From positions 1-64,000 of the forward strand of contig JALONM010000032.1 of assembly GCA_025454925.1 (NCBI GenBank): 64,000 nt of DNA, in the 5' to 3' direction. Both the position numbers and the translations under genes were made by a program. The notes under the pieces are model-generated. The model was not told where the DNA came from. It ran no database searches and saw only the letters and a list, made by a program, of their open reading frames with translations. The DNA is from Cytophagaceae bacterium (GTDB lineage: Bacteria; Bacteroidota; Bacteroidia; Cytophagales; Cytophagaceae). How positions within the stretch are numbered: position 1 is the first letter of the stretch; every line of letters starts with the position of its first letter. Positions 1 to 64,000 of this stretch are shown piece by piece.

Positions 1-36
1 ATGCAACGCGAAAACCTGATCAAGGAAGAGTGGGAA
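1..36 (+). repeat. 36-bp direct repeat, copy 1
   Basis: Positions 1-36 match 285-320 at 35 of 36 bases (one T/C difference at position 20). Both copies encode the same peptide start, MQRENL/T-KEEWE, in an open frame. It most likely marks a partial duplication of an Rpn-type gene tail. Confidence 0.8.
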
Positions 37-210
37 GCATTGAAGCGTGATAAAGAAACTGCTGAGTTGAAATTGGAGAAAGCACTGCAAGAGAAAGAGA
101 GAATACTACGGAATTTTATCTCGTATCTTTCTTCTTCAGGGGTTCCAATAGGGGATATTGCTACTCAACTTAACATTCCGGAATCTGAAATACTACGATG
201 GCTGGAATAA
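1..210 (+). CDS. C-terminal part of Rpn-family (PD-(D/E)XK) nuclease, 5' end outside window
   Basis: The 69 residues begin exactly at the window edge, so the real gene probably starts upstream. What is visible is a charged coiled-coil stretch (about residues 1-38) followed by a short helical region with the pattern GVPIGDIATQLNIPESEI, which looks like the small helix-turn-helix-like tail found at the C-terminus of Rpn recombination-promoting nuclease / putative transposase proteins. The nuclease core itself is not in the window, so the family call rests on the tail only. A second copy of its first 12 codons occurs at 285-320 in a related fragment, where the ATG lies inside a longer open frame. 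That supports the idea that this methionine is internal. Confidence 0.45.
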   Translation: MQRENLIKEEWEALKRDKETAELKLEKALQEKERILRNFISYLSSSGVPIGDIATQLNIPESEILRWLE

Positions 211-224
211 ACTAGTCTTCATAG

Positions 225-392
225 CTGAAAAAAGAATCCCATTCTGAGAATTCCGCAGGCATAAGAAAAGAAATCATAGAACAGATGCAACGCGAAAACC
301 TGACCAAGGAAGAGTGGGAACCAATAGCTAAAAATTTAGATAATTATTTAATTCCATTTTTACTCCTCATGAACGGCCTTATATATTACTAA
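225..392 (+). pseudogene. Fragment of a second Rpn-like gene
   Basis: An open frame without its own plausible start runs from just after a TAG at 222-224 to a TAA at 390-392. It reads IRKEIIEQ followed by MQRENLTKEEWE, which nearly repeats the start of the preceding fragment, and then diverges into a short hydrophobic end. It looks like a decayed or rearranged piece of the same Rpn-type family. The function is certainly lost if this is all that remains. It could also be chance read-through around a duplicated segment. Confidence 0.4.
285..320 (+). repeat. 36-bp direct repeat, copy 2
   Basis: Second copy of the repeat at 1-36, inside the Rpn-like fragment. The sequences diverge abruptly after the GAGTGGGAA block, as expected for a rearrangement or duplication breakpoint. 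Confidence 0.8.
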
Positions 393-562
393 ATAGGAGA
401 GTATAAAATTGATACCGACGAAAGCTAATGCAGGTTACCCAAAGTGCCTAACCTCATGTATTCCGGGTTAAATTCTAACTTCAAAACTATTTACAGGGAC
501 CTGCTATTTGTTCAGACTTGATTGCCGTTATCAATAAATCGATTTCAAATAATGCTCAACAT

Positions 563-3500
563 TTAATGTACTTTGTAATGTTGAATGGATTTATAAATGA
601 CTTCCTGGATTGAGGTGCGTACACCCATCCGGATTAATTTATTGTTGGAAACATCTGGATGAATCCGGTTGGATAAAAAGATGTATACCAGGTTATAGTT
701 CGGATCCACCCAGGCGCAGGTGCCTGTAAATCCTGTATGGCCATACGTTGACGAGCTGGCTAAAAAATTGGTAGGACCAAATCCATCGTCCGCAGGTTTA
801 TCCCAGCCCAGGCCCCGGCGATTGGTTTCTGTTTGGCGGGTGGTAAAACGGGTAAGGGTGCCGGGCAAAAGAAAACGATAATTCCCGTAGGCACCTTGTT
901 GCAAATTCATTTGAAATAGAATAGCGAGATCGTGCGCGTTGGAAAAAATTCCGGCGTGCCCGCCTACTCCTCCTAGCAAGGCTGCTCCCGGATCATGCAC
1001 CGTTCCTTGCACCAGTGTTTTACGAAAATATTTGTCGTATTCGGTAGGAGCAATACGACCGGCAGGAACACGACTCAGAGGTGTATACATGGTATTCGTA
1101 AGTCCCAACGGTGAAAAGAAATTATCCTGCATAAAATCTTCTATAGGCTGATTGAGCAGAGTTTCGGCAAGTCGTTTGGCAATATAAAATCCAAGGTCGC
1201 TGTATACATACTCCGGTGTAGTAATTTTCTTTTTCTTTCTGCCTTTGCGATCCAATTCGTACTTAGGTTCATTCAGGGCAGACTCTTTAGTCCATTTCCA
1301 TAAAGAATCCTCAATGCTTGCCAAGCTGTAGAGCCCTGGCACTACTTCATTTGGAAAGGAATCCGAACGGCTGGGACGTAGGAATAAACTATCGTACAGG
1401 CTTCCCCGCATAGTTTTGCGCCAATGTGGCAAAAAGGGCTGCAGTCCGGCCTGGTGCAATAAGATATCTCGAATTACCAGCTCTTCTTTATTTGTACCTA
1501 CCAAATCACTCAAGTAGTAAGAAGCTTTTTTATCTATGTCTAAAAGTCCACGTTCTTCCAAAAACATAATGGCCTGAAGTGTTCCTGCTACTTTGGTAAC
1601 CGAAGCAATATCGTACAATGTATTGGATTGAACCGGTGCCTTGACATCGCCAGACAGTGTGCCGTAATTTTTTTCAAAAACAATGTAGCCATCTTTGGCA
1701 ATGAGCACCTGGCAGCCTGGTGTAGCGCCTTCCCGAACGGTTTTTATACAAATGGAATCTACATAGGAAAGCATTTTGCTATCCATTCCAACATTTTCCG
1801 GCCAGGCATACCCTAACCTTCGAATGGAGAGGTCGCTCGAAATACCTTTGCCTTCCGATAGTTTTGGCCCTGTGGAAACGGGAAGCCTGCCTGTCATAGG
1901 AACCGCACCAAATAAGGCTTGAGCGGCCAAGGACTGGGTTATTTCCAAATCTTCGTAAGCGCAAATAAGGTTGGGAACTTCAGAAAAATATTTTAAGCTA
2001 TATGGGTTTCCAAAAACCACCAACACTGATGGTTTGGCCTGTGTAAGTTGGGTAATAAATTTTTTACTCGATTCAGTAATGCCGAAGGTTCTTGAAAATT
2101 GATTCATGCCATGCAACCCCAAGTATACCACTTCCACTTTTTTCAGGGAATCGAGTAAGCTCAGCCATTCTTTTTCTTCGGCATTTTTAGAAATAAAATA
2201 ACTTTTTACGCGTGTGTATTTTTGGCAAGTTCGGATGAATTCAGTTTCTTTTTCTGTTCCGATCGATACTACCGCAATGCTGGTGGTGTCCAGATGTGCA
2301 GCCGGAACGAGCTTTTGTTGGTTGGATACCAGGGTGAGAGCTGCCGCATAACAGGCTTGCTGCACCGCATGTGCCCGGCTATTGGTAAGATCCTGCTGCA
2401 AGTGCGCGAGTTCAACTGCCTGATACTTCGACAAGCCCATCCAATGTTTGGCTAGCAATATTTTTTTTACTCGACGATTGATTTCCTCCTCGCTGATTTC
2501 TTCTTTTTTTATAGCTTTTTGAATTTTTTGTATCGCCGTAGGGACGTCTTCTGCAAAGAGCAGCACATCGTTTCCTGCTAACAGAGCCAATACATCCACT
2601 TCTCCGGGCTTGTAATAACTGCTCACCCCTTTCATATTCAACGCATCGGTAAATACCAATCCCTGAAAACCTAATTCTTTTCGCAGCAAAGATTGTATGG
2701 CTTTAGGGGAAAGTGTAGTGGCCAGGTTGGCCTGACTTTCGATGGCGGGTACTTGCAAATGCCCTACCATGATGCTACCGATAGAATCTTTGATTAGTCT
2801 TTTAAAAGGAAATAATTCTACCTCGTGAAGTCGCTTTAAATCATGGTTCACAAGTGGCAGGGAATGATGAGAATCCGTTTCGGTATCGCCATGTCCGGGA
2901 AAGTGCTTGGCATTGGCCAGTACATGCTGGCTCTGCATGCCTTTCATATAAGCTACTCCTTTTTCAGCGACATTAAATTTATTTTCTCCAAAAGAGCGAA
3001 TGCCGATGACGGGATTGTTGGGATTGCTGTTGATATCCACCACCGGAGCAAAATTGATGTGCACTCCGAGGCGCTTGCATTGGCGCGCTATTTCCACTCC
3101 CATGGCATACACCACCTGATTATTTTGAATGGCGCCGAGCGTCATTTGCTTAGGATATACCAAGGTACTGTCAAGGCGCATAGAGAGCCCCCATTCGGCA
3201 TCCATTCCAATCATTAGCGGGACCTTGGAAAGGCTTTGGTAATAATTGGTCAGTATAGCCTGCCGTAAAGGGCCACCCTGAAAAAAAATCAAACCTCCCA
3301 AGTGATGTTCTTGAATGAGTTTTTCAATTTCTTTTACATGTTTTTCATCCTTATTGGAATACGCCGCCACCATGAACAACTGGCCCAGGCGCTGCTCCAT
3401 GCTCATTTGCTGAAGAATGCTGTCGGCCCATTGTTCGGGTCCATGCACGGTTTGGGTCGCTGGGGCTGCCACCGCGCTATCTTGTGCAGCGGCTTCCAAG

Positions 3501-3577
3501 CCAAGCAAGAGGCCAGATAAAAGAAGTAGAAATTTGTATTTAAAATGGAACTTAAGCAACAATGTATTATTAATCAA
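563..3577 (-). CDS. GH3 glycoside hydrolase fused to a beta-lactamase-family serine hydrolase
   Basis: This 1004-residue exported protein joins two enzymes. Residues about 15-32 form a signal peptide (KFLLLLSGLLLGLEAAA). Residues about 50-600 are a glycoside hydrolase family 3 module of the NagZ type: the KHFPGHGDT motif lies at about 224-232 and the predicted nucleophile is Asp311 in FTDALNM. Residues about 620-1000 form a class C beta-lactamase/esterase-like domain with the SxxK motif SVTK (Ser659, Lys662), a Y-x-N-like YSD near 790 and an HTG triad near 947. The fusion is common in Bacteroidota, and a role in peptidoglycan recycling or wall-fragment cleavage is inferred. The start is odd: there is no ATG before the signal peptide, so TTG at 3577 or a slightly later TTG (3562 or 3559) must be used. 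A -7-like box at 3583-3590 favours a later TTG. Confidence 0.88.
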   Translation of the reverse strand: MINNTLLLKFHFKYKFLLLLSGLLLGLEAAAQDSAVAAPATQTVHGPEQWADSILQQMSMEQRLGQLFMVAAYSNKDEKHVKEIEKLIQEHHLGGLIFFQGGPLRQAILTNYYQSLSKVPLMIGMDAEWGLSMRLDSTLVYPKQMTLGAIQNNQVVYAMGVEIARQCKRLGVHINFAPVVDINSNPNNPVIGIRSFGENKFNVAEKGVAYMKGMQSQHVLANAKHFPGHGDTETDSHHSLPLVNHDLKRLHEVELFPFKRLIKDSIGSIMVGHLQVPAIESQANLATTLSPKAIQSLLRKELGFQGLVFTDALNMKGVSSYYKPGEVDVLALLAGNDVLLFAEDVPTAIQKIQKAIKKEEISEEEINRRVKKILLAKHWMGLSKYQAVELAHLQQDLTNSRAHAVQQACYAAALTLVSNQQKLVPAAHLDTTSIAVVSIGTEKETEFIRTCQKYTRVKSYFISKNAEEKEWLSLLDSLKKVEVVYLGLHGMNQFSRTFGITESSKKFITQLTQAKPSVLVVFGNPYSLKYFSEVPNLICAYEDLEITQSLAAQALFGAVPMTGRLPVSTGPKLSEGKGISSDLSIRRLGYAWPENVGMDSKMLSYVDSICIKTVREGATPGCQVLIAKDGYIVFEKNYGTLSGDVKAPVQSNTLYDIASVTKVAGTLQAIMFLEERGLLDIDKKASYYLSDLVGTNKEELVIRDILLHQAGLQPFLPHWRKTMRGSLYDSLFLRPSRSDSFPNEVVPGLYSLASIEDSLWKWTKESALNEPKYELDRKGRKKKKITTPEYVYSDLGFYIAKRLAETLLNQPIEDFMQDNFFSPLGLTNTMYTPLSRVPAGRIAPTEYDKYFRKTLVQGTVHDPGAALLGGVGGHAGIFSNAHDLAILFQMNLQQGAYGNYRFLLPGTLTRFTTRQTETNRRGLGWDKPADDGFGPTNFLASSSTYGHTGFTGTCAWVDPNYNLVYIFLSNRIHPDVSNNKLIRMGVRTSIQEVIYKSIQHYKVH

Positions 3578-3582
3578 TTGTT

Positions 3583-3590
3583 CAAATATA
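3583..3590 (-). promoter_or_regulatory. Possible -7 box for the GH3-beta-lactamase gene
   Basis: Read on the minus strand this is TATATTTG, an exact TAnnTTTG match. A TTG lies 16 nt further upstream (3607-3609), slightly closer than the usual -33 spacing. It sits only about 6 nt before the annotated TTG start, implying a very short leader or a downstream start. Confidence 0.35.
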
Positions 3591-3727
3591 AAGAAAATGG
3601 TTTATACAACGATGTGTCTTGTGGAAAACAAGCAAGTACTTATACGATTTTTAGGAATTGGGTTTCCTAATGGCCACAGCACAGGGTAATGTGGATTATA
3701 TATTCACTGATCGAACTGAAATATTTC

Positions 3728-3735
3728 TATTTTTG
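3728..3735 (+). promoter_or_regulatory. Possible -7 box for mutL operon
   Basis: TATTTTTG matches the Bacteroidota -7 consensus TAnnTTTG and lies 17 nt before the mutL ATG. No clear TTG was found at the -33 position. Confidence 0.4.
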
Positions 3736-3752
3736 TCTTCAATTTTTGAGGT

Positions 3753-5564
3753 ATGTCAGATATCATACAACTGTTACCGGAGAACATAGCCAATCAGATT
3801 GCTGCTGGAGAGGTGGTACAACGCCCCGCTTCGGTAGTAAAAGAACTGATGGAAAATTCCATTGATGCCGGGGCAGATAAAATCAGCCTGATCGTAAAAG
3901 ACGCAGGTAAGCTGCTTGTTCAGGTGATCGATAATGGCAAAGGTATGTCGGAACGTGATGCTCGGATGTGTTTTGAACGGCATGCTACTTCTAAAATAAA
4001 GCAGTCGGGAGATTTATTTAAACTCCACACCTACGGATTCCGTGGAGAGGCCATGGCCTCTATAGCGGCGGTGGCGCAAGTAGAGTTGCGCAGCAAAAGG
4101 GAAGAAGACGAATGGGGCACCGCCATACGCATGGATGGCTCTGAATTAAAAGCGCAGGAACCGGTGGCTTGCGACAAAGGAACTTCCATTGCCGTGCGCA
4201 ATCTCTTTTACAATGTGCCTGCGCGTCGTAATTTTCTTAAATCGAATTCGGTAGAATTACGGCACATCTTCGATGAGTTTCATCGTATTGCGCTTGCTTA
4301 TCCTGCCGTGGCTATGTCCTTGCACCAAAATGATCTCGAAGTATATAATCTACCTAAAGAAAAGTTGGCCCAACGAGTTGTCAATATTTTTGGTAAATCT
4401 TACCAGGGGCAACTGATCTCTTGCTCGGAAGACACAGACGTATTAAAAATACAAGGATATATTGGCAAACCGGAATTTGCCAAAAAATCGAGGGGAGAGC
4501 AATTTTTCTTTGTGAATGGCCGCTATATCCGCAGCAATTACCTGCATCATGCGGTTTCATTTGCTTACGGTGAATTGCTGGGGGATGATAATTATCCGTT
4601 TTATGTTTTGTTTTTGACAGTAGATCCTGCAAAGATTGATGTTAACGTGCATCCCACTAAAACTGAAATAAAATTTGAGGACGAAAAAACCCTCTACCAT
4701 ATTCTAAGAGCCACGGTAAAAAAAGCCTTAGCTACGCATAACATTATTCCCGCCATCGACTACGACCTGAATGTCAATTTTGGCATATCTCCCTCTGAAA
4801 TGACTCAGGGTACGAATTTTGATCTAGGTAATGGTGGAAACACATTTCAAAAGAAAAAAAATAATCAGGACTGGCAATCTTTATTAGAAGGATTCAGGAA
4901 TACCAGTCCAAGGGAAGAGCCCTCTATGGAAACATTAAAATTTGAGAGTAAGATAAACGACGGAAACAACGAGCGCTTGAATAAGGATCTTCTTTACTCC
5001 GATAATACCACTACATTTCAGTTGCATCAACGGTATATAGTAACCCAAATAAAGTCCGGCATGGCTTTAATAGATCAGCAGGCAGCTCATGAGCGCATCT
5101 TGTATGAGAAATACCTGAACATGCTGCAGAACAAATACGTGGCTTCACAACAATTTCTATTCCCTCAATCCATTGAATTAAATGCCTCTGATTTTGAATT
5201 GGTGATGGAAATGGAAGAAGAAATCAAGGCACTGGGATTCGTATTTAATGTGTTTGGCAAAAACACCATTGTAGTAAATGGAATTCCGGCAGATTTGCCT
5301 AAAAACAGTGATAAAAATGTTTTTGAGAATCTGATTGAAGAATACAAACGCAATCAGTCAGAACTTCAATTGAACAGACACGAGAATTTGGCCTTGTCCA
5401 TTGCCCGTAAATCTGCCATTAAGGCAGGAACCAAATTAACGCTTACCGAGATGAACTCTCTGATTGACCAATTGTTTGCATGCAAAGTACCCAACTATGC
5501 TCCGGGCGGTAATCAAACGGTAATTTTGTTGAGTATGGAAAAAATAGCCCAGCTGTTTAATTAA
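3753..5564 (+). CDS. mutL: DNA mismatch repair protein MutL
   Basis: MutL couples mismatch recognition by MutS to strand incision or excision. The N-terminal GHKL ATPase is clear: ENSIDAGAD (34-42), DNGKGM (60-65) and GFRGEA (95-100). The C-terminal dimerisation domain carries [12 protein letters not shown] starting at Asp441, a variant of the MutL endonuclease motif DQHA-x2-E-x4-E with His replaced by Gln. The later ARKSAIKAG block is present, but the CPxGRP zinc-site motif is degenerate (APGGNQT). The C-terminal nuclease may therefore be intact but altered. The length (603 residues) is normal. It heads a tight operon with two rhomboid proteases and an enoyl-CoA hydratase (gaps of 3-5 nt). 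Confidence 0.96.
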
Positions 5565-5569
5565 AATCT

Positions 5570-6361
5570 ATGCAGTTTCCTCCGCTTACTCCAATAGTTC
5601 GAAATCTCATACTGATCCATGTGGGTTTGTATATGGCGGAGCATTTGCTCCACTTGCCACTGCACGATTGGATGGCACTGAAATTTGTAGGAGCAGAAAC
5701 ATTTTTGCCCACTCAGTTTTTCAGCTACATGTTTTTGCATGCTAACCTGGGGCATTTGTTTTCCAACATGTTGGGTTTATTCTTTCTGGGAACATTTCTA
5801 GAAATGATTTGGGGCCCCAAACGATTTCTTACATTTTACCTCATCACGGGTATTGGCGCAGGTATCGTGTATTCCATTGTTCGATACATCGAAATCTACC
5901 AGATCGCCGAAGCGTTGCAACGTTTCCTGAGCGAACCCAGTTATGAGTATTTACTTGGCTTCGAGCGGAAAATAGCGGTTAACTTACCCTTGGAATATCA
6001 AATCTCCATACAAGAACTGGAGGGGGCCAACGGGACGATTTACCTCCAACAATATGGAGCCTGGGCAGAAGGTACTTACCAAGCGGTAGTAAACACAGGT
6101 TGTGTGGGAGCATCGGGCTGTATTTTTGGAATTCTGGCTGGCCTGGCTCTGGTTATGCCCGACCGGGAAATTCTTATTTTCCCCATTCCATTTCCAATAA
6201 AAATGAAATATTTCGCTATTTTTTATTTTTTGATAGAACTAAAGTCTGGCGTTATACGTGTACCTGGAGACAATGTGGCGCATTATGCACACCTTGGTGG
6301 GGCATTGGTAGCTTTCCTATACTTGCGCTATTGGGAAAGAATCAGAAAATTGTTTTCTTAG
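5570..6361 (+). CDS. Rhomboid family intramembrane serine protease (first of a tandem pair)
   Basis: Rhomboids cleave transmembrane substrates inside the lipid bilayer. This 263-residue protein has the catalytic GASG motif with Ser182 and the partner His241 in AHYAHLGG, with several hydrophobic helices around them. Between the early helices and the Ser helix is an unusually long soluble insertion of about 60-70 residues (around residues 105-175), which is not part of the minimal rhomboid fold. The gene starts 5 nt after mutL and ends 4 nt before a second rhomboid gene, so co-transcription is likely. The substrate cannot be inferred. Confidence 0.9.
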   Translation: MQFPPLTPIVRNLILIHVGLYMAEHLLHLPLHDWMALKFVGAETFLPTQFFSYMFLHANLGHLFSNMLGLFFLGTFLEMIWGPKRFLTFYLITGIGAGIVYSIVRYIEIYQIAEALQRFLSEPSYEYLLGFERKIAVNLPLEYQISIQELEGANGTIYLQQYGAWAEGTYQAVVNTGCVGASGCIFGILAGLALVMPDREILIFPIPFPIKMKYFAIFYFLIELKSGVIRVPGDNVAHYAHLGGALVAFLYLRYWERIRKLFS

Positions 6362-6365
6362 AATC

Positions 6366-7235
6366 ATGTTTCAAAGCATTTGGGCCGATATAAAGTTTGA
6401 ATATTCGAAAAAGGGGAATTACCTCATTCGCCTGATTCTAATCAATATTGCAGTGTTTCTTTTTTTAAGCATCTGCTGGTTTGTTAGCCGTTTTGCTTCT
6501 TTCGACATTTTTTCCTGGTTGCTGCATTGGGTGTTTTCCATGCCAACTCCAATGCCGGAGTTGATGTATCGACCCTGGACTTTTGTCATCACTTTCTTCA
6601 CGCATTATGATTTTTTTCACATCCTTACCAATATGCTCGGCTTATATTGGTTTGGCCGCATTGTAGAGGATTTGGTGGGAAATAAAAAACTGCTGGCCTT
6701 ATACCTATTGGGTGGACTTGCTTCTTCCCTGCTGGTGATCGCCTTGTATAACACCGTTCCTTATTTTGTAAATATGCCTTCTACTGTAGTAGGGGCCTCC
6801 GGAGCTGTGTTTGCAATCGCGGTGGCCGCCGCTACGCTGGCCCCTAACTATTCTTTGTACCTGATGTTGATTGGACCAGTCCGCATCAAATACATCGTAG
6901 CAGTTTATATTTTTCTTTCGCTGTTGGGCATTGCAGGATCCAATGCTGGTGGTAATGTAGCCCACTTGGGTGGTACCTTGTTCGGTTTTTTCTACGTGGC
7001 CATGTTGCGCAACGGCAACGATTTGGGAAAACCCGTGTATTGGATCATGTCCTGGTGGGAACCAAAACCTAAAATGAAAACAACCTATCGTAACAAAAAT
7101 ACGATTAAGTATACGAATGAATCTCCAGACCAGGACGAAATAGACAGAATCTTGGATAAGATTAACAGATCGGGTTATGAAAGCCTAAGCAAAGAGGAAA
7201 AACAAAAATTATTCAAAGCCAGTCAAAATCAATAA
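6366..7235 (+). CDS. Rhomboid family intramembrane serine protease (second of a tandem pair)
   Basis: A 289-residue rhomboid with Ser145 in GASG and His200 in VAHLGG, spread over about six transmembrane helices. After the membrane core comes a cytosolic basic/charged tail of about 65 residues ending in a helical segment (about 255-285, DEIDRILDKINRSGYESLSK), which resembles the C-terminal helix appended to many Bacteroidota rhomboids. It differs from its upstream neighbour in lacking the large loop insertion, so the two probably diverged in substrate choice after an old duplication. It lies in the mutL operon. Confidence 0.9.
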   Translation: MFQSIWADIKFEYSKKGNYLIRLILINIAVFLFLSICWFVSRFASFDIFSWLLHWVFSMPTPMPELMYRPWTFVITFFTHYDFFHILTNMLGLYWFGRIVEDLVGNKKLLALYLLGGLASSLLVIALYNTVPYFVNMPSTVVGASGAVFAIAVAAATLAPNYSLYLMLIGPVRIKYIVAVYIFLSLLGIAGSNAGGNVAHLGGTLFGFFYVAMLRNGNDLGKPVYWIMSWWEPKPKMKTTYRNKNTIKYTNESPDQDEIDRILDKINRSGYESLSKEEKQKLFKASQNQ

Positions 7236-7238
7236 TTC

Positions 7239-8021
7239 ATGTCTCAGTACCAATTCCTTCTATGGGAAGTAAAAGGTGGTATCGCTTACCTTACCATCAA
7301 CCGACCCGACAAGTTAAATGCTCTTAACTTTGCTTTGCTCGACGAACTCCGTGATGCAGTGCGCACGATCTACGACGATGAATCGGTGAAAGCAGCCATC
7401 TTGCGCGGAGCAGGGGATAAGGCTTTTGTTGCCGGGGCAGATATTGCTGAATTCATAAAGGTCAATGAATTTAATGGTCGAAAAATTGCTGAAAACGGAC
7501 AGGAAATTATGACCATGATTGAAAATTGTCCTAAGCCGATACTTGCAGCCATAAACGGATTTGCCTTGGGCGGAGGCTGCGAATTGGCGCTGGCTTGCCA
7601 TATCCGTGTGGCCTCTACCAATGCCAAACTAGGCTTGCCGGAAGTGACCTTGGGCATCATTCCCGGATACGGAGGCACTCAGCGTCTTACTCATCTGGTT
7701 GGGAAAGGCAGAGCGTTTGAACTCATTATGACCGGAGATATGATTAGTGCCGAAGAAGCATGGCGCATGGGAATTGTGAACCATATTACTGAACCAGGAG
7801 CTACGGTAAGCAAATGCGAAGAAATATTGTCCAAAATTCTGATGCGTGCTCCTGTGGCCATTGGTCAGGTGGTAGAAACGGTGAATGCCGCTTTTAATGA
7901 AACCAAAGATGGATTTCAGGTAGAAGCCAATTCTTTCGCCATTTGTGCGCATACACACGATTTCAAAGAAGGTACTCAAGCATTTTTAGAAAAAAGAAAG
8001 CCTCAGTTCAACGGAAAATAA
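7239..8021 (+). CDS. Enoyl-CoA hydratase/isomerase (crotonase) family protein
   Basis: This 260-residue crotonase-fold enzyme hydrates enoyl-CoA thioesters in fatty-acid or amino-acid breakdown. The oxyanion-hole segment AGADIAEF is at 65-72. The two catalytic glutamates of true hydratases are both present: Glu115 in GGGCEL and Glu135 in LGLPEVTLG. The sequence is full length and ends in a typical helical region. It is the last gene of the mutL-rhomboid operon (3-nt gap); no metabolic partner lies next to it, so the exact substrate (short-chain enoyl-CoA or 3-hydroxybutyryl-CoA) remains open. Confidence 0.92.
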   Translation: MSQYQFLLWEVKGGIAYLTINRPDKLNALNFALLDELRDAVRTIYDDESVKAAILRGAGDKAFVAGADIAEFIKVNEFNGRKIAENGQEIMTMIENCPKPILAAINGFALGGGCELALACHIRVASTNAKLGLPEVTLGIIPGYGGTQRLTHLVGKGRAFELIMTGDMISAEEAWRMGIVNHITEPGATVSKCEEILSKILMRAPVAIGQVVETVNAAFNETKDGFQVEANSFAICAHTHDFKEGTQAFLEKRKPQFNGK

Positions 8022-8076
8022 TGCCGGTCACCAGTAGGGTTTCTTTTATATAGAGTTTTTAATTCATCCAGAAGCG

Positions 8077-8175
8077 CCTTACTATTTTGGCTGATGGGTA
8101 ATATCTTTTTTGGGTTTCCCCCCAAGTTTTGAGAAACGTTCGTGGACTAACGCGTTTCTGAATTAAATAGTAAGG
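8077..8175. other. Structured intergenic element with nested inverted repeats
   Basis: A perfect 11-nt inverted repeat (8077-8087 CCTTACTATTT, 8165-8175 AAATAGTAAGG) encloses a TTGGG/CCCAA hairpin near 8110-8124 and an AGAAACG (8132-8138) / CGTTTCT (8153-8159) stem. There is no poly-T tail after the outer arm, so this is not a simple terminator. It could be a small RNA, a leader of the flippase gene at 8257, or a MITE-like insertion. No coding potential was seen. Confidence 0.45.
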
Positions 8176-8256
8176 TCAGGTTCGGTTGCATAGTGCGTAT
8201 TCGGTAAAAAGGGATTGCCGGGTACTCCATCGGAATACTAAGGAATAAAATTGTAC

Positions 8257-9729
8257 ATGGGCAGACTTGCTTCTCTTGTTGGTCAAACTGCATGGTATGG
8301 ACTCAGTTCTATGCTGGGAAGGGCTATTCAGTTTTTGCTCGTGCCTTTTTACACCAGCTTGCTCGATGCAGCAGAATATGGAATCGTTACAGAATTGTAC
8401 AGTTATGTCGCTTTTCTAAACATCGTTTATTTGTATGGGATGGAAACTACCTATTTCCGTCAGGTAAAGGAAAATCCATTACAGGAAACTCACTTGTTTC
8501 GGTTGATACAGAGTTCGATTTTTTTGAGTACTCTTCTTTTTTCAGCACTCCTGCTGGCTACCTCGTCGTTCCTTATGGAAGCCTTGCAATACCCTGGGAA
8601 AACAGATTACATGATGATGCTGGTGCTTATCATGGCCATTGATGCCTTGGTGGTCATTCCCTTTGCCAGGTTGCGAAATTTTAACAAAGCCCCGGTTTTT
8701 GCATTCAACCGCCTGATCAATATTTTTCTGAATATTTTACTCAATTTGTTCTTTTTATGGCTCTGTCCGAAACTCATAGATCAAGGCTATGAGCTTGCCT
8801 GGTTTCATGCCGAAGATCTGGTATCCTATATATTTCTTTCCAATGTATTGGCCAACGCCTGTTGGATTCCTTTGTTCTACAGACATTGGAAAGAATACCG
8901 TTGGCACTGGGATGGACCACAATGGAAAAAAATGATGTTGTACGCAATGCCCTTGATGGTAATGGGCTTGGCCGGCATGGTAAACGAAGTTATGGATAGA
9001 ATTTTACTGAAGTATTGGCTACCGGTAGGTTTTTATCCTCAATGGACAAGTCAGCAGGCACTGGGAATTTACGGAGCATGTTATAAACTTTCCATGTTTA
9101 TGTCCCTGGCCGTGCAAGCGTTTCGCTTTGCAGGAGAACCTTTCTTTTTTAAACAATCTTCATCGAGCGATTCCAGGCAGCTATTTGCAAAAGTTACTAA
9201 ATGGTTCACCATCTGTTGCGCATTGTTATGGTTGGGTGTGAGCGTAAATTTATTCTGGATAGCACCCATCTTTATCCGCGATGCGGAAATGAGACAAGGC
9301 TTGGAGGTAGTTCCCTGGCTTTTGTTGGCCAATTTGTTTCTCGGAGTGTATTACAATCTTTCAGTTTGGTTTAAGTTGAGCGATACTACCATGGCTGGTA
9401 CCTGGCTCGGATTAGCCGGAGCAGTGCTTACACTTGTGCTGAATTTTTTCCTCATTCCTGTCTTGGGATTTATGGGAAGTGCTATCGCAACGCTTGGTTG
9501 CTACACCGCTATGTTGCTGCTGAGCTTTGCGTGGGGGCAAAAGGCTTATCCTATTCCGTATGATTGGAAATCGTTCCTTCGTGTGATTTTAGTTTCTGCA
9601 TGCCTCATCTTCGCACAAACCTGGATACCACCGCACATGGCTTGGATGCTTGCGTATAGTTTTACTTCCATCCTTCTTTTTCTTCTAATGGTGTATTACG
9701 AATACCAATCTGAGTTGAAAAAGAAATGA
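8257..9729 (+). CDS. Oligosaccharide flippase / polysaccharide biosynthesis membrane protein (MOP superfamily)
   Basis: This 490-residue protein has about 12-14 hydrophobic helices and begins with the pattern typical of Wzx-like flippases: a short amphipathic start, then YGLSSMLGRAIQFLLVPFYT. Such proteins move lipid-linked sugars across the inner membrane for exopolysaccharide or O-antigen assembly, or in some Bacteroidota lineages other lipid-linked precursors. No glycosyltransferases lie nearby, so it is probably a stand-alone housekeeping flippase rather than part of a capsule cluster. The ATG at 8257 follows an AGGA at a suitable distance and is preferred to an in-frame TTG two codons upstream. 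Confidence 0.88.
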   Translation: MGRLASLVGQTAWYGLSSMLGRAIQFLLVPFYTSLLDAAEYGIVTELYSYVAFLNIVYLYGMETTYFRQVKENPLQETHLFRLIQSSIFLSTLLFSALLLATSSFLMEALQYPGKTDYMMMLVLIMAIDALVVIPFARLRNFNKAPVFAFNRLINIFLNILLNLFFLWLCPKLIDQGYELAWFHAEDLVSYIFLSNVLANACWIPLFYRHWKEYRWHWDGPQWKKMMLYAMPLMVMGLAGMVNEVMDRILLKYWLPVGFYPQWTSQQALGIYGACYKLSMFMSLAVQAFRFAGEPFFFKQSSSSDSRQLFAKVTKWFTICCALLWLGVSVNLFWIAPIFIRDAEMRQGLEVVPWLLLANLFLGVYYNLSVWFKLSDTTMAGTWLGLAGAVLTLVLNFFLIPVLGFMGSAIATLGCYTAMLLLSFAWGQKAYPIPYDWKSFLRVILVSACLIFAQTWIPPHMAWMLAYSFTSILLFLLMVYYEYQSELKKK

Positions 9730-10059
9730 TTTGTTCTCTTTCTCGTCAATAATCTTACATTGGAAATAAAAATTCGAAAAAGGCCTTTGTGTCTTCCCAG
9801 TTAATGTTGTAATAAACTGAAAATCTATTAGTTATTTTATTGCTGATCGTACTTGCGTTCATGTAAAGCAATTTTTTAATGTAAGTATTGCCGATAAAGA
9901 GGAGATGAAAACCGGTAAATGAGTCAGAATAAAAACAGACTATAAAAATCTTACGTAGGGAGAAAAGCGATTTTAAATACCCTCGAACTAAACAGCATGC
10001 AGCCTCGTTCTAACTACAACAATGTTACAGTTGTTTTAAATAAGGTAAGGTTTATTAGT
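9730..10059. other. Intergenic stretch, nothing recognised
   Basis: About 330 AT-rich bases between the flippase and the terminator near 10060. No open frame of convincing composition, tRNA-like fold or repeat shared with the rest of the window was found. Confidence 0.6.
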
Positions 10060-10095
10060 CCAAAAAGTGTCCCGGCTCCCCGCCGGGCTTTTTGG
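10060..10095. terminator. Bidirectional rho-independent terminator
   Basis: CCAAAAAG, CCCGGC, a 5-nt loop, GCCGGG and CTTTTTGG form a near-symmetric GC stem with A/T flanks, so it can stop transcription from either side. It ends 10 nt from the stop of the YjjG-like gene and lies downstream of the convergent flippase gene. Confidence 0.85.
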
Positions 10096-10105
10096 TTTAT
10101 AGGGT

Positions 10106-10798
10106 TTACAAAAAGTGCAGCAATTCTTTAATCGAAAAAATTTCATAAGACGGTGCAGCAGGAGCGCTAATACGGTGATGATTGAGAAAAACCTGGTCCA
10201 TGCCGGCATTCATTCCACCTACAATGTCCGCTTCGTAATCATCTCCGATCATTAAACTCTCCGAAGGACTTGCCCCCGATTTCTTAAAGGCATATTCGAA
10301 GATGCGAAGGTCGGGCTTTTTGAATCCGCAGTCTTCCGTTTCTATCACTTCTGCAAAATATTTTTGAAGACCTGAGGTAGATATTTTAATGTGCTGCGTT
10401 TCCTTGAATCCGTTGGTGATGATATGCAATACGTAACCTTTGTTTTGCAGATAATCGAGTACTTCATGTGTGCCCGGATAAACATGTCCTTGAGCCGGAC
10501 AGATCTGTAAAAATTCTTCATCTATTCCAGCAGGAATCGTGTGTTCCTTAAAATGATGGAAGGTTAAAGTAAACCGTTGCGACCGTATTTCTTCTTTCGT
10601 TACTGTCCCTTTGTGAAATCCATGCCACAGAGTATCGTTTACCTCTCGGTATTTTTTTATGAAAGCATCCAACGGAATTCTCTGCGGATCGAGTTGATGT
10701 TTCTCATGCAGCATCGTAAGCGTTAAGGCACAATTGGTACCAAAATCCCAGAGGGTATTGTCGAGGTCAAAAAATAAGTGTTGATACGTGCGTGGCAT
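10106..10798 (-). CDS. YjjG-like noncanonical pyrimidine nucleotidase (HAD superfamily)
   Basis: A 230-residue HAD hydrolase that removes phosphate from (deoxy)nucleoside monophosphates; YjjG relatives clean up noncanonical pyrimidines. Motif I is FFDLDNTLWDF (nucleophile Asp11, acid/base Asp13), motif II TNGF near 110, motif III KKPD near 143 and motif IV IGDDYEADIVGG near 177-188. The helical cap lies between motifs I and II. The gene is last in a minus-strand set behind an ArsR regulator and a 2Fe-2S ferredoxin, 35 nt after the latter. Substrate assignment follows the subfamily and was not tested here. Confidence 0.88.
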   Translation of the reverse strand: MPRTYQHLFFDLDNTLWDFGTNCALTLTMLHEKHQLDPQRIPLDAFIKKYREVNDTLWHGFHKGTVTKEEIRSQRFTLTFHHFKEHTIPAGIDEEFLQICPAQGHVYPGTHEVLDYLQNKGYVLHIITNGFKETQHIKISTSGLQKYFAEVIETEDCGFKKPDLRIFEYAFKKSGASPSESLMIGDDYEADIVGGMNAGMDQVFLNHHRISAPAAPSYEIFSIKELLHFL

Positions 10799-10833
10799 GC
10801 AGGAAGCGTTAAAATGAGTGGTGTGAAATAAAA

Positions 10834-11145
10834 TTATTGAGGCAAGTCAATGCGCAAGCGCTCAACGGGATTACCAGCAACCAAATGTTCGTTAAATATT
10901 TCCGTTAGATCTTCCACAGAAACATTTCCATAAAACACACCTTCTGGGTATACCACCATGGCAGGACCGTGCTGGCAGGTATCAAAACATCCGGCTCGTT
11001 GCGCCCGCATTTCTTTTTGTAGCTTATGTTCCTTAATAAGATTTTTAAGGCAGGCTACCAATTCCATTCCTTTTTGTTCACCGCAGCATTCGCGGCCATC
11101 GTTGCGTTCGTTGGTACAAACAAAAATATGCTTCTTATACTTCAT
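10834..11145 (-). CDS. Thioredoxin-fold (2Fe-2S) ferredoxin
   Basis: This 103-residue protein fits the small thioredoxin-like 2Fe-2S ferredoxins: it opens with KYKKHIFVCTN and has cluster cysteines Cys10, Cys20 or Cys21, Cys53 and Cys57 (AGCFDTCQHGP). It probably carries electrons in the cytosol. Its partner is not clear from the neighbours (a HAD nucleotidase downstream and an ArsR-type regulator upstream with a 27-nt gap). The same ferredoxin family occurs as a domain of hydrogenase and NADH-dehydrogenase subunits, but here it stands alone. Confidence 0.88.
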   Translation of the reverse strand: MKYKKHIFVCTNERNDGRECCGEQKGMELVACLKNLIKEHKLQKEMRAQRAGCFDTCQHGPAMVVYPEGVFYGNVSVEDLTEIFNEHLVAGNPVERLRIDLPQ

Positions 11146-11172
11146 TTTCGTACTTGCTAATATTCGACATCT

Positions 11173-11571
11173 TTAAAGGGCTGGAAGTTTATACTTTTTC
11201 TGTTTGGCATGCAGTTTCCGTATGGCCAGCTCATTATTGGTATACAGGGTGCGGTATTCAAACAAATCTTTTCGCAAATCTTCCACCTGGTCTAATTCCT
11301 TGCAATACATTTCAAACAGGCGTAAGTATTCTTTTTCGATTTTGTAATAGACCCATTGATCAAATTTTCGGGCTTCCAGCATGCCCAATCGTTTCATGTA
11401 GTTCAAATGCCTGGAAGTTTTGGTTTGGGTAAAATCCAAAATAAGCTCCAGGTCTGAAATGCACATCTCTTCTGCTTTATAAATCAAATAAAGAATTCTC
11501 AATCGGGACGATTCTCCCAGGCATTGAAAGAAGTGTATGTGGTAATCCAGGCCTTTCATCTGCATGAACAA
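11173..11571 (-). CDS. ArsR-family winged-helix transcriptional regulator
   Basis: A 132-residue regulator with an ArsR-type winged helix: FFQCLGESSRLRILYLIY leads into the recognition region TQTKTSRHLNYMKRLGML, followed by a wing containing DQWVYYKI. The C-terminal 45 residues are a charged helix that is longer than in minimal ArsR proteins and may mediate dimerisation. The classical metal-site ELCVC motif is not present; MCISDLELIL stands in that place, so a metal signal is doubtful. It leads the transcription unit with the ferredoxin and nucleotidase genes. The start may be M1 or the fifth codon (11559). Confidence 0.82.
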   Translation of the reverse strand: MFMQMKGLDYHIHFFQCLGESSRLRILYLIYKAEEMCISDLELILDFTQTKTSRHLNYMKRLGMLEARKFDQWVYYKIEKEYLRLFEMYCKELDQVEDLRKDLFEYRTLYTNNELAIRKLHAKQKKYKLPAL

Positions 11572-11599
11572 GCAAGGTACTGCTTTTGTTAAGGAATGA

Positions 11600-11607
11600 C
11601 AAAGGTA
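11600..11607 (-). promoter_or_regulatory. Possible -7 box for the ArsR-ferredoxin-nucleotidase unit
   Basis: TACCTTTG on the minus strand fits TAnnTTTG and lies 28 nt before the ArsR start codon. No convincing -33 TTG was found at the expected spacing. Confidence 0.35.
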
Positions 11608-11814
11608 AATTCAAGGCACCCGAAGGAATCGCATTACCCCCGGAATAAGAAACGGCGAAAGGAATACTATCGGCACACGCACTTCTGATTCCTATTAAGC
11701 TGTTTAGCAGGGAAAGGCGCTCATTAAAAGATAAGCAGTTGTTGCGTTGATAAGATATAAGTAATATGCATGGCATTATTTTCGGTTATGCAGCGTTATA
11801 AAATGAATAATTAC

Positions 11815-11822
11815 TATTTTTG
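11815..11822 (+). promoter_or_regulatory. Possible -7 box
   Basis: TATTTTTG fits TAnnTTTG and ends 8 nt before the ATG at 11831, suggesting a leaderless or nearly leaderless mRNA. A -33 TTG at the usual distance is not obvious. Confidence 0.4.
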
Positions 11823-11830
11823 ATAGTACA

Positions 11831-12484
11831 ATGAGGAGCATACTAATACTTTTAACACTGGCGTTTTCCGCGCTTGTATATGCCCAGGGGCCTCGCGCAT
11901 TGGTTCAGGTGAGTGGACTGGTGGTGCGCGGCGACAGCTTATATGGAATTCCCGATGTACATATTTTTAGTCCCAAAACCGGTAGGGGCGATATCACTTC
12001 CTACGTAGGCTATTTTTCATTCCCTGCTTTTGCAGGCGATACACTCATCGTCTCCAGTGCAGGATATAAACGCAAGCATTACCAAGTGCCCGATACGGTT
12101 AAAGAGAAAATTTCGATCGTGATTGAACTTATTCAGGATACGCTCATACTGCCAGTAGTGGATATTTTTCCATGGCCTACCGAAAAGCTTTTTAAGGACG
12201 CATTTCTTGCCTTAGAACTCAACAACAGGGATGTAAACAACATGAGAAATAACCTAAACGAGCAGGTTATGAAGCGCATGTTGTACTCCTCAGATGCAAG
12301 TGGCGCCGAAAACCACCGATATTATATGCAGAAACAAACCATGGTGGCCGATCAGCGCAATACGATGGTATCGCCGGCCATGGTATTTGGAAACCCTTTT
12401 GCATGGCATCGCTTTATTCAGGATATCCGGAAAAAGAAATTTAAAAGTACCCTTCAGGAAGAAGAATACGAAGAAGAGGAGTAG
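11831..12484 (+). CDS. Secreted protein with carboxypeptidase-regulatory-like domain
   Basis: A 217-residue exported protein of unknown function. Residues 1-18 are a signal peptide ending VYAQ. Residues about 25-105 resemble the carboxypeptidase D regulatory-like beta-sandwich that is widespread in Bacteroidota: VSGLVVRGDSLYGIPDVHI, then GYFSFPAFAGDTLIVSSAGY. The rest is helical and charged, ending in an acidic EEEYEEEE tail. In TonB-dependent receptors this domain is N-terminal, but no receptor barrel follows here. It is monocistronic and unrelated to its neighbours. Confidence 0.75.
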   Translation: MRSILILLTLAFSALVYAQGPRALVQVSGLVVRGDSLYGIPDVHIFSPKTGRGDITSYVGYFSFPAFAGDTLIVSSAGYKRKHYQVPDTVKEKISIVIELIQDTLILPVVDIFPWPTEKLFKDAFLALELNNRDVNNMRNNLNEQVMKRMLYSSDASGAENHRYYMQKQTMVADQRNTMVSPAMVFGNPFAWHRFIQDIRKKKFKSTLQEEEYEEEE

Positions 12485-12543
12485 TTGCCTGATTTACTGC
12501 TGAATAGATAATAATCTTTTTTTTTAACCTTATTGGTACGGGA

Positions 12544-12577
12544 TTTGTCTTCAGTTACCGTATAAAACTTATATTTG
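12544..12577 (+). promoter_or_regulatory. Bacteroidota-type promoter
   Basis: TTTG (12544-12547), 22 nt of spacer, then TATATTTG (12570-12577) matches the -33/-7 arrangement of Bacteroidota sigma-A promoters. It lies 22 nt before the ATG of the following secreted protein. Confidence 0.55.
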
Positions 12578-12598
12578 TAAGATATAATTTGGAGTTAT

Positions 12599-13105
12599 AT
12601 GAATCGTCTGATCTACCTTGCCTCCATTGCACTAGGAGTTAATTTGGCTGCACAAAGCAGCAATCTGAAAACACATTCAGTTGAAATTCAGAAAATTGTT
12701 AAAAATGATATGGTTGGCGTAGTACGCGGCTATGATTTCGGTACACCTGCTGATCAAATCAAAAAAACAGAGGATGCCAAGTTTGAAGCAGAAACTCCCA
12801 ACGCTCTTATCTACAAAGTTCAGATCAATGAAAAGGAATTTTGTGAAGTAATTTATTACCTCGATGCGGCGAAAAAAGTAAAAAGCTTTGGTTTGGAATT
12901 TTTTGAGACCAAGGATGCCACACCCGAAGAAAAGCTAGTCGATGATTTTCAGGATTATTTTACAAAACGTTACGGAAATTTCAAGGTAAACGACAAAGAT
13001 GATGAGGTTTGGACTTCCAAAGACGGAACCTATCAAATTGAACTTAGTGATGAAACTTCCGGTGACATGGTTGAAATCGAAATAGAGATTTATAAGAAAC
13101 AATAA
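12599..13105 (+). CDS. Secreted protein of unknown function
   Basis: 168 residues with a signal peptide (MNRLIYLASIALGVNLAAQ) and a compact, charged mature part. I do not recognise the family. The pattern is beta-rich (YKVQINEKEFCEVIYYLD, later DEVWTSKDGTYQIEL) and has a single internal Cys, so a small periplasmic or surface-associated domain is plausible. It has its own promoter and is followed by a strong terminator, so it appears to be a single-gene transcription unit. Confidence 0.7.
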   Translation: MNRLIYLASIALGVNLAAQSSNLKTHSVEIQKIVKNDMVGVVRGYDFGTPADQIKKTEDAKFEAETPNALIYKVQINEKEFCEVIYYLDAAKKVKSFGLEFFETKDATPEEKLVDDFQDYFTKRYGNFKVNDKDDEVWTSKDGTYQIELSDETSGDMVEIEIEIYKKQ

Positions 13106-13185
13106 TGTTTCATTTGTTTGATTATCAGAAAGATAATTAATCTTTGAAACATTCAAGACTATAACAGGTTGTGATTTTTTATTAC

Positions 13186-13220
13186 ATGCCTTGGAGCTTT
13201 CTCCAAGGCATAATTTTTTC
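13186..13220 (+). terminator. Rho-independent terminator
   Basis: ATGCCTTGGAG, loop CTTT, CTCCAAGGCAT: a perfect 11-bp stem followed by AATTTTTTC. It ends the unit of the preceding secreted protein. Confidence 0.85.
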
Positions 13221-13297
13221 CATTTTTAACAACACCAAATCCCCGATTACGTATGCTTACCTATGGGAGTTATGTGTACTTTAAATTGGTCAATTCT

Positions 13298-14542
13298 ATG
13301 AAAATAGCGAAACTGCTTTTTCTTGTGTTGGTAAGTGCGGTTTTCTGGAGCCATGCGGAAGCATTACGCATAGATCCTGCAGCCAAAGAGTACTACAATA
13401 AAGGCATTCTGCACTTCAAACAAGGAAACTATGCCGAAGCGGTAAACGATTTTACCTCGGCAATTGCCATTTACCCGCAATACGAACAAGCATTTCATCA
13501 ACGAGCCTTGTCGCATGAAAAACTAGGAAATACCAACCAGGCAATCTCAGACTACGATCAGGTAGTTCGTTTAAATCCTAAAAACAGCCAGGCTTTTATG
13601 CTTCGCGGTCATCTCAATTCCAAAGTTGGAATGGATGATGAAGCCATCAAAGATTACACTAAAGTGATTGAACTCGATGCCCGCAATTATGAAGCTCATT
13701 ATGAACGTGGTCTCATTTATAACATTATGGGGCTGTATGCCGAGGCGCTCCGTGATTTTGAAAAATGCACTCAAATAAAACCAGGTGCTGAAATCGATTA
13801 CATGACTGGTACTGTGGAATCTAAACTTGGAAACGAAGAAAAGGCCATTCATTTCTTTACCAATGCCATCAAATACGATAAAGCCAATAAAAATTTTTAT
13901 TTCCACCGGGCGGATTCTAAATTAAAAATTGGGCGCTACAAAGAAGCCATGGAAGATCTCCGGGTATCGCAATCCTTGGATAAAGATCAAGGAAGTTTGG
14001 CGTATGTATACCATCGATTGGGCTTGGCTTTCCATCATATGCAAACTTACGACAGTGCCCTGCTGTACTTCAATAAAGCCATCGAACTGAATCCTGTTGT
14101 GAACGACTTCTTATACCATAGAGCCAAAACAAATTTCCATCTGAAAAACTATGATGAGGCCATAAAAGATTATTCTACCGTAATTGAATTATCTCCGGAT
14201 AATCTGGACCCGATTGTAAGCAGAGCTCAAGTATACACGGCCATGGGTAAATATGCCGAAGCAGAAGCCGATTATACCAAATACATTGAGATGAATCCCT
14301 ACAACTTCTACATTTTTCAGAAGCGGGCAGACGTGCGTTTGTCACAGAAAAACTTTGAAGGCGCATTGGCGGATCTCAATGCCCTCATCGAATTGAAACC
14401 AGAAAATGCTTCCGCATATTTCAACAGAGGGATGCTTGAATTTAACCTCGATCGTAAAAACGACGCCTGCAAAGACTTCAAAAAATCCGATGAGTTGGGT
14501 TATAAAGAGTCAAATGATTTGCTGAAGAAAACGTGCGAATAA
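13298..14542 (+). CDS. Secreted TPR-repeat protein
   Basis: The mature protein is almost wholly tetratricopeptide repeats, about eleven 34-residue units, e.g. YYNKGILHFKQGNYAEAVND and AHYERGLIYNIMGLYAEAL. TPR solenoids act as protein-protein scaffolds. The start at 13298 is preferred over an upstream in-frame ATG at 13253 because it places a clean signal peptide (MKIAKLLFLVLVSAVFWSHAEA) at the N-terminus, giving 414 residues. The likely location is the periplasm. The final repeat ends with KNDACKDFKKSDELGY, a common closing unit in Bacteroidota TPR proteins. No partner is evident from its neighbours. Confidence 0.85.
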   Translation: MKIAKLLFLVLVSAVFWSHAEALRIDPAAKEYYNKGILHFKQGNYAEAVNDFTSAIAIYPQYEQAFHQRALSHEKLGNTNQAISDYDQVVRLNPKNSQAFMLRGHLNSKVGMDDEAIKDYTKVIELDARNYEAHYERGLIYNIMGLYAEALRDFEKCTQIKPGAEIDYMTGTVESKLGNEEKAIHFFTNAIKYDKANKNFYFHRADSKLKIGRYKEAMEDLRVSQSLDKDQGSLAYVYHRLGLAFHHMQTYDSALLYFNKAIELNPVVNDFLYHRAKTNFHLKNYDEAIKDYSTVIELSPDNLDPIVSRAQVYTAMGKYAEAEADYTKYIEMNPYNFYIFQKRADVRLSQKNFEGALADLNALIELKPENASAYFNRGMLEFNLDRKNDACKDFKKSDELGYKESNDLLKKTCE

Positions 14543-14580
14543 GAGTTCCTGCACGATAGATACTCCGAATACCGCCATAC

Positions 14581-14612
14581 TGGTCTCTGATTGTTCAGAG
14601 ACCATTTTTTTT
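14581..14612. terminator. Terminator between convergent genes
   Basis: TGGTCTCTGA, loop TTGT, TCAGAGACCA and then eight T. The right arm contains the stop codon of the minus-strand methyltransferase gene (14595-14597), so the hairpin ends the TPR gene and is tightly packed against its convergent neighbour. Confidence 0.85.
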
Positions 14613-15845
14613 GCATTCGATTAGCACCAGTTCCTCATTTAACAATGTAGTGGCGAATAAATACGTATCGCCTCCATCGGCGATCTGGCATTGTTTGCGG
14701 ATTTCAGCTACTTCCAGTGGGAAATTTCGAACCGCAATATTAGCCTTCGTCCATCGCTTTTCCTTTTTTATTTTTTTAGGACTGAATGTATGTACGGCCA
14801 CTACTTCAAAGGTCCTGCCTGGAAAATCGGATTGGAGAATTTCGGAGGTATAAAGATGAGAATGAGATCCCATTTTAAAAACATCAAACCATGTACAAAG
14901 CAGCTGATAAGGACCGGCTTTTAAAAGGGCAACATCGGGCTCATACAAATAACGCATGGGCGCAGCAAAGCGGGGAGTGGCCAGCGATTCTTCCTCTTCG
15001 GTAAATCGAAAAATACGTTCTTGGTCCTGCAACAACACCGCTGAAATAGAAGGCTGATCGGATGGGTAACGCAACAACACTTCTTTACACTCTTGTTCAC
15101 TCGAAATCACATATACATCCAAGGGCGATGGAAGTGACCTCCGAATATTTTTTATGTCAACCAACGGCGAAAGTTTTACTAGCAGTTGATGGCTTTTTTC
15201 CAACAGCAAAGGCCAAAGCAAATCAAGCCGTGGACTGCAATCGCTCAATTGAAATACTTTTTGGGAATGGAGTCTGCGCGCCGGATCTAAATAAAGAAGG
15301 TCCAGTTTTTCATCTAACTGTTCCAAAAATTCTTCTGCGGTTTGATTCAATACCTGAATGTTGTTCCTTCCCAATTGATTAAAATTGTATCGGGCATGCT
15401 GGCAAAGTACTGCATCTTGTTCTACATAAAATCCGCGTTCGAACGATGCTCCTAAGGCCCAGCAATCTACCCCCATTCCTCCGCTCAAGTCTGCATATTT
15501 CTTCCCATGTACCAGGCCGGCTTTAAAAGAGGCAGTTTTTTCAGAGGAACATTGTTCCAAAGCCAATCGCGGTGGAAAGGCCACACCCTGGGCATTCCAG
15601 GTAGGTAGCTTATGCTGTGTTTTAGATAAACCCAACGTTTGGCGAAGAAACCGCTCCAAAATCGCATCGGGCAGTTTTCCTTTCCAACGCAAAGCCAATG
15701 CCGATACTTCCTCTTTACGAACAGGCGGAATATCGGGGTGGTCTGGTGGTATAAAAATCTCTTCGGATAGGCTCAAGCGATCGGTATCAATTCTTTTAAA
15801 TTCTCGTAAAGTTACTAAATTGATCGTTGAATTGGACCTTATCAT
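14595..15845 (-). CDS. SAM-dependent methyltransferase with THUMP-like domain
   Basis: A 416-residue class I methyltransferase of the Bacteroidota type that carries a C-terminal THUMP-like domain and is presumed to act on RNA. The SAM-binding motif I is DLSGGMGVDCWALG (near 119-132), the acidic motif is FYVEQD, and the motif IV region is LLYLDPARR near 200. The N-terminal about 90 residues are helical; the last 100 (HLYTSEILQS, FPLEVAEIRKQC) fit the THUMP-like part. The substrate nucleotide is unknown. The gene stands alone between convergent and divergent neighbours. Confidence 0.82.
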   Translation of the reverse strand: MIRSNSTINLVTLREFKRIDTDRLSLSEEIFIPPDHPDIPPVRKEEVSALALRWKGKLPDAILERFLRQTLGLSKTQHKLPTWNAQGVAFPPRLALEQCSSEKTASFKAGLVHGKKYADLSGGMGVDCWALGASFERGFYVEQDAVLCQHARYNFNQLGRNNIQVLNQTAEEFLEQLDEKLDLLYLDPARRLHSQKVFQLSDCSPRLDLLWPLLLEKSHQLLVKLSPLVDIKNIRRSLPSPLDVYVISSEQECKEVLLRYPSDQPSISAVLLQDQERIFRFTEEEESLATPRFAAPMRYLYEPDVALLKAGPYQLLCTWFDVFKMGSHSHLYTSEILQSDFPGRTFEVVAVHTFSPKKIKKEKRWTKANIAVRNFPLEVAEIRKQCQIADGGDTYLFATTLLNEELVLIECKKNGL

Positions 15846-15876
15846 AGTATCCTTGTTTTAACTAAATACTTTTTTT

Positions 15877-17430
15877 ATGCCTGTACGCATGGTAGAAGAC
15901 GAGAATAACGATTCTCGTGATAATAATTCGGGTGGCGGAAATTCCGGTGGTCGCGGTGGTGGCGGTTGGGGTGGCATGGCGCTGATTACCCTGCTGTTTA
16001 CTGCTTTATGGAAATGGCCAAAAACCACAATCACCATTCTTATTTTGCTGGGCATCGCCTATTTTTTTCTAGGTTCCGATAGCAGCAATGCCAACAGTCA
16101 GTCGTCCAAAAACGGGGTGAACAAAGGATGCGAGATGAAACAGGAAGTATTTGACCAGGCGGAGGTGTTTGAACCTTTAACCGCCGATCGAAACTCACTT
16201 CCGGCTTCGGTATCATTGCTTAAGTATGCGCCTCGCCGCAGTTCTCAAGGGCGTCAGGGCTCTTGTGTGGGTTGGGCCAGCGCATACGCAGCCCGCACCA
16301 TTCTGCAATCTGCTGCAACCGGCATAGATCCCAATAGCAGGGTCTTTAGTCCGGCTTTTTTGTACAATCAAATCGGTTTGCCTGGATGTCAAGGTTCTTA
16401 TGTAGTGGATGCCATGAAAAATATGATGGAAGTGGGAGCACTTCCGTTGGATGAATTTCCGTATGACGAAAGCTCCTGCGACCGCAAACCCAACAGCACC
16501 CAGAAAAATCAGGCTTCACAATACCTTATGCGTGGTTACAATCGCCTTACCTTAGACAATGATGACTACCGCATCGATATGACTGCCATTAAACAAAACA
16601 TCGCTCAGGGTGGTCCGGTGGTCATCGGGATGGCGGTAGGAGGCACCTTCGAGTCGGATGAGATGTACGGTTCGGAATATTGGATTCCTACACAGGAAGA
16701 TGTGATGAGCATCGACGAATTTGGCGGACATGCCATGTGTGTGATTGGATACGATGACAACAAAAATGGAGGTTGTTTCCAGATCATGAACAGTTGGGGC
16801 GACCAATGGGGTAAAGACGGAGTGTTTTGGATGCCTTACCGTGCGTTCGAAAAATTTACACACGAAGCATACGGATTATACCCTCTGGCAGTAAAAACCG
16901 AGAAAGATAAAAACAAACTGGAAGTAAGCTTTGGCTTGGTAGAAAATGAATCCCGTGAATACATTCCTCTCAGTCAAAAGGATGAATATACATTCAGAGC
17001 TTCTAATCAACGCGTGGGAACAACGTTTAAGATTGAAGTAAAGAATGCTACGGAATGTTATACGTATGTCATCGGAGAGGAAACAGATTTAAGTAATTAT
17101 GTATTGTTTCCGTATACCGCCAAGCATTCTCCGTATTGTGGTATCACAGGAGCCCGACTTTTTCCAAAAGATCATTCCATGCAATTGGACGATAAAGGTA
17201 AGCTCGATCGCATGGCCGTAATAGTTTCTAAAGTAGCCTTGGACATACAAGCCATCAATACTCAAATCAACGCCGTACAAGTGAAAGGATATGCCAACAA
17301 AATCAAAGCGGCTCTTTCAGATAAATTGATTAGCCAACCAGATTTTGGGGATGGAAACACGGTAAGAATCAACAGCGACCAGGCTGAATCGAAGTGTACG
17401 TTTATGGTGATTGAAATTCCTAAGGAATAA
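15877..17430 (+). CDS. Membrane-anchored papain-like (C1 family) cysteine peptidase
   Basis: A 517-residue protein with an unusual N-terminus: a Gly/Asn-rich stretch (about 15-33), then hydrophobic segments at about 34-66 that anchor it in the membrane. The papain fold follows: QGRQGSCVGWA with catalytic Cys130, His285 in GGHAMCVIGYD and Asn305 in IMNSWGDQWG complete the active site. The last 190 residues are a beta-rich accessory region with several Cys. There is no classical inhibitory pro-peptide, and the enzyme is not an obvious secretion-tail protein. Target proteins are unknown. It is divergent from the methyltransferase gene (31-nt gap) and convergent with the DUF4846 gene. Confidence 0.85.
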   Translation: MPVRMVEDENNDSRDNNSGGGNSGGRGGGGWGGMALITLLFTALWKWPKTTITILILLGIAYFFLGSDSSNANSQSSKNGVNKGCEMKQEVFDQAEVFEPLTADRNSLPASVSLLKYAPRRSSQGRQGSCVGWASAYAARTILQSAATGIDPNSRVFSPAFLYNQIGLPGCQGSYVVDAMKNMMEVGALPLDEFPYDESSCDRKPNSTQKNQASQYLMRGYNRLTLDNDDYRIDMTAIKQNIAQGGPVVIGMAVGGTFESDEMYGSEYWIPTQEDVMSIDEFGGHAMCVIGYDDNKNGGCFQIMNSWGDQWGKDGVFWMPYRAFEKFTHEAYGLYPLAVKTEKDKNKLEVSFGLVENESREYIPLSQKDEYTFRASNQRVGTTFKIEVKNATECYTYVIGEETDLSNYVLFPYTAKHSPYCGITGARLFPKDHSMQLDDKGKLDRMAVIVSKVALDIQAINTQINAVQVKGYANKIKAALSDKLISQPDFGDGNTVRINSDQAESKCTFMVIEIPKE

Positions 17431-17463
17431 AAAGTCCCTTAACAGAATGTATTTTCAGTTACG

Positions 17464-17506
17464 ATATAGCTCTTGAATTCAACATTTGAGAGCTATATTG
17501 TTGAAT
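17464..17506. other. Two overlapping inverted repeats (mutually exclusive hairpins)
   Basis: ATATAGCTCT (17464-17473) pairs perfectly with AGAGCTATAT (17489-17498), and ATTCAACA (17477-17484) pairs perfectly with TGTTGAAT (17499-17506). The two stems interlock and cannot easily form together because no nucleotides separate the two 3' arms. There is no T-run, so it is an atypical terminator at best, located between convergent genes. Confidence 0.5.
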
Positions 17507-17512
17507 GGCTGA

Positions 17513-18397
17513 TTATGGAAAGCGTTTCAGGCTGTTGGCTGGAAACACCCATTCCGGCGTTACCAATTCTGCTGTTGGCAATTCATACCAGGGACTTATA
17601 TCTTCATTTTTCAAGTTATTTAAAATATGAATGTCCTGGGCTGGCATATAACTTTGTGCAAGCAGGAATAGTTTTTTCCCTTCTTTATTCTCCACCACAT
17701 CGATTACCTGCACCGCATGGCCGGGAAATCCTCCTTGAATAAACACGTCACCCGTTTGAATGTCCGCAACAGGAACGGATTTCAATTCTTTGGAAAGTGA
17801 GGCGCTTCCGGCATATTGAAATACCATGTTGAGGTAAGACCTGAAATTTTTATAACTACCGTCTTCTTGAGCTGTTTTTTTCCAAAGGACTTTGTTATTC
17901 GTTATTTGTGGGCGCATCCCTTTTTTCCATTCACTCCAGGCACACACATCGCCGCTGGTAAAGGAGAATTTTATTTTTTGATATTGTTGCGTAGAAAATA
18001 AATATTCAGCACGAAAGCGCATCACCGCGTCGGCACATTGCTGCAAGTCTTGTTTCCCAACGTCTATGTCCAATACCAAACAGTGGCCTTCCTGGTAAAT
18101 TTTATGGGAACCATTATACAATTCTACAAAAGGTTTACCTGGTTTAACGGGGAATTCGCGCAGCCATTGCGTGTAACTTCCGTTGGGTGCCAAGGGACGA
18201 GAATATCCGGGAGGAGCTGAAACTCTGTCGGCAAGGGCATCGTGCGGCACATGATTATCGAGCCAGCTATATAAGCAACTTTTGCATGTACTCTTTTTTA
18301 AGGCCGCTGAATGTACGAGGGCTTCTTTTTTTTCCTGGGAAGAACAGGAAAAAATGAACACCATCAGCATAGCCATCCGGACAAGGTTTTTTTTCAT
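17513..18397 (-). CDS. DUF4846 family lipoprotein
   Basis: A 294-residue lipoprotein: MKKNLVRMAMLMVFIFSC has a lipobox-type Cys18. The mature part shows hallmarks of the DUF4846 family common in Bacteroidota: VLDIDVGKQDLQQCADAVMR, QYAGSASLSKEL, GDVFIQGGFPGHAVQVID and FLLAQSYMPAQDIHIL. The conserved GGFPGHAV with a His, and two invariant-looking Cys near 38-41 (STCKSC), suggest a catalytic role, possibly a cysteine-peptidase-like fold, but the function is not established. It is convergent with the C1 peptidase gene and divergent from cbs. Confidence 0.82.
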   Translation of the reverse strand: MKKNLVRMAMLMVFIFSCSSQEKKEALVHSAALKKSTCKSCLYSWLDNHVPHDALADRVSAPPGYSRPLAPNGSYTQWLREFPVKPGKPFVELYNGSHKIYQEGHCLVLDIDVGKQDLQQCADAVMRFRAEYLFSTQQYQKIKFSFTSGDVCAWSEWKKGMRPQITNNKVLWKKTAQEDGSYKNFRSYLNMVFQYAGSASLSKELKSVPVADIQTGDVFIQGGFPGHAVQVIDVVENKEGKKLFLLAQSYMPAQDIHILNNLKNEDISPWYELPTAELVTPEWVFPANSLKRFP

Positions 18398-18500
18398 CGG
18401 TTATTTATTCCTTATTTATAAATTAAACGTAAAATCTATCTAAATAGTCAACACCATGGGCAAATATAATTGCCCCCTCAGGTATCCTTATTTTTTTGAA

Positions 18501-18513
18501 AGGACTAAGTCCT
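18501..18513. promoter_or_regulatory. Short palindrome upstream of cbs
   Basis: AGGACT-A-AGTCCT is a perfect 6-bp inverted repeat with a 1-nt centre, in the 166-bp region between the divergent DUF4846 and cbs genes. The size and position suit an operator, but no regulator is assigned. Confidence 0.3.
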
Positions 18514-18563
18514 AACAAGGAAACAAATTCATCGTACATTAGCATAGATAAACGAAGAATCCA

Positions 18564-19940
18564 ATGATTTACAATTCCATTGTGGACACGATCGGCAATA
18601 CTCCATTGGTCCGCTTAAACAGAGTCAACAAAGGAATACCGGGCAATATTCTGGTGAAAGTGGAATATTTCAATCCGGGAAATTCTGTGAAGGACAGAAT
18701 GGCCATAAAAATGGTTTTGGAGGCAGAAAAGGCCGGATTGCTGAAGCCTGGAGGTACCATTATTGAAGGGACTTCAGGCAATACAGGTATGGGCCTTGCG
18801 TTGACGGCTATTGCCAGAGGATACAAATGTATTTTCACCGTTTCCGACAAACAATCGAAAGAAAAGTTGGATGTATTGCGCGCCATGGGTGCAGAGGTGG
18901 TGGTTTGCCCTACCAACGTAGCTCCTACCGATCCTCAATCGTATTATTCAACGGCGGCGCGCCTCAACCGTGAAATTCCCAATTCGTTTTATCCCAACCA
19001 ATACGATAATCTTTCCAATACAGTAGCTCATTACGAAACTACAGGGCCGGAAATTTGGCGTGATACCGAAGGAAAAATTACACATTATGTGGCTGGTGTC
19101 GGAACCGGCGGAACCATGTGCGGGGTAGCCAAATATTTAAAGGAACAGAATGCTTCCGTGTATGCCTTGGGAGTAGACACCTATGGTTCCGTATTTAAAA
19201 AATATAAAGAGACGGGGATCTTCGATGAAAAAGAAATTTATCCTTACCGCACCGAAGGAATCGGGGAAGATATTTTACCCAAAAATGTCAATTTTGATTT
19301 GATTGATTCTTTCATCAAAGTCACGGATAAAGACGCTGCTATCATGACGCGCAGGCTTGCTAAGGAAGAAGGATTGTTTGTAGGCTGGTCTTGTGGAGCG
19401 GCCGTTTTCGGAGGCCTGGAATATGCCCGTCAGCATTTGCATCCGGATGATTTGATGGTGATTATTTTGCCTGATCATGGTACCCGTTATTTAGGTAAGG
19501 TATATAACGATGACTGGATGCGGCAATGCGGCTACCTGGAGAGTCGAACCTTTGCTACTGCACGCGATATTATTGCACATAAAAATCCTGTCTTAACGGT
19601 ATCGGTAGATACTTCAGTAGGAGAGGCCGTAACTCTTATGACGCGGGAAGGAATTTCCCAACTTCCGGTTTGTCAGGGAGATGAATTCGTGGGATCGCTC
19701 AGCGATCAATATGTATTGAAATGCATGCTGGAAGATAGTTCCATAAGTAGCAAAAAAGTAAAAGAAGTAATGGACAAACCTTTTATTTTCGTAGGTCTCG
19801 ACAATACACTGGATGTGCTTTCCAGTGCTATTACCAGGGAAAGTCCGGCCCTATTGGTGCGCGATGATTCGGAAGCCGTGCACATCATTACCCGTGCGGA
19901 TTTATTGGAAATGATTTCTAAAACCAACCTCGGCGTATGA
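18564..19940 (+). CDS. Cystathionine beta-synthase with C-terminal CBS pair
   Basis: A PLP enzyme of the fold-type II cysteine-synthase/cystathionine beta-synthase group that forms cystathionine from serine and homocysteine (or cysteine from O-acetylserine). The PLP Lys43 is in GNSVKDR, the substrate loop is TSGNTG (70-75) and the phosphate-binding loop is GTGGT (180-184). After about residue 330 comes a pair of CBS domains (e.g. MTREGISQLPV), the usual regulatory module in true CBS. The length, 458 residues, agrees. The gene overlaps the next one by 4 nt (ATGA), so it is co-transcribed with an FKBP gene and prmC. Confidence 0.92.
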   Translation: MIYNSIVDTIGNTPLVRLNRVNKGIPGNILVKVEYFNPGNSVKDRMAIKMVLEAEKAGLLKPGGTIIEGTSGNTGMGLALTAIARGYKCIFTVSDKQSKEKLDVLRAMGAEVVVCPTNVAPTDPQSYYSTAARLNREIPNSFYPNQYDNLSNTVAHYETTGPEIWRDTEGKITHYVAGVGTGGTMCGVAKYLKEQNASVYALGVDTYGSVFKKYKETGIFDEKEIYPYRTEGIGEDILPKNVNFDLIDSFIKVTDKDAAIMTRRLAKEEGLFVGWSCGAAVFGGLEYARQHLHPDDLMVIILPDHGTRYLGKVYNDDWMRQCGYLESRTFATARDIIAHKNPVLTVSVDTSVGEAVTLMTREGISQLPVCQGDEFVGSLSDQYVLKCMLEDSSISSKKVKEVMDKPFIFVGLDNTLDVLSSAITRESPALLVRDDSEAVHIITRADLLEMISKTNLGV

Positions 19941-20353
19941 GAATAATTCTTTTATTTTTGTTTTCGGCATTGTATGCGTTGGCTCAACAAGATACTATCA
20001 AAACCGCCGAAGGACTCCGGTACGTGAGGTTGCAGGCCGGAACCGGTGAGCTTCCAGCAGCCGGCGATAAATTAAAAGTACGTTTTGTTGGAAAACTTCA
20101 GGATGGTACTGTATTTGAATCCATAGAACCTGGCCAATCCTATACGTTTAAACTTGGAGAGGGAAGTGTTATTGCCGGTTGGGAAATAGGCTTTGCACGC
20201 ATGCGAAAAGGGGAAAAGGGAATGCTCATTATTCCGCCTACTCTTGCGTATGGATTAATGGGTGTCAAAGATCCGGAAGACAATGGAAAGTACCTTGTAC
20301 CCCCCGATGCGACCTTATGGTTTGAGGTGGAACTCATAGATATTAAGCGATGA
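19937..20353 (+). CDS. Exported FKBP-type peptidyl-prolyl isomerase
   Basis: A 138-residue prolyl isomerase that helps fold exported proteins. Residues 1-17 are a signal peptide (MRIILLFLFSALYALAQ). The FKBP core follows: LKVRFVGKLQDGTVFESI, then VIAGWEIGFARMRKGEKG and PPTLAYG, all typical FKBP active-site elements. Four-nucleotide ATGA overlaps join it to cbs upstream and to prmC downstream, so translational coupling is likely although the three functions are unrelated. Confidence 0.92.
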   Translation: MRIILLFLFSALYALAQQDTIKTAEGLRYVRLQAGTGELPAAGDKLKVRFVGKLQDGTVFESIEPGQSYTFKLGEGSVIAGWEIGFARMRKGEKGMLIIPPTLAYGLMGVKDPEDNGKYLVPPDATLWFEVELIDIKR

Positions 20354-21216
20354 ATGGATTAGGCGATTGCTGGAGGCAATTGAGTCATGAATTAATGGAG
20401 TGTTACGCGGCAGAAGAAGCCCGAACACTGAGTATGCTCCTGATTTGCGATGCTCTGAAAGTGAGCAAAAGTCAGGTTCTCATCAATCATCCTTACCCGT
20501 TTCAGCCTTCGGTATTAGAGCAATTGAATGCCGCAATAAAGCGATTAAAAAACTACGAACCCATTCAATATGTGCTGGGACATACCTGGTTTCATGACCT
20601 ATTGATTCAAATAAAACCAGGGGCGCTGATTCCAAGACCGGAAACAGAAGAATTAGTAGCGCTTATTACTGAGCGGCATCAAAATTCTATGTCAGCTTTA
20701 CTGGATGTATGTTCGGGAAGTGGTTGCATTTCATTGGCATTAAAAAAATATTTTCCTGAAACAGAAGTATACGCCTGGGAAATTTCTGAAGAAGCACTGG
20801 CTATAGCAAAGCAAAACGCCTCTCAACTTTCCTTGTCTGTAACTTTTCAGCAACGGGATGTTTTGCAACTTCCTTGGCCTTCCGATCAAACTTTCGATCT
20901 AATCGTCAGTAATCCCCCTTATGTATGTTTCTCTGAAAAATCAGCCATGCTACCCAATGTGCTGGAGTTTGAGCCTCACCTGGCTCTATTTGTAGATGAC
21001 GAGGATCCTGTGGTATTTTACCGCACCATTTTCAGAGAATCATTTCAGCTGCTTAAACCCGGCGGATGGCTTTATTTTGAAACCAATCCCAAGTTTGTGG
21101 ATACCATTCAGCAAGCCATGCATTGGTATGGTTACTCTCAAACAGAAGTAATAAGCGATTTCAGAGGCATGAAAAGATTTGTATGCGGAAGAAAGAATGA
21201 AGTAATATTTCCCTAA
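20350..21216 (+). CDS. prmC: Release factor glutamine methyltransferase PrmC
   Basis: PrmC methylates the Gln of the GGQ loop of release factors RF1/RF2, raising termination efficiency. The N-terminal helical domain contains PIQYVLGHTWF (71-81) and IPRPETEELV. The SAM-binding DVCSGSGCISLAL is at 119-131 and the catalytic NPPY motif at 188-191. The length, 288 residues, is normal. It starts inside the stop of the FKBP gene (ATGA overlap) and closes the cbs operon. Confidence 0.94.
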   Translation: MNGLGDCWRQLSHELMECYAAEEARTLSMLLICDALKVSKSQVLINHPYPFQPSVLEQLNAAIKRLKNYEPIQYVLGHTWFHDLLIQIKPGALIPRPETEELVALITERHQNSMSALLDVCSGSGCISLALKKYFPETEVYAWEISEEALAIAKQNASQLSLSVTFQQRDVLQLPWPSDQTFDLIVSNPPYVCFSEKSAMLPNVLEFEPHLALFVDDEDPVVFYRTIFRESFQLLKPGGWLYFETNPKFVDTIQQAMHWYGYSQTEVISDFRGMKRFVCGRKNEVIFP

Positions 21217-21281
21217 GATTATTTTTTTATTACGTGTAAGATTGTCTCCTAAATAATAACTCATCAGTCTTGTAAGGCTTC

Positions 21282-21289
21282 TACCTTTG
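21282..21289 (+). promoter_or_regulatory. Possible -7 box for the OmpA-like gene
   Basis: TACCTTTG, an exact TAnnTTTG match, lies 20 nt before the ATG at 21310. A -33 TTG at the right spacing was not found. Confidence 0.4.
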
Positions 21290-21309
21290 CTTTTTTAAAA
21301 ACAGGACTT

Positions 21310-22818
21310 ATGAAATTTAAAATGCACTGGTTGATTGGCATAGCATTGCTCTGTGCCCTTCCCTCGTTCTCTCAAACTCCCGTTAAACGACTCACCATTG
21401 GCTTAAGTGCCGGTGTTCGCGAATATCAAGGAGACCTTGGTAATGATTTTTACATCGGTTGGCTAAAACCAAAATTTACCGGTGGTATTAATCTAGGGTA
21501 CTATTTGTCTCCTTCATTTGATCTGGGCCTTATGGCCAACTACGGAATGCTGAAGCATTATCACCGCAAATCGGCGTACTACGATGAGCGTTTCCTAGAA
21601 TCTAAAATGTTAGATTTTTCTGTATTCACTCGTTTGAAAATGAACAATGGAAAAATTCTGAAAGAGAATGCTTTCGTTGGTCCATATCTATTAGCTGGTG
21701 TGGGCATGTACATGGCGAATGATAACGTAACCCGCGGAGAAATTAAAAATCCATCCAATGTTACCTCGCTGGATATTCCTGTTGGAGTAGGTCTTCGTTT
21801 CCGCCTGTCCGATGCGTTCTCTATGCACCTTCAAACTACCTTCCACCAAGGATTTAAAGATACGTATGATGGAAAAGAAAACTCTTCCCGTTGGTATGAC
21901 AAACATTTGCACCATTCTCTTGGTCTGAATTATAATTTTGGAAAATTCTCTCCACGTGATTCCGATGGCGATGGTGTTCCTGATTTTCTGGACAAGTGTC
22001 CGGACACAAAAAGTGGATATAAAGTTGATGCTTTAGGTTGTCCGTTGGATACCGATAAAGATGGTCTGGTAGATTCTGAAGACGCTTGTCCGGATATGGC
22101 AGGTACAGCGGCTTTGAAAGGTTGTCCCGATTCGGATGGCGACGGTGTGGCGGATAATGCAGATGCTTGTCCTAAGGTAGCCGGTTTGTCTCAATTTGCA
22201 GGTTGTCCTGACTCAGACGGTGATGGCATCGAAGACTATAAAGATAAATGTCCGAATGAAAAAGGATTGGCAAGTACACAAGGATGCCCTGATTCAGACG
22301 GCGATGGCGTAATCGATGCCAACGATCAGTGTCCTTCCGTAAAAGGTCTGGCTGCCTTGGCGGGTTGTCCGGATGGAGATGGCGACGGTGTTTCTGATAA
22401 AGAGGATAAATGTCCGACCGTAGCGGGATTGCTTGAGAACAAAGGTTGTCCTGCTATTAAAGAAGAGGTAAAACAAAAATTAAGCTTGGCGGCTAAAGGT
22501 GTATTCTTTGAGACGGGTAAAGATGTTATCAAAAAAGAATCATTTGATGATTTAGATAACCTGGTGGCTATCCTTAACTCAGAGAAGGATGTAAACTGCA
22601 ACATCAACGGACATACCGATAATGTTGGGGATGAAGCTAAAAACGTAGATTTGTCGAAGCGTCGTGCCGAAGCTGTAAAGGCTTATTTGATCAGCAAAGG
22701 TATTGCAGCGGAAAGACTCACTGCGGAAGGCTTCGGTTCTTCCAAGCCCCTGGCCGATAATAAAACTGCTGCGGGAAGAGCGCTAAACCGTCGTGTAGAA
22801 TTTGTATTGAGTTATTAA
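21310..22818 (+). CDS. OmpA-family outer-membrane protein with thrombospondin type 3 repeats
   Basis: A 502-residue outer-membrane protein: signal peptide (ending LPSFSQ), an eight-strand-like barrel (about 25-215), six thrombospondin type 3 repeats of about 27 residues (DSDGDG-D-CP-GCP, about 218-385) that bind calcium and act as a stalk, and a C-terminal OmpA peptidoglycan-binding domain (INGHTDNVGDEA, LSKRRAEAVKAYL). It links outer membrane and cell wall; this architecture is among the most abundant envelope proteins in Bacteroidota. Its own promoter-like box and a strong terminator make it a single-gene unit. Confidence 0.92.
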   Translation: MKFKMHWLIGIALLCALPSFSQTPVKRLTIGLSAGVREYQGDLGNDFYIGWLKPKFTGGINLGYYLSPSFDLGLMANYGMLKHYHRKSAYYDERFLESKMLDFSVFTRLKMNNGKILKENAFVGPYLLAGVGMYMANDNVTRGEIKNPSNVTSLDIPVGVGLRFRLSDAFSMHLQTTFHQGFKDTYDGKENSSRWYDKHLHHSLGLNYNFGKFSPRDSDGDGVPDFLDKCPDTKSGYKVDALGCPLDTDKDGLVDSEDACPDMAGTAALKGCPDSDGDGVADNADACPKVAGLSQFAGCPDSDGDGIEDYKDKCPNEKGLASTQGCPDSDGDGVIDANDQCPSVKGLAALAGCPDGDGDGVSDKEDKCPTVAGLLENKGCPAIKEEVKQKLSLAAKGVFFETGKDVIKKESFDDLDNLVAILNSEKDVNCNINGHTDNVGDEAKNVDLSKRRAEAVKAYLISKGIAAERLTAEGFGSSKPLADNKTAAGRALNRRVEFVLSY

Positions 22819-22874
22819 TGCTTCAGCAAAAAGAACGTAAGCAAAGTCCATTCTAGCAACTTTCCTTTTCATTC

Positions 22875-22907
22875 AAAAAGACCACTTATCAAGTGGTCTT
22901 TTTTTTT
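22875..22907 (+). terminator. Rho-independent terminator of the OmpA-like gene
   Basis: AAAAAGACCACTT, loop ATC, AAGTGGTCTTT and a run of T. The stem is perfect and the T-run is about nine. Confidence 0.9.
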
Positions 22908-23051
22908 GGTGCAGCACCTACGTAAAGCTAGGTTTGAGGTTGTGTCTTAATCCATCTTTTTTCATTCAAGGCTAAATTTTTTTTTCGTGGGAGGGGGTTA
23001 CTTCAGAAATTGATTTTTTGATGAGGCCATTACAAATAACCAGAATTCGTT

Positions 23052-25949
23052 ATGAGATCGAAAATTACTACTACCTTATTGCTCATCATGTTAATTCCCA
23101 ATATGGTGCAAGCACAACTGTCTAGAAACAACACCCGCAAAAGCGTGGTTTACCGGAGCAACTACCAGCGCATGGTGGCCGGTCCATCTTCTAATTCACT
23201 TTTTGAAATTCGTGAAGGAAAATTATACGCCGTTGGATTTAATGCCATGGGTCAACTGGGTATTGGAAATACCACAGACCAGTCTACTCAGGTGCAAGTG
23301 GGAACGGACAATACCTGGGTGCAGGTGAGTTCGGGTTCTACAGCTGCCAATGGCATAAAAGCCAATGGTACGCTTTGGCGAATGGGGCAAACCGGCGCCG
23401 GCAATTCCAATACACCAGTTCAATTGGGAACCGACAATAAATGGGTGTCGGTGACAACAGGTGGAGATTTTGGAGCGGCCATTAAATCCGATGGCACCCT
23501 GTGGACTTGGGGAACCAATACGTATGGTCAACTGGGTGATGGCAGTAATACGAATCGCTCAACGCCTGTGCAGGTTGGAAGCAACAGCGATTGGGTGGCG
23601 GTATCGGCCGGAAATTTTTTCTGCATGGGATTGCGCGCGAATGGTACTCTCTGGACTTGGGGATACAACAACGTAGGTCAGTTGGGCGATGGCACTACCA
23701 CCAATAAAAACGTTCCGACACAGGTGGGTACCAATGATAACTGGCAATACATCAGCTGCGGAAACAATTTCAGTATGGCCATCAAATCCGACGGTACCTT
23801 GTGGGGATGGGGCAAAGCTACAGCAGGGCAAATCGGAGGAGGAGCCATTGTGGATCAGACCTTGCCACTACAAATTGGAACGGATTCCAAATGGGTAGCG
23901 GTGTGGTGCGGAAGCCAGCATGCGATAGGTCTTAAATCCAATGGAACTCTTTGGGCAAGCGGCGCCAACGGCAACGGACAACTAGGCATTGGAAATACTA
24001 CCACACAGTACTCGTTTACTCAATTGGGTAGCGATCAAGATTGGGTAGCTGCTACCGCCGGATCTTTTCATAGCGCTGCCCTGAAAGCCAATGGTAATGT
24101 ATATTCCTGGGGAGCCAATAATAAAGGCCAGTTGGCCATCGGAAGCATAGTACAGCAAACAGAGCCCGTATTGGTGAGTGCTACTTTTTCCGAATGGATT
24201 TCAATTTCCAGTGGAGAAACGCACGCGCTTGGCATTCGCTCCAGTGGCACCTTATGGGCTTGGGGAAAAAATGAGAACAATCAATTGGGCGATGGTACAA
24301 GCACTTCGGCAGACGGTCCAATACAAATTGGCACGGACTCCAACTGGATCTCAGTAAGCGCCGGATATCAGCACTCGCTGGCATTAAAATCGAATGGTAC
24401 TTTGTGGGCTTGGGGAGAAAATGCTGACGGACAACTGGGCGACAATACCTTCATCAACAAATCCACTCCCGTACAAATTGGTACGGATGACAATTGGGTT
24501 TCCATCTCTGCCAATAACCAATATTCATTCGCAATAAAATCCGACGGTACCCTGTGGGCTTGGGGTTCTAACACTTCCGGAAAACTGGGCGACGGTACGA
24601 ACTTCTCTCGAAAAGTGCCTACTCAGATTGGTACCGGTAATACCTGGAATTCTATTGATGGCGCTACTTCGCACTCAGTTGCATTGATGACGAATGGAAC
24701 GCTTTGGATCTGGGGAGATAATTCTTCCGGAACGTATGGAAATGGAACTACCAATTCGGTAAGTACACCTACCCAAATTGGCTCCGACACGTGGTTTGCC
24801 TGCAGCGCTTCTAGTTTGAATACGCATGGAATCAAACCGGGAGGAACCTTTTGGGGAACCGGCTGGAATACTTTAGGTCAAATCGGCGATGGCAGCAATA
24901 CCAATCAAACCAGCTTTATTCAAATTGGAAGTGATACCAAATGGATAGCCATGTACAAGTATGCTACTTCCTTCGGGCATGCTTTAAAAACCGATGGTAC
25001 GCTTTGGGGATGGGGAACCAACAACGATGGGAACCTTGGAACGGATGATACGAATATTCGATTTACCGCTGAACAAATTGGTTCCGAATCCAACTGGATC
25101 AGTGTGGTAGACGGTAATAATTTTGCAGTGGCTCTGCGTACGTTCCGCACGGAATATTGCGCTACTGGAAATAATGCACATGGACAGTTGGGCACTTATA
25201 CCACGGGCAATGTCAATAAGTTTACTTGTATTTCCTGCGTAAAGCCTGGCATAGGCACTATTTCTGGTGCGGCCTCCATTTGTGAAAATGGTACCGATGT
25301 ATTTACTGTTCCTCCGGTATCGGGCGCAACTGGCTATACTTGGACCTTAGCAAGCGGATGGACAGGGACCTCTACAACCAATTCCATTTCGGTCACAGTC
25401 GGATCAACCGGTGGTACAATTTCTGTTGTAGCTGCCAGCAGTGCTTGTGGAAATACTCGCAGCAGTTCCAAATCAGTAGCGGTGGTTACGATAGATAAAA
25501 CCGTAACATTCGCGAACGATATTTTAACAGCCGTTCAGTCTTCTGCTACGTATCAATGGTTGGATTGTAATAATTCTGAAAACCCGATTAGTGGCGAAAC
25601 CGCACAATCATTTCCTGTAACGGCCCTGGGTTCTTATTCGGTAGAAATTACCTACAATGGATGTACGGCAATTTCCTCTTGCTCCAACATTACCACATTG
25701 TCTAATCTTGATGCTGAGGAGTTGAATTACCAGCTCTATCCTAATCCGGTAAGAGATCGTGTTACTCTTTCTATGGTGAAATCTTCCACCCTGGAATTAA
25801 TCAATGCGCAAGGTTCTTTGTTGCAAACCCTGGACCTGTCTTCCGGTGAAAATTCCGTGGATGTATCCACACTAGAAAATGGAATATATTTTATCAAAAT
25901 TATTTCAGGTTCAGAAATTCAAACAACCAGCCTGGTGGTAGCCCATTAA
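23052..25949 (+). CDS. Secreted RCC1-repeat protein with PKD-like domain and T9SS sorting tail
   Basis: A 965-residue exported protein. After the signal peptide (ending MVQAQ), residues about 55-730 are some 14 RCC1-like units of about 52 residues, typically GTLWAWG-x-N-xx-GQLGDG with a TPVQIGTD-NW link; 14 units could make two seven-bladed propellers. Residues about 735-870 contain Cys-containing PKD/Ig-like beta domains (TVPPVSGATGYTW). The final about 80 residues are a type IX secretion sorting domain (YQLYPNPVRDRVTLSM, then ENGIYFIKI), so the protein should be exported to the surface or medium. Binding partners are unknown. A terminator follows. Confidence 0.92.
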   Translation: MRSKITTTLLLIMLIPNMVQAQLSRNNTRKSVVYRSNYQRMVAGPSSNSLFEIREGKLYAVGFNAMGQLGIGNTTDQSTQVQVGTDNTWVQVSSGSTAANGIKANGTLWRMGQTGAGNSNTPVQLGTDNKWVSVTTGGDFGAAIKSDGTLWTWGTNTYGQLGDGSNTNRSTPVQVGSNSDWVAVSAGNFFCMGLRANGTLWTWGYNNVGQLGDGTTTNKNVPTQVGTNDNWQYISCGNNFSMAIKSDGTLWGWGKATAGQIGGGAIVDQTLPLQIGTDSKWVAVWCGSQHAIGLKSNGTLWASGANGNGQLGIGNTTTQYSFTQLGSDQDWVAATAGSFHSAALKANGNVYSWGANNKGQLAIGSIVQQTEPVLVSATFSEWISISSGETHALGIRSSGTLWAWGKNENNQLGDGTSTSADGPIQIGTDSNWISVSAGYQHSLALKSNGTLWAWGENADGQLGDNTFINKSTPVQIGTDDNWVSISANNQYSFAIKSDGTLWAWGSNTSGKLGDGTNFSRKVPTQIGTGNTWNSIDGATSHSVALMTNGTLWIWGDNSSGTYGNGTTNSVSTPTQIGSDTWFACSASSLNTHGIKPGGTFWGTGWNTLGQIGDGSNTNQTSFIQIGSDTKWIAMYKYATSFGHALKTDGTLWGWGTNNDGNLGTDDTNIRFTAEQIGSESNWISVVDGNNFAVALRTFRTEYCATGNNAHGQLGTYTTGNVNKFTCISCVKPGIGTISGAASICENGTDVFTVPPVSGATGYTWTLASGWTGTSTTNSISVTVGSTGGTISVVAASSACGNTRSSSKSVAVVTIDKTVTFANDILTAVQSSATYQWLDCNNSENPISGETAQSFPVTALGSYSVEITYNGCTAISSCSNITTLSNLDAEELNYQLYPNPVRDRVTLSMVKSSTLELINAQGSLLQTLDLSSGENSVDVSTLENGIYFIKIISGSEIQTTSLVVAH

Positions 25950-26045
25950 ACCGACTTTTCTCAATAGCAAAATCGCTGCGGAGAAAGAATAAGAGTCTGG
26001 TAGTAGTTTTCAGAGTATCGGATTTCTGATCATTCTGGAAAAGTG

Positions 26046-26074
26046 AAAAGAGGAGCTTTGGCTCCTCTTTTTTT
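26046..26074 (+). terminator. Rho-independent terminator of the RCC1 gene
   Basis: AAAAGAGGAGC, loop TTTG, GCTCCTCTTTT then T. An 11-bp stem flanked by A and T runs, so it could also act on minus-strand transcription. Confidence 0.88.
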
Positions 26075-26090
26075 AACCGAAATTTCCACA

Positions 26091-26250
26091 TTGAATTTCT
26101 ATTGAAAAACGACTACTAAAATCAAGGGCTTCAGAAGGAATCGAATAAAAGAAATTCTTTTCTAAGTCGGGATTACCGGCCATGGATCTACGATCCATGA
26201 GCTTTCTCCATAGAAGCGAAGCGCACTATGGAGAAAAGCGGGATAAAAAT
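26091..26250. repeat. Composite palindromic repeat, copy A
   Basis: Shares its left part (attgaaaaacgact with aaatcaagggctt, then aagaaattcttttctaag) with copy C near 38.82 kb, and its right part (gatccatgagctt, aatagaagcgaag-type loop) with copy D near 39.05 kb. It contains two hairpins: CATGGATC-TAC-GATCCATG (26181-26199) and GCTTTCTCCATAG...CTATGGAGAAAAGC (26201-26239) with loop AAGCGAAGCGCA. No open frame. It sits between the convergent RCC1 and DUF2306 genes, right after the terminator. Confidence 0.75.
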
Positions 26251-26295
26251 ATTTTCCTACTTGCACAGCGCGTCATCGACAGCGTTGAAATGTTA

Positions 26296-26955
26296 TTATG
26301 CTTTGTATATCGAGGTTGAAGAAGAATATTTTCTGCGGGGGAATTTTTTCAAATAGAATTCCATCAAGCCCATTGGAAGGAGGAAACTTAGCCATACGCC
26401 GCAAATGTATGCCTGGGTTCCCTGCCAAGGTATGTATTCATGAAAAATAAATAATATAATTCGTAAGCCAATGGCTGAAGTAGCAAGAGCAAACGAACGT
26501 AGCATCCATTTCCGGTGTTCCACGAAATTTTTTCTACGAGCCCATTGAACAGCATTTACCGTAATAAGCACCCAAACCATCGAAGCTAAAAAGAAGGCGA
26601 TGCCAGAGCTTATTCCTCCGTAGGAGTAAAAGGACAAAATACACCCTCCTGGGGCCGCAAGCACTACAACTAAGATCGCATACAGCCAACCGGCCATCCG
26701 ATGCCACGTAGGATAATAGAATTCCAGTTTGAAAACCAACAACGCAGCACCTAACAGAAGTAGGAGCGGTGTAGAAGCGATGTGTGCATACAAACCAATC
26801 GCGAAGATGCCTTGAAACGCAGCTTTCTTATCAGACAAGTAACCGCTTGAAAAATCAGGAGTATAATAGTCTACCGATTTTATTCCGATAAGAATCGTTA
26901 CCAGCAAGATCAGGGAAACGAAGAAAAATTTAACCGGCCACCACAAATTGTTCAA
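26296..26955 (-). CDS. DUF2306 family integral membrane protein
   Basis: A 219-residue membrane protein with about five to six transmembrane helices. The pattern YAHIASTPLLLLLGAALL, then WHRMAGWLYAI and EHRKWMLRSFALATSAIGLR agrees with DUF2306, a family with conserved His and Arg at membrane edges whose biochemical role is not known; the His pattern recalls haem- or metal-binding proteins. It overlaps the upstream YARHG lipoprotein gene by 26 nt (26930-26955) in the same direction, so the two are probably coupled. Confidence 0.8.
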   Translation of the reverse strand: MNNLWWPVKFFFVSLILLVTILIGIKSVDYYTPDFSSGYLSDKKAAFQGIFAIGLYAHIASTPLLLLLGAALLVFKLEFYYPTWHRMAGWLYAILVVVLAAPGGCILSFYSYGGISSGIAFFLASMVWVLITVNAVQWARRKNFVEHRKWMLRSFALATSAIGLRIILFIFHEYIPWQGTQAYICGVWLSFLLPMGLMEFYLKKFPRRKYSSSTSIYKA

Positions 26956-28417
26956 TTCTCTTGTTGATGAGTTGATCTCCTTGAACTTTCAATTTCTCTT
27001 TCATTTTTAAAATGAAGTCAATATTTTTTTTGTCTGTTTCACTCAACAAGTGGTCTACGTTTTCAAATTGAGGTTTGTACCAGGCTTGTTTGCTGAAATG
27101 GGATTTCCATTTTTCAGATTTAAAAATAAGACCATATTCAGCAAAAATTTCGTTTCGCATCAGATCAAGATCTTCCGCATCCAAATGATCGGAGGCCCAA
27201 ATGTTCCCCGACTCATCAGGTTCACGATAGATGGTGAAGCAGCCCTGGAAGTGCGCTTCTGTGAGTACGGTATATTTGCTCGCATCAAAGATTCTTGGAC
27301 TTGATAGACTCTGAATACGCCCCTCTTCATCTATTTCGTAGAAGGAAAAATTCGTCATGGCATCGTATTTATCCCAGGTCTCCTCCGGATAGAAACGAGA
27401 TGCCACCTGGATGAGGCGTGGACTCAAGAATGTAATGGTTCCAGGATTGACACAAAATTCACTCCTGAAGGATCCACTGCCTTCGTGCAGGTCTGCAATC
27501 TGAATAATACCTTGCTGCTTTGAAACTGTAACGAGTTTATTTTTATTGATTTCATACCCCCTGGCGTCAGCTCCTGATTCATAGAATTGAGTGATGAATG
27601 CTGTTATTTGATCGCTTACTTGATGCGGTTCGTCCATTTTTCCCGAGGCATCGAGAGTGCCGAATTCCGCATCTTGATTGGTTACGATTTCAGCGAACAA
27701 AGGAGGGAACCCTAATTGGCAAAGATAGTTGGGTAAAATGATCGCGCCATCTCCGCTTTCGGGGTAATAAAGATTTTCGGTATTGTATAAAAGTGGAAAG
27801 GATTTTAAATCAAAATCAAAACCCTGCTTGCCATCAAAACCGGAAAAGTTGGCATATTTTTCTTCCTTGAAATCAGATCGTATTCCGTAGTATTGGCCAT
27901 TCTTCAGCCCAATAGCGACATAGTTGGAAACGCTGGAGGGGAAAATCGTTTCGTAAGCAGGTGCCAACATTTTTTTTGTTTCAATATTCAATAAGCCCAC
28001 CATTCCATTCGATTCCAGCTCTACCAAACCGTTTGCCAGGGCATCGGGTCCACCAATTTTAGTATAGTCCACAGGAACGATGGTAGTACCTTCCAGATCA
28101 ACAATTCCATACAAACAAGTGCCTGAAAAAATATCTTTATCCGAGCATTTGCCTTGCCGGACGTATAGCCAATATCCTTGAGAGGTGGGCGCGAGGAAGG
28201 GGATGCCTGTATATTTTTTTTGCAGGGTTCGAAGTTTAGGAAAAATGATTGCCGTATCGAGCGCGGGGAGCACCAGAGTGGGATAGGAGGGGGCTATGCC
28301 CGAAGAAATGGCTGTATCTGCCTTCGTACTATCTTTGCCCGATGTCTGGGAACTTTCTTTTACGCCTGTGCTGCAGGCACAAAACAATAAAATAAAGATG
28401 GAAGTAAAATATTTCAT
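26930..28417 (-). CDS. YARHG-domain lipoprotein
   Basis: The start at 28417 is chosen because it gives a lipoprotein signal, MKYFTSIFILLFCACSTG, with the lipid-carrying Cys at about residue 15; an upstream in-frame ATG adds 11 residues. The central 350 residues are beta-rich with repeated phrases of the KWG/WG-repeat type (YGIVDLEGTTIVPVDYTKI, VGLLNIETKKMLAPAYETI). The C-terminus has a YARHG domain (MRNEIFAEYGLIFKSEKW, AWYKPQF), a motif family linked to extracellular or cell-wall proteins. The cellular role is not known. It overlaps the DUF2306 gene downstream. Confidence 0.82.
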   Translation of the reverse strand: MKYFTSIFILLFCACSTGVKESSQTSGKDSTKADTAISSGIAPSYPTLVLPALDTAIIFPKLRTLQKKYTGIPFLAPTSQGYWLYVRQGKCSDKDIFSGTCLYGIVDLEGTTIVPVDYTKIGGPDALANGLVELESNGMVGLLNIETKKMLAPAYETIFPSSVSNYVAIGLKNGQYYGIRSDFKEEKYANFSGFDGKQGFDFDLKSFPLLYNTENLYYPESGDGAIILPNYLCQLGFPPLFAEIVTNQDAEFGTLDASGKMDEPHQVSDQITAFITQFYESGADARGYEINKNKLVTVSKQQGIIQIADLHEGSGSFRSEFCVNPGTITFLSPRLIQVASRFYPEETWDKYDAMTNFSFYEIDEEGRIQSLSSPRIFDASKYTVLTEAHFQGCFTIYREPDESGNIWASDHLDAEDLDLMRNEIFAEYGLIFKSEKWKSHFSKQAWYKPQFENVDHLLSETDKKNIDFILKMKEKLKVQGDQLINKRIEQFVVAG

Positions 28418-28631
28418 ACGTGGTAGAAAAATCAGGTAAGTACAAATCATTTACCGCAGGGGTAAGGTCACGTAATCGCTGGAACAGCAATCACGTTGGT
28501 AACATACTTCCTTTTTTTTAATTCGGCAATTTTTTAGGAGAGCTTTTGGGTGCTTCCCCTGCCTGAACAAAACAGCAATTCCACTGCCAATGCGGGTCTG
28601 TATTGTTTGAACGCATAAAGATCAAAGGAAC

Positions 28632-29327
28632 TTAGCTAAAATGATAGGATTTAAGTTTGGCTACATCGGGTACAAAAATTTTTTTCCGGTCGAAAAAAAG
28701 CACTTTATCGTATTCCAACTGATTGATCAATGTTGTAACTGTTTGTCGGGTTGCCCCAATCAGGCTGGCTACATCGGCATGTGTTAAATAGTTGGAAATT
28801 TCCACGGTTTCGGGTTGCCCCAGTTGATGCTGTTCTATAAGAGAAATAAAAAATTCCAGCAATCGTACCTTTACATCCTTAAATACAATGTTGGAAAGTC
28901 TGTTTTGAAGACGTTTAAATTTCAGCCCAACCAATTTGGTAAAGCTTATGGCAAGGTCGGGGCGCTTTTGCAAAATCGATTCAAAGTCTTGAATTGTAAA
29001 ACTGCAAATAACCGCACTCTCTTTGATGGCCTTGGCAAACTCTCCCTGATGGTTGTAGGTTTCCAGCCCCACTTGTCCGAAAACATCACCTTCCTTGAGT
29101 ACTTCACGAATGACTTCATTGCCCTGATCATCGTAATAACCGATTTTCACATACCCTTTTTTTAGAAAGTATAATCGATCAAGGCTGTATTTATCAAAAT
29201 ATATGTAATCGTTTTTTTCTGCCTGAATGAGTCCTCCGATAATATTGAGCTGATGGCATTCCTTGGCGGTTAATTGCTTAAACAATGCATGGTTCCTGAT
29301 GACAAGAAAGTGCGAATCAATATTCAT
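28632..29327 (-). CDS. Crp/Fnr-family transcriptional regulator
   Basis: A 231-residue regulator with an N-terminal cyclic-nucleotide-binding-like barrel (e.g. LYFLKKGYVKIGYYDDQGNE, KEGDVFGQVGL) and a C-terminal Crp-type winged helix (THADVASLIGATRQTVTTLINQLE). No Cys cluster of the Fnr type is seen, so oxygen sensing by Fe-S is unlikely; the ligand is unknown. An ATG 21 codons upstream would run into the preceding TPM gene; the start at 29327 is cleaner. It lies 19 nt behind the third TPM gene, so it may close the lemA-TPM unit and could regulate it. Confidence 0.88.
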   Translation of the reverse strand: MNIDSHFLVIRNHALFKQLTAKECHQLNIIGGLIQAEKNDYIYFDKYSLDRLYFLKKGYVKIGYYDDQGNEVIREVLKEGDVFGQVGLETYNHQGEFAKAIKESAVICSFTIQDFESILQKRPDLAISFTKLVGLKFKRLQNRLSNIVFKDVKVRLLEFFISLIEQHQLGQPETVEISNYLTHADVASLIGATRQTVTTLINQLEYDKVLFFDRKKIFVPDVAKLKSYHFS

Positions 29328-29346
29328 AAGGTCTACAACTACAAGA

Positions 29347-30117
29347 TTACCAACTGCCCCAACTGCCTCCACCGAAATTGGCGAGGTCACTACCGCTTAC
29401 TTCTTTCTTGAAAATTCCATTTCCCTTGGAGAAGTTTTCGTAACTACTGTTGGAAGGATGAAATTTGCTAAGCAATAAAAAGGCGGATGTGAAATTGGTA
29501 GGTTTAGAACTAAAACTGTTTGCTTGCAGATTTTTTAATAAATAATAGAAGGAAACCATCAGCACGAGAATAACTCCCAAACTGATGAAAAGAATGAGGT
29601 GATAGCGATCATCGGATTTCAGTTCCACGTCGCTCAATTTGCCTGTTAAATGATTGGCTATGGCAATGGAAGCAGCATTGAAACCTTGGTAGTACTCTTC
29701 ACTTTTAAGAAAAGGCCTGAGGTACTGTTCTTCAATTTTTCTGCAGATAAAGGGATCGAGTTGCGCAGCATAGCTAGATCCTGGAACTATAGCGTACTCT
29801 CTTCCATCAATATGTATCAGCACGAATATTCCTATTTTGCTTTCGGTTTCATCTTCCCAGGCTTTAGCAAGTTCTTGCGTGAATTCCTGACAAGTCTGAT
29901 TGCTAATGGATTTTACAGTGACAGCAAGTATTTCTATGTTCGCAGAGTCGGTGAGTTTGCGTAAGCGGTATTCTAAAGCGGCGGTGCGTGCTGAATCGTC
30001 AAGCACTTCCGCAAGGTCGTTCACCTGATTTCTCGGGAAAGGTCGTGGGGGTATTTGCGCCAACAAGCCAAGTCCAATACATAAAAAAAGCACCGCAGAC
30101 AGAAGCCTGGTTGTCAT
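29347..30117 (-). CDS. TPM-domain protein with C-terminal membrane helix (YgcG-like)
   Basis: About 256 residues from the preferred start at 30117 (an upstream in-frame ATG at 30153 lacks a better signal). Residues 1-22 form a signal peptide (MTTRLLSAVLFLCIGLGLLAQ). The TPM domain (about 35-165: VNDLAEVLDDS, NIEILAVTVKS, KIGIFVLIHIDGREYAIVPG) is followed by a transmembrane helix (LILFISLGVILVLMVSFYYL) and ends in GGGSWGSW. TPM domains occur with LemA proteins; photosystem II repair and phosphatase roles have been proposed for plant homologues, but the bacterial function is unclear. It is one of three TPM genes here. Confidence 0.82.
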   Translation of the reverse strand: MTTRLLSAVLFLCIGLGLLAQIPPRPFPRNQVNDLAEVLDDSARTAALEYRLRKLTDSANIEILAVTVKSISNQTCQEFTQELAKAWEDETESKIGIFVLIHIDGREYAIVPGSSYAAQLDPFICRKIEEQYLRPFLKSEEYYQGFNAASIAIANHLTGKLSDVELKSDDRYHLILFISLGVILVLMVSFYYLLKNLQANSFSSKPTNFTSAFLLLSKFHPSNSSYENFSKGNGIFKKEVSGSDLANFGGGSWGSW

Positions 30118-30187
30118 AAGGCTATATTTTATAATGTTTCCAGGTGTATTCACAAGTTTTTAATTTTACATTGAATGTTGAACGAAG

Positions 30188-30928
30188 TTACCAGTCTCCA
30201 CTGGCACCACCGCCACCAAATCCTCCGCCGCCAAAGTCAAAGCTGCTACCGCTATCGCCGCTATATCCACCACCGCCTCCACCATAATAATAACCTCCGG
30301 AATAAAACGTAGTACCGGAACCACCGCGGCCGCCTCTTTTTCCTGAAATATAAATAATCAGGATGATAATACCCAGAATGATAAGCACGGTAGTAAAGCT
30401 ACCACCATCGTTGTCGTGTTTGTCTTTTTCACTCCCATCGCGTTTATATGTTCCGGCTACAGTTTCTTGTATAGCAATTATACCGGCTAAAATTCCTTCG
30501 CCATATTTCTTCTCTTTGAACGCCGGACTTATAACTTCCGAAATAATATGTTTGGTTCTAACGTCGGTAAGTACTCCTTCGTGTCCAAAACCCACTTCAA
30601 TCCGGATCTTGCGTTCGTTGGGGGCAATCAATAACAGTATTCCATTGTTTTTATTTTTTTGACCAATACCCCAGGTGGAAGCAATTTTGTAAGAAACTTC
30701 TTCGATGGCATATCCATTCAAGCTTTGCAGCGTTACCACTACCAATTGCGTAGAAGTACTATCGTTGTAGTCAAAAAGTTTTTTTTCAATAAATGCCGCT
30801 TCTCCCTGGTCCAGCATGCCAGCAAAGTCGTTCACAAACTTCATGGGGGAAGGCGCTTCGGGAATGGACTGACCTTGTGCTGCGAGCAGACAGAAGAATA
30901 GAAAATAATATATAAAGAGGTTACGCAT
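30188..30928 (-). CDS. TPM-domain protein with glycine-rich C-terminus (YgcG-like)
   Basis: A 246-residue exported protein: signal peptide (ending LLAAQGQ), a TPM domain (about 30-160: FVNDFAGMLDQGE, STSTQLVVVTLQSLNGY, GILLLIAPNERKIRIEVG), a transmembrane helix (VLIILGIIILIIYI), then a Gly/Ser/Tyr-rich tail ending GGGGFGGGGASGDW. The arrangement matches the YgcG type found beside LemA. The tail composition suggests a flexible surface or periplasmic extension. Two nt separate it from the next TPM gene upstream, showing operon organisation. Confidence 0.87.
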   Translation of the reverse strand: MRNLFIYYFLFFCLLAAQGQSIPEAPSPMKFVNDFAGMLDQGEAAFIEKKLFDYNDSTSTQLVVVTLQSLNGYAIEEVSYKIASTWGIGQKNKNNGILLLIAPNERKIRIEVGFGHEGVLTDVRTKHIISEVISPAFKEKKYGEGILAGIIAIQETVAGTYKRDGSEKDKHDNDGGSFTTVLIILGIIILIIYISGKRGGRGGSGTTFYSGGYYYGGGGGGYSGDSGSSFDFGGGGFGGGGASGDW

Positions 30929-30930
30929 GC

Positions 30931-31368
30931 TTACTCATTCGAAAAAGAAATGTCGTCGGATATCTCATTGATATCATCGGATTGATAAGGAAAATGAGAT
31001 TTTAATTGCTCACCTGCCATGCGGATTCCATTCGAAAGACCTTCGGTAAATTTCCCCTGACGAAATTCAAGCTGCATCATTTCTTTGATGGAATCCCAGA
31101 AGTTTGAAGGCACTTTTACGTTAATGCCAGCATCTCCCAGTATGGCAAATTTATGGTCTTCTACGGCCAGGTAAAACAATACACCATTCCGTAGTTTGGT
31201 TTTGTGCATGTTCAGCAAGCCAAATACTTCCGCCGCGCGGTCGAGCACATGGGCCGAGCACCGCTTTTCAATATGGACTTTTATTTCTCCGGACGTATTT
31301 TTTTCTGCCGACTTTATTGCATCAACAATAGCTTTTTGTTGCTGCTCATTAAAGAATTCTTTTGCCAT
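30931..31368 (-). CDS. Short TPM-domain protein
   Basis: 145 residues made of a TPM domain alone (AIKSAEKNTSGEIKVHIEKR, GVLFYLAVEDHKFAILGDAG, FTEGLSNGIRMAGEQLKSHF) without a signal peptide or membrane helix, so it is probably cytosolic. It lies between lemA (35 nt) and the second TPM gene (2 nt). A companion of two longer TPM proteins in the same operon, its distinct architecture argues for a different partner. Confidence 0.87.
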   Translation of the reverse strand: MAKEFFNEQQQKAIVDAIKSAEKNTSGEIKVHIEKRCSAHVLDRAAEVFGLLNMHKTKLRNGVLFYLAVEDHKFAILGDAGINVKVPSNFWDSIKEMMQLEFRQGKFTEGLSNGIRMAGEQLKSHFPYQSDDINEISDDISFSNE

Positions 31369-31403
31369 AAAAAAGTGGCCCTTTGCAGGGCCAATTTAGT
31401 TTG

Positions 31404-31982
31404 TTAGAATTTTACTTTGGGTGCTTTATCAGCTCCGGTTTCGGCTTCGAAGTAACCCTTCTGTGCAAAGCCAAACATTCCCGCGGTCATATTGTTGGGG
31501 AACTTGCGGATGTAGGTGTTGTAATCCTGCACTCCGTTGTTGAATTCCATTCTTGCTACCGCAATTCTATTTTCTGTACCTTCCAATTCAGTCATCAGGT
31601 CTTTGAACTGCTGAGTGGATTTTAAATCAGGATACTGTTCTACGATGGTCATAAATTTAGAAAGTGCTCCTGTTAAACCTTCCTGGGCTTTTTGGAATTG
31701 GGCTACCTTTTCCGGGGAAAGGTCATTTGCATCAATGGTTACCTTGGTTGCCTCGGCACGAGCTTGCACTACCGCTTCCAGGGTAGACTTTTCAAAATTC
31801 GCACTTCCTTTTACGGATTCCACAATGTTGGGAATCAAGTCCATTCTGCGCTGATATTGGTTCTGAACTTGCGCCCATTTACTTTTTACATTTTCTTCTT
31901 TTTCAACCATGGAGTTATATCCGCAGGAACTTAACATACCTATGGCAACAAAAGACAATAACATCAATTTTAACTTTCTCAT
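31404..31982 (-). CDS. LemA family lipoprotein
   Basis: A 192-residue lipoprotein (MRKLKLMLLSFVAIGMLSSC, lipid Cys at about 20) with the LemA helical fold (KSKWAQVQNQYQRRMDLIPN, VIVEQYPDLKSTQQFKDL-like block, ARMEFNNGVQDYNTYIRKFP). LemA proteins are membrane-associated helical proteins of unknown biochemical role, usually beside TPM proteins, as here. It is first in its operon and has a good promoter match at 32037-32067. A second in-frame ATG two codons upstream is equally possible. Confidence 0.9.
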   Translation of the reverse strand: MRKLKLMLLSFVAIGMLSSCGYNSMVEKEENVKSKWAQVQNQYQRRMDLIPNIVESVKGSANFEKSTLEAVVQARAEATKVTIDANDLSPEKVAQFQKAQEGLTGALSKFMTIVEQYPDLKSTQQFKDLMTELEGTENRIAVARMEFNNGVQDYNTYIRKFPNNMTAGMFGFAQKGYFEAETGADKAPKVKF

Positions 31983-32036
31983 ATGCATTCTGTGTATTTA
32001 CTTAGTTCGTTTACTTTCTATTTACGCTGCTTAAAA

Positions 32037-32067
32037 CAAATATAAGCCTATCATGGTATTATACCAA
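32037..32067 (-). promoter_or_regulatory. Promoter of the lemA-TPM operon
   Basis: On the minus strand TTG (32065-32067), 20 nt spacer, TATATTTG (32037-32044) fits the Bacteroidota -33/-7 promoter. The lemA start codon is about 55 nt downstream. Confidence 0.55.
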
Positions 32068-32094
32068 CAGATGTCAAACTGTTTCATACAACGT

Positions 32095-34521
32095 TTATTC
32101 CGAATAAAAGATTCGGTTTACACGTTGACTTACACTGGTCAGAAGTTCATAGGCAATGGTGCCTCCCCGTTCTGCCAATTCTACGATTGAAAGCTGATTC
32201 CCGAATAATTCTACCTCATCGCCTTCTTTAACCGCTACCTCTGTGACATCAATCATGCACATATCCATGCATACATTACCAATTACCGGACAGCGCTTTC
32301 CATGCACCATCACAATTCCAGTGCCATTGCCAAAACGTCGGCTATATCCGTCGGCATATCCGATGGCGATGGTGGCCGTGGTAGTATCTCGGGTGGCTAT
32401 CCATTTGCGGCTATACCCTACCGATTCACCCTTTTTCACTTTCTTTACCTGTGAAATAACGGTTTTTAGTCGGGCCACTGTTTGCAAAGCATTTGGGCGC
32501 ATGCTGCTGGCTTCTACTCCGTACAAACCAATACCCAGTCGAACCATGTCAAAATGTGCTTCCGGGAAACGGATGATTCCTGCCGAATTGACAATATGCG
32601 CCAACGGTTGATAGCCCAAACGCAGCGTAAGTTGTTTATATAGGCGGTCAAAGAGTTCAATTTGTTTTTTCGAGAAATCATTGAACATTGCTTCGTCGGC
32701 TCCCGCCAGATGGCTGAATACGGAAGCCACCTGCACCCATTTCGGATCCAGCAGGGCGAGTAAACCAGAAAAATCCTCCTCTTCAAATCCCAGCCGTTTC
32801 ATGCCTGTATCAATTTTTACATGCACCACCGATCGAAATGCATTGCGTTGCAGGTATTCTATATATTCTCTGGCAATACTCAGGTTGTATAATTCCGGCT
32901 CAAGCTGATATTGAACTAGTTTTTCAAAAGAAGCCGGATTCGGATTCATTACCATAATCGGTAAGCTTACCCCATGTTGCCTCAGGGAAACTCCTTCGTC
33001 GGCATAGGCTACCGCCAGGTAATCGCAGCGATGGTACTGAAGCAGGTGTGCTACTTCAAAAGCGCCATTGCCGTAGGCGAAGGCCTTCACCATGACCATG
33101 ATTTTGGTACCTGGTTTCAATTGTGCCCTGTAAAAATTGAAGTTATGCACCAGCGCATCCAGGTTTACTTCCATGTAAGTGCCATGCACGCGTTGTTTTA
33201 ACTTGCGTGAGATCCGCTCAAAGGCAAATTTTCTCCCACCCTTGATCAGGATAGTTTCATTTTGGAATGGCTGAGTATCCAATACCTCCAGAAATTTTTC
33301 GGTACTTGGATAGGTGCTTATTTCCAGCGAGAATAAATCTTTGTAATGCGAAAGGCGAGGTCCTATGCCGATCATGCGCTGCACATCCCGTTCTTTCAGC
33401 AGTTGAGCAATGGTTTGGTAAGGAACCGGATCTTCTTCTCCTTCCAAGGATAAGTCCGACAGAATAATGGTTTTGCGCGTATGGCGGCTTTGCTGCTTCA
33501 AAAAATCAAGGGCTATGGAAAGACCTGCCAAATCGTTGCTATAGGAATCGTCAATCAGCAAACAGCCATGTATGCCTTCTTGCAAAGCCAACCGCATGCC
33601 TACCGATTGCAGCGACTGCAAGGCCGCCACAATGGAATCTTCGGGAGCCCCTAAGAGCAGGGCCATAATCACGGCATGACTCAGGTTTTCGCGGGAGGCT
33701 GCATCCTGAAAGACCAACGGGAAACTATAGGTTTTTTTATTCCATTGAATGTGTAAACTACCACGTTCCCATTGAACGGCAATATCCCCCTGGCCATTGG
33801 TACTCCAGGATATGGCCGGTAATTGCAGTGCTTCAGCCAAGGCTTTCACGTCGGCTGTTTCGGCCCTGTATAAAAACCATTCCGCACCGGCAAATAATCC
33901 CAGCTTCTCTTTGATTTTTTCTTCTCTGTTTTCAAAGCCTTCATCGTGCGCGGTACCAATATTGGTAAGCAATCCATACGTAGGTTGAATGATGGTGGCC
34001 AGGCGATGCATTTCATTTTTTCTTGAAATGCCAGCTTCAAAAATTCCCAGGTTGTGTCCAGCGTCCATTTCCCATACCGATAAAGGTACTCCGATTTGAG
34101 AATTATAACTTTTAGGATTTTTCACCACCCGGAAACCGGAAAGGCACAATTGGGCCAACCACTCTTTCACTATCGTTTTTCCATTACTTCCGGTAATGGC
34201 CACCACCGGCATATTGAACCGTTGCCGATGGAAGGCTACCAGTTGCTGTAAGGCCAGCAGCGTATCGGGCACAACTACGCCTGAAGCCCCTGCCGGCAAA
34301 TAATCTGCCTCCGAAACCAAAAAGCAACGCAGTCCTTTATCAACTAATTCATGCAGGTATAAATGACCATTGTTGCGTGTACTCACCAAGGCCACAAACA
34401 TAGTATCAGCAGCCAGTGCCAACCTTCTGCTGTCGGTTAGCAGGTACTGAAAACTCCGGTCTTCGCCAGCAAGCGTTCCCTTGCAAATACTGGCAACTTC
34501 AGAAAGAGAATAGGAAAACAT
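32095..34521 (-). CDS. Bifunctional MurF ligase / alanine racemase
   Basis: An 808-residue fusion seen across Bacteroidota. Residues about 1-430 are MurF, which adds D-Ala-D-Ala to the UDP-MurNAc-tripeptide; the ATP loop GSNGKT is at 111-116, followed by conserved YNSQIGVPLS. Residues about 440-808 are a fold-type III PLP alanine racemase: the PLP Lys479 in VKAFAYGNG, a VHVKIDTGM block, and the VGYSRKW region where Tyr should be the second base. It thus makes D-Ala and uses the dipeptide in one chain. Its ATG overlaps the TAA of the upstream MFS gene by one base (TAATG), indicating coupling. Confidence 0.95.
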   Translation of the reverse strand: MFSYSLSEVASICKGTLAGEDRSFQYLLTDSRRLALAADTMFVALVSTRNNGHLYLHELVDKGLRCFLVSEADYLPAGASGVVVPDTLLALQQLVAFHRQRFNMPVVAITGSNGKTIVKEWLAQLCLSGFRVVKNPKSYNSQIGVPLSVWEMDAGHNLGIFEAGISRKNEMHRLATIIQPTYGLLTNIGTAHDEGFENREEKIKEKLGLFAGAEWFLYRAETADVKALAEALQLPAISWSTNGQGDIAVQWERGSLHIQWNKKTYSFPLVFQDAASRENLSHAVIMALLLGAPEDSIVAALQSLQSVGMRLALQEGIHGCLLIDDSYSNDLAGLSIALDFLKQQSRHTRKTIILSDLSLEGEEDPVPYQTIAQLLKERDVQRMIGIGPRLSHYKDLFSLEISTYPSTEKFLEVLDTQPFQNETILIKGGRKFAFERISRKLKQRVHGTYMEVNLDALVHNFNFYRAQLKPGTKIMVMVKAFAYGNGAFEVAHLLQYHRCDYLAVAYADEGVSLRQHGVSLPIMVMNPNPASFEKLVQYQLEPELYNLSIAREYIEYLQRNAFRSVVHVKIDTGMKRLGFEEEDFSGLLALLDPKWVQVASVFSHLAGADEAMFNDFSKKQIELFDRLYKQLTLRLGYQPLAHIVNSAGIIRFPEAHFDMVRLGIGLYGVEASSMRPNALQTVARLKTVISQVKKVKKGESVGYSRKWIATRDTTTATIAIGYADGYSRRFGNGTGIVMVHGKRCPVIGNVCMDMCMIDVTEVAVKEGDEVELFGNQLSIVELAERGGTIAYELLTSVSQRVNRIFYSE

Positions 34522-35813
34522 TATTCAGATGCATCCGCGATTTTCTCCGTAAGTACTAACAATTTTTTGTATAGTACAATGAGAATTAATCCGGCTGCCA
34601 AGGTAAATGCACCTAAAATCAGGTAAGCATAGGAAATGTTGACACCTTTTTCAAAGAAAGGTAATGCAAACAGCATGATAAAAAATAAACGGAAGGCGGT
34701 AGTGATAACATTAAACATACTGTTTACACGTCCGGTGAGTTCATTGGGAACCAACATAAATAAATATGTGATCCTGAATATCCTCGATCCAGCATTGGAT
34801 ATGCCCAACATGAAGGAAACCGAACAAAACACCCAATTATCCTGGATGAAGACACAGGTAAACAGACCTAAGGTAGTAATGAAAATAAAAAAGATAATCG
34901 ATTTGGGAATCGGCATTTTTTGCAACATGCCACCTACCAAAAATCCGGCAAGCAAGGAGCCAAAGGCATACATCATCTCCGAAAGGCTCAATACGGTGCC
35001 TTCTTCAATCAATACTTTCTTAACGTATCCCTGAAATACCGTGAATCGCTCGACCAGCATCACCACAAAAATAGAATAGGAACAAACGCCGAATATAGTC
35101 ACCAGCTTGTTTTTCATCAGGAAATCGTAGCCTGATTTCAGGCGTTCTTTTAAATCACCTTCGTCCATGTGCGCCAGATTTTTAACTGGCTTATAACGGA
35201 TGAATATGATCATGATGAATGAAATGATGTACGTGATTCCATCCATCAAAAATATTTCATGCAGCGACCAGGGCTCTACTTTGATTTCGATAGGATCCAG
35301 GCCCAGAAAATCGAGGTTGTTGACAGTGTCTACACCGCCGAGCAAAAACACACCAATCGCTGCCGAAGCAATTACAGTCGCTTGACCAACAATTTCTATC
35401 AGGGATGTAACTTTAGTATAGTCTTTAGGATCTGAAATTTCTTGTGCGAAGGCGTATAAATTCGGATAATGAATGATGTATCCAAAAAACGTAGTGGCGA
35501 ATACCATTACAATCAATGATGTGGGCAATGTACCTTCTTTAAACCCTAAAGAGGCAATGGAAAGAATGATCAAACCTTCAATAAAGTTGGTGCCCAGAAA
35601 CACATCTTTGCGGTTGAAACCATCTACCAATGCACCGGCGTAAAGCCCCCAGAACAAAGAACCCAATGTCACCAATCCATAAAAGATGAAAAACATCGGC
35701 GACTCGTTCTTTTCGGCAAAGTACCAGGGAATCGATAACATCGTCAGCCCTTGTGCAAATCCCGAAATAGCATTCGCAATAAATAGTAAAAGTAAGGCGC
35801 TCTTATTTTTCAA
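34521..35813 (-). CDS. Major facilitator superfamily transporter
   Basis: A 430-residue transporter with about 12 transmembrane helices, of the type seen in enterobactin exporter-like and DUF-type MFS families (GLYAGALVDGFNRKDVFLGT is the loop 2-3 signature region). The substrate is unknown. The start must be TTG at 35813: an in-frame stop lies two codons upstream, and the first ATG is inside helix 1. Transcription continues into murF-alr with a one-base overlap. The 36-nt space to the divergent recX means its promoter probably overlaps recX. Confidence 0.85.
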   Translation of the reverse strand: MKNKSALLLLFIANAISGFAQGLTMLSIPWYFAEKNESPMFFIFYGLVTLGSLFWGLYAGALVDGFNRKDVFLGTNFIEGLIILSIASLGFKEGTLPTSLIVMVFATTFFGYIIHYPNLYAFAQEISDPKDYTKVTSLIEIVGQATVIASAAIGVFLLGGVDTVNNLDFLGLDPIEIKVEPWSLHEIFLMDGITYIISFIMIIFIRYKPVKNLAHMDEGDLKERLKSGYDFLMKNKLVTIFGVCSYSIFVVMLVERFTVFQGYVKKVLIEEGTVLSLSEMMYAFGSLLAGFLVGGMLQKMPIPKSIIFFIFITTLGLFTCVFIQDNWVFCSVSFMLGISNAGSRIFRITYLFMLVPNELTGRVNSMFNVITTAFRLFFIMLFALPFFEKGVNISYAYLILGAFTLAAGLILIVLYKKLLVLTEKIADASE

Positions 35814-35820
35814 TTATCCC

Positions 35821-35828
35821 TAACTTTG
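35821..35828 (+). promoter_or_regulatory. Possible -7 box for recX
   Basis: TAACTTTG is an exact TAnnTTTG match 21 nt before the recX ATG, inside the short divergent region shared with the MFS gene. Confidence 0.45.
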
Positions 35829-35849
35829 AATCTTTGTAAATGTACTAAA

Positions 35850-36341
35850 ATGCCTTTACCTAAAAAAAAGAAGACACTGACCGAACAAGAGGCTTTGCAA
35901 AAAATGATATCCTATTGCTCTTATCAGGAAAGATCCTCTTCGGAGGCATTTAAGAAATTATACGGGTTTGGTTTAGAAAAGGATGCTGTTCAATCTATTA
36001 TTGATTACTTGCTTCGGGAAGGTTACATCAATGAAGATCGATTTACTGAAAGCTTCACCGGTGGTAAATTCAGAATGAAAAAATGGGGAAAGCTTAAAAT
36101 TGAGCAATCTTTAAAGAAGCATAATATTGACAATCAAATTATTATAGACAAGCTTGACCAACTTTCTCAAGAAGAGTATGAGCATACCTTGCAACAATTA
36201 CTGCAAAAGAAGAATGCAACTTTAAAGGAGGATAATCCTGTAAAAAAATTTCAGAAGCTGGTTCGCTATGCACTTCAAAAAGGGTATGAGTCAGAATTAG
36301 TGTACGTACAAGTGAGGAGGCTGATTCCGGAATTGGAGTAA
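35850..36341 (+). CDS. recX: RecX-like regulator of RecA
   Basis: The ORF from ATG 35850 gives 163 residues, chosen over an upstream ATG because a -7 box (35821) lies just ahead of it. RecX proteins are three-helix-repeat proteins that limit RecA filaments. Visible repeats are YCSYQERSSSEAFKKLY, DAVQSIIDYLLREGYINEDR, KWGKLKIEQSLKKHNI and LVRYALQKGYESELV, the standard RecX pattern. No recA lies nearby. It is divergently oriented to the MFS gene and ends 88 nt before the NADH dehydrogenase gene. Confidence 0.88.
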   Translation: MPLPKKKKTLTEQEALQKMISYCSYQERSSSEAFKKLYGFGLEKDAVQSIIDYLLREGYINEDRFTESFTGGKFRMKKWGKLKIEQSLKKHNIDNQIIIDKLDQLSQEEYEHTLQQLLQKKNATLKEDNPVKKFQKLVRYALQKGYESELVYVQVRRLIPELE

Positions 36342-36429
36342 TGAATGTGGCAAGATTTAGTTGCGTGCTGTTTGTATGAGAGATTTTTATTCAATAGATT
36401 GATCGCCGGTATCAAATCCTTTCGATCCT

Positions 36430-37722
36430 ATGGCTGTCAATATTCCCGAATCTCCGCTGCCGCGTGTTGTAATCGTGGGTGCTGGATTTGCCGGCTTGTC
36501 GCTGGCGCGATCTATCTCCGATAAACTTTTTCAGGTAGTCCTGCTCGATAAGTTTAATTATCATCAGTTTCAGCCTCTCTTCTATCAGGTGGCTACTGCC
36601 GGTCTTGAGCCCAGCGCTATTTCGTTTCCGCTGCGCAAAATTTTTCATGGAAGAAAAAATGTGCATGTTCGCATCGCTTCCATGTTGGAAATTCAACCCG
36701 AAGAAAATACTATACTCACAAGTTTAGGAGCATTGCACTACGATTATTTGGTGCTGGCTCATGGTGCAGACACCAATTATTTTGGCAAAGAAAATATTCG
36801 CAAACATGCCATGCCCATGAAATCGGTGGCCGAGGCATTAGCCTTGCGCAATAAATTACTCGAAAATTTTGAGAAAGCTCTTACACTTACCGACCCTCAG
36901 GAACGGGAAGCCCTCTTGAACGTAGTGGTAGTAGGGGCAGGACCTACAGGCGTAGAAGTTTCGGGTACTCTTGCCGAAATGAAAAAGACCGTGCTGCCAA
37001 AAGATTATCCTGAACTTAATTTCCAGGCGATGCAAATTTACCTCATCGAGGCATCTCCCAAAGTACTCGGCCCCATGTCCGAACAAGCTTCTGGAAAGGC
37101 CAAGGAATTTCTGGAACAATTGGGAGTAGTGGTGATGACCAACACCCAGGTGAGTGATTACGATGGAAAAGTGGTGCAACTGGGCAACGGACAACAGCTC
37201 CCAACCAATACCCTCGTTTGGGCTGCAGGCGTGAGGGCCAATCCCAGCAAAGGATTGCCAGCTTCCGCCAATTTACCCAATGGCCGGATCACAGTTAATG
37301 AATTCAATCAAGTACTAGGGCTCGAAAATATTTTTGCTATTGGCGATATCGCCAGCATGAGCGAAGGTAAATGGGCCAAAGGCCATCCGCAGGTCGCGCA
37401 ACCTGCCATACAGCAAGGAGCCTTACTGGCAAAAAATTTAGTTCGCATCGAAAAGAAACAAAGTCTGAAGGCCTTTCGATACAAGGATTTGGGTTCCATG
37501 GCCACCATTGGAAGAAACCTTGCTGTGGTAGATCTTAGTTTCTATAAGTTCCAGGGATTTTTTGCCTGGCTGGTTTGGATGTTTGTGCACCTTATGTCGA
37601 TTCTCGGAGTTAAAAACCGCCTATTGATTTTCATCAACTGGTGCTGGAACTACGTTACCTACGATCAATCCTTGCGCCTCATCATGAAGCCAGAAGAGAA
37701 AGATCCCCCTGCTTCATCCTGA
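36430..37722 (+). CDS. Type II NADH dehydrogenase (NDH-2-like FAD/NAD(P) oxidoreductase)
   Basis: A 430-residue flavoprotein that oxidises NADH and reduces the quinone pool without pumping protons. The FAD-binding VVIVGAGFAGLSLA is at about 10-24, followed by NYHQFQPLFYQVATAGLEPS, the typical NDH-2 substrate-site block. The second Rossmann motif is VVVVGAGPTGVEVSG near 160. A further FAD motif is ENIFAIGDIA near 300. The C-terminal segment (FFAWLVWMFVHLMSILGVKN) is an amphipathic membrane anchor. It is a single gene with no complex I genes nearby. Confidence 0.92.
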   Translation: MAVNIPESPLPRVVIVGAGFAGLSLARSISDKLFQVVLLDKFNYHQFQPLFYQVATAGLEPSAISFPLRKIFHGRKNVHVRIASMLEIQPEENTILTSLGALHYDYLVLAHGADTNYFGKENIRKHAMPMKSVAEALALRNKLLENFEKALTLTDPQEREALLNVVVVGAGPTGVEVSGTLAEMKKTVLPKDYPELNFQAMQIYLIEASPKVLGPMSEQASGKAKEFLEQLGVVVMTNTQVSDYDGKVVQLGNGQQLPTNTLVWAAGVRANPSKGLPASANLPNGRITVNEFNQVLGLENIFAIGDIASMSEGKWAKGHPQVAQPAIQQGALLAKNLVRIEKKQSLKAFRYKDLGSMATIGRNLAVVDLSFYKFQGFFAWLVWMFVHLMSILGVKNRLLIFINWCWNYVTYDQSLRLIMKPEEKDPPASS

Positions 37723-37754
37723 ATGTAGTCTGATACCAGGGCAAGTAGCTCGAA

Positions 37755-37837
37755 TCAACGCTTCGACCAACTGAAGAGCCTGGGTTTGGCAATTTGTACA
37801 ATATTGGCGACCTTTGCATACTTGGTTCGAGCGTTGA
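37755..37837. other. Imperfect long inverted repeat in intergenic region
   Basis: TCAACGCTTCGACCAA (37755-37770) and TTGGTTCGAGCGTTGA (37822-37837) are complementary at 13 of 16 positions, with 51 nt between; an ACTCCT-C-AGGAGT palindrome follows near 37880. No T-run follows the arms. The region separates the NDH-2 gene and slyD and has no credible ORF. Confidence 0.4.
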
Positions 37838-37963
37838 ATGACAGGCGAACGGTATATCTGATAAAGAATACTCCTCAGGAGTTTCTGCTGCTCGTATACA
37901 CCTCCTAGCGAACAATTCCCGGAAAGCCACACGTACTAAAGACAAAATTCAATTTATTCATTC

Positions 37964-38479
37964 ATGAAAATTTCAGTAAATCAGGTTGTGTCGTTGAGCT
38001 ATACACTTCATACCACCGATCAGAACAACCAGAAAGTGCACGTAGAAACAGCAGGAGAAGACCATCCCTTGGTATTCTTATATGGCATTGGTCAGATGCT
38101 TCCTTTGTTTGAGCAGAACATCGAAGGTTTGACCATCGGAGATGCATTTGATTTTACCATACCTTCCGCAGAGGGTTACGGCGATATCGATGAAACCGCT
38201 ATCGTTGAAGTTCCTACCTCTATATTTTTGTTGGAAGGTCAACTCGATTCTACACGCTTCTTCCCTGGAGCCGTAGTGCCTTTGCAAGATCAGGAAGGAA
38301 ATGTGATGCAAGCTCAGATCCTGAAAATTAACGAAGAGCAGGCAACCCTGGATTTCAATCACCCAATGGCTGGAAAAGATTTATATTTTACAGGAAAAAT
38401 TTTAGCGGTACGTGCCGCTACTCCTGAAGAATTGGATCATGGCCATGTGCATGGACCAGGTGGAGTGCATCACGACTAA
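37964..38479 (+). CDS. slyD: SlyD-like FKBP-type peptidyl-prolyl isomerase
   Basis: A 171-residue cytosolic prolyl isomerase/chaperone. The FKBP part (VSLSYTLHTTDQ, then HPLVFLYGIGQMLPLFEQNI) is interrupted by the insert-in-flap domain (about 70-120) characteristic of SlyD, and the C-terminus has a His-rich tail (HGHVHGPGGVHHD) fitting metal binding, notably nickel. It has no signal peptide. A strong terminator follows. Nearby hydrogenase or nickel enzymes were not seen. Confidence 0.92.
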   Translation: MKISVNQVVSLSYTLHTTDQNNQKVHVETAGEDHPLVFLYGIGQMLPLFEQNIEGLTIGDAFDFTIPSAEGYGDIDETAIVEVPTSIFLLEGQLDSTRFFPGAVVPLQDQEGNVMQAQILKINEEQATLDFNHPMAGKDLYFTGKILAVRAATPEELDHGHVHGPGGVHHD

Positions 38480-38522
38480 GATAGAACACTCAAGTAGAAT
38501 TGCCGGTATTACCATTCATTGT

Positions 38523-38556
38523 AGCCAGGAATGAAATTTCATTCCTGGCTTTTTTA
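38523..38556 (+). terminator. Rho-independent terminator after slyD
   Basis: GCCAGGAATGAAA directly joined to TTTCATTCCTGGC, a 26-nt perfect palindrome, then a run of T. Confidence 0.9.
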
Positions 38557-38564
38557 TGAGTGAT

Positions 38565-39090
38565 TCTCAATAGAAATTCTTCTATTGAAAAACGAAAATA
38601 AAATCAAGGGCTACATAAACATGGCTGCCATGGAAAGGATTGGGGCGTGCCCCGGCGCTTCGCTTGGGTCGGGCTATCGCTGCAAGCCCTTGGATGCGTG
38701 GTGGCGTGGCGCCTAAAGCGCCATGCCACCACGCATCCAGGCTTTTCGCTCTATCCCTCACGCAACGGAAACACTTAGTTGCCATTCATTCCAGTTTTCT
38801 TCGTAGAAATTCTTCTATTGAAAAACGACTAATAAAATCAAGGGCTTGAGAAGGAATCGACTAAAAGAAATTCTTTTCTAAGCCCATGATTTTCTAAGTC
38901 GGCTCCATAGTACGCTTCGCTTCTATGGAGAAAAGCCGGTTAAAATTACTATCGCTTCAGAAAGAATTGGTCCAAAGAAATTATTTCCGCTACCCATGAT
39001 TTTCTAGGTAATGATTAGCTGCCTTGGATCAGCGATCCATGAGCTTTTGCAATAGAAGCGAAGTACACCATTGTGAAATTCCGGTTGAAC
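38565..39090. repeat. Cluster of composite palindromic repeats (copies B, C, D)
   Basis: Three units lie in tandem. B begins near 38567 (tagaaattcttctattgaaa) and has a core insert at 38637-38775. C (about 38803-38940) repeats the same start and continues aaatcaagggctt, agaaattcttttctaag, then a stem CTCCATAG...CTATGGAG (38903-38930). D (about 38945-39085) is a weaker relative of C with ATCAGCGATCCATGAGCTT and loop AAGCGAAGTACA. They match copy A at 26.1 kb. In C the hairpin loop is the reverse complement of that in A. There is no coding capacity. Confidence 0.75.
38637..38775. repeat. GC-rich multi-hairpin (REP/BIME-like) core in repeat B
   Basis: A run of hairpins: GGGGC-GT-GCCCC (38642-38653), GGGC/GCCC about 38671-38689, and a large stem GGATGCGTGGTGGCGTGGCGC / GCGCCATGCCACCACGCATCC (38692-38712, 38718-38738; one mismatch, loop CTAAA). 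The outer GCGTG...CACGC ends may close the structure. Direct copies of a 40-bp AT-rich segment flank it (38571-38612 and 38806-38847). The base composition differs sharply from its surroundings. Confidence 0.65.
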
Positions 39091-39340
39091 GCGTGTATTC
39101 TATACCTATAAACGATGGAAATTAGTTGCTGAATGGTGTCTTTTTTATCTCTTAATCAGCTCCTGCTAGTCGCCTAATTAGTTGAATGCTACCAAATCTA
39201 AAATGCCGAATCCTTGGAGGTTGGAAGAAGAACAAGCCCAAAGGGAATAGAGCCTCAGAAATGAGTTAACCATAGGTAAAAATATCCGTATAATCAGGTA
39301 TTGGGATGGATTTTATATTTCCGTTTTACTTTTTATCTGT
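39091..39340. other. Intergenic leader of the FGE-like gene, nothing recognised
   Basis: A 250-nt AT-rich stretch. TATATTTC just before the start codon at 39341 is one base off a TAnnTTTG box. No RNA fold or repeat was identified. Confidence 0.45.
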
Positions 39341-40867
39341 ATGAAAAAGACACTGTCGATGGGTATTCTATTGCTGTTTCAAGCCATGGTGTATTCCAAT
39401 AATCTACGCATCACGAATATATCAGCTCCGAGTGCTACCTCCATTCAATTTGATGTGGCCTGGGATAATAGCTGGTATGCTGCTGCCCCATCCAACAATT
39501 GGGATGCTGTTTGGATTTTTGTGAAAACACAGGTTTGCGCCACTGGTTCCAGCAACTGGACGCACGCCAACCTCAGCGCGGTTAGTGGCAACCATAGTGT
39601 AACGGGCGGTGTATTGCAGGTAGATGCCGTGACCGATGGCAAAGGTGTTTTTTTAAGAAGAAGTGCTATGGGCGGAGGCAACATTGCTACGGCTACGGTT
39701 ACACTCACATTAGCTGCGGCGTATGTAGTGGCAAGTACCAATTATGAAGTATTGGGAATAGAAATGGTGTACGTGCCCCAGGGAAGTTTTATGGTGGGTG
39801 ATTATTCAATCAATAATACCACGCATTCTATTAATTCATGGGGTTCTTTCGCTTCCACCAATCCTACCACGATTGCTTCAGAAGCTGCTTTAGCAGGAGA
39901 TGCATTAAGAAATAATAACACCAGTGTAGCGCCTATTTCATCCTTTCATAATGGAATTGCGTTGGCATTCCCCAAAGGCTTTGCCGCATTTTATTGCATG
40001 AAGTATGAGATCACACAACAACAATATGCAGCGTTTTTGAATTTACTCACCTTCGAGCAACAATCGTATCGCACGGCTGTGTCTCCTGCTTCGGCGCTGG
40101 GTACAGCAGCATTGGCCCCCTCACCCGGAGAAAACAGAAATTCCATTGAAATTCAAACTCCGGGAGTAGCGTTTTCTACTCCGGCAGTATATGGCAATGA
40201 TTTAAATGCCAATAATGTGTACGACGAGGCCGATGACGGAGGTAACGTAGCTTGTAATTTCTTAAATTGGAATGACCTGAAAGCCTATCTTGATTGGTCC
40301 GCATTAAGACCGATGACGGAATTGGAATTTGAAAAAGCTTGTCGGGGAACCAATACCTCTATTTTAACGGAATATCCTTGGTCTACCACCACCATTACTG
40401 CCGCGGTTTCAAGTGCATTGACTAATGGTGGGCAAGCAGCGGAAGTGCCTTCTGTAACGGGCGATGGCTTATGTGCCCACAATGGTGGGGCAAGTACTAC
40501 CTTAGGACCCTTGCGTGCCGGATTCGCAGCCACAGGTGCTACCGTGCGCACAGGCGCTGGTGCATCGTTTTATGGCATTATGGACTTGGGTGGAAATGTT
40601 TGGGAGCAATTGATTCACGCAGGATACCGCAACGGTGCTACCAATGCCACCGTCATTTATACCGGGGTACTTGGCGATGGCACCATCGATGCGCTTGGCG
40701 ATGCCAATGCTGCCAATTGGGGAATACTGGTCAACCAATCGGTGGTGCGAGGCGGAAATTGGCAGTATTCAGCTCAGCGTTGTAGAATTTCAGATCGGTT
40801 TTATATTGGCACGACCACAGAAAACGACACACGTGTGAGCCGAACCGGAGGAAGAGGAGTTCGCTAA
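39341..40867 (+). CDS. Secreted formylglycine-generating-enzyme-fold (SUMF1) protein
   Basis: A 508-residue exported protein. After the signal peptide (ending MVYSN) comes a beta-domain (about 20-140) and then the SUMF1/FGE fold (about 140-508): YVPQGSFMVGD, AFYCMKYEITQQQYAAFLN, LRPMTELEFEKACRG, GIMDLGGNVWEQL and VRGGNWQYSAQRCRISDRF. The catalytic pair of true FGE lies in the last block; here the first Cys position is not Cys (RGGNWQYSAQRC), so sulfatase activation is doubtful and a binding or structural role is likelier. Its TAA overlaps an ATG at 40867 (TAATG) of the next frame, so the pair is probably co-expressed. Confidence 0.85.
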   Translation: MKKTLSMGILLLFQAMVYSNNLRITNISAPSATSIQFDVAWDNSWYAAAPSNNWDAVWIFVKTQVCATGSSNWTHANLSAVSGNHSVTGGVLQVDAVTDGKGVFLRRSAMGGGNIATATVTLTLAAAYVVASTNYEVLGIEMVYVPQGSFMVGDYSINNTTHSINSWGSFASTNPTTIASEAALAGDALRNNNTSVAPISSFHNGIALAFPKGFAAFYCMKYEITQQQYAAFLNLLTFEQQSYRTAVSPASALGTAALAPSPGENRNSIEIQTPGVAFSTPAVYGNDLNANNVYDEADDGGNVACNFLNWNDLKAYLDWSALRPMTELEFEKACRGTNTSILTEYPWSTTTITAAVSSALTNGGQAAEVPSVTGDGLCAHNGGASTTLGPLRAGFAATGATVRTGAGASFYGIMDLGGNVWEQLIHAGYRNGATNATVIYTGVLGDGTIDALGDANAANWGILVNQSVVRGGNWQYSAQRCRISDRFYIGTTTENDTRVSRTGGRGVR

Positions 40868-40884
40868 TGGGAAAGGAAACACCT

Positions 40885-41865
40885 ATGATGCGTATCCTAT
40901 ACTTGATTCTTGCTGGTTTGCTTATGGGCCGCACTTCGCTTTGCCATGCTCAGTTTTTGGGTGGAGAATCCAGTGGGCATGCCAATACCAGACTTTCAAA
41001 TACCAGTTGCAGCGTAGTAAATGTGAATCCATTTTTGGGCGGTGTAGCCGATGGGCATCAACAGGCACGACTAGCCAATGTGGTATGTTCTGCCATAAAT
41101 GTCAATCCGTTTTCCGGTGGTATTTCCGATGGACATGCCAATCTTAGAATGGCAAATGTTACCTGCTCAGTAATAAATGTAAATCCCTTTTCCGGTGGTG
41201 TGGCGGAAGGGCATTCCAATGAACGAATGGTGAACGTGGTATGTACTACCATCAACGTAAATCCGTTTGCAGGAGGAGAAGCCGATGGTCATTCCAACAG
41301 TGATCTCATTAATAATCCACTCTGTATTCCGTTGGAAGCAGAATTGCTTACTTTTTTTGCACTCCCTACTTCAAGTTCCATAGACCTGATCTGGTCTACG
41401 AGCTATGAAAAAGATCATGATAGGTTTACTGTTGAAAAAAGTAAAGACGGAATGGCATTTGAAAAAATAGCGGAAATAAAAGCAGTAGGAAACAGTGCTG
41501 CCGTAATTCAATACAACACATCCGATTCTTCGCCCTGGAAAGGCAAATCCTATTATCGATTAAAATTAACCGACATCTACGGTGCCATTGAGTTTTCTTC
41601 GCTTGTTCCGGTGTATTTCGATGGCTTGTCCAAGGCAATGGTACAGGCCTATCCGAATCCATTTTCGAGTGCACTGGTTCTTAAACCTTCTGAAACGACA
41701 GACAGAATCCGCGTGGAGTTGATGAATCCCTTAGGCTTGGTGGTTTATCAAGAGGATTTGATTGAAGAGTTTAGCATTCCGACGTTTCATTTTTCTTCTG
41801 GAATTTATATTCTCAAATGTTCGAGCGGAACAAAAACCGAAATACTAAAAGTGATAAAAGAATAA
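40885..41865 (+). CDS. T9SS-exported protein with 26-residue tandem repeats
   Basis: From ATG 40885 (preceded by GGAAAGGAAA; an ATG at 40867 overlaps the upstream stop) it gives 326 residues. Signal peptide: MMRILYLILAGLLMGRTSLC...AQ. Then about five units of 26 residues built on NVNPFSGGIADGH-N-RM-NV-CSVI; three are complete, 78 bp each in DNA. These recall GGxGDG motifs in Bacteroidota surface proteins. Next come a fibronectin-like domain (VEKSKDGMAFEKIAEIKAVG, YYRLKLTDIYGAIEFSSL) and a T9SS tail (VQAYPNPFSSALVLKP, SSGIYILKC). Each repeat carries one Cys, so metal or disulfide cross-linking is possible. The role is unknown; it is probably paired with the FGE-fold protein. Confidence 0.85.
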   Translation: MMRILYLILAGLLMGRTSLCHAQFLGGESSGHANTRLSNTSCSVVNVNPFLGGVADGHQQARLANVVCSAINVNPFSGGISDGHANLRMANVTCSVINVNPFSGGVAEGHSNERMVNVVCTTINVNPFAGGEADGHSNSDLINNPLCIPLEAELLTFFALPTSSSIDLIWSTSYEKDHDRFTVEKSKDGMAFEKIAEIKAVGNSAAVIQYNTSDSSPWKGKSYYRLKLTDIYGAIEFSSLVPVYFDGLSKAMVQAYPNPFSSALVLKPSETTDRIRVELMNPLGLVVYQEDLIEEFSIPTFHFSSGIYILKCSSGTKTEILKVIKE

Positions 41866-41939
41866 AGATTTTTGCCACTCAGTTCCTCAGTCCATGAAGA
41901 AAGCGTCGTCCTTTAGTGAAACAGAAAACATACCTCTAC

Positions 41940-42815
41940 TTATTTCTTTTTTGGAATGGGCCGGATGCGGTACCCTCTCTTTTGCATGAGCGCCAGCACT
42001 CCCTCAGGACCTGGTAAATGTGCTGCTCCAATGGCACAAAACACACTGCCTTGTTGTATGGCTTCATGCAAACGAAGACTCATGGTTTGGTTCCGTTGGT
42101 CCAGCAAGGCCTCTCCAACAGCACCCTGCATCATGCTATCTTGCGCTACTGCATAGTATAAGGAATCGAGTCTGCCATCGTGATACCAGTCAGTCATGGC
42201 GTTCATGGCCTGTCGTGTTTCCTCCAGGTGCGTGGCTTCTTCGTACAATTGAAGGGCCTGGTCTTGCAGGCTCATGCTCGAAAGTGCCTGCAATTGCTCT
42301 TGTGCAGATTCTAAACCCAAGGTTTTTTTTTGGCTCGCCAAGGCTTTGCGCTGCAAGTATTCATCCAAGGCCTGAGGCATTTCTCTTTTTAACATTTTTT
42401 CACTCAACAAAGCACTGGTGAAAATCGGTTTTATGCGTTTGACCAGCATGTTTTCCAAGGGCCCGAATTGCTTTTTACAAACTTTTCGAACCGCCTTGTA
42501 TTGATGAGGTAACAACAAATCTTTTAAGGTGAGATCGCGGGGCAATAATAATTCAGAAGGCGATAAAGAAGATTTTACTTCTTCCATATCCAATTCTCCT
42601 GCAAATTGCTGACAATGTTCCAAATAATAGATCAGGCTATCGGGGAAATCAAAGGCTCGTTTGTCTTGCACGTGCATGGTCCCGAAGAGATACGATTTTT
42701 CGGGAATGCTATCGTGGCTGAGTTCCCAGAGTAAGGCTTCCGTATTGATTAACTGCGCTGCTGCCTGCAGACTGCCTAGCAAGAAGGAAATAGAAATCCA
42801 GATGCCAACCTTCAT
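41940..42815 (-). CDS. TraB/GumN family protein
   Basis: A 291-residue exported protein (signal peptide MKVGIWISISFLLGSLQAAA) of the TraB/GumN (DUF-type TIKI-like) family: LLWELSHDSIPEKSYLFGTMHV is the N-terminal GxxH motif region and FCAIGAAHLPGPEGVLALM the C-terminal GxxH motif. Eukaryotic TIKI relatives are metalloproteases, and the two His motifs with Glu suggest the same chemistry here; the target is unknown. Its ATG overlaps the rseP stop by one base (start at 42815). It closes the ung-dxr-rseP operon. Confidence 0.85.
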   Translation of the reverse strand: MKVGIWISISFLLGSLQAAAQLINTEALLWELSHDSIPEKSYLFGTMHVQDKRAFDFPDSLIYYLEHCQQFAGELDMEEVKSSLSPSELLLPRDLTLKDLLLPHQYKAVRKVCKKQFGPLENMLVKRIKPIFTSALLSEKMLKREMPQALDEYLQRKALASQKKTLGLESAQEQLQALSSMSLQDQALQLYEEATHLEETRQAMNAMTDWYHDGRLDSLYYAVAQDSMMQGAVGEALLDQRNQTMSLRLHEAIQQGSVFCAIGAAHLPGPEGVLALMQKRGYRIRPIPKKK

Positions 42816-44167
42816 TATCTCCAAAAGCCAAAGATGTCATTTCCGTTGGCGAAGACCATGAGCGAAATAATCAGCATCATTCCGATGAGGTTGAGATAGC
42901 TGATTACTTTTACAGGAAGCTCCTTTCCGGTAATCATTTCGATGAGAATGAAAATTACATACCCGCCATCCAGCATTGGTATGGGAAGGAAATTCATGAA
43001 GGCCAGTGAAATCGAAAACACCGCAAGTATAGTAAGAAAGTATTCCAGGTTAAACACGGGAGCGAATGCCTTGGTCATGGAGCCGAAGCCACCCACTTTT
43101 TTATATCCCTGAATTTTTTTATTGAATATAAGTTTAAACTGAAGAGCATAATCGGTAAGGGTAGACCATGTTTTGGCGAAAGCTGCCGGTATGGCTTCTA
43201 AGGGAGAATATTCCTGACGCACGAACGAAACGAAATGCGCGGCTTCTTTGGGTGCAAGTCCAATGATGCCATCCGTTGGAACCATGGTGGAGGTGCGTAT
43301 GGTATCGCGTTTATTTCGAATACTGATGATCTCTACTTTTTTCCCAATGTTCGCTTTCATCTGGTCAACAAACTCGTCAAAGAAACGGATGGGAGTATTA
43401 TTGACGGCGATGATGGAATCGCCAGCCATGAAGTCCATGGTAGAGGCAGGACGCTTACTACTCGTATCTTTAGATTCCAATACAAAGGGTGTTCGAATAC
43501 GAATGAATCCTTTGGGATTTTCTACGGCAATGATATCGCGCACAAATTCTTCGGTAACTGGGATGCTGATGCTTTTGCCTTCGCGCAACACCACCATTTC
43601 GGATCCGGAGTTGAGCAATATTTTTTTGTAAATATCAAAAAAGTCTACGATCGGTTCGCCATCGTACGAAACGGGTATATCCCCGTGTTTGAATCCATGC
43701 TCCAGGCTGGTGCTGTCGCAGGCAATGCCATAACGGAGATGTTGAGTAGGTAGATTTTTTTCTCCCCAGAAAACAAGAAGAATCCAGAAGACAAGTATAC
43801 CCAGCAACATATTGACAATAATACCACCCATGATCATGATGAGGCGTTGCCAGGCTGGCTTAGCGCGGTATTCCCAGGGTTGGGCGGGGCCACTCATGGA
43901 TTTTTCATCCATGGATTCATCGAGCATGCCGGCAATTTTTACATATCCTCCAAACGGAAACCAGCCGATTCCATATTCCGTGTCACCAATTTTTTTCTTG
44001 AATAGAGAAAAGTTGGCAACGGTAGGCAATGGAAAAAGGAAATCGAAAAAAAGATAAAACTTTTCTACCCTTGTTTTAAAAAGCCTGGCGGCGTAAAAAT
44101 GTCCCCACTCGTGCAAAACAATCAGGATAGTAAGCGCGACAAAGAACTGGATAATCTGAATGAGCAT
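42815..44167 (-). CDS. rseP: RIP (site-2) metalloprotease RseP
   Basis: A 450-residue polytopic zinc protease that cleaves anti-sigma factors or signal remnants within the membrane. HEWGH (His19-Glu20-His23) is the active site in the first helix; the third ligand is the LDGG motif (PIPMLDGGYVIFILIE) near the C-terminus. Between them lies a PDZ domain region (about 210-300, DSIIAVNNTPIRFFDEFV). It is 9 nt behind dxr and overlaps the TraB gene. In this genome an ECF sigma/anti-sigma pair at 60-61 kb is a possible but unproven substrate. Confidence 0.94.
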   Translation of the reverse strand: MLIQIIQFFVALTILIVLHEWGHFYAARLFKTRVEKFYLFFDFLFPLPTVANFSLFKKKIGDTEYGIGWFPFGGYVKIAGMLDESMDEKSMSGPAQPWEYRAKPAWQRLIMIMGGIIVNMLLGILVFWILLVFWGEKNLPTQHLRYGIACDSTSLEHGFKHGDIPVSYDGEPIVDFFDIYKKILLNSGSEMVVLREGKSISIPVTEEFVRDIIAVENPKGFIRIRTPFVLESKDTSSKRPASTMDFMAGDSIIAVNNTPIRFFDEFVDQMKANIGKKVEIISIRNKRDTIRTSTMVPTDGIIGLAPKEAAHFVSFVRQEYSPLEAIPAAFAKTWSTLTDYALQFKLIFNKKIQGYKKVGGFGSMTKAFAPVFNLEYFLTILAVFSISLAFMNFLPIPMLDGGYVIFILIEMITGKELPVKVISYLNLIGMMLIISLMVFANGNDIFGFWR

Positions 44168-44176
44168 GGTGGTATA

Positions 44177-45331
44177 TTAAACGAATTCTAAAGCTAATTT
44201 TCTTGTTTCACTGTCCGTTGCAATATAATCGTCCAATGTTGGTGTTGCAATATACGCTACTTTGGTTAAACATTTTTCGATCAGATCGGATATTTCAAGA
44301 AATCCAATGGAGCCTTTTAAAAATTCCTGCACGGCAATTTCGTTGGCGGCATTTAAGATGCATGCCCAGTTGCCACCCTTGCGCAGGGCTTCGTAGGCCA
44401 GTGCCAGGTTGCGAAACGTTTCGAGATCAGGTTTTTCAAACGTCAAGGTATGGCTTAATGAAAAATCATACCGGGGAAAATCAGATCGCAAACGCATCGG
44501 ATACCCCAGTGCGTATTGAATGGGCAAGCGCATGTCGGGCAGTCCCATCTGGGCTTTGATGGAGCCATCTTCAAATTGCACCATGGAATGAATGATGGAT
44601 TGAGGATGTACCGTAACATCAATTTGCTCAGGACTCAAACCAAATAACCACTTGGCTTCGATCACCTCCAGGCCTTTATTCATAAGGGAAGCCGAGTCGA
44701 TGGTAATTTTTGCCCCCATGCTCCAGTTAGGATGCTTCAAGGCTTGTTCCTTAGTTACCACGGCCAATTCCGAGCGGTTTTTTCCTCTGAAAGGTCCACC
44801 GGAAGCGGTAAGTATTATTTTTTCAATGGGGTTATGATATTCTCCGGTGAGACATTGAAAGATGGCGGAGTGTTCGGAGTCAACGGGTAAAATATCTACC
44901 TTGTGTGCAGCGGCCAGTTCGGTTACCAGGTCGCCAGCCACCACCAAGGTTTCTTTATTGGCGAGTGCTATATGTTTGCCGCTTTTGATCGCTTGAATGG
45001 TTGGAAGCAATCCGGAATAGCCCACCAGTGCGGTGAGAAGAATATCGATCGTTCCCATTTCCACCACCGATACAAGGGCCTTTTCCCCTGCATATACTTT
45101 TATCCCCAAAGGATCGAGCGCCGAAAATACTTTGTCGTATAAGGCCTCGTTGCCAATCACTACGGTATTAGGCTTAAATTCTGCTGCCTGTTCAATTAAA
45201 AGATCAGCATTGTGCTGTGCCGTTAGCAACTCTACCTGAAATAGTTCGGAGTGACTTCGGATCACGTCCAGGGCTTGTGTACCAATGGATCCAGTCGAAC
45301 CCAGAATGCCGATGTGTCGGATGTTTTTCAC
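44177..45331 (-). CDS. dxr: 1-deoxy-D-xylulose-5-phosphate reductoisomerase
   Basis: Second enzyme of the MEP isoprenoid pathway, converting DXP to MEP with NADPH. The NADPH motif is GILGSTGSIGTQALDVI (8-24). The metal and substrate region includes LPVDSEHSAIFQCL (about 148-161), GPFRGKNRSE and SLMNKGLEVIEAKWLF. The length, 384 residues, is normal. It lies 6 nt behind ung and 9 nt before rseP in the same operon, an order often seen for dxr-rseP in bacteria. Confidence 0.96.
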   Translation of the reverse strand: MKNIRHIGILGSTGSIGTQALDVIRSHSELFQVELLTAQHNADLLIEQAAEFKPNTVVIGNEALYDKVFSALDPLGIKVYAGEKALVSVVEMGTIDILLTALVGYSGLLPTIQAIKSGKHIALANKETLVVAGDLVTELAAAHKVDILPVDSEHSAIFQCLTGEYHNPIEKIILTASGGPFRGKNRSELAVVTKEQALKHPNWSMGAKITIDSASLMNKGLEVIEAKWLFGLSPEQIDVTVHPQSIIHSMVQFEDGSIKAQMGLPDMRLPIQYALGYPMRLRSDFPRYDFSLSHTLTFEKPDLETFRNLALAYEALRKGGNWACILNAANEIAVQEFLKGSIGFLEISDLIEKCLTKVAYIATPTLDDYIATDSETRKLALEFV

Positions 45332-45337
45332 AGAAAA

Positions 45338-46000
45338 TTACCAGTTTATTTCCTCCTTGCCATGTTGGCGGAGGTATTCGTTTGTTTTGCTGAAATGTTT
45401 GTTTCCAAAAAATCCGTTGTAAGCAGATAATGGAGATGGATGAGCAGATTTCAAAACGCAATGCTGTTCGGAGGAAACAATACTTCCCTTTTTTTGGGCA
45501 TAGGATCCCCACAATATAAAGACAAGATGTTTCTTTTCATTCACCAGGCTTTGAATCACAGCATCCGTAAACGTTTCCCAACCCTTATTCTGATGCGATC
45601 CTGCTGTGTTTGCACGAACCGTTAATGTCGCATTGAGCATCAACACCCCTTGTTGAGCCCAACGTTCCAGGTTACCACTACTGGGAGCCTTTTGCCCAAG
45701 ATCAGAATATATTTCTTTAAAAATATTCATCAAGGAGGGAGGAAATTTAACGCCTTCATTTACGGAGAAGCACAACCCATTGGCCTGACCAGGCCCATGG
45801 TAAGGATCCTGACCTATGATGACTACCTTCGTCGCATCGAAAGGACATTTTTCAAAGGCATTAAAAATCAATGGACCCGGAGGATAGAGGGTATGCTGTT
45901 TTTTTTCTTCTTTGATGAACTCAATAAGTGCATGGAAGTATGGTTTCTGGAACTCTGCGTTCAATCGTTCTTTCCACGAAGTTTCTATCCTGACATCCAT
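45338..46000 (-). CDS. ung: Uracil-DNA glycosylase (family 1)
   Basis: Removes uracil from DNA to start base-excision repair. The water-activating motif is GQDPYHGPGQANGLCFSV (63-80) with Asp65, and the HPSPLSAYNGFFGNKHFSK motif near the C-terminus inserts into the DNA helix. The length (220 residues) and motifs match family 1 Ung. It is first of the ung-dxr-rseP-gumN operon and divergent from apaG. Confidence 0.96.
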   Translation of the reverse strand: MDVRIETSWKERLNAEFQKPYFHALIEFIKEEKKQHTLYPPGPLIFNAFEKCPFDATKVVIIGQDPYHGPGQANGLCFSVNEGVKFPPSLMNIFKEIYSDLGQKAPSSGNLERWAQQGVLMLNATLTVRANTAGSHQNKGWETFTDAVIQSLVNEKKHLVFILWGSYAQKKGSIVSSEQHCVLKSAHPSPLSAYNGFFGNKHFSKTNEYLRQHGKEEINW

Positions 46001-46332
46001 AACGCAAGATACTAATCCCTTGAATAAAAATGTAATACTCTAATTTCTATTCCTGAACTAGTTAAATTCGAACACTGTCGCTGAATGTATACTATGCCCT
46101 CGCATAGGTGTGGCAGTAGTTTAAAAATATAGATATTCCGGAAGATGTTTGCTCCAGGGTGGCAGTTGTGGTGCCTAATGACATAGCCAACACATTTTTA
46201 TCAGGGGCTGGTTAGGCTGTTTCAGCGCATATTCCCCCTTTTCTTTAAAAAGCAAAAAACATTCTTTACTTATTTTAAGAACTTAGTGCCCCGTAAGTTT
46301 GTATACTTTGGGAGAAATAGATAATTTAGAGC
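46001..46332. other. Divergent intergenic region between ung and apaG, nothing firm
   Basis: About 330 AT-rich nt. A TATACTTTG near 46302-46310 resembles a -7 box with one extra spacer base. No repeat of the 26/38-kb family and no RNA fold was recognised. Confidence 0.4.
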
Positions 46333-46728
46333 ATGGAACCTATGGTAACGGCTGTGACAGAAGGAATCAAAGTAAGCGTTAGAACGGCTTACCAGAGTAC
46401 GCATTCCAATCCTGTTGCCAACCATTATTTTTTCAGTTATACCATCTCCATAGAAAATCAAAGCGATTATACCGTAAAGTTATTACGCCGTCATTGGTTT
46501 ATTTTCGATTCTAATGGGCAATACCGTGAGGTAGAAGGCCCTGGAGTAGTGGGCCAGACGCCTGTATTAGAGCCTGGCGAGCGGTATGAATATACCTCCG
46601 GATGTAACTTGAAAACCGATATCGGGAAAATGGAAGGAAATTACCTGATGCAGCGAGAAGTAGATCAATCTACGTTTCAGGTGGAAATACCAGCTTTCCT
46701 GATGATTTTACCCCAGCGTCTCAATTGA
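46333..46728 (+). CDS. apaG: ApaG domain protein
   Basis: A 131-residue all-beta protein of the ApaG family (HYFFSYTISIENQSDYTVKL, GVVGQTPVLEPGERYEYTSG), a fold shared with F-box proteins; the Co/Mg efflux association is historical and its role is not settled. The start could be M1 or M4. It is followed after 4 nt by a methyltransferase gene and then uvrB, so these three probably form one unit. Confidence 0.93.
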   Translation: MEPMVTAVTEGIKVSVRTAYQSTHSNPVANHYFFSYTISIENQSDYTVKLLRRHWFIFDSNGQYREVEGPGVVGQTPVLEPGERYEYTSGCNLKTDIGKMEGNYLMQREVDQSTFQVEIPAFLMILPQRLN

Positions 46729-46732
46729 TTTT

Positions 46733-47518
46733 TTGAACCTCATGTTGCACCAGGGAATTCACTGGTTTCGCCATTTGCTATCGGCAGGGAACCAACACAG
46801 CGTGCATTCACCTTTCATTTTTACACATTACAATACCCTTATTCGCAGCGAGCAGCCACCTCCGTTGACAGCACGCATCGAAGCCCGCCGGAAGCAGTTG
46901 CGCAACGACTTACGCATGCTGGAAGTACAGGATGTTGGCTCGGCAGCAAGAGGTGCCACCTATCGACGTAGTGTAGCTTCCATTGCGCGTGTTTCGGCTA
47001 AGTCAGCTGTCCTTGCAGCAATATTGGGACGGTTGGCTCAGCGATTTTCAAAGACCCAGGTATTGGATCTGGGAACTTCCTTAGGCATAACCACCGCTTA
47101 CCTGGCGGCGGCCAACCCTGCTGCCACCGTTACTACCGTGGAAGGCTGCGAACAAACGCTTGCCATAGCAAAAGAGACCTTCTCTGAGCTCGGACTAACA
47201 AACATCCAAACGGTTCATGGAAATTTGGATACATCCCTACATTCCATTTTGGAAAATATCACTACGCTGGACCTCGTTTTTTTTGATGCGAATCATACCT
47301 ACGAGGCTAGCATGCGCTATTTCAATGCTTGTCTTTCCAAAGTACACAACGATACTGTATTTATTTTAGATGATATATATTGGTCGAGCGGCATGACCAG
47401 GGCCTGGAAAGAAATTTGTGCGCACGAGTCCGTTCAGGTGAGTGTGGATCTTTTCTATATAGGAATAGTATTTTTCAGAAAGGAACAAGTAAAACAACAT
47501 TTTCGACTAAGAATATAA
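46733..47518 (+). CDS. Class I SAM-dependent methyltransferase, O-methyltransferase-like
   Basis: A 261-residue enzyme with SAM motif I VLDLGTSLGITTAYLA (about 112-127), acidic TTVEGCEQTLAIA, LDLVFFDANHTYEA and ILDDIYWSSGM, a pattern close to COMT-type O-methyltransferases. The N-terminal about 100 residues (SVHSPFIFTHYNTLI) are specific to a Bacteroidota branch. The substrate is unknown. It ends 2 nt before uvrB and starts 4 nt after apaG. Confidence 0.82.
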   Translation: MNLMLHQGIHWFRHLLSAGNQHSVHSPFIFTHYNTLIRSEQPPPLTARIEARRKQLRNDLRMLEVQDVGSAARGATYRRSVASIARVSAKSAVLAAILGRLAQRFSKTQVLDLGTSLGITTAYLAAANPAATVTTVEGCEQTLAIAKETFSELGLTNIQTVHGNLDTSLHSILENITTLDLVFFDANHTYEASMRYFNACLSKVHNDTVFILDDIYWSSGMTRAWKEICAHESVQVSVDLFYIGIVFFRKEQVKQHFRLRI

Positions 47519-47520
47519 AC

Positions 47521-49542
47521 ATGGCATTTGAATTAACTTCTTCCTATGTACCTACCGGCGATCAGCCGAAAGCCATCGAAGCGCTAGTAAAGGGAGTGAA
47601 GGCGGGCACGATGCAGCAGGTACTTCTTGGGGCCACTGGAACCGGTAAAACATTTACCATTGCCAACGTGATACAACAGGTGCAAAAGCCCACACTGATT
47701 TTAAGTCATAATAAAACATTGGCAGCCCAGTTGTATGGTGAATTCAAACAATTTTTCCCCAGCAACAAAGTAGAATATTTTATTTCTTATTACGATTACT
47801 ACCAGCCTGAGGCTTATTTGCCAACCACTGGTTTGTATATTGAAAAGGATCTTTCCATCAACGATGAAATTGAAAAATTAAGGCTTGCCGCCACCTCAGC
47901 GCTTATGTCGGGGAGGAGAGATGTAATTGTGGTGGCTTCGGTTTCCTGTATATATGGTATGGGCAATCCGGAGGAGTTTGGAAAGAACATTGTAAAAGTA
48001 AAAAAGGGTGAACAAATCAGCCGGAATCAACTGTTGTATTCTTTTGTGCAGATTTTGTATAACCGCACCACGGCGGAATTTAAGCGGGGTACTTTTCGCG
48101 TGCAAGGAGACACCATTGATGTATACCCTGCGTATGCCGATTTTGCTTACCGAATTTATATGTGGGGAGATGAGGTAGAAAATATTTATACCATTGATCC
48201 GCACAGTGGCAAACAATTGGAAAACCAAGATGCGTTGATTTTATATCCAGCCAACTTGTTTGTGACCGGTAAAGATACCATGCAGCAATGCATCCGGATG
48301 ATTCAGGATGATATGGTAAAACAGATTCGTTACTTTGAAGAAGAAGGAAAATTTCTTGAATCGAAACGCATACAGGAACGCACGGAATACGATTTGGAAA
48401 TGATGCGGGAATTGGGCTATTGTTCAGGAATAGAGAATTATAGCCGTTATTTTGATGGTCGGCAGCCTGGGGTGCGCCCCTTCTGCTTGCTCGATTATTT
48501 TCCCGACGACTACCTTATGGTGATTGATGAAAGTCACGTAACGGTGCCGCAGATCAGGGCGATGTGGGGCGGCGATCGTTCCCGGAAAGTGAACCTGGTC
48601 GATTACGGATTTCGTTTACCTTCTGCCATGGACAATCGGCCTCTCACCTTCAATGAATTTGAAGGGATGCTCAATCAAATCATTTATGTTTCGGCCACTC
48701 CGGCAGATTATGAATTGAATCAGACAGAAGGGGAAGTGGTGGAACAAATCATTCGGCCCACTGGTTTGCTGGATCCAATCATTGAGGTAAAGCCAAGCAC
48801 CAACCAAATCGACGATTTACTAGAAGAAATAGAATTGCGCATAGCAGCAGGCGACAGAATATTGGTGACAACGCTCACCAAGCGCATGGCCGAAGAGCTG
48901 GATAAATATCTGAGGAAGCTGGACATCAATTCGCGCTACATACATTCGGAAGTAAAAACCCTGGAGCGTGTAGAAATTTTGAGAGAACTTCGATTGGGGG
49001 TTATTGATGTGTTGGTAGGAGTGAATTTGCTGCGCGAAGGATTGGACCTTCCGGAGGTATCGTTGGTGGCTATAATGGATGCAGACAAGGAGGGCTTTTT
49101 GAGAAATGTACGCTCACTGGTACAAACCATAGGCAGAGCGGCCCGTAACCAAAACGGGAAGGTAATTATGTATGCGGATACGTATACAGATTCAATGAAA
49201 GAAGCCATAGAAGAGACCAATCGTAGAAGAAGCATTCAAATGGCGTATAATGAAAAACACGGTATTACACCAACTACCATTATTAAATCCAAAGAAGCCA
49301 TTTTGGATCAGACCAAAGTGGCCGATGCGAGCCGCGATGCCAAACCGTATTATGTGGAACCTTCTGAAAACGCCCTGGTAGCGGATCCGGTAGTAGCGTA
49401 TATGAGCAAAGAAGAATTGGAGAAAATGGCCGATCGATTGCGCAAGCAAATGGAAAAAGCCGCTAAAGACCTTGATTTCATGGAGGCTGCCAAGTTGAGA
49501 GATGAATACTTTGCCCTTAAAAAGAAAATTGAAAATAGCTGA
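47521..49542 (+). CDS. uvrB: Excinuclease ABC subunit B
   Basis: The damage-verifying helicase of nucleotide excision repair. The ATG at 47521 gives 673 residues, the usual length; an upstream in-frame ATG inside the previous gene would add 47 and is rejected. The Walker A GATGTGKT is at 37-44; the beta-hairpin region YYDYYQPEAYLP, DESHVT, the helicase block GRAARN and a C-terminal UVR domain (about 635-670, FMEAAKLRDEYFALKK) for UvrC binding are all present. Confidence 0.97.
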   Translation: MAFELTSSYVPTGDQPKAIEALVKGVKAGTMQQVLLGATGTGKTFTIANVIQQVQKPTLILSHNKTLAAQLYGEFKQFFPSNKVEYFISYYDYYQPEAYLPTTGLYIEKDLSINDEIEKLRLAATSALMSGRRDVIVVASVSCIYGMGNPEEFGKNIVKVKKGEQISRNQLLYSFVQILYNRTTAEFKRGTFRVQGDTIDVYPAYADFAYRIYMWGDEVENIYTIDPHSGKQLENQDALILYPANLFVTGKDTMQQCIRMIQDDMVKQIRYFEEEGKFLESKRIQERTEYDLEMMRELGYCSGIENYSRYFDGRQPGVRPFCLLDYFPDDYLMVIDESHVTVPQIRAMWGGDRSRKVNLVDYGFRLPSAMDNRPLTFNEFEGMLNQIIYVSATPADYELNQTEGEVVEQIIRPTGLLDPIIEVKPSTNQIDDLLEEIELRIAAGDRILVTTLTKRMAEELDKYLRKLDINSRYIHSEVKTLERVEILRELRLGVIDVLVGVNLLREGLDLPEVSLVAIMDADKEGFLRNVRSLVQTIGRAARNQNGKVIMYADTYTDSMKEAIEETNRRRSIQMAYNEKHGITPTTIIKSKEAILDQTKVADASRDAKPYYVEPSENALVADPVVAYMSKEELEKMADRLRKQMEKAAKDLDFMEAAKLRDEYFALKKKIENS

Positions 49543-49634
49543 GTTTAGGCCTTGAAAAGCGAATTCAGCATACATACTTTTTTTGCTTTTTTAACGTAAA
49601 ATAAAAAATGTGTACTCTAGAAATTTGATAAGCC

Positions 49635-50063
49635 ATGAAACAAGTTTACAAAACATGGATAGTATCCTTCTCTTTTTTGGCAGTAATGCTGGCTTTTAGT
49701 TCATTCACGAAGGTAAGTGGTGACGAAGTGCTGGGTGTTTATTGGTCACCGAAAAAGGATGCGAAGATTGAGATTTATAAAAAAGGAAATTTGTATTTCG
49801 GAAAAATCGCATGGGCTCAGGTTCCTAAAAAAGACGTTAATAATCCGGAGCCTTCTTTGCGAAACCGCGATGTGGTGGGACTTACGTTTCTTACCAACTT
49901 ACGGTTTGATGAAGATGAATATGTGGATGGGAAGGCCTATGATCCGGATAGTGGCAATACCTATAGTTGTAAGATGTGGCTGGAGGGAAAAAACCTCCGG
50001 TTAAAAGGATATCTGGGCATTTCTCTTATTGGTCGTTCCGAACTGCTGGAACGCATTCCCTAA
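49635..50063 (+). CDS. DUF2147 family exported protein
   Basis: A 142-residue protein with a signal peptide (ending LAFSSFTKVSG) and a DUF2147 beta-barrel domain: VLGVYWSPKKDAKIEIYKKG, then YFGKIAW, GLTFLTNLRFDEDEYVDGKA and YDPDSGNTYSCKMWLEG. The function is not established; the family is lipocalin-like and often secreted. It stands alone between uvrB and aroB; a hairpin, ATAAGCC/GGCTTAT (50063-50084), overlaps its stop and may weakly terminate it. Confidence 0.88.
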   Translation: MKQVYKTWIVSFSFLAVMLAFSSFTKVSGDEVLGVYWSPKKDAKIEIYKKGNLYFGKIAWAQVPKKDVNNPEPSLRNRDVVGLTFLTNLRFDEDEYVDGKAYDPDSGNTYSCKMWLEGKNLRLKGYLGISLIGRSELLERIP

Positions 50064-50086
50064 TAAGCCCCAGGAACGGCTTATGC

Positions 50087-50118
50087 TTTGTTACTTTGCT
50101 AAAAAGGGTGTATTTTTG
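50087..50118 (+). promoter_or_regulatory. Promoter of aroBA, probably leaderless
   Basis: TTTG (50087-50090), 20 nt, TATTTTTG (50111-50118) is a strong -33/-7 match. The aroB ATG is at 50126, so transcription should start at or next to the start codon. Confidence 0.6.
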
Positions 50119-50125
50119 CAGCCTT

Positions 50126-51178
50126 ATGCAACACGAAGTTCGGGTAGGTAATTCCATTGAAACGTTTTTATCGGAGTTTTTACAAGCACACCGTTACAGC
50201 AAGCTGGCGGTTTTGTGCGATGAAAATACATATCAGCATTGCTTCCCGAGAATACGCCCGCTGTTGCCTTCCGGAACTTTGTTGATGCAGATTCCATCCG
50301 GGGAGGAAGCAAAAACACTGGATTCCTGTCAGCGTATTTGGGAATTTATGACTCACGCAGGCCTCGATCGCAAAGCCTTGCTTATCAATCTTGGTGGTGG
50401 CGTAATTGGCGATATGGGAGGATTTTGCGCATCCACATACAAACGCGGAATAGATTTCATTCAGCTCCCAACCACCCTTTTATCCCAAGTAGATGCCAGT
50501 GTGGGAGGTAAGCTGGGCATCGATTTTAGTACACCGGGAAATCAGATTTATAAAAATCATATTGGGGTATTCAACCAGCCTCAAACCGTATTGATTGATA
50601 CAACCTTTCTGCAAACCCTTTCTCCACGTGAATTGCGATCTGGCTTTGCAGAGGTGATTAAACATTGTTTGATTGCCGATGGAGAAAAATGGAATCAGAT
50701 CAAAACACAGGATTTTAAAAGCCTCGACTGGCCGGATATCGTGCAGCATTCGGTCGATATAAAAAAGCAGATCACTACTGCTGATCCCCATGAAAAAGGT
50801 CTCCGTAAAATTTTAAATTTCGGACATACGTTGGGCCATGCCGTGGAAAGTTTTTTTCTTCCTACCAAACGGAAACTATTGCATGGGGAAGCCATTGCAG
50901 TAGGGATGATCAGTGAGGCCTATTTAGCCATGAAACTTGGCTACATTCAACCGGAAGAACTGGGAGAAATTTCATCGTATATACTCCGTGTATACGATAA
51001 GGTAGAAATTAAAGACAGTGAGATAAAAAAAATAATACCGCTTACACGCCAGGATAAAAAAAATGAAAATGACCTGGTTTTATTTTCTTTATTAGAGAAA
51101 GTAGGAAAAGCGAATTTCAATATAGCCCTCGACGATGAACAAATGGAAGACGGGCTGCATTACTATCAATGTTTATAA
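50126..51178 (+). CDS. aroB: 3-dehydroquinate synthase
   Basis: The second shikimate enzyme, making 3-dehydroquinate from DAHP with NAD and zinc or cobalt. The ATG at 50126 is chosen over a long upstream extension: it gives 350 residues and is preceded by a promoter match. Motifs: NLGGGVIGDMGGFCASTYKR, then QLPTTLLSQVDASVGGK, and the metal ligands in FGHTLGHAVES and LLHGEAIAVGM. It is followed 5 nt later by aroA, a compact shikimate pair. Confidence 0.95.
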   Translation: MQHEVRVGNSIETFLSEFLQAHRYSKLAVLCDENTYQHCFPRIRPLLPSGTLLMQIPSGEEAKTLDSCQRIWEFMTHAGLDRKALLINLGGGVIGDMGGFCASTYKRGIDFIQLPTTLLSQVDASVGGKLGIDFSTPGNQIYKNHIGVFNQPQTVLIDTTFLQTLSPRELRSGFAEVIKHCLIADGEKWNQIKTQDFKSLDWPDIVQHSVDIKKQITTADPHEKGLRKILNFGHTLGHAVESFFLPTKRKLLHGEAIAVGMISEAYLAMKLGYIQPEELGEISSYILRVYDKVEIKDSEIKKIIPLTRQDKKNENDLVLFSLLEKVGKANFNIALDDEQMEDGLHYYQCL

Positions 51179-51182
51179 TTTT

Positions 51183-52445
51183 ATGGCAGATACATTAACC
51201 AACAACGCATTTAAATTAAGCCGTCATTCAGGAAAAGTAACAGGCAGTGTTCGTCCGCCGGCGTCCAAGAGTGAAAGCAACAGAGCCTTGATCATTCATG
51301 CTTTAACAGGTATGAAATGCGACTTGCAAAATCTTTCCAATGCCCGCGATACACAAACAATGATTCGCTTGCTGAATTCTTCGGATTATGTATTAGATGT
51401 ATTGGATGCTGGCACCACCATGCGTTTTCTTACGGCCTTTTGTGCTGTGAGTGGACGCAAAGCGGAATTAACAGGCACTTCCAGAATGCGCGAACGTCCG
51501 ATTAAACTATTGGTAGATGCCTTGAAAGAACTAGGCTGTGCCGTTCAATACAAAGAAAAGGAAGGCTTTCCTCCTTTATTGGTAGACGCATTCGATAGAA
51601 ATACGGTTACGAATAATCGCATCCGCATGAAAGGGGATGTAAGCAGTCAATATATTACCGCCATGCTATTGGTCGCTCCTACCTTACCCCAAGGATTGCA
51701 ATTGGAATTGGAAGGTAAAGTAGGTTCCAAGCCTTATATAGAAATGACATTGTCGCTCATGAAGCATTTCGGAGTGAAGGCAACTACCGATTGGGAAAAA
51801 CAATGCATCACCATTCCGCATCAGTCATACTCCATCAGTAGGTATGAAGTAGAAAGCGACTGGAGCGCTGCCAGTTATTGGTTCAGTATTGCAGCGCTAT
51901 CCGAACATGCTTCTATTGAAATTCTCGGATATAAATCAGATTCACTTCAAGGAGATCGTACCATTACAGAAATGGCTCCTTTGTTTGGTGTGAAGCCTAC
52001 ATTCACCGATAAAGGCTTGTTGCTTGAAAAATGCGCAGCCTCTACCTCTTTCCATTGGGATTTTACTCCATGCCCGGATCTGGCGCAAACCATTGCAGTA
52101 ATTTGTGCCGCCAAAGGAATAGAGTGCACCATGAGTGGTCTTGAGTCGCTTAGAATTAAGGAAACCGATCGTATTGCTGCTTTGCAAATTGAATTGAAAA
52201 AATTTGGAGCCGATATGGTCGAACTAGAAAAAGATACCACCTATCGCGTTGTTCCTGGATCATTTAATGTAAACAATCAATTCGTGCACACCTACAAGGA
52301 CCATCGCATGGCGATGGCCTTCGCTCCCTTAGCTTTATTGGGAGAACTTCGAATTGAAGCGCCCGAGGTGGTGGAGAAATCATACCCACATTACTGGGAA
52401 GATTTGAAAAAAGTGGGATTTGAATGGAATGAAATTTCCTTATAA
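51183..52445 (+). CDS. aroA: 3-phosphoshikimate 1-carboxyvinyltransferase (EPSP synthase)
   Basis: Forms EPSP from shikimate-3-phosphate and PEP. The ATG at 51183 gives 420 residues; the longer frame inside aroB is rejected. Motifs: PPASKSESNRALIIHAL, DAGTTMRFLTAF and MRERPI; the substrate block SSQYITAML; IKETDRIAAL and DHRMAMAFAPLAL near the C-terminus. The LDAGTTMRFL segment keeps the usual Gly; no herbicide-insensitivity call is made. A strong terminator follows. Confidence 0.96.
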   Translation: MADTLTNNAFKLSRHSGKVTGSVRPPASKSESNRALIIHALTGMKCDLQNLSNARDTQTMIRLLNSSDYVLDVLDAGTTMRFLTAFCAVSGRKAELTGTSRMRERPIKLLVDALKELGCAVQYKEKEGFPPLLVDAFDRNTVTNNRIRMKGDVSSQYITAMLLVAPTLPQGLQLELEGKVGSKPYIEMTLSLMKHFGVKATTDWEKQCITIPHQSYSISRYEVESDWSAASYWFSIAALSEHASIEILGYKSDSLQGDRTITEMAPLFGVKPTFTDKGLLLEKCAASTSFHWDFTPCPDLAQTIAVICAAKGIECTMSGLESLRIKETDRIAALQIELKKFGADMVELEKDTTYRVVPGSFNVNNQFVHTYKDHRMAMAFAPLALLGELRIEAPEVVEKSYPHYWEDLKKVGFEWNEISL

Positions 52446-52490
52446 TTTCATCTTGACAATTTCGTCACAAAAAAAATAACCTCATTCGAT

Positions 52491-52527
52491 CAACAAAAAG
52501 AGCCAGACCTTCTGGCTTTTTTTGTTG
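52491..52527 (+). terminator. Rho-independent terminator of aroBA
   Basis: CAACAAAAAGAGCCAGA, loop CCT, TCTGGCTTTTTTTGTTG: a 17-bp stem with one mismatch and an internal T-run. Confidence 0.88.
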
Positions 52528-52631
52528 ATACACGCAGGTTTTGGAAAAAGCTCTCTATTTTTTACTAAAATCGTTTTGGATAGCGTTTCAGTTTCGCTAC
52601 AAAATTCATTCTTTATAATTATCGCCTCGAA

Positions 52632-52650
52632 TAGCTTTGTTCTATGTTTG
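52632..52650 (+). promoter_or_regulatory. Tandem -7-like boxes before the lipoprotein gene
   Basis: TAGCTTTG (52632-52639) and TATGTTTG (52643-52650) both match TAnnTTTG, 34 and 23 nt before the ATG at 52673. No clear -33 was found. Confidence 0.4.
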
Positions 52651-52672
52651 TACAAATAAGTACACTCTCAAT

Positions 52673-53722
52673 ATGAAAAAAATATATGTATTGCTGACAA
52701 TGTCGGCATTGCTGTTGTTGGCCTGTAAAAAAGATAAAAAGAACGACTCATTTAGCGGAACTCCAGAACCAGCCTGCGATGGAGCGTTGGTGTTTGACAG
52801 CATCTATAACTATTCGAATTCAGACACCTTACATATACAATACGATTATTATATTTATATATATGGAAAGAATTTTTTCTGTAAGCAAAAGTCACTGGAA
52901 CTCTTACTAAAGCTCCAAAATAGTTGTGGTGGCGATACACTTGTGAAGCGGGTTATTACGCCTGATTCGGGAAATTATAAGAGCAATTATATTTATTTTA
53001 AAACACCGGTGGAACCCTATGGTAAAGGTGGAAAAAGCAGGATGTTCATCAAACTGATAGCGGGAACCGATACGCTTGAATTGAATCCCGCATCCAACCC
53101 TTCCTCAAGGAAAATTGTTTATTTTGTCCCCAACTTTTTTTTAAGTAATGTTTTTCAGTACGTGCGTGCTGGAGACCAGATTTCGATGAGCATAGATCGG
53201 GGGTATTTAGGTTCTATTGGTTCTGTAACGGTAAACAACGTAAGCTGTGCTTTTCAGTCTATACTAGAAGATCCGAGGTCGTCTGATTTTGACCTGACAT
53301 TTAATATTCCATCAGGGCTGACGTTGGGTAAGTTGGACGTAAAGGTTACTTCCAAATGTGGGGAAGTACTGACTCAGTATCCTTATCAAAACCAAACGGT
53401 TAATAACCTGCATCTCACCACCACCCAATTCCGCTTTATACCTCAGGTGTTGAAGTATGAATCTTCCCCCAATGAATATGTATTAAGCATTTCGGTGAGT
53501 GATGTGAACCAATACAGTGGATCGTATCAGTTTAAGTTAAAAAACAAAATTACCAACGAGGTAATTAACTTACCCGCGCCAACCGGATACGGTTATGTCA
53601 GCAATTACAGAGAATATACCTATCGATTATCGAAGTCCACCTATTCGGGCGTATATACGGTAATTGTTAACAATGGAACTACCCATACGTGTCCTACCTC
53701 CAGCGATGTAAACTTCGATTAA
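52673..53722 (+). CDS. Lipoprotein of unknown function
   Basis: ATG 52673 gives 349 residues with a lipobox (MKKIYVLLTMSALLLLAC; lipid Cys at about 18), preferred over an upstream ATG that would hide the signal. The mature protein starts with a Lys/Asp/Asn-rich linker and continues as beta-rich sequence with a few Cys; I do not recognise a family. It may be an outer-membrane-anchored surface protein. A very strong hairpin follows 80 nt after the stop. Confidence 0.75.
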   Translation: MKKIYVLLTMSALLLLACKKDKKNDSFSGTPEPACDGALVFDSIYNYSNSDTLHIQYDYYIYIYGKNFFCKQKSLELLLKLQNSCGGDTLVKRVITPDSGNYKSNYIYFKTPVEPYGKGGKSRMFIKLIAGTDTLELNPASNPSSRKIVYFVPNFFLSNVFQYVRAGDQISMSIDRGYLGSIGSVTVNNVSCAFQSILEDPRSSDFDLTFNIPSGLTLGKLDVKVTSKCGEVLTQYPYQNQTVNNLHLTTTQFRFIPQVLKYESSPNEYVLSISVSDVNQYSGSYQFKLKNKITNEVINLPAPTGYGYVSNYREYTYRLSKSTYSGVYTVIVNNGTTHTCPTSSDVNFD

Positions 53723-53801
53723 AGCAGTATGCTGGGGGTAAGCCTCTAGCCATTTAGATTAGCACAGTACTGAACAGATTTTGTTTAGGCTGAAAATAAA
53801 C

Positions 53802-53857
53802 CGGGGTCATCGGATGAAGTAAATTGTTACTTCATCCGATGACCCCGAAAATTTTTT
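53802..53857. terminator. Long perfect bidirectional terminator
   Basis: A 21-bp perfect stem (53802-53822 with 53827-53847), 4-nt loop ATTG, then AAAATTTTTTT. It lies between the convergent lipoprotein and ABC-transporter genes and is exceptionally long for a terminator. Confidence 0.9.
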
Positions 53858-53911
53858 TGCTTCAATTATGTGATAAAACGAAGCCGGACTCTTTCCAGCG
53901 AGGAGAACAAA

Positions 53912-55675
53912 TTAGTGCGCATGGATGCTGGTATCTTCCCGCTCTCCCGCTTGCTGGCGCCACATCGCGGCATACAAGCCCTGATTCGCTAGTAGTTTCT
54001 CATGACTTCCAAATTCTGAAATTTTCCCCTGTTCCATTACATAAATGCAATCCGCATGCATTATGGTGCTCAGGCGGTGCGCCACCAGCACAGTGATGTG
54101 TTGTTGATCGGCTGATACGTGCTTTATTGTTTCCGTAATTTCTTCCTCTGTAATAGAATCCAGTGCAGAGGTTGCTTCATCAAATATCAAAATTCTAGGT
54201 TGTCGAAGCAGTGCTCTTGCAATGGCAATGCGTTGTTTTTCGCCCCCCGAAACTTTTATACCACCTTCTCCAATCACGGTTTCGAGGCCTTTGTCTGCGC
54301 GGTTGAGCAAGGAGGTGCATGCCGATTTTTTCAATACTTCCAATAATTCTTCATCCTTTGCCTCGGGCTTTACAAATTGAAGATTTTCGCGCAAGGTTCC
54401 TGAAAAGAGCTGAGTATCCTGGGTTACTAATCCGATTTGAATTCTGAAATCGTCTGTTTCTATTTCCTGGTAAGAAAGACCATTGTAAAGAATATCGCCA
54501 GAAGCCGGACGATACAAGCCGACCAATAACTTCAAGATGGTAGTTTTGCCGCTACCAGAGGGCCCAACAAAAGCAATGGTTTGGCCTTGCTGCACTTCAA
54601 AACTTAATTCCTGCACGGCCGCTTTTCGGGAAGAGGCATGCTGAAATTGAACCTGATCGAATCGAACCGAACTCAATTGCGACAAACGCTTGGGGAGCGC
54701 TGGCCTTGGCTCTTTCGGTATGGCCAGCATTTTTTTAAAGGAATTGAAAGACACCTCTGTTTCCCTGTAAATATTTATAAAAGAGCCTATCTCCTGCAAG
54801 GGACCGAAGACATAGAAGGAGTACATAAACAAAGAGAAAAATTCTCCTATGCTGATCTTACCCTGGAAGATTAAATAAATCAAAAAGAACGATAAGGCGG
54901 TACGAATCAAGTTTACCAAGGTTCCCTGAAGAAAACTTAGCGATCGCACGTACTTCACTTTTTTTAGTTCTAAGGTAAGAATTTTGGAACTGATGGCATT
55001 AAGTCGTCCAACTTCTTGTTTCACCAGCCCTAGTCCCTTTACCAATTCAATGTTACGAAGCGATTCGGTAGTGCTTCCGGCTAGGGCAGTAGTTTCTTTA
55101 ACAATACTCTTTTGTACGGTTTTGATTTTTTTACTCAAGTAAAAGCTTACTAGTGCGATGAGTGGTATAGTAGCGAGATAAAAGGGGGCAATTACCCAAT
55201 ATACGTAGAGCGAATAGACTGTTACAAAAATGATTCCTATAAGGGTTGCGAAAATAATTCCGATAAACGATTGAGTCAATCGCTCCATGTCGGTGCGTAC
55301 TTTTTGCAAAATCCCCAGGGTTTCACCGCTGCGTTGATCTTCAAATACCTGATAAGGTAAGTGCATGGCGTGTTGTATACCGTCGGTGTATATTTTAGTG
55401 CCAATTTTTTGAACGGCTTTACTGACAAAATAATCCTGGAAATTTTTAGCAATCCGGCTGATCATGGCAACACCAACTACGCCTGACAAAAGCATGCCTA
55501 CTCCCCATAAAAATTCTTGCAGCTCATATTCCTTATAATGTTGAACATATTGATCTAGAATTCTTCTGTATAGAAAAGGATCCAGTAAGGAAAAGGAAGT
55601 GTTGACCGCTGCGAGCAAAAGAGCTAGTAAGCACAGTTTCCAATACGAACGAAAATAATTCCACAATAAATCCAC
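53912..55675 (-). CDS. ABC transporter, fused permease and ATPase
   Basis: A 587-residue half-transporter of the MsbA/lipid A exporter-like (ABCB) class: six transmembrane helices in the first about 320 residues, then the ATPase. Walker A GPSGSGKTT is at about 372, the signature SGGEKQRIAIA at about 475, Walker B ILIFDEATSALD at about 497, and the switch His in VAHRLST. It works as a homo- or heterodimer. The substrate (lipid, drug, peptide) cannot be read from sequence. It is monocistronic, ended by the long terminator. Confidence 0.93.
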   Translation of the reverse strand: MDLLWNYFRSYWKLCLLALLLAAVNTSFSLLDPFLYRRILDQYVQHYKEYELQEFLWGVGMLLSGVVGVAMISRIAKNFQDYFVSKAVQKIGTKIYTDGIQHAMHLPYQVFEDQRSGETLGILQKVRTDMERLTQSFIGIIFATLIGIIFVTVYSLYVYWVIAPFYLATIPLIALVSFYLSKKIKTVQKSIVKETTALAGSTTESLRNIELVKGLGLVKQEVGRLNAISSKILTLELKKVKYVRSLSFLQGTLVNLIRTALSFFLIYLIFQGKISIGEFFSLFMYSFYVFGPLQEIGSFINIYRETEVSFNSFKKMLAIPKEPRPALPKRLSQLSSVRFDQVQFQHASSRKAAVQELSFEVQQGQTIAFVGPSGSGKTTILKLLVGLYRPASGDILYNGLSYQEIETDDFRIQIGLVTQDTQLFSGTLRENLQFVKPEAKDEELLEVLKKSACTSLLNRADKGLETVIGEGGIKVSGGEKQRIAIARALLRQPRILIFDEATSALDSITEEEITETIKHVSADQQHITVLVAHRLSTIMHADCIYVMEQGKISEFGSHEKLLANQGLYAAMWRQQAGEREDTSIHAH

Positions 55676-55783
55676 GGACTTCGGTATGTTAAATGAATTG
55701 AAATGACATCAATGGGCAATCACCAGCATCGCACTCTTTGGCAACAAATTCAATAGAAATTAAGTTTCCTTGTTTTGCCCAAG

Positions 55784-55809
55784 CTACCTCAGTAATGAGT
55801 ATGAGGTAG
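55784..55809. promoter_or_regulatory. Operator-like inverted repeat
   Basis: CTACCTCA (55784-55791) and TGAGGTAG (55802-55809) form a perfect 8-bp inverted repeat with a 10-nt centre in the divergent region between the ABC gene and the membrane protein gene. A minus-strand TACTTTTG (55815-55822) next to it resembles a -7 box for the ABC gene. Confidence 0.4.
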
Positions 55810-55866
55810 TGCTACAAAAGTAATTTATTCGTAGATTGAAACTTAAATCTGGTTGAAAAAATTACT

Positions 55867-56922
55867 ATGTCCACTACACTTACTGGCGCTCGCTTAGATT
55901 ATGTAAACATGGGTTTAATGGTTATTGCGCTTGTATTGGCCTTTTTCCTGCCTTTTGAGCTCTTTTTGTTCTCCTATGCGGTGCTTGGGCCTTTGCATTA
56001 TGTTACAGAAATTTCATGGCTGCATCAACGAAATTACTTTTCAACGCTCAAAAAAGATTTCTGGCTGTTGGTGGCCATATGCCTAATCATTTCTTTTTTT
56101 ATCGTTTATCATGATCTTTTTGTTTATAGAAAGTTATTGTCGGGAGTGTTTACTGCTGAATGGCATGCTAAAGTGATGAAAGTGTATATGCGTATTTCTC
56201 CGGCGTTCATATTTTCAGCCTTTTGCACAGCCATTGCAATGGTGTTTTCGAATTCCTGGAAAGTTCGTTTGTTGGTTATGATTCTGTCTTTTTCCATCAT
56301 AGTGCCTCTATATCCCTTTCAGTTGGTTACCGTATGGATAGGTGTTTTTCTTCCGACCTTGGTCCATGTGTTCCTTTTTACTGGTCTTTTTATTTTATAT
56401 GGCGCGTTAAAATCAAACAATGTGCATGGGTATTTGTCATTGCTTGTTTTTGCTTCCTGTGCAGGGATGTTATTTTTTATTTCATATATACCGGAAGGTG
56501 CCAGCGTAGGGCAATACGTTCGGAATGCCATGAACACAACCGGTTTTAGTTCGGTGAATGCTGAAATTCTTAAAATGTTAAAAGGTTCTGATGGAATCAG
56601 CAGTTTCGATTTATTTGAATCACGTCGGGGCTATACAGTTCAGCGGTTCATTGCATTTGCATATACCTATCATTATTTAAATTGGTTTTCCAAGACGGAG
56701 GTAATAAAGTGGCATATGGTTCCGAAGCCCTGGCTGGTAGCGAGTGTGGTGGTTTGGATAAGTGCAGTTGCCTTGTATTGGGTAGATTACCGAACGGGTT
56801 TGATTGCTTTATTTTTCCTCAGTTTGTTGCACGTTTTTCTGGAATTTCCGTTAAACATAAAAAGTATAAAAGGTATCGTAGATGAGACCCAACGGTTACT
56901 TCGTTTGGGTAAAGTGGCATAA
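55867..56922 (+). CDS. Polytopic membrane protein with conserved-looking His/Glu motifs, function unknown
   Basis: A 351-residue protein with about 8-10 transmembrane segments and no signal peptide. Charged and aromatic motifs sit at membrane edges: GPLHYVTEISWLHQR (His44, Glu48, His53), YHYLNW (His269, Asn272), KWH (His283) and LLHVFLEFPLN (His322, Glu326). Such clustered His/Glu pairs in helices resemble membrane iron enzymes, for example hydroxylases or the Brp/Blh carotene dioxygenase fold, but this is only inference. I do not know the family. The gene is isolated, with an ABC exporter divergent and an HNH gene downstream. Confidence 0.7.
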   Translation: MSTTLTGARLDYVNMGLMVIALVLAFFLPFELFLFSYAVLGPLHYVTEISWLHQRNYFSTLKKDFWLLVAICLIISFFIVYHDLFVYRKLLSGVFTAEWHAKVMKVYMRISPAFIFSAFCTAIAMVFSNSWKVRLLVMILSFSIIVPLYPFQLVTVWIGVFLPTLVHVFLFTGLFILYGALKSNNVHGYLSLLVFASCAGMLFFISYIPEGASVGQYVRNAMNTTGFSSVNAEILKMLKGSDGISSFDLFESRRGYTVQRFIAFAYTYHYLNWFSKTEVIKWHMVPKPWLVASVVVWISAVALYWVDYRTGLIALFFLSLLHVFLEFPLNIKSIKGIVDETQRLLRLGKVA

Positions 56923-56939
56923 AGGCCTATATGAATCTT

Positions 56940-56970
56940 AAAATCAAGGTCATAGAGCTTTGATTTTTAC
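56940..56970 (+). terminator. Weak terminator candidate
   Basis: AAAATCAA / TTGATTTT, an 8-bp AT-rich stem with a 12-nt loop followed by T, after the membrane protein gene. The GC content is low, so it is only tentative. Confidence 0.35.
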
Positions 56971-57006
56971 CTGAAATTACGTAACTAGAAATACGAGTAA
57001 AAAGGT

Positions 57007-57516
57007 ATGGCCGGTAAAGTTTTAGTATTGAATCAGGATTACCGAGCGCTGACTGTTTGCAGCGTACAGCGAGCATTTTTGCTGGTGTACATGCAAAAAG
57101 CTGAGCTGGTTTCCAATGCTGAAAACTTTTACCTGCGCACCGTAAGCTCCTTATTTCCGGCTCCTTCCATCATACGTTTACATTCTTATGTAAATATACC
57201 TTACAAAGGAGTGGTTCTAAGCCGCCAAAACATTTTTAAACGGGATGGACACAGTTGTCAATATTGCGGAACACACAGCGATCTAACCTTGGATCATGTG
57301 CTTCCGAGGTCCAGAGGCGGTCAGTCAAGTTGGGACAACCTGGTGGCAGCTTGTAAATCCTGCAATTCTAAAAAAGGCGATCAAACACCCGATGAGGCCA
57401 GCATGCCTCTCAAACGCAAACCGTTCAAGCCTTCATTCTTCATGTTTCTGAGGGAATTCTCAGGAAACATACAAGAAGATTGGTTGGTATATCTAGGCAA
57501 GGGTGGCAGGGCCTGA
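57007..57516 (+). CDS. HNH endonuclease family protein
   Basis: A 169-residue protein with an N-terminal segment (VLVLNQDYRALTVCSVQRAF) common to a widespread Bacteroidota HNH family and a C-terminal HNH nuclease: zinc Cys84/Cys87 (CQYCG), LDHVLPRSRGG (Asp96, His97), WDNLVAACKSCN (Asn111, Cys116, Cys119). The role is unsettled (repair, phage defence and gene-product processing have all been suggested for HNH proteins). It lies 5 nt ahead of ribD, so it is likely co-transcribed. Confidence 0.85.
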   Translation: MAGKVLVLNQDYRALTVCSVQRAFLLVYMQKAELVSNAENFYLRTVSSLFPAPSIIRLHSYVNIPYKGVVLSRQNIFKRDGHSCQYCGTHSDLTLDHVLPRSRGGQSSWDNLVAACKSCNSKKGDQTPDEASMPLKRKPFKPSFFMFLREFSGNIQEDWLVYLGKGGRA

Positions 57517-57521
57517 AATTC

Positions 57522-58550
57522 ATGAGTAAAGAATTATTTATGCAACGTGCTATTGAGCTCGCCTTACTGGGTGCGGGTTCTGTGGCTCCCAACCCCATGG
57601 TTGGATGTGTAATTGTTAAAGACAATCAAATTATCGGGGAAGGTTGGCATCGAAACTTCGGTGGTCCGCATGCAGAAATCAATGCGCTGAACCAGGTGTC
57701 TGATAAAAGCTTGTTGAATGGAGCAGAAGTTTTTGTTACCCTTGAACCCTGTTCACATACAGGTAAAACGCCGCCTTGTGCAGATGCATTGATTCAATAC
57801 GCATTTCGCAAAGTTTATATAGCCACGCTAGATCCCAATCCGCAAGTAGCAGGGAAAGGAATGGCTCGCCTTCAGCAAGCAGGAATAAAAGTAGAGGTAG
57901 GCCTTCTGGAGGAAGAGAGCAGGGAAATGAATCGTAGATTTCTTTGCTTTCATGAAAAAAAGCGACCGTATATTCTTTTGAAGTGGGCACAAACATCCGA
58001 TGGATTTATTGCCAAAGAAAATTATGATTCCAAGTGGATCAGCAATGAATTGTCCCGCATGCTTGTTCATAAGTGGCGGTCCGAAGAAGCCGCCATCATG
58101 GTTGGAACCAATACTGCCTGGTACGACAATCCTTCGTTGACAGTAAGATCGTGGTCAGGTAAAAGCCCAATCAGAATTTTGCTTGATCGTTCTTTGCGTA
58201 TACCTGCATCCCACCATCTTCATGATGGAAGTGAGACTACCCTCGTCTATCACGACGCCAAGGTTCCATCATTACCATCACCAGCACAATTTGTCCCTAT
58301 ATCTTTTGAAGGGGATGTGCTTAAAACCTTGCTTGAGGATTGGTATCAGAAAAATATATTATCGGTTCTGGTAGAAGGAGGAACCGCGTTGTTACAATCG
58401 TTCATTGATCAGGATTTGTGGGATGAGTCTCGTATATTTACGAGCAAACAAGTCTTTGAGAAGGGCATCCTGGCTCCTCAATGGAGAGCGGCTATTCATG
58501 CCAGCGACAAGATTGGAGAGGATGAATTGAAAATTTTACGTAAGGGATAA
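57522..58550 (+). CDS. ribD: Riboflavin biosynthesis deaminase/reductase RibD
   Basis: The ATG at 57522 gives 342 residues; an upstream in-frame ATG is rejected because it overlaps the HNH gene. RibD deaminates and reduces the pyrimidine precursor of riboflavin. The zinc deaminase site is HAEINAL (His50, Glu52) with Cys77 and Cys86 in LEPCSHTGKTPPCADAL; the reductase follows from about residue 140 (GTNTAWYDNPSLTVRSW). The other rib genes are not in the window. Confidence 0.93.
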   Translation: MSKELFMQRAIELALLGAGSVAPNPMVGCVIVKDNQIIGEGWHRNFGGPHAEINALNQVSDKSLLNGAEVFVTLEPCSHTGKTPPCADALIQYAFRKVYIATLDPNPQVAGKGMARLQQAGIKVEVGLLEEESREMNRRFLCFHEKKRPYILLKWAQTSDGFIAKENYDSKWISNELSRMLVHKWRSEEAAIMVGTNTAWYDNPSLTVRSWSGKSPIRILLDRSLRIPASHHLHDGSETTLVYHDAKVPSLPSPAQFVPISFEGDVLKTLLEDWYQKNILSVLVEGGTALLQSFIDQDLWDESRIFTSKQVFEKGILAPQWRAAIHASDKIGEDELKILRKG

Positions 58551-58554
58551 TGAC

Positions 58555-59292
58555 ATGAGGTATTTTTGCATTGTACTTGTATTTTTCTTTCAGTGGCTCC
58601 ATGCACAAATCCCCAATGTGTTGTTTATGATGGGAGCCCAACAATGTACCATGCATAATTCCAACAAATCGTTTGACTTTATTGAAGAAGACCTGGCGTA
58701 TAAAGTAAAGATGACGCATTACCCTATGGTATCGGTAAATGGTTCATGTTTACTACAATTAAATTTCTTTGCTACAAAAAGAGTAAAGTTTGAGTACGGA
58801 GGAGTATTCAGTGCTTTTCTGCAGCGTTTTGATTCTAGATTAGACACCGGTAATGTGACGGGCAGAGTTATAACTTCCGGAGTTACGCGATTGTTGTATG
58901 TAAAACTTCCGGTTACGTTGCAATATTTTCCAATAAACAGGCAAAAGCTGAAATGGGCTATAGGAGGCGGGCCTCAGATCGGTATGTTGCTCGCTGAAAG
59001 AGGTGCAATGCCCAGAAGTCTGGATCTTTTAAATACGGGTGGATTTTATAAGAATCTTACGCTGGATTTTTATGTTAATACATCTTTATGGGTAAAGTTG
59101 GTTGCTAATATTTATTGGATCACACGCATACACATCGATGGAAACATCACCCATGCAGATCGTAACAGCACGTACAGTTCTACCTTTGATTACACCGTTT
59201 CGGAAGGAAAATTTTTAATTCACAAGCCCTCTATTCGGCATTATACCCAAGGCATTACCACTGGCTTTGTATTTGGGTTAAGTAAAAATTGA
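58555..59292 (+). CDS. Predicted outer-membrane beta-barrel protein
   Basis: A 245-residue protein with a signal peptide (MRYFCIVLVFFFQWLHAQ) and alternating hydrophobic strands (FEYGGVFSAFLQ, VKLPVTLQYFPINR, TTGFVFGLSKN ends with an aromatic-free Asn). The pattern suits an eight- to ten-strand porin-like barrel of the outer membrane. No family is recognised. It starts 4 nt after ribD and converges with the following gene (12-nt gap). Confidence 0.68.
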   Translation: MRYFCIVLVFFFQWLHAQIPNVLFMMGAQQCTMHNSNKSFDFIEEDLAYKVKMTHYPMVSVNGSCLLQLNFFATKRVKFEYGGVFSAFLQRFDSRLDTGNVTGRVITSGVTRLLYVKLPVTLQYFPINRQKLKWAIGGGPQIGMLLAERGAMPRSLDLLNTGGFYKNLTLDFYVNTSLWVKLVANIYWITRIHIDGNITHADRNSTYSSTFDYTVSEGKFLIHKPSIRHYTQGITTGFVFGLSKN

Positions 59293-59304
59293 ATTGGGAT
59301 GGAG

Positions 59305-60081
59305 TTAAAAAAGCTTATGACTCAGCCCTATTTTTAGACCAACAAAATATCCTTTTAAAGATACGGGCGCCTGAGAAAAGACATTAAATGGCAGAGCGGT
59401 GAATTGCGGAATCAAGTCCACTTCGATTTTACGAATGGAATACACACTATGCAATTGAAATCCAAATACCGGATGGAACTCTTTAAATTTATAAATGATG
59501 TGAATTTGGCTGAGGTAATTATTCAAATATTGATTATAGGCATAACCAGTAATTCCAAAAACATATTGAATGCCGGAAGAGATTTCAGGATAAAAGTCCC
59601 AGTTCTTTTTCCAATGAAATTTATATCCTATGCCTATTTTTAATTGGGCGAGGCTCGTTCCATTTATAGTTTCAATATCTTCGAGAGGGCTTTCTCGTTT
59701 CATCCTGAAAGATTGTCTTAATTTTATTAAATCAACGGAGAGGCCCTTAGAAATTCTTTTAGGGCAATTCCACAACATCATTCCAAAACCATAGGAACCC
59801 GTCGTTTGCACAACGGCATCCATGAGCTTGAAGTATTCCTCCTGGCCAGTTAAAGGATGATATTTAACCTGATTGAGAATAAAATTGGCGTAGCTTCCAA
59901 TTCTAGTATAGAGTTTGGGTGGCTGAATGAAATATTTTACTGTATCACGAATCAATACAGGCTCCTCTTCTACAATGTATACGATAGAGGTATCAGATTC
60001 CAGAATTTCCAGGGTATCAATCTGGCATTTCAAACAAACAGGAAGCAGTGAAAGAAAAAGTACTGTTAAAATTTTTGCCAT
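59305..60081 (-). CDS. Predicted outer-membrane beta-barrel protein downstream of anti-sigma gene
   Basis: A 258-residue exported protein: signal peptide (MAKILTVLFLSLLPVCLKC), an acidic stretch with EILESDTSIVYIVEEEPVLI, then barrel-like strands (LKIGIGYKFHWKKNWDFYPE, IQYVFGITGYAYNQY, GYFVGLKIGLSHKLF with a terminal Phe, a classical outer-membrane signal). It overlaps the anti-sigma-like gene by 16 nt, so it is probably part of the ECF sigma operon and may be its sensor or target. The precise function is unknown. Confidence 0.68.
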   Translation of the reverse strand: MAKILTVLFLSLLPVCLKCQIDTLEILESDTSIVYIVEEEPVLIRDTVKYFIQPPKLYTRIGSYANFILNQVKYHPLTGQEEYFKLMDAVVQTTGSYGFGMMLWNCPKRISKGLSVDLIKLRQSFRMKRESPLEDIETINGTSLAQLKIGIGYKFHWKKNWDFYPEISSGIQYVFGITGYAYNQYLNNYLSQIHIIYKFKEFHPVFGFQLHSVYSIRKIEVDLIPQFTALPFNVFSQAPVSLKGYFVGLKIGLSHKLF

Positions 60082-60629
60082 CTGCGTTTTTTGATTCCAA
60101 CGGAGTCCTTTACATGGAGGGTATCGCGTTTGATAATGCGAATGACTTTTTTAGGCTTAACAACCGGCCCCGTAGCCGCAGAGTCCATTACTTTCTTTAC
60201 AGTATCTGCCTGATGGGGTCTGTTGGTTGCACTGCTGCTACTATCAGGAATTTTGGTTTCAGAGGATGTATTTGGGGTGTTATTGGAAATGTGCCGGATG
60301 TCCTGGTAGGATTGCTCTCTGGCAGGAAGTGTTTGGTTCGCAGAGTCTGTTTCATCGCGTTGCTGAAAGGGAACAGAAACCGAATCTGTGTTTATTGGAC
60401 TTATATCGCGCAACTGGGTTGGCTTAGGCTGAAAGAGCACGAAAAGCAATAGAGCGCCGGCGAGGATACCTGATAGATAAAAAATATTGAAATGCCCAGG
60501 TCCCCAATGCATGAAAGTCCGCACGGGTAAACTGGCGCTGAGTTCAGCCCACAATTCAGGATCCGGATCACTTTCCAGATCTTGAAGCGGCTTAAACAGC
60601 TCCTTCATATTTTTCTCTTGTATCGACAT
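60066..60629 (-). CDS. Putative anti-sigma factor
   Basis: A 187-residue protein that follows an ECF sigma gene by 47 nt. The N-terminal 40 residues (ELFKPLQDLESDPDPELWAE) are helical, as in anti-sigma domains, followed by one transmembrane helix (FYLSGILAGALLLFVLF, about 50-66) and a long disordered Ser/Thr/Pro-rich periplasmic part. No zinc-finger anti-sigma motif (HxxxCxxC) is seen, so this is a topology- and context-based call. M8 is an alternative start. It overlaps the downstream barrel gene by 16 nt. Confidence 0.6.
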   Translation of the reverse strand: MSIQEKNMKELFKPLQDLESDPDPELWAELSASLPVRTFMHWGPGHFNIFYLSGILAGALLLFVLFQPKPTQLRDISPINTDSVSVPFQQRDETDSANQTLPAREQSYQDIRHISNNTPNTSSETKIPDSSSSATNRPHQADTVKKVMDSAATGPVVKPKKVIRIIKRDTLHVKDSVGIKKRRWQKF

Positions 60630-60676
60630 TCAATGTTAAAGATGCAAATGTGGTACTTTCGTTACAAATTTTATTA

Positions 60677-61213
60677 CTAAATAGGAGAATTAATGTGTGA
60701 CAAAACGGACTCTTTAAGCATCGTTTTGGCGCGTTTCAAGCGTGCACGGCTGTTTTCCTCTGTTATCCCTAATTGTTCGGCTATCTCTTTATGCGACAAT
60801 TCCTCTATGCATGATAAAACAAACACAACCCTGTATTTGTCCGGAATAGCGTTAATAAATTCAAGCAATTGACTTTCTGTGAATTCTTGATGGGTCGTGA
60901 ATTCAGGCTCCTCCGTTTGATTATCCAATGCTTCTTCTCCTGGAAAACTAATTCTTTTCTTTGACCGGAGGTAGTTTAAGGCAGCGTTAACAACGATTCT
61001 TCTCATCCAACCTTCAAAAGACCCTTTCCCAAGGTACTGCTTAATATTCAGAAAGATCTTTATAAAAGCTTCATGCAGAATGTCTTTGGATTCAGAATAG
61101 GGTACGTACAAAAGAACCACCCCTTGGAACTTGCGAGCATATTGATTATACAGCAATTCCTGAGCTTTTCTGTCATTTTTCTGACAGGCCTTAATCAATT
61201 CTGATTCGCTCAA
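60677..61213 (-). CDS. ECF-type RNA polymerase sigma-70 factor
   Basis: A 178-residue extracytoplasmic-function sigma factor. Region 2 is DRKAQELLYNQYARKFQGVV and EAFIKIFLNIKQYLGKGSFE with WMRRIVVNAALNYLRSKKR; region 4 is YRVVFVLSCIEELSHKEIAEQ and EENSRARLKRAKTMLKE. Region 1.1 and 3 are absent, as usual for ECF. It is first of a three-gene set with a putative anti-sigma factor and an outer-membrane protein, the typical signal chain architecture in Bacteroidota. Confidence 0.92.
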   Translation of the reverse strand: MSESELIKACQKNDRKAQELLYNQYARKFQGVVLLYVPYSESKDILHEAFIKIFLNIKQYLGKGSFEGWMRRIVVNAALNYLRSKKRISFPGEEALDNQTEEPEFTTHQEFTESQLLEFINAIPDKYRVVFVLSCIEELSHKEIAEQLGITEENSRARLKRAKTMLKESVLSHINSPI

Positions 61214-61239
61214 AATGGAGGTTCTTATTATACCAATTA

Positions 61240-61247
61240 CAAAAATA
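61240..61247 (-). promoter_or_regulatory. Possible -7 box for the sigma operon
   Basis: TATTTTTG on the minus strand, 26 nt before the sigma start codon. No matching -33 TTG was seen; ECF operons are often autoregulated by another promoter form. Confidence 0.35.
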
Positions 61248-61610
61248 ATGTATTAGAGCTTGTTACCTTCTGAAACACCTATTTTTTTTAAAATTTATTA
61301 CAAGGATTTCTTCGTACTGCAATAATTCATAGTTACTCTTTTCAAAAGCCATTTTACACCATTTCTACGATTCATCACCAAAAGAAATGAAGCTAAAAGG
61401 AACGCTGGAATTAAGGTGTTACGAGGCCCTTCAAAAACGCCTCAATTATTCAAATTTTAAACTTTTGTAAAGGTTTTGATCCGTTATTTTTTATATCGTT
61501 TTAATAGCCCGAACAGGACTAAAATAGGGTTAGAATAGTATTTTTTTAGTTACTCCTTATTACTAATCCTTATACTGTTTCAGAAAGCAAACAAGAAAGG
61601 AAAATTCACT
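61248..61610. other. Divergent intergenic region, nothing firm
   Basis: About 360 AT-rich nt between the sigma gene and the beta-helix gene. No clear hairpin with a T-run, no repeat shared with other intervals and no credible ORF was found. Confidence 0.45.
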
Positions 61611-64000
61611 ATGAAAGTTTTATGCCAATTACTACTTACCGTGTGCTTATCCAGGTTTATGTTTCCTGCGGTATTTACGGTAACTTCTACTACAGGCAAT
61701 GCTTCGTATGATAGTCCTACTGCCAATAATGGAACCTTTGCAGGTGCCATTCTGGCAATCAATGCCACAGGCACGGGCAATCACACCATCGCGTTTGCTA
61801 TTCCCGGTGCCGGTCCTCATACCATTAATCTAGGAGGAATGACGGCTACACTTGCCACCAACTCCAACCTTACCATAGATGGTTGTACGCAATCTGGCGC
61901 AGTTTGTGGCTCAGATTTACGAATACTATTCGATGGCAACTGGGCTAATTTTATCATTTCCAATCAAACCAATCTATTACTGAAAGGTTTGATTTTTAAT
62001 TCTGCCCTTACCTTGTCCTCCTGCACCAATGCCTCCATTCATGGGTGTTTTTTCAATATGAATAATACGGGCACTGCCGGTTCCGGTTCGGTGGTGGGAG
62101 GATCTCAACTAACCCTTTCAGCTTGTGTCAATTGTCAAATCGGAGGAATGGCCGCCGGCGAAGGAAACGTATTCAGCGGATCTACTGGTGGTGGAACCAA
62201 TTATACCAATTGTGTGATTGTTAGCGGTTCTAATGGATTAAAGTTTTACAAAAACCTATTAGGTACCAATCGCATGGGTACTGGTCGATTAGGTCAGCTC
62301 ACGGGTGTTGTAATGGATATTTCGGCTTCATCCTCAGTAGAAATTGCAGGCAACGTAATATCAGCATCCAAAGGAACTCCAGGTCATGGCATTCTGGTTT
62401 CTGCTGGAAATTGCAATGGCTTGCGCATCCAGAATAATTACATCGGCTTGGATATAAATGGAAATGGACTGAGTTATTCCAATCCGGCCACGTTGGGCAA
62501 TTGGGGTTCTGGTATAGCCGTGCTGGCGGGCACCGTAGATAATATGATGATTGATAATAATTGCATTGGCGCCAATAGAAATTATGGAATACACTTGAAG
62601 GTTAATCATAGTGGGGTTCAGATCACCCATAATAAAATCGGATTGCCATCCACTGGCATATACAGTGCTGGAGCGGATGTTGGCAACGGCTATTCTGGAA
62701 TTTGTTTGGAGGGGATTTCGAGTACCAATCTATTGGTGTCGAATAATAGTATTGCCCGGAATGGTTGGCTATCCTCTGCTCCTTCCGATCAAAAAGAAAC
62801 GTGTGGCATCGTATTCCAATATGGTTCGGTAGTAAGTGCTACCATTACAGGCAACAAGATTGGTGTGGATCAATCTTTGAATCCGGCCGGAAATGAATTT
62901 ACGGGTTTATATTTTTTCTCTTGTGGCAACATGGGCGGCTCCAACGCTGCGAATGTGCTGGTAAACAATAATATCATCGGAGATAATGGTGAATCGATAG
63001 GCGCAGCCATTAATTCGCATGGCATAGCGGCCTATCGTTCGAGCTACTTTACCATCTCCGGAAATTATGTAGGAGTAGGGCCTGCCGGAGAGAACATTGG
63101 TAATTCAGCGAATGGCATGGAAATGAATGAAGCCTCTCAATTCATCATTCAGAACAACCAGGTGGCCAATAACAAAGGACGTCGCACTACCTCTGATGCC
63201 GAAGCTTGCGCGGGTATTGCCATGTTTAATTCTACCGATGGGCAGGTTTTTGGAAACGCAATTTACAACCATGCGAATGCAGGCGGAGGTTTTATTCCGA
63301 ATAATGGAATATTTGTTCAACGTGGAGGAAACATTCGAATTGGTGGAATGTCTGCCGGTCAACCCAATGCAATTTATTCAAATGGCACACATGGTATTGC
63401 CGTTTTTGACGGAGCGGATTTTGTGGAGATGCGTTTTAATAGCATTTATTGTAATGCTGACAAAGGTATAAATATTGGATGTTCAGGTTCTGTATTTGGC
63501 AAGCCTTCCGGAAACAACAGCTTTGGATGTGGTACACTTTCTATTTCTCCTACCCCTCCGGCGCTGCCTGCAAGCATCACCGGAAACCGACCAGCCAATA
63601 GTTTGGTAGATGTTTTTGGAACCAACGCATGCGCCTCCAGCACCACCTGCATCAGTCAGGGGCAGTATCGTTATGCCGGGGGAATTTATACTCCTTCCAC
63701 TCAAGGCGTCCCCGGAACAACCTGGACGTACAATAACGGGGTGAGTATGTACAACGATTTAAGTGCCTTGGCAACAGGAGGCGGTTCCGATTGCAATGGC
63801 AGCAGTGTATGCAGGACCTCCGAATTTTCGCCTTGTGTCGACAATCCTCTTCCTATTCATCTGCTCTCAATACAGGCAAGATATGTGGCCGAAAAAGTGG
63901 AAGTAAATTGGCTGGTGAGAGAAACTAAGAATGTACATCATTTCCTGGTAGAGCGCAGCAGCGACGCAACTACTTTTGAACCTATCGGAGTAATAGAAAT
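61611..64000 (+). CDS. Secreted right-handed beta-helix repeat protein, cut by window end
   Basis: An open frame of 796 codons still running at the window edge. It starts with a signal-like MKVLCQLLLTVCLSRFMFPA, then repeated short beta-turn units of parallel beta-helix type (SNLTIDGCTQSG, TNLLLKGLIF, SVEIAGNVIS, GLRIQNNYIGLD, NNCIGANRNYGIHL, FTISGNYVGVG, FIIQNNQVANNKG) with abundant Asn ladders. Near 750 it changes to a fibronectin-like region (IHLLSIQARY, VHHFLVERSSDATTFEPIG) that in this phylum usually precedes a T9SS tail, but the tail lies beyond the window. It could bind or cleave polysaccharide; no catalytic signature is seen. Confidence 0.85.
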   Translation, partial: MKVLCQLLLTVCLSRFMFPAVFTVTSTTGNASYDSPTANNGTFAGAILAINATGTGNHTIAFAIPGAGPHTINLGGMTATLATNSNLTIDGCTQSGAVCGSDLRILFDGNWANFIISNQTNLLLKGLIFNSALTLSSCTNASIHGCFFNMNNTGTAGSGSVVGGSQLTLSACVNCQIGGMAAGEGNVFSGSTGGGTNYTNCVIVSGSNGLKFYKNLLGTNRMGTGRLGQLTGVVMDISASSSVEIAGNVISASKGTPGHGILVSAGNCNGLRIQNNYIGLDINGNGLSYSNPATLGNWGSGIAVLAGTVDNMMIDNNCIGANRNYGIHLKVNHSGVQITHNKIGLPSTGIYSAGADVGNGYSGICLEGISSTNLLVSNNSIARNGWLSSAPSDQKETCGIVFQYGSVVSATITGNKIGVDQSLNPAGNEFTGLYFFSCGNMGGSNAANVLVNNNIIGDNGESIGAAINSHGIAAYRSSYFTISGNYVGVGPAGENIGNSANGMEMNEASQFIIQNNQVANNKGRRTTSDAEACAGIAMFNSTDGQVFGNAIYNHANAGGGFIPNNGIFVQRGGNIRIGGMSAGQPNAIYSNGTHGIAVFDGADFVEMRFNSIYCNADKGINIGCSGSVFGKPSGNNSFGCGTLSISPTPPALPASITGNRPANSLVDVFGTNACASSTTCISQGQYRYAGGIYTPSTQGVPGTTWTYNNGVSMYNDLSALATGGGSDCNGSSVCRTSEFSPCVDNPLPIHLLSIQARYVAEKVEVNWLVRETKNVHHFLVERSSDATTFEPIGVIE

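Follow-up and report, generated by a model that had tools for sequence, protein, structure and literature searches.

The window, a 64,000-nucleotide stretch of a Cytophagaceae draft genome, holds copies of a dispersed repeat that share a hairpin but carry its loop in opposite orientations. In copy A the hairpin was CCATAG-AAGCGAAGCGCA-CTATGG (26208-26231) and in copy C it was CCATAG-TACGCTTCGCTT-CTATGG (38905-38928). The CCATAG-gap-CTATGG pattern had two matches in the window, those of A and C only, with a shuffle mean of 0.08. Over 70 nt of their left parts, A (26097-26166) and C (38813-38882) were 96% identical in the same orientation, signifying that the loop, and not the unit, is inverted between the two. 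A third copy, D, had the loop AAGCGAAGTACA (39056-39067) oriented as in A, and A 26158-26247 matched D 39000-39089 directly, with 76% identity over 90 nt spanning the hairpin. On these points the preliminary description was accurate. The copies and their parts are listed below, with loops called canonical or flipped according to their orientation in the family.

26077..26242, + strand: copy A, MITE-like element with a flipped right loop, flanked by TTTAA (26072-26076) and ATAAA (26243-26247)
26181..26199, + strand: middle hairpin of copy A, CATGGATC-TAC-GATCCATG, with the canonical loop TAC
26204..26235, + strand: right hairpin of copy A, 10-bp arms TTCTCCATAG/CTATGGAGAA, flipped loop AAGCGAAGCGCA at 26214-26225
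38792..38939, + strand: copy C, canonical loop TACGCTTCGCTT at 38911-38922, without the middle hairpin
38951..39084, + strand: copy D, a diverged partial copy directly behind C, flipped loop AAGCGAAGTACA
38564..38610, + strand: left-end fragment of a further copy, with the left hairpin CAATAGAA-ATTC-TTCTATTG and part of the body
25946..25967, + strand: TTAAACCGACTTTTCTCAATAG, a right-end-like sequence standing alone, which overlaps the stop codon of ORF 23052-25949

The ATAAA at the right side of copy A is one letter off TTNAA. Copies C and D both ended in CCGG, followed by TTAAA (38940-38944) and TTGAA (39085-39089), respectively, and a different repeat followed the fragment at 38564..38610. 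Copy A was overlapped by no listed ORF of at least 80 aa. An ORF neighbouring the repeat copies had a T9SS sorting domain, and one window protein had its best named matches in Saprospiraceae, Chitinophagaceae and similar groups (51-59% identity), which places the organism in the Bacteroidota.

The preliminary description had left room for these being the only copies; ATAGAAGCGAAG alone occurred 83 times in the source genome, a draft of 4.52 Mb in 135 contigs. A genome search with 26070-26250 gave at least 94 matches (40 of 272 candidates scored). With up to three mismatches, the core body word occurred 100 times and the middle hairpin 145 times. The family profile was built from 14 aligned copies, and the consensus had 191 columns, partly TTNAA flanks. 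In the 0.43 Mb (429 kb) examined we counted at least 171 body-bearing copies, defined by at least 40 body columns and an E value of 1e-4 or better, and kept non-overlapping by a rule in the script; 91 of the 171 were near full length. Further copies may exist elsewhere in the genome. The family is non-coding, ~185 bp long and dispersed, in agreement with the non-autonomous element proposed earlier. Two of the copies were 97% alike.

A search of 38 relatives gave two weak matches alone (G005 and G031), which on inspection did not look like copies; none of the relatives listed was of the same genus. Among 390 genomes of the order, searched at E 1e-5 and with no more than two candidates scored in each, the source genome alone matched and none of the 389 others did. 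The exact core pattern (24 letters, one of them N) had no match among genome contigs, in a search that may omit the source genome. The element family has so far been seen only in this species.

Three hairpins were recognized in the element, with the loops ATTC (left), TAC (middle) and TGCGCTTCGCTT (right), and the consensus read AACCCTAATTTTTCAATAGAA-ATTC-TTCTATTGAAAAACGACT...GGCCATGGATC-TAC-GATCCATGAGC-TTTCTCCATAG-TGCGCTTCGCTT-CTATGGAGAAAAGCCGGTTTA. The ends, CCCTAATTTTTCAATAG and CCGGCTTTTCTCCATAG, each adjoined TTNAA. The terminal inverted repeats, CCCTAATTTTTCAATAGAA on the left and, as reverse complement, CCGGCTTTTCTCCATAGAAG on the right, were related but imperfect. TTNAA was present on both sides in 52 of the 91 near-full copies, and in 36 of these pairs the N was identical (16.9 expected; 0 of 20,000 shuffles as high), making a TTNAA target duplication probable. 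The N was unequal in the other 16 pairs, three of which border a tandem copy directly behind. Among copies with <5% divergence it was unequal in 6 of 23 pairs, exceeding an assumed 10% arising from mutation (p 0.023).

The element looks like an undescribed MITE, a fit given by the imperfect inverted ends and the TTNAA duplication. It is short (within 50-1000 bp), has no transposase gene, carries terminal inverted repeats next to a probable target duplication and occurs in many dispersed copies. Presumably the family was spread by a transposase that has since been lost or that went unrecognised. Tandem copies were found at 38792-39084 in the window and on C75, C80, C4 and C59. In the latter four, one TTNAA alone separates the end of a copy from the copy that follows, an arrangement that would result if new copies inserted at the edges of old ones. 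On C34 (C34:29313, stretch L169 ~2314-2365), TTGAA and TTCAA enclosed a hairpin-only miniature of ~46 nt that resembles a fusion of the two element ends.

Loop orientation was scored strictly, with at least 9/12 letters for the loop and at least 8/12 for the arms. By these limits 99 of the 171 copies were scorable, 90 canonical and nine flipped. One of the nine, C87:42127, was a canonical hairpin read from the other strand, beside a degraded inverted copy, and was dropped, leaving 90 canonical and eight flipped (n=98). The eight are C1:2, C123:142980, C25:71633, C131:26065 (copy A), C66:41340, C131:38951 (copy D), C135:3020 and C89:33917; in four of them the exact loop stood between arms with 12/12 core letters. 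Most scorable copies had TGCGCTTCGCTT or a close relative as right loop. The genome-wide listing of orientations suggested in the preliminary description did return both, but the framing had to be corrected: C has the usual form, and A and D are the exceptions. Looser limits gave 106 canonical and 10 flipped copies (n=116, C87 included).

The other two hairpins were scored on the profile, using rows with at least 110 columns. The left loop was canonical in 113, reversed in one and unclear in five (n=119), the reversed one being diverged and doubtful. For the middle loop the numbers were 102, three and 20 (n=125), and for the right loop, scored in the same way, 111, eight and two (n=121), these eight including the C87 row and the diverged C40. 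The middle-loop reversals read GTA twice and GCA once, exact reverse complements of TAC or TGC that differ from them at all three positions. Flips were more frequent at the right than at the left hairpin (8/98 vs at most 1/119; p 0.0015 with none and 0.012 with one), yet the left hairpin has the longest arms. Loop length as the reason for this difference is our guess. The right and middle hairpins did not differ significantly (8/98 vs 3/125, p 0.063). The scoring rules differed between the hairpins in these comparisons.

The likely explanation is that A and D belong to a MITE-like element with TTNAA duplication, and that their loops were flipped by template switching during replication, as a spacer inversion. 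The nascent strand would leave its template within one arm, use the opposite strand to copy the loop, at times together with further sequence, and return through the other arm, so that the 12-nt loop would end up turned round in place. We infer that the event occurs at the replication fork and that the flip has no function; a programmed switch is unlikely. The sister strand and a reverse-oriented other copy cannot be told apart as templates by sequence alone. Of the marks of template switching, we found exact reverse-complement loops between intact arms as well as recurrent independent events. Extended arms accompanied the flip at the right hairpin and were not seen to do so at the middle one.

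Predicted folding energies of the single-stranded DNA were -13.6 kcal/mol (z -6.3) for the right hairpin of copy A and -7.8 kcal/mol for its middle hairpin; the left hairpin of another copy gave -9.0 kcal/mol. Copy C, which has lost the middle hairpin and part of an arm, gave -6.3 kcal/mol for the right hairpin (z -1.6; 15 of 200 shuffles as good).

Two flipped copies recorded more than the flip. In C123:142980, GAGAAAAGCCGG beyond the right arm was replaced by GAGAAAGCTCATG, which is what lies outside the copy's own left arm, in reverse complement. A brute-force script, which tried all single two-switch events on the consensus joined to the copy's own flank, reproduced C123 exactly by one event with a copied stretch of at least 29 nt. 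The terminal CCGG is absent from this copy, indicating that the event most likely followed insertion. Copy C1:2 starts at a contig end; besides the flipped loop it has a left arm carrying the CTTTTC of the right arm, and here too one event suffices.

The exact 12-nt loop, with the middle hairpin upstream of it, was present in 45 copies. Right-hairpin arms that were perfect over at least 14 bp occurred in two of the five flipped copies of this set and in none of its 40 canonical ones (Fisher p 0.010). Perfect short arms did not differ significantly between flipped (4/8) and canonical copies (27/90, p 0.26). At the middle hairpin, extended arms were found at C47, C87:44685 and C114:8829, none with a clear flip, and a flipped copy on C104 had ordinary 8-bp arms. 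Rewriting and flipping were thus not coupled there, and this slightly lowered our confidence in template switching. Right-arm pairs showed no covariation beyond shuffles (for the most promising pair 7 vs 4.1 expected, with a maximum of 10). Left-arm pairs did covary (24 compensated vs 7.8 expected, and 20 vs 8.6), which may reflect a few subfamilies, as relatedness was uncontrolled in the test.

Flips have arisen repeatedly and independently between copies of one genome. In a tree of 111 copies, of which 105 were labelled and from which the loop columns were removed, six flipped copies needed six changes; shuffled labels needed 5.9 on average, so there was no clustering. Five of these six were the best-kept among the eight strict flipped copies, and the sixth was the diverged C40:6612; C87:42127 was kept as a canonical row. 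Bootstraps gave 6-6 changes, and the starred branches force at least five, with support values that had not settled. Sorted by divergence, there were no flips among the 39 copies with less than 5%, four among the 28 at 5-10% and four among the 31 above. The median divergence outside the hairpin was 12.3% for flipped and 6.1% for canonical copies (one-sided p 0.02). Both the absence of flips from the least-diverged copies and the higher divergence of flipped ones point toward slow mutation behaviour and not toward a switch in use. Canonical copies were on average 8.3% from the consensus; very roughly, there would be one flip per hairpin per substitution per site.

In line with the preliminary description, a scan of five window proteins near the copies recognised no transposase. 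Four large transposase families, IS1380, DDE_Tnp_1, rve and Tn3 (PF13701, PF01609, PF00665, PF01526), gave no match in the genome at E 0.001, though it carries a high-copy element; control genomes gave matches for each of the four. In the 429 kb a single pair of inward-facing ends lay 250-5000 bp apart; its spacing was 388 bp, and it belonged to one copy split by a different repeat. Fifteen of the first 100 isolated right ends listed were inspected; several were small or truncated relatives, and no transposon was recognised in ~300 bases of each. Y1_Tnp was represented in the genome by two fragments only. One is a RAYT-like reading frame on C54 (L033 1-660), which appears truncated and whose stop coincides with the start of an element copy. 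The other, on C61 (L034 890-1460), has TTGATGC..GCATCAA palindromes on both sides, possibly a REP-like repeat belonging to that fragment.

The left-arm covariation, the four absent transposase families and the 16 of 52 unmatched N would together fit a bolder reading, in which a mobiliser outside the families searched spread the family, chooses TTNAA and may read folded ends. We regard this reading as unlikely. An unmatched N would fit a joining that retains a donor flank base, as opposed to pure gap filling.

Other processes could leave a loop inverted between its arms. At an enzyme-driven invertible site, a site-specific recombinase would flip the loop in the style of phase variation, which agrees with both orientations being present in the family and with the intact arms in 4 of the 8 strict flipped copies. 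A live switch should, however, come near balance and show in young copies, and we found 8/98 flipped overall and 0/39 among the least diverged. Flips also occurred at the 3-nt loop of a different hairpin, two flipped copies had a rewritten arm or flank, which a conservative recombinase would not leave, and a spacer of only 12 bp would hardly allow the DNA to form a loop between recombinases bound at two sites. Such a site is very improbable here. Of the earlier proposal that the arms can flip their loop, the repeated and independent flips stand, and the enzyme site is left unsupported by the low proportion, the unflipped least-diverged copies, the middle-hairpin flips and the arm rewriting. 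The same evidence gave no support to the other proposal, construction of the units from mobile parts. Gene conversion or ectopic recombination with an opposite-oriented copy, with entry and exit within the palindromic arms, draws on the many copies on both strands and on the TTNAA pairs with unequal N, a hint that copies exchange sequence to some extent. But 10-bp arms are too short for RecA-type recombination, and the flips at the 3-nt middle loop count against it too. So does C123, whose rewritten stretch is the reverse complement of its own arm-adjacent flank, although that flank is family-wide and another copy could have been the template. We consider this route unlikely.

A single-strand element of REP/REPIN or IS200/IS605 type, moved by a Y1 transposase (RAYT), would also be palindromic and of high copy number; one of the two Y1_Tnp fragments ends at the start of a copy, and the left-arm pairs covary. 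Against it, a target duplication is indicated here, and Y1 transposition is not known to make one. The element is ~185 bp long with terminal inverted repeats, the C54 frame looks cut short at the copy start, and the C61 fragment is flanked by different palindromes. A REP/REPIN would lack a target duplication and have a resident RAYT flanked by the repeat, and this combination was not found. We give such an element very little credence. An assembly artefact, with the palindrome traversed in the wrong direction, could arise in a draft of 135 contigs, and the flipped C1:2 begins at a contig end. The seven other strict flipped copies lie inside contigs, including the two in the window, and the arms are shorter than usual assembler word sizes. 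An artefact is hardly credible.

Small inversions in hairpin loops are known from chloroplast genomes and, as generally described, resemble the flips reported here, but they lie in an organelle and at single loci. The IR spacer inversions outlined in PMC8604942 and PMC8794818 are alike in their reverse-complement loops, short perfect arms, recurrence and sometimes homogenised arms, and inter-strand switching has been proposed for them. According to the outline in PMC8604942, template switching led to such inversions in yeast genes only with arms >9 bp; the perfect arms of our element are mostly 11 bp in exact copies. The loop inversions described for rRNA include bacterial examples (PMC8794818). 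The outlined cases change 2-5 bases in yeast genes, and typically 4 nt, with some of 7-8, in rRNA, compared with a loop of 12 nt in the element. Unlike them, the element is a dispersed bacterial repeat, with the same hairpin sampled ~100 times in one genome.

As a mobile element, it resembles the BrickBuilt MITE of Porphyromonas gingivalis, outlined in PMC4596501 as a short, non-coding Bacteroidota element with terminal inverted repeats. BrickBuilt has ends like those of resident IS5-family elements and ~19 copies per strain (PMC4596501). By comparison, we found no partner for our element in the transposase families and stretches searched, its target is TTNAA and its copies are far more numerous. 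With the REP/REPIN and RAYT systems outlined in PMC3733652, PMC2817692 and PMC3116915 it shares high-copy palindromic repeats. It is longer than the 20-40 bp given for REPs (PMC3733652), and differs from what is outlined for REP/REPIN by its terminal inverted repeats, its target duplication and a genome with two Y1_Tnp fragments only. Judged by titles and abstract openings, we found no published description of this element. The family appears to be new; its kind and the mechanism of flipping are already known.

This mutation class is known, by the outlines in PMC8604942 and PMC8794818, from yeast genes and rRNA alignments. A high-copy hairpin element offers a natural repeat experiment, with ~100 copies of one 12-nt loop in a single genome. 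The flips can be scaled against ordinary substitution, which would give an in vivo measure of the template-switch inversion rate. A palindromic repeat with its loop inverted does not by itself imply a switch.

Near the element, Rfam gave sraA (32.9 of 56 bits) and Flavo-1 (27 of 42 bits), both under the gathering score, and at five other loci nothing reached gathering level. The Flavo-1 match concerned a second dispersed repeat and was too weak to assign it to that RNA. This repeat lies at 38642-38765 in the window (GGGGCGTGCCCC..GGGTCGGGCTATCGCTGCAAGCCC..hairpin..CCCTCACGCAA), was also found in stretches L161, L166, L171 and L033, and several times adjoins element copies. By eye, its inner hairpin stems vary among copies yet stay palindromic.
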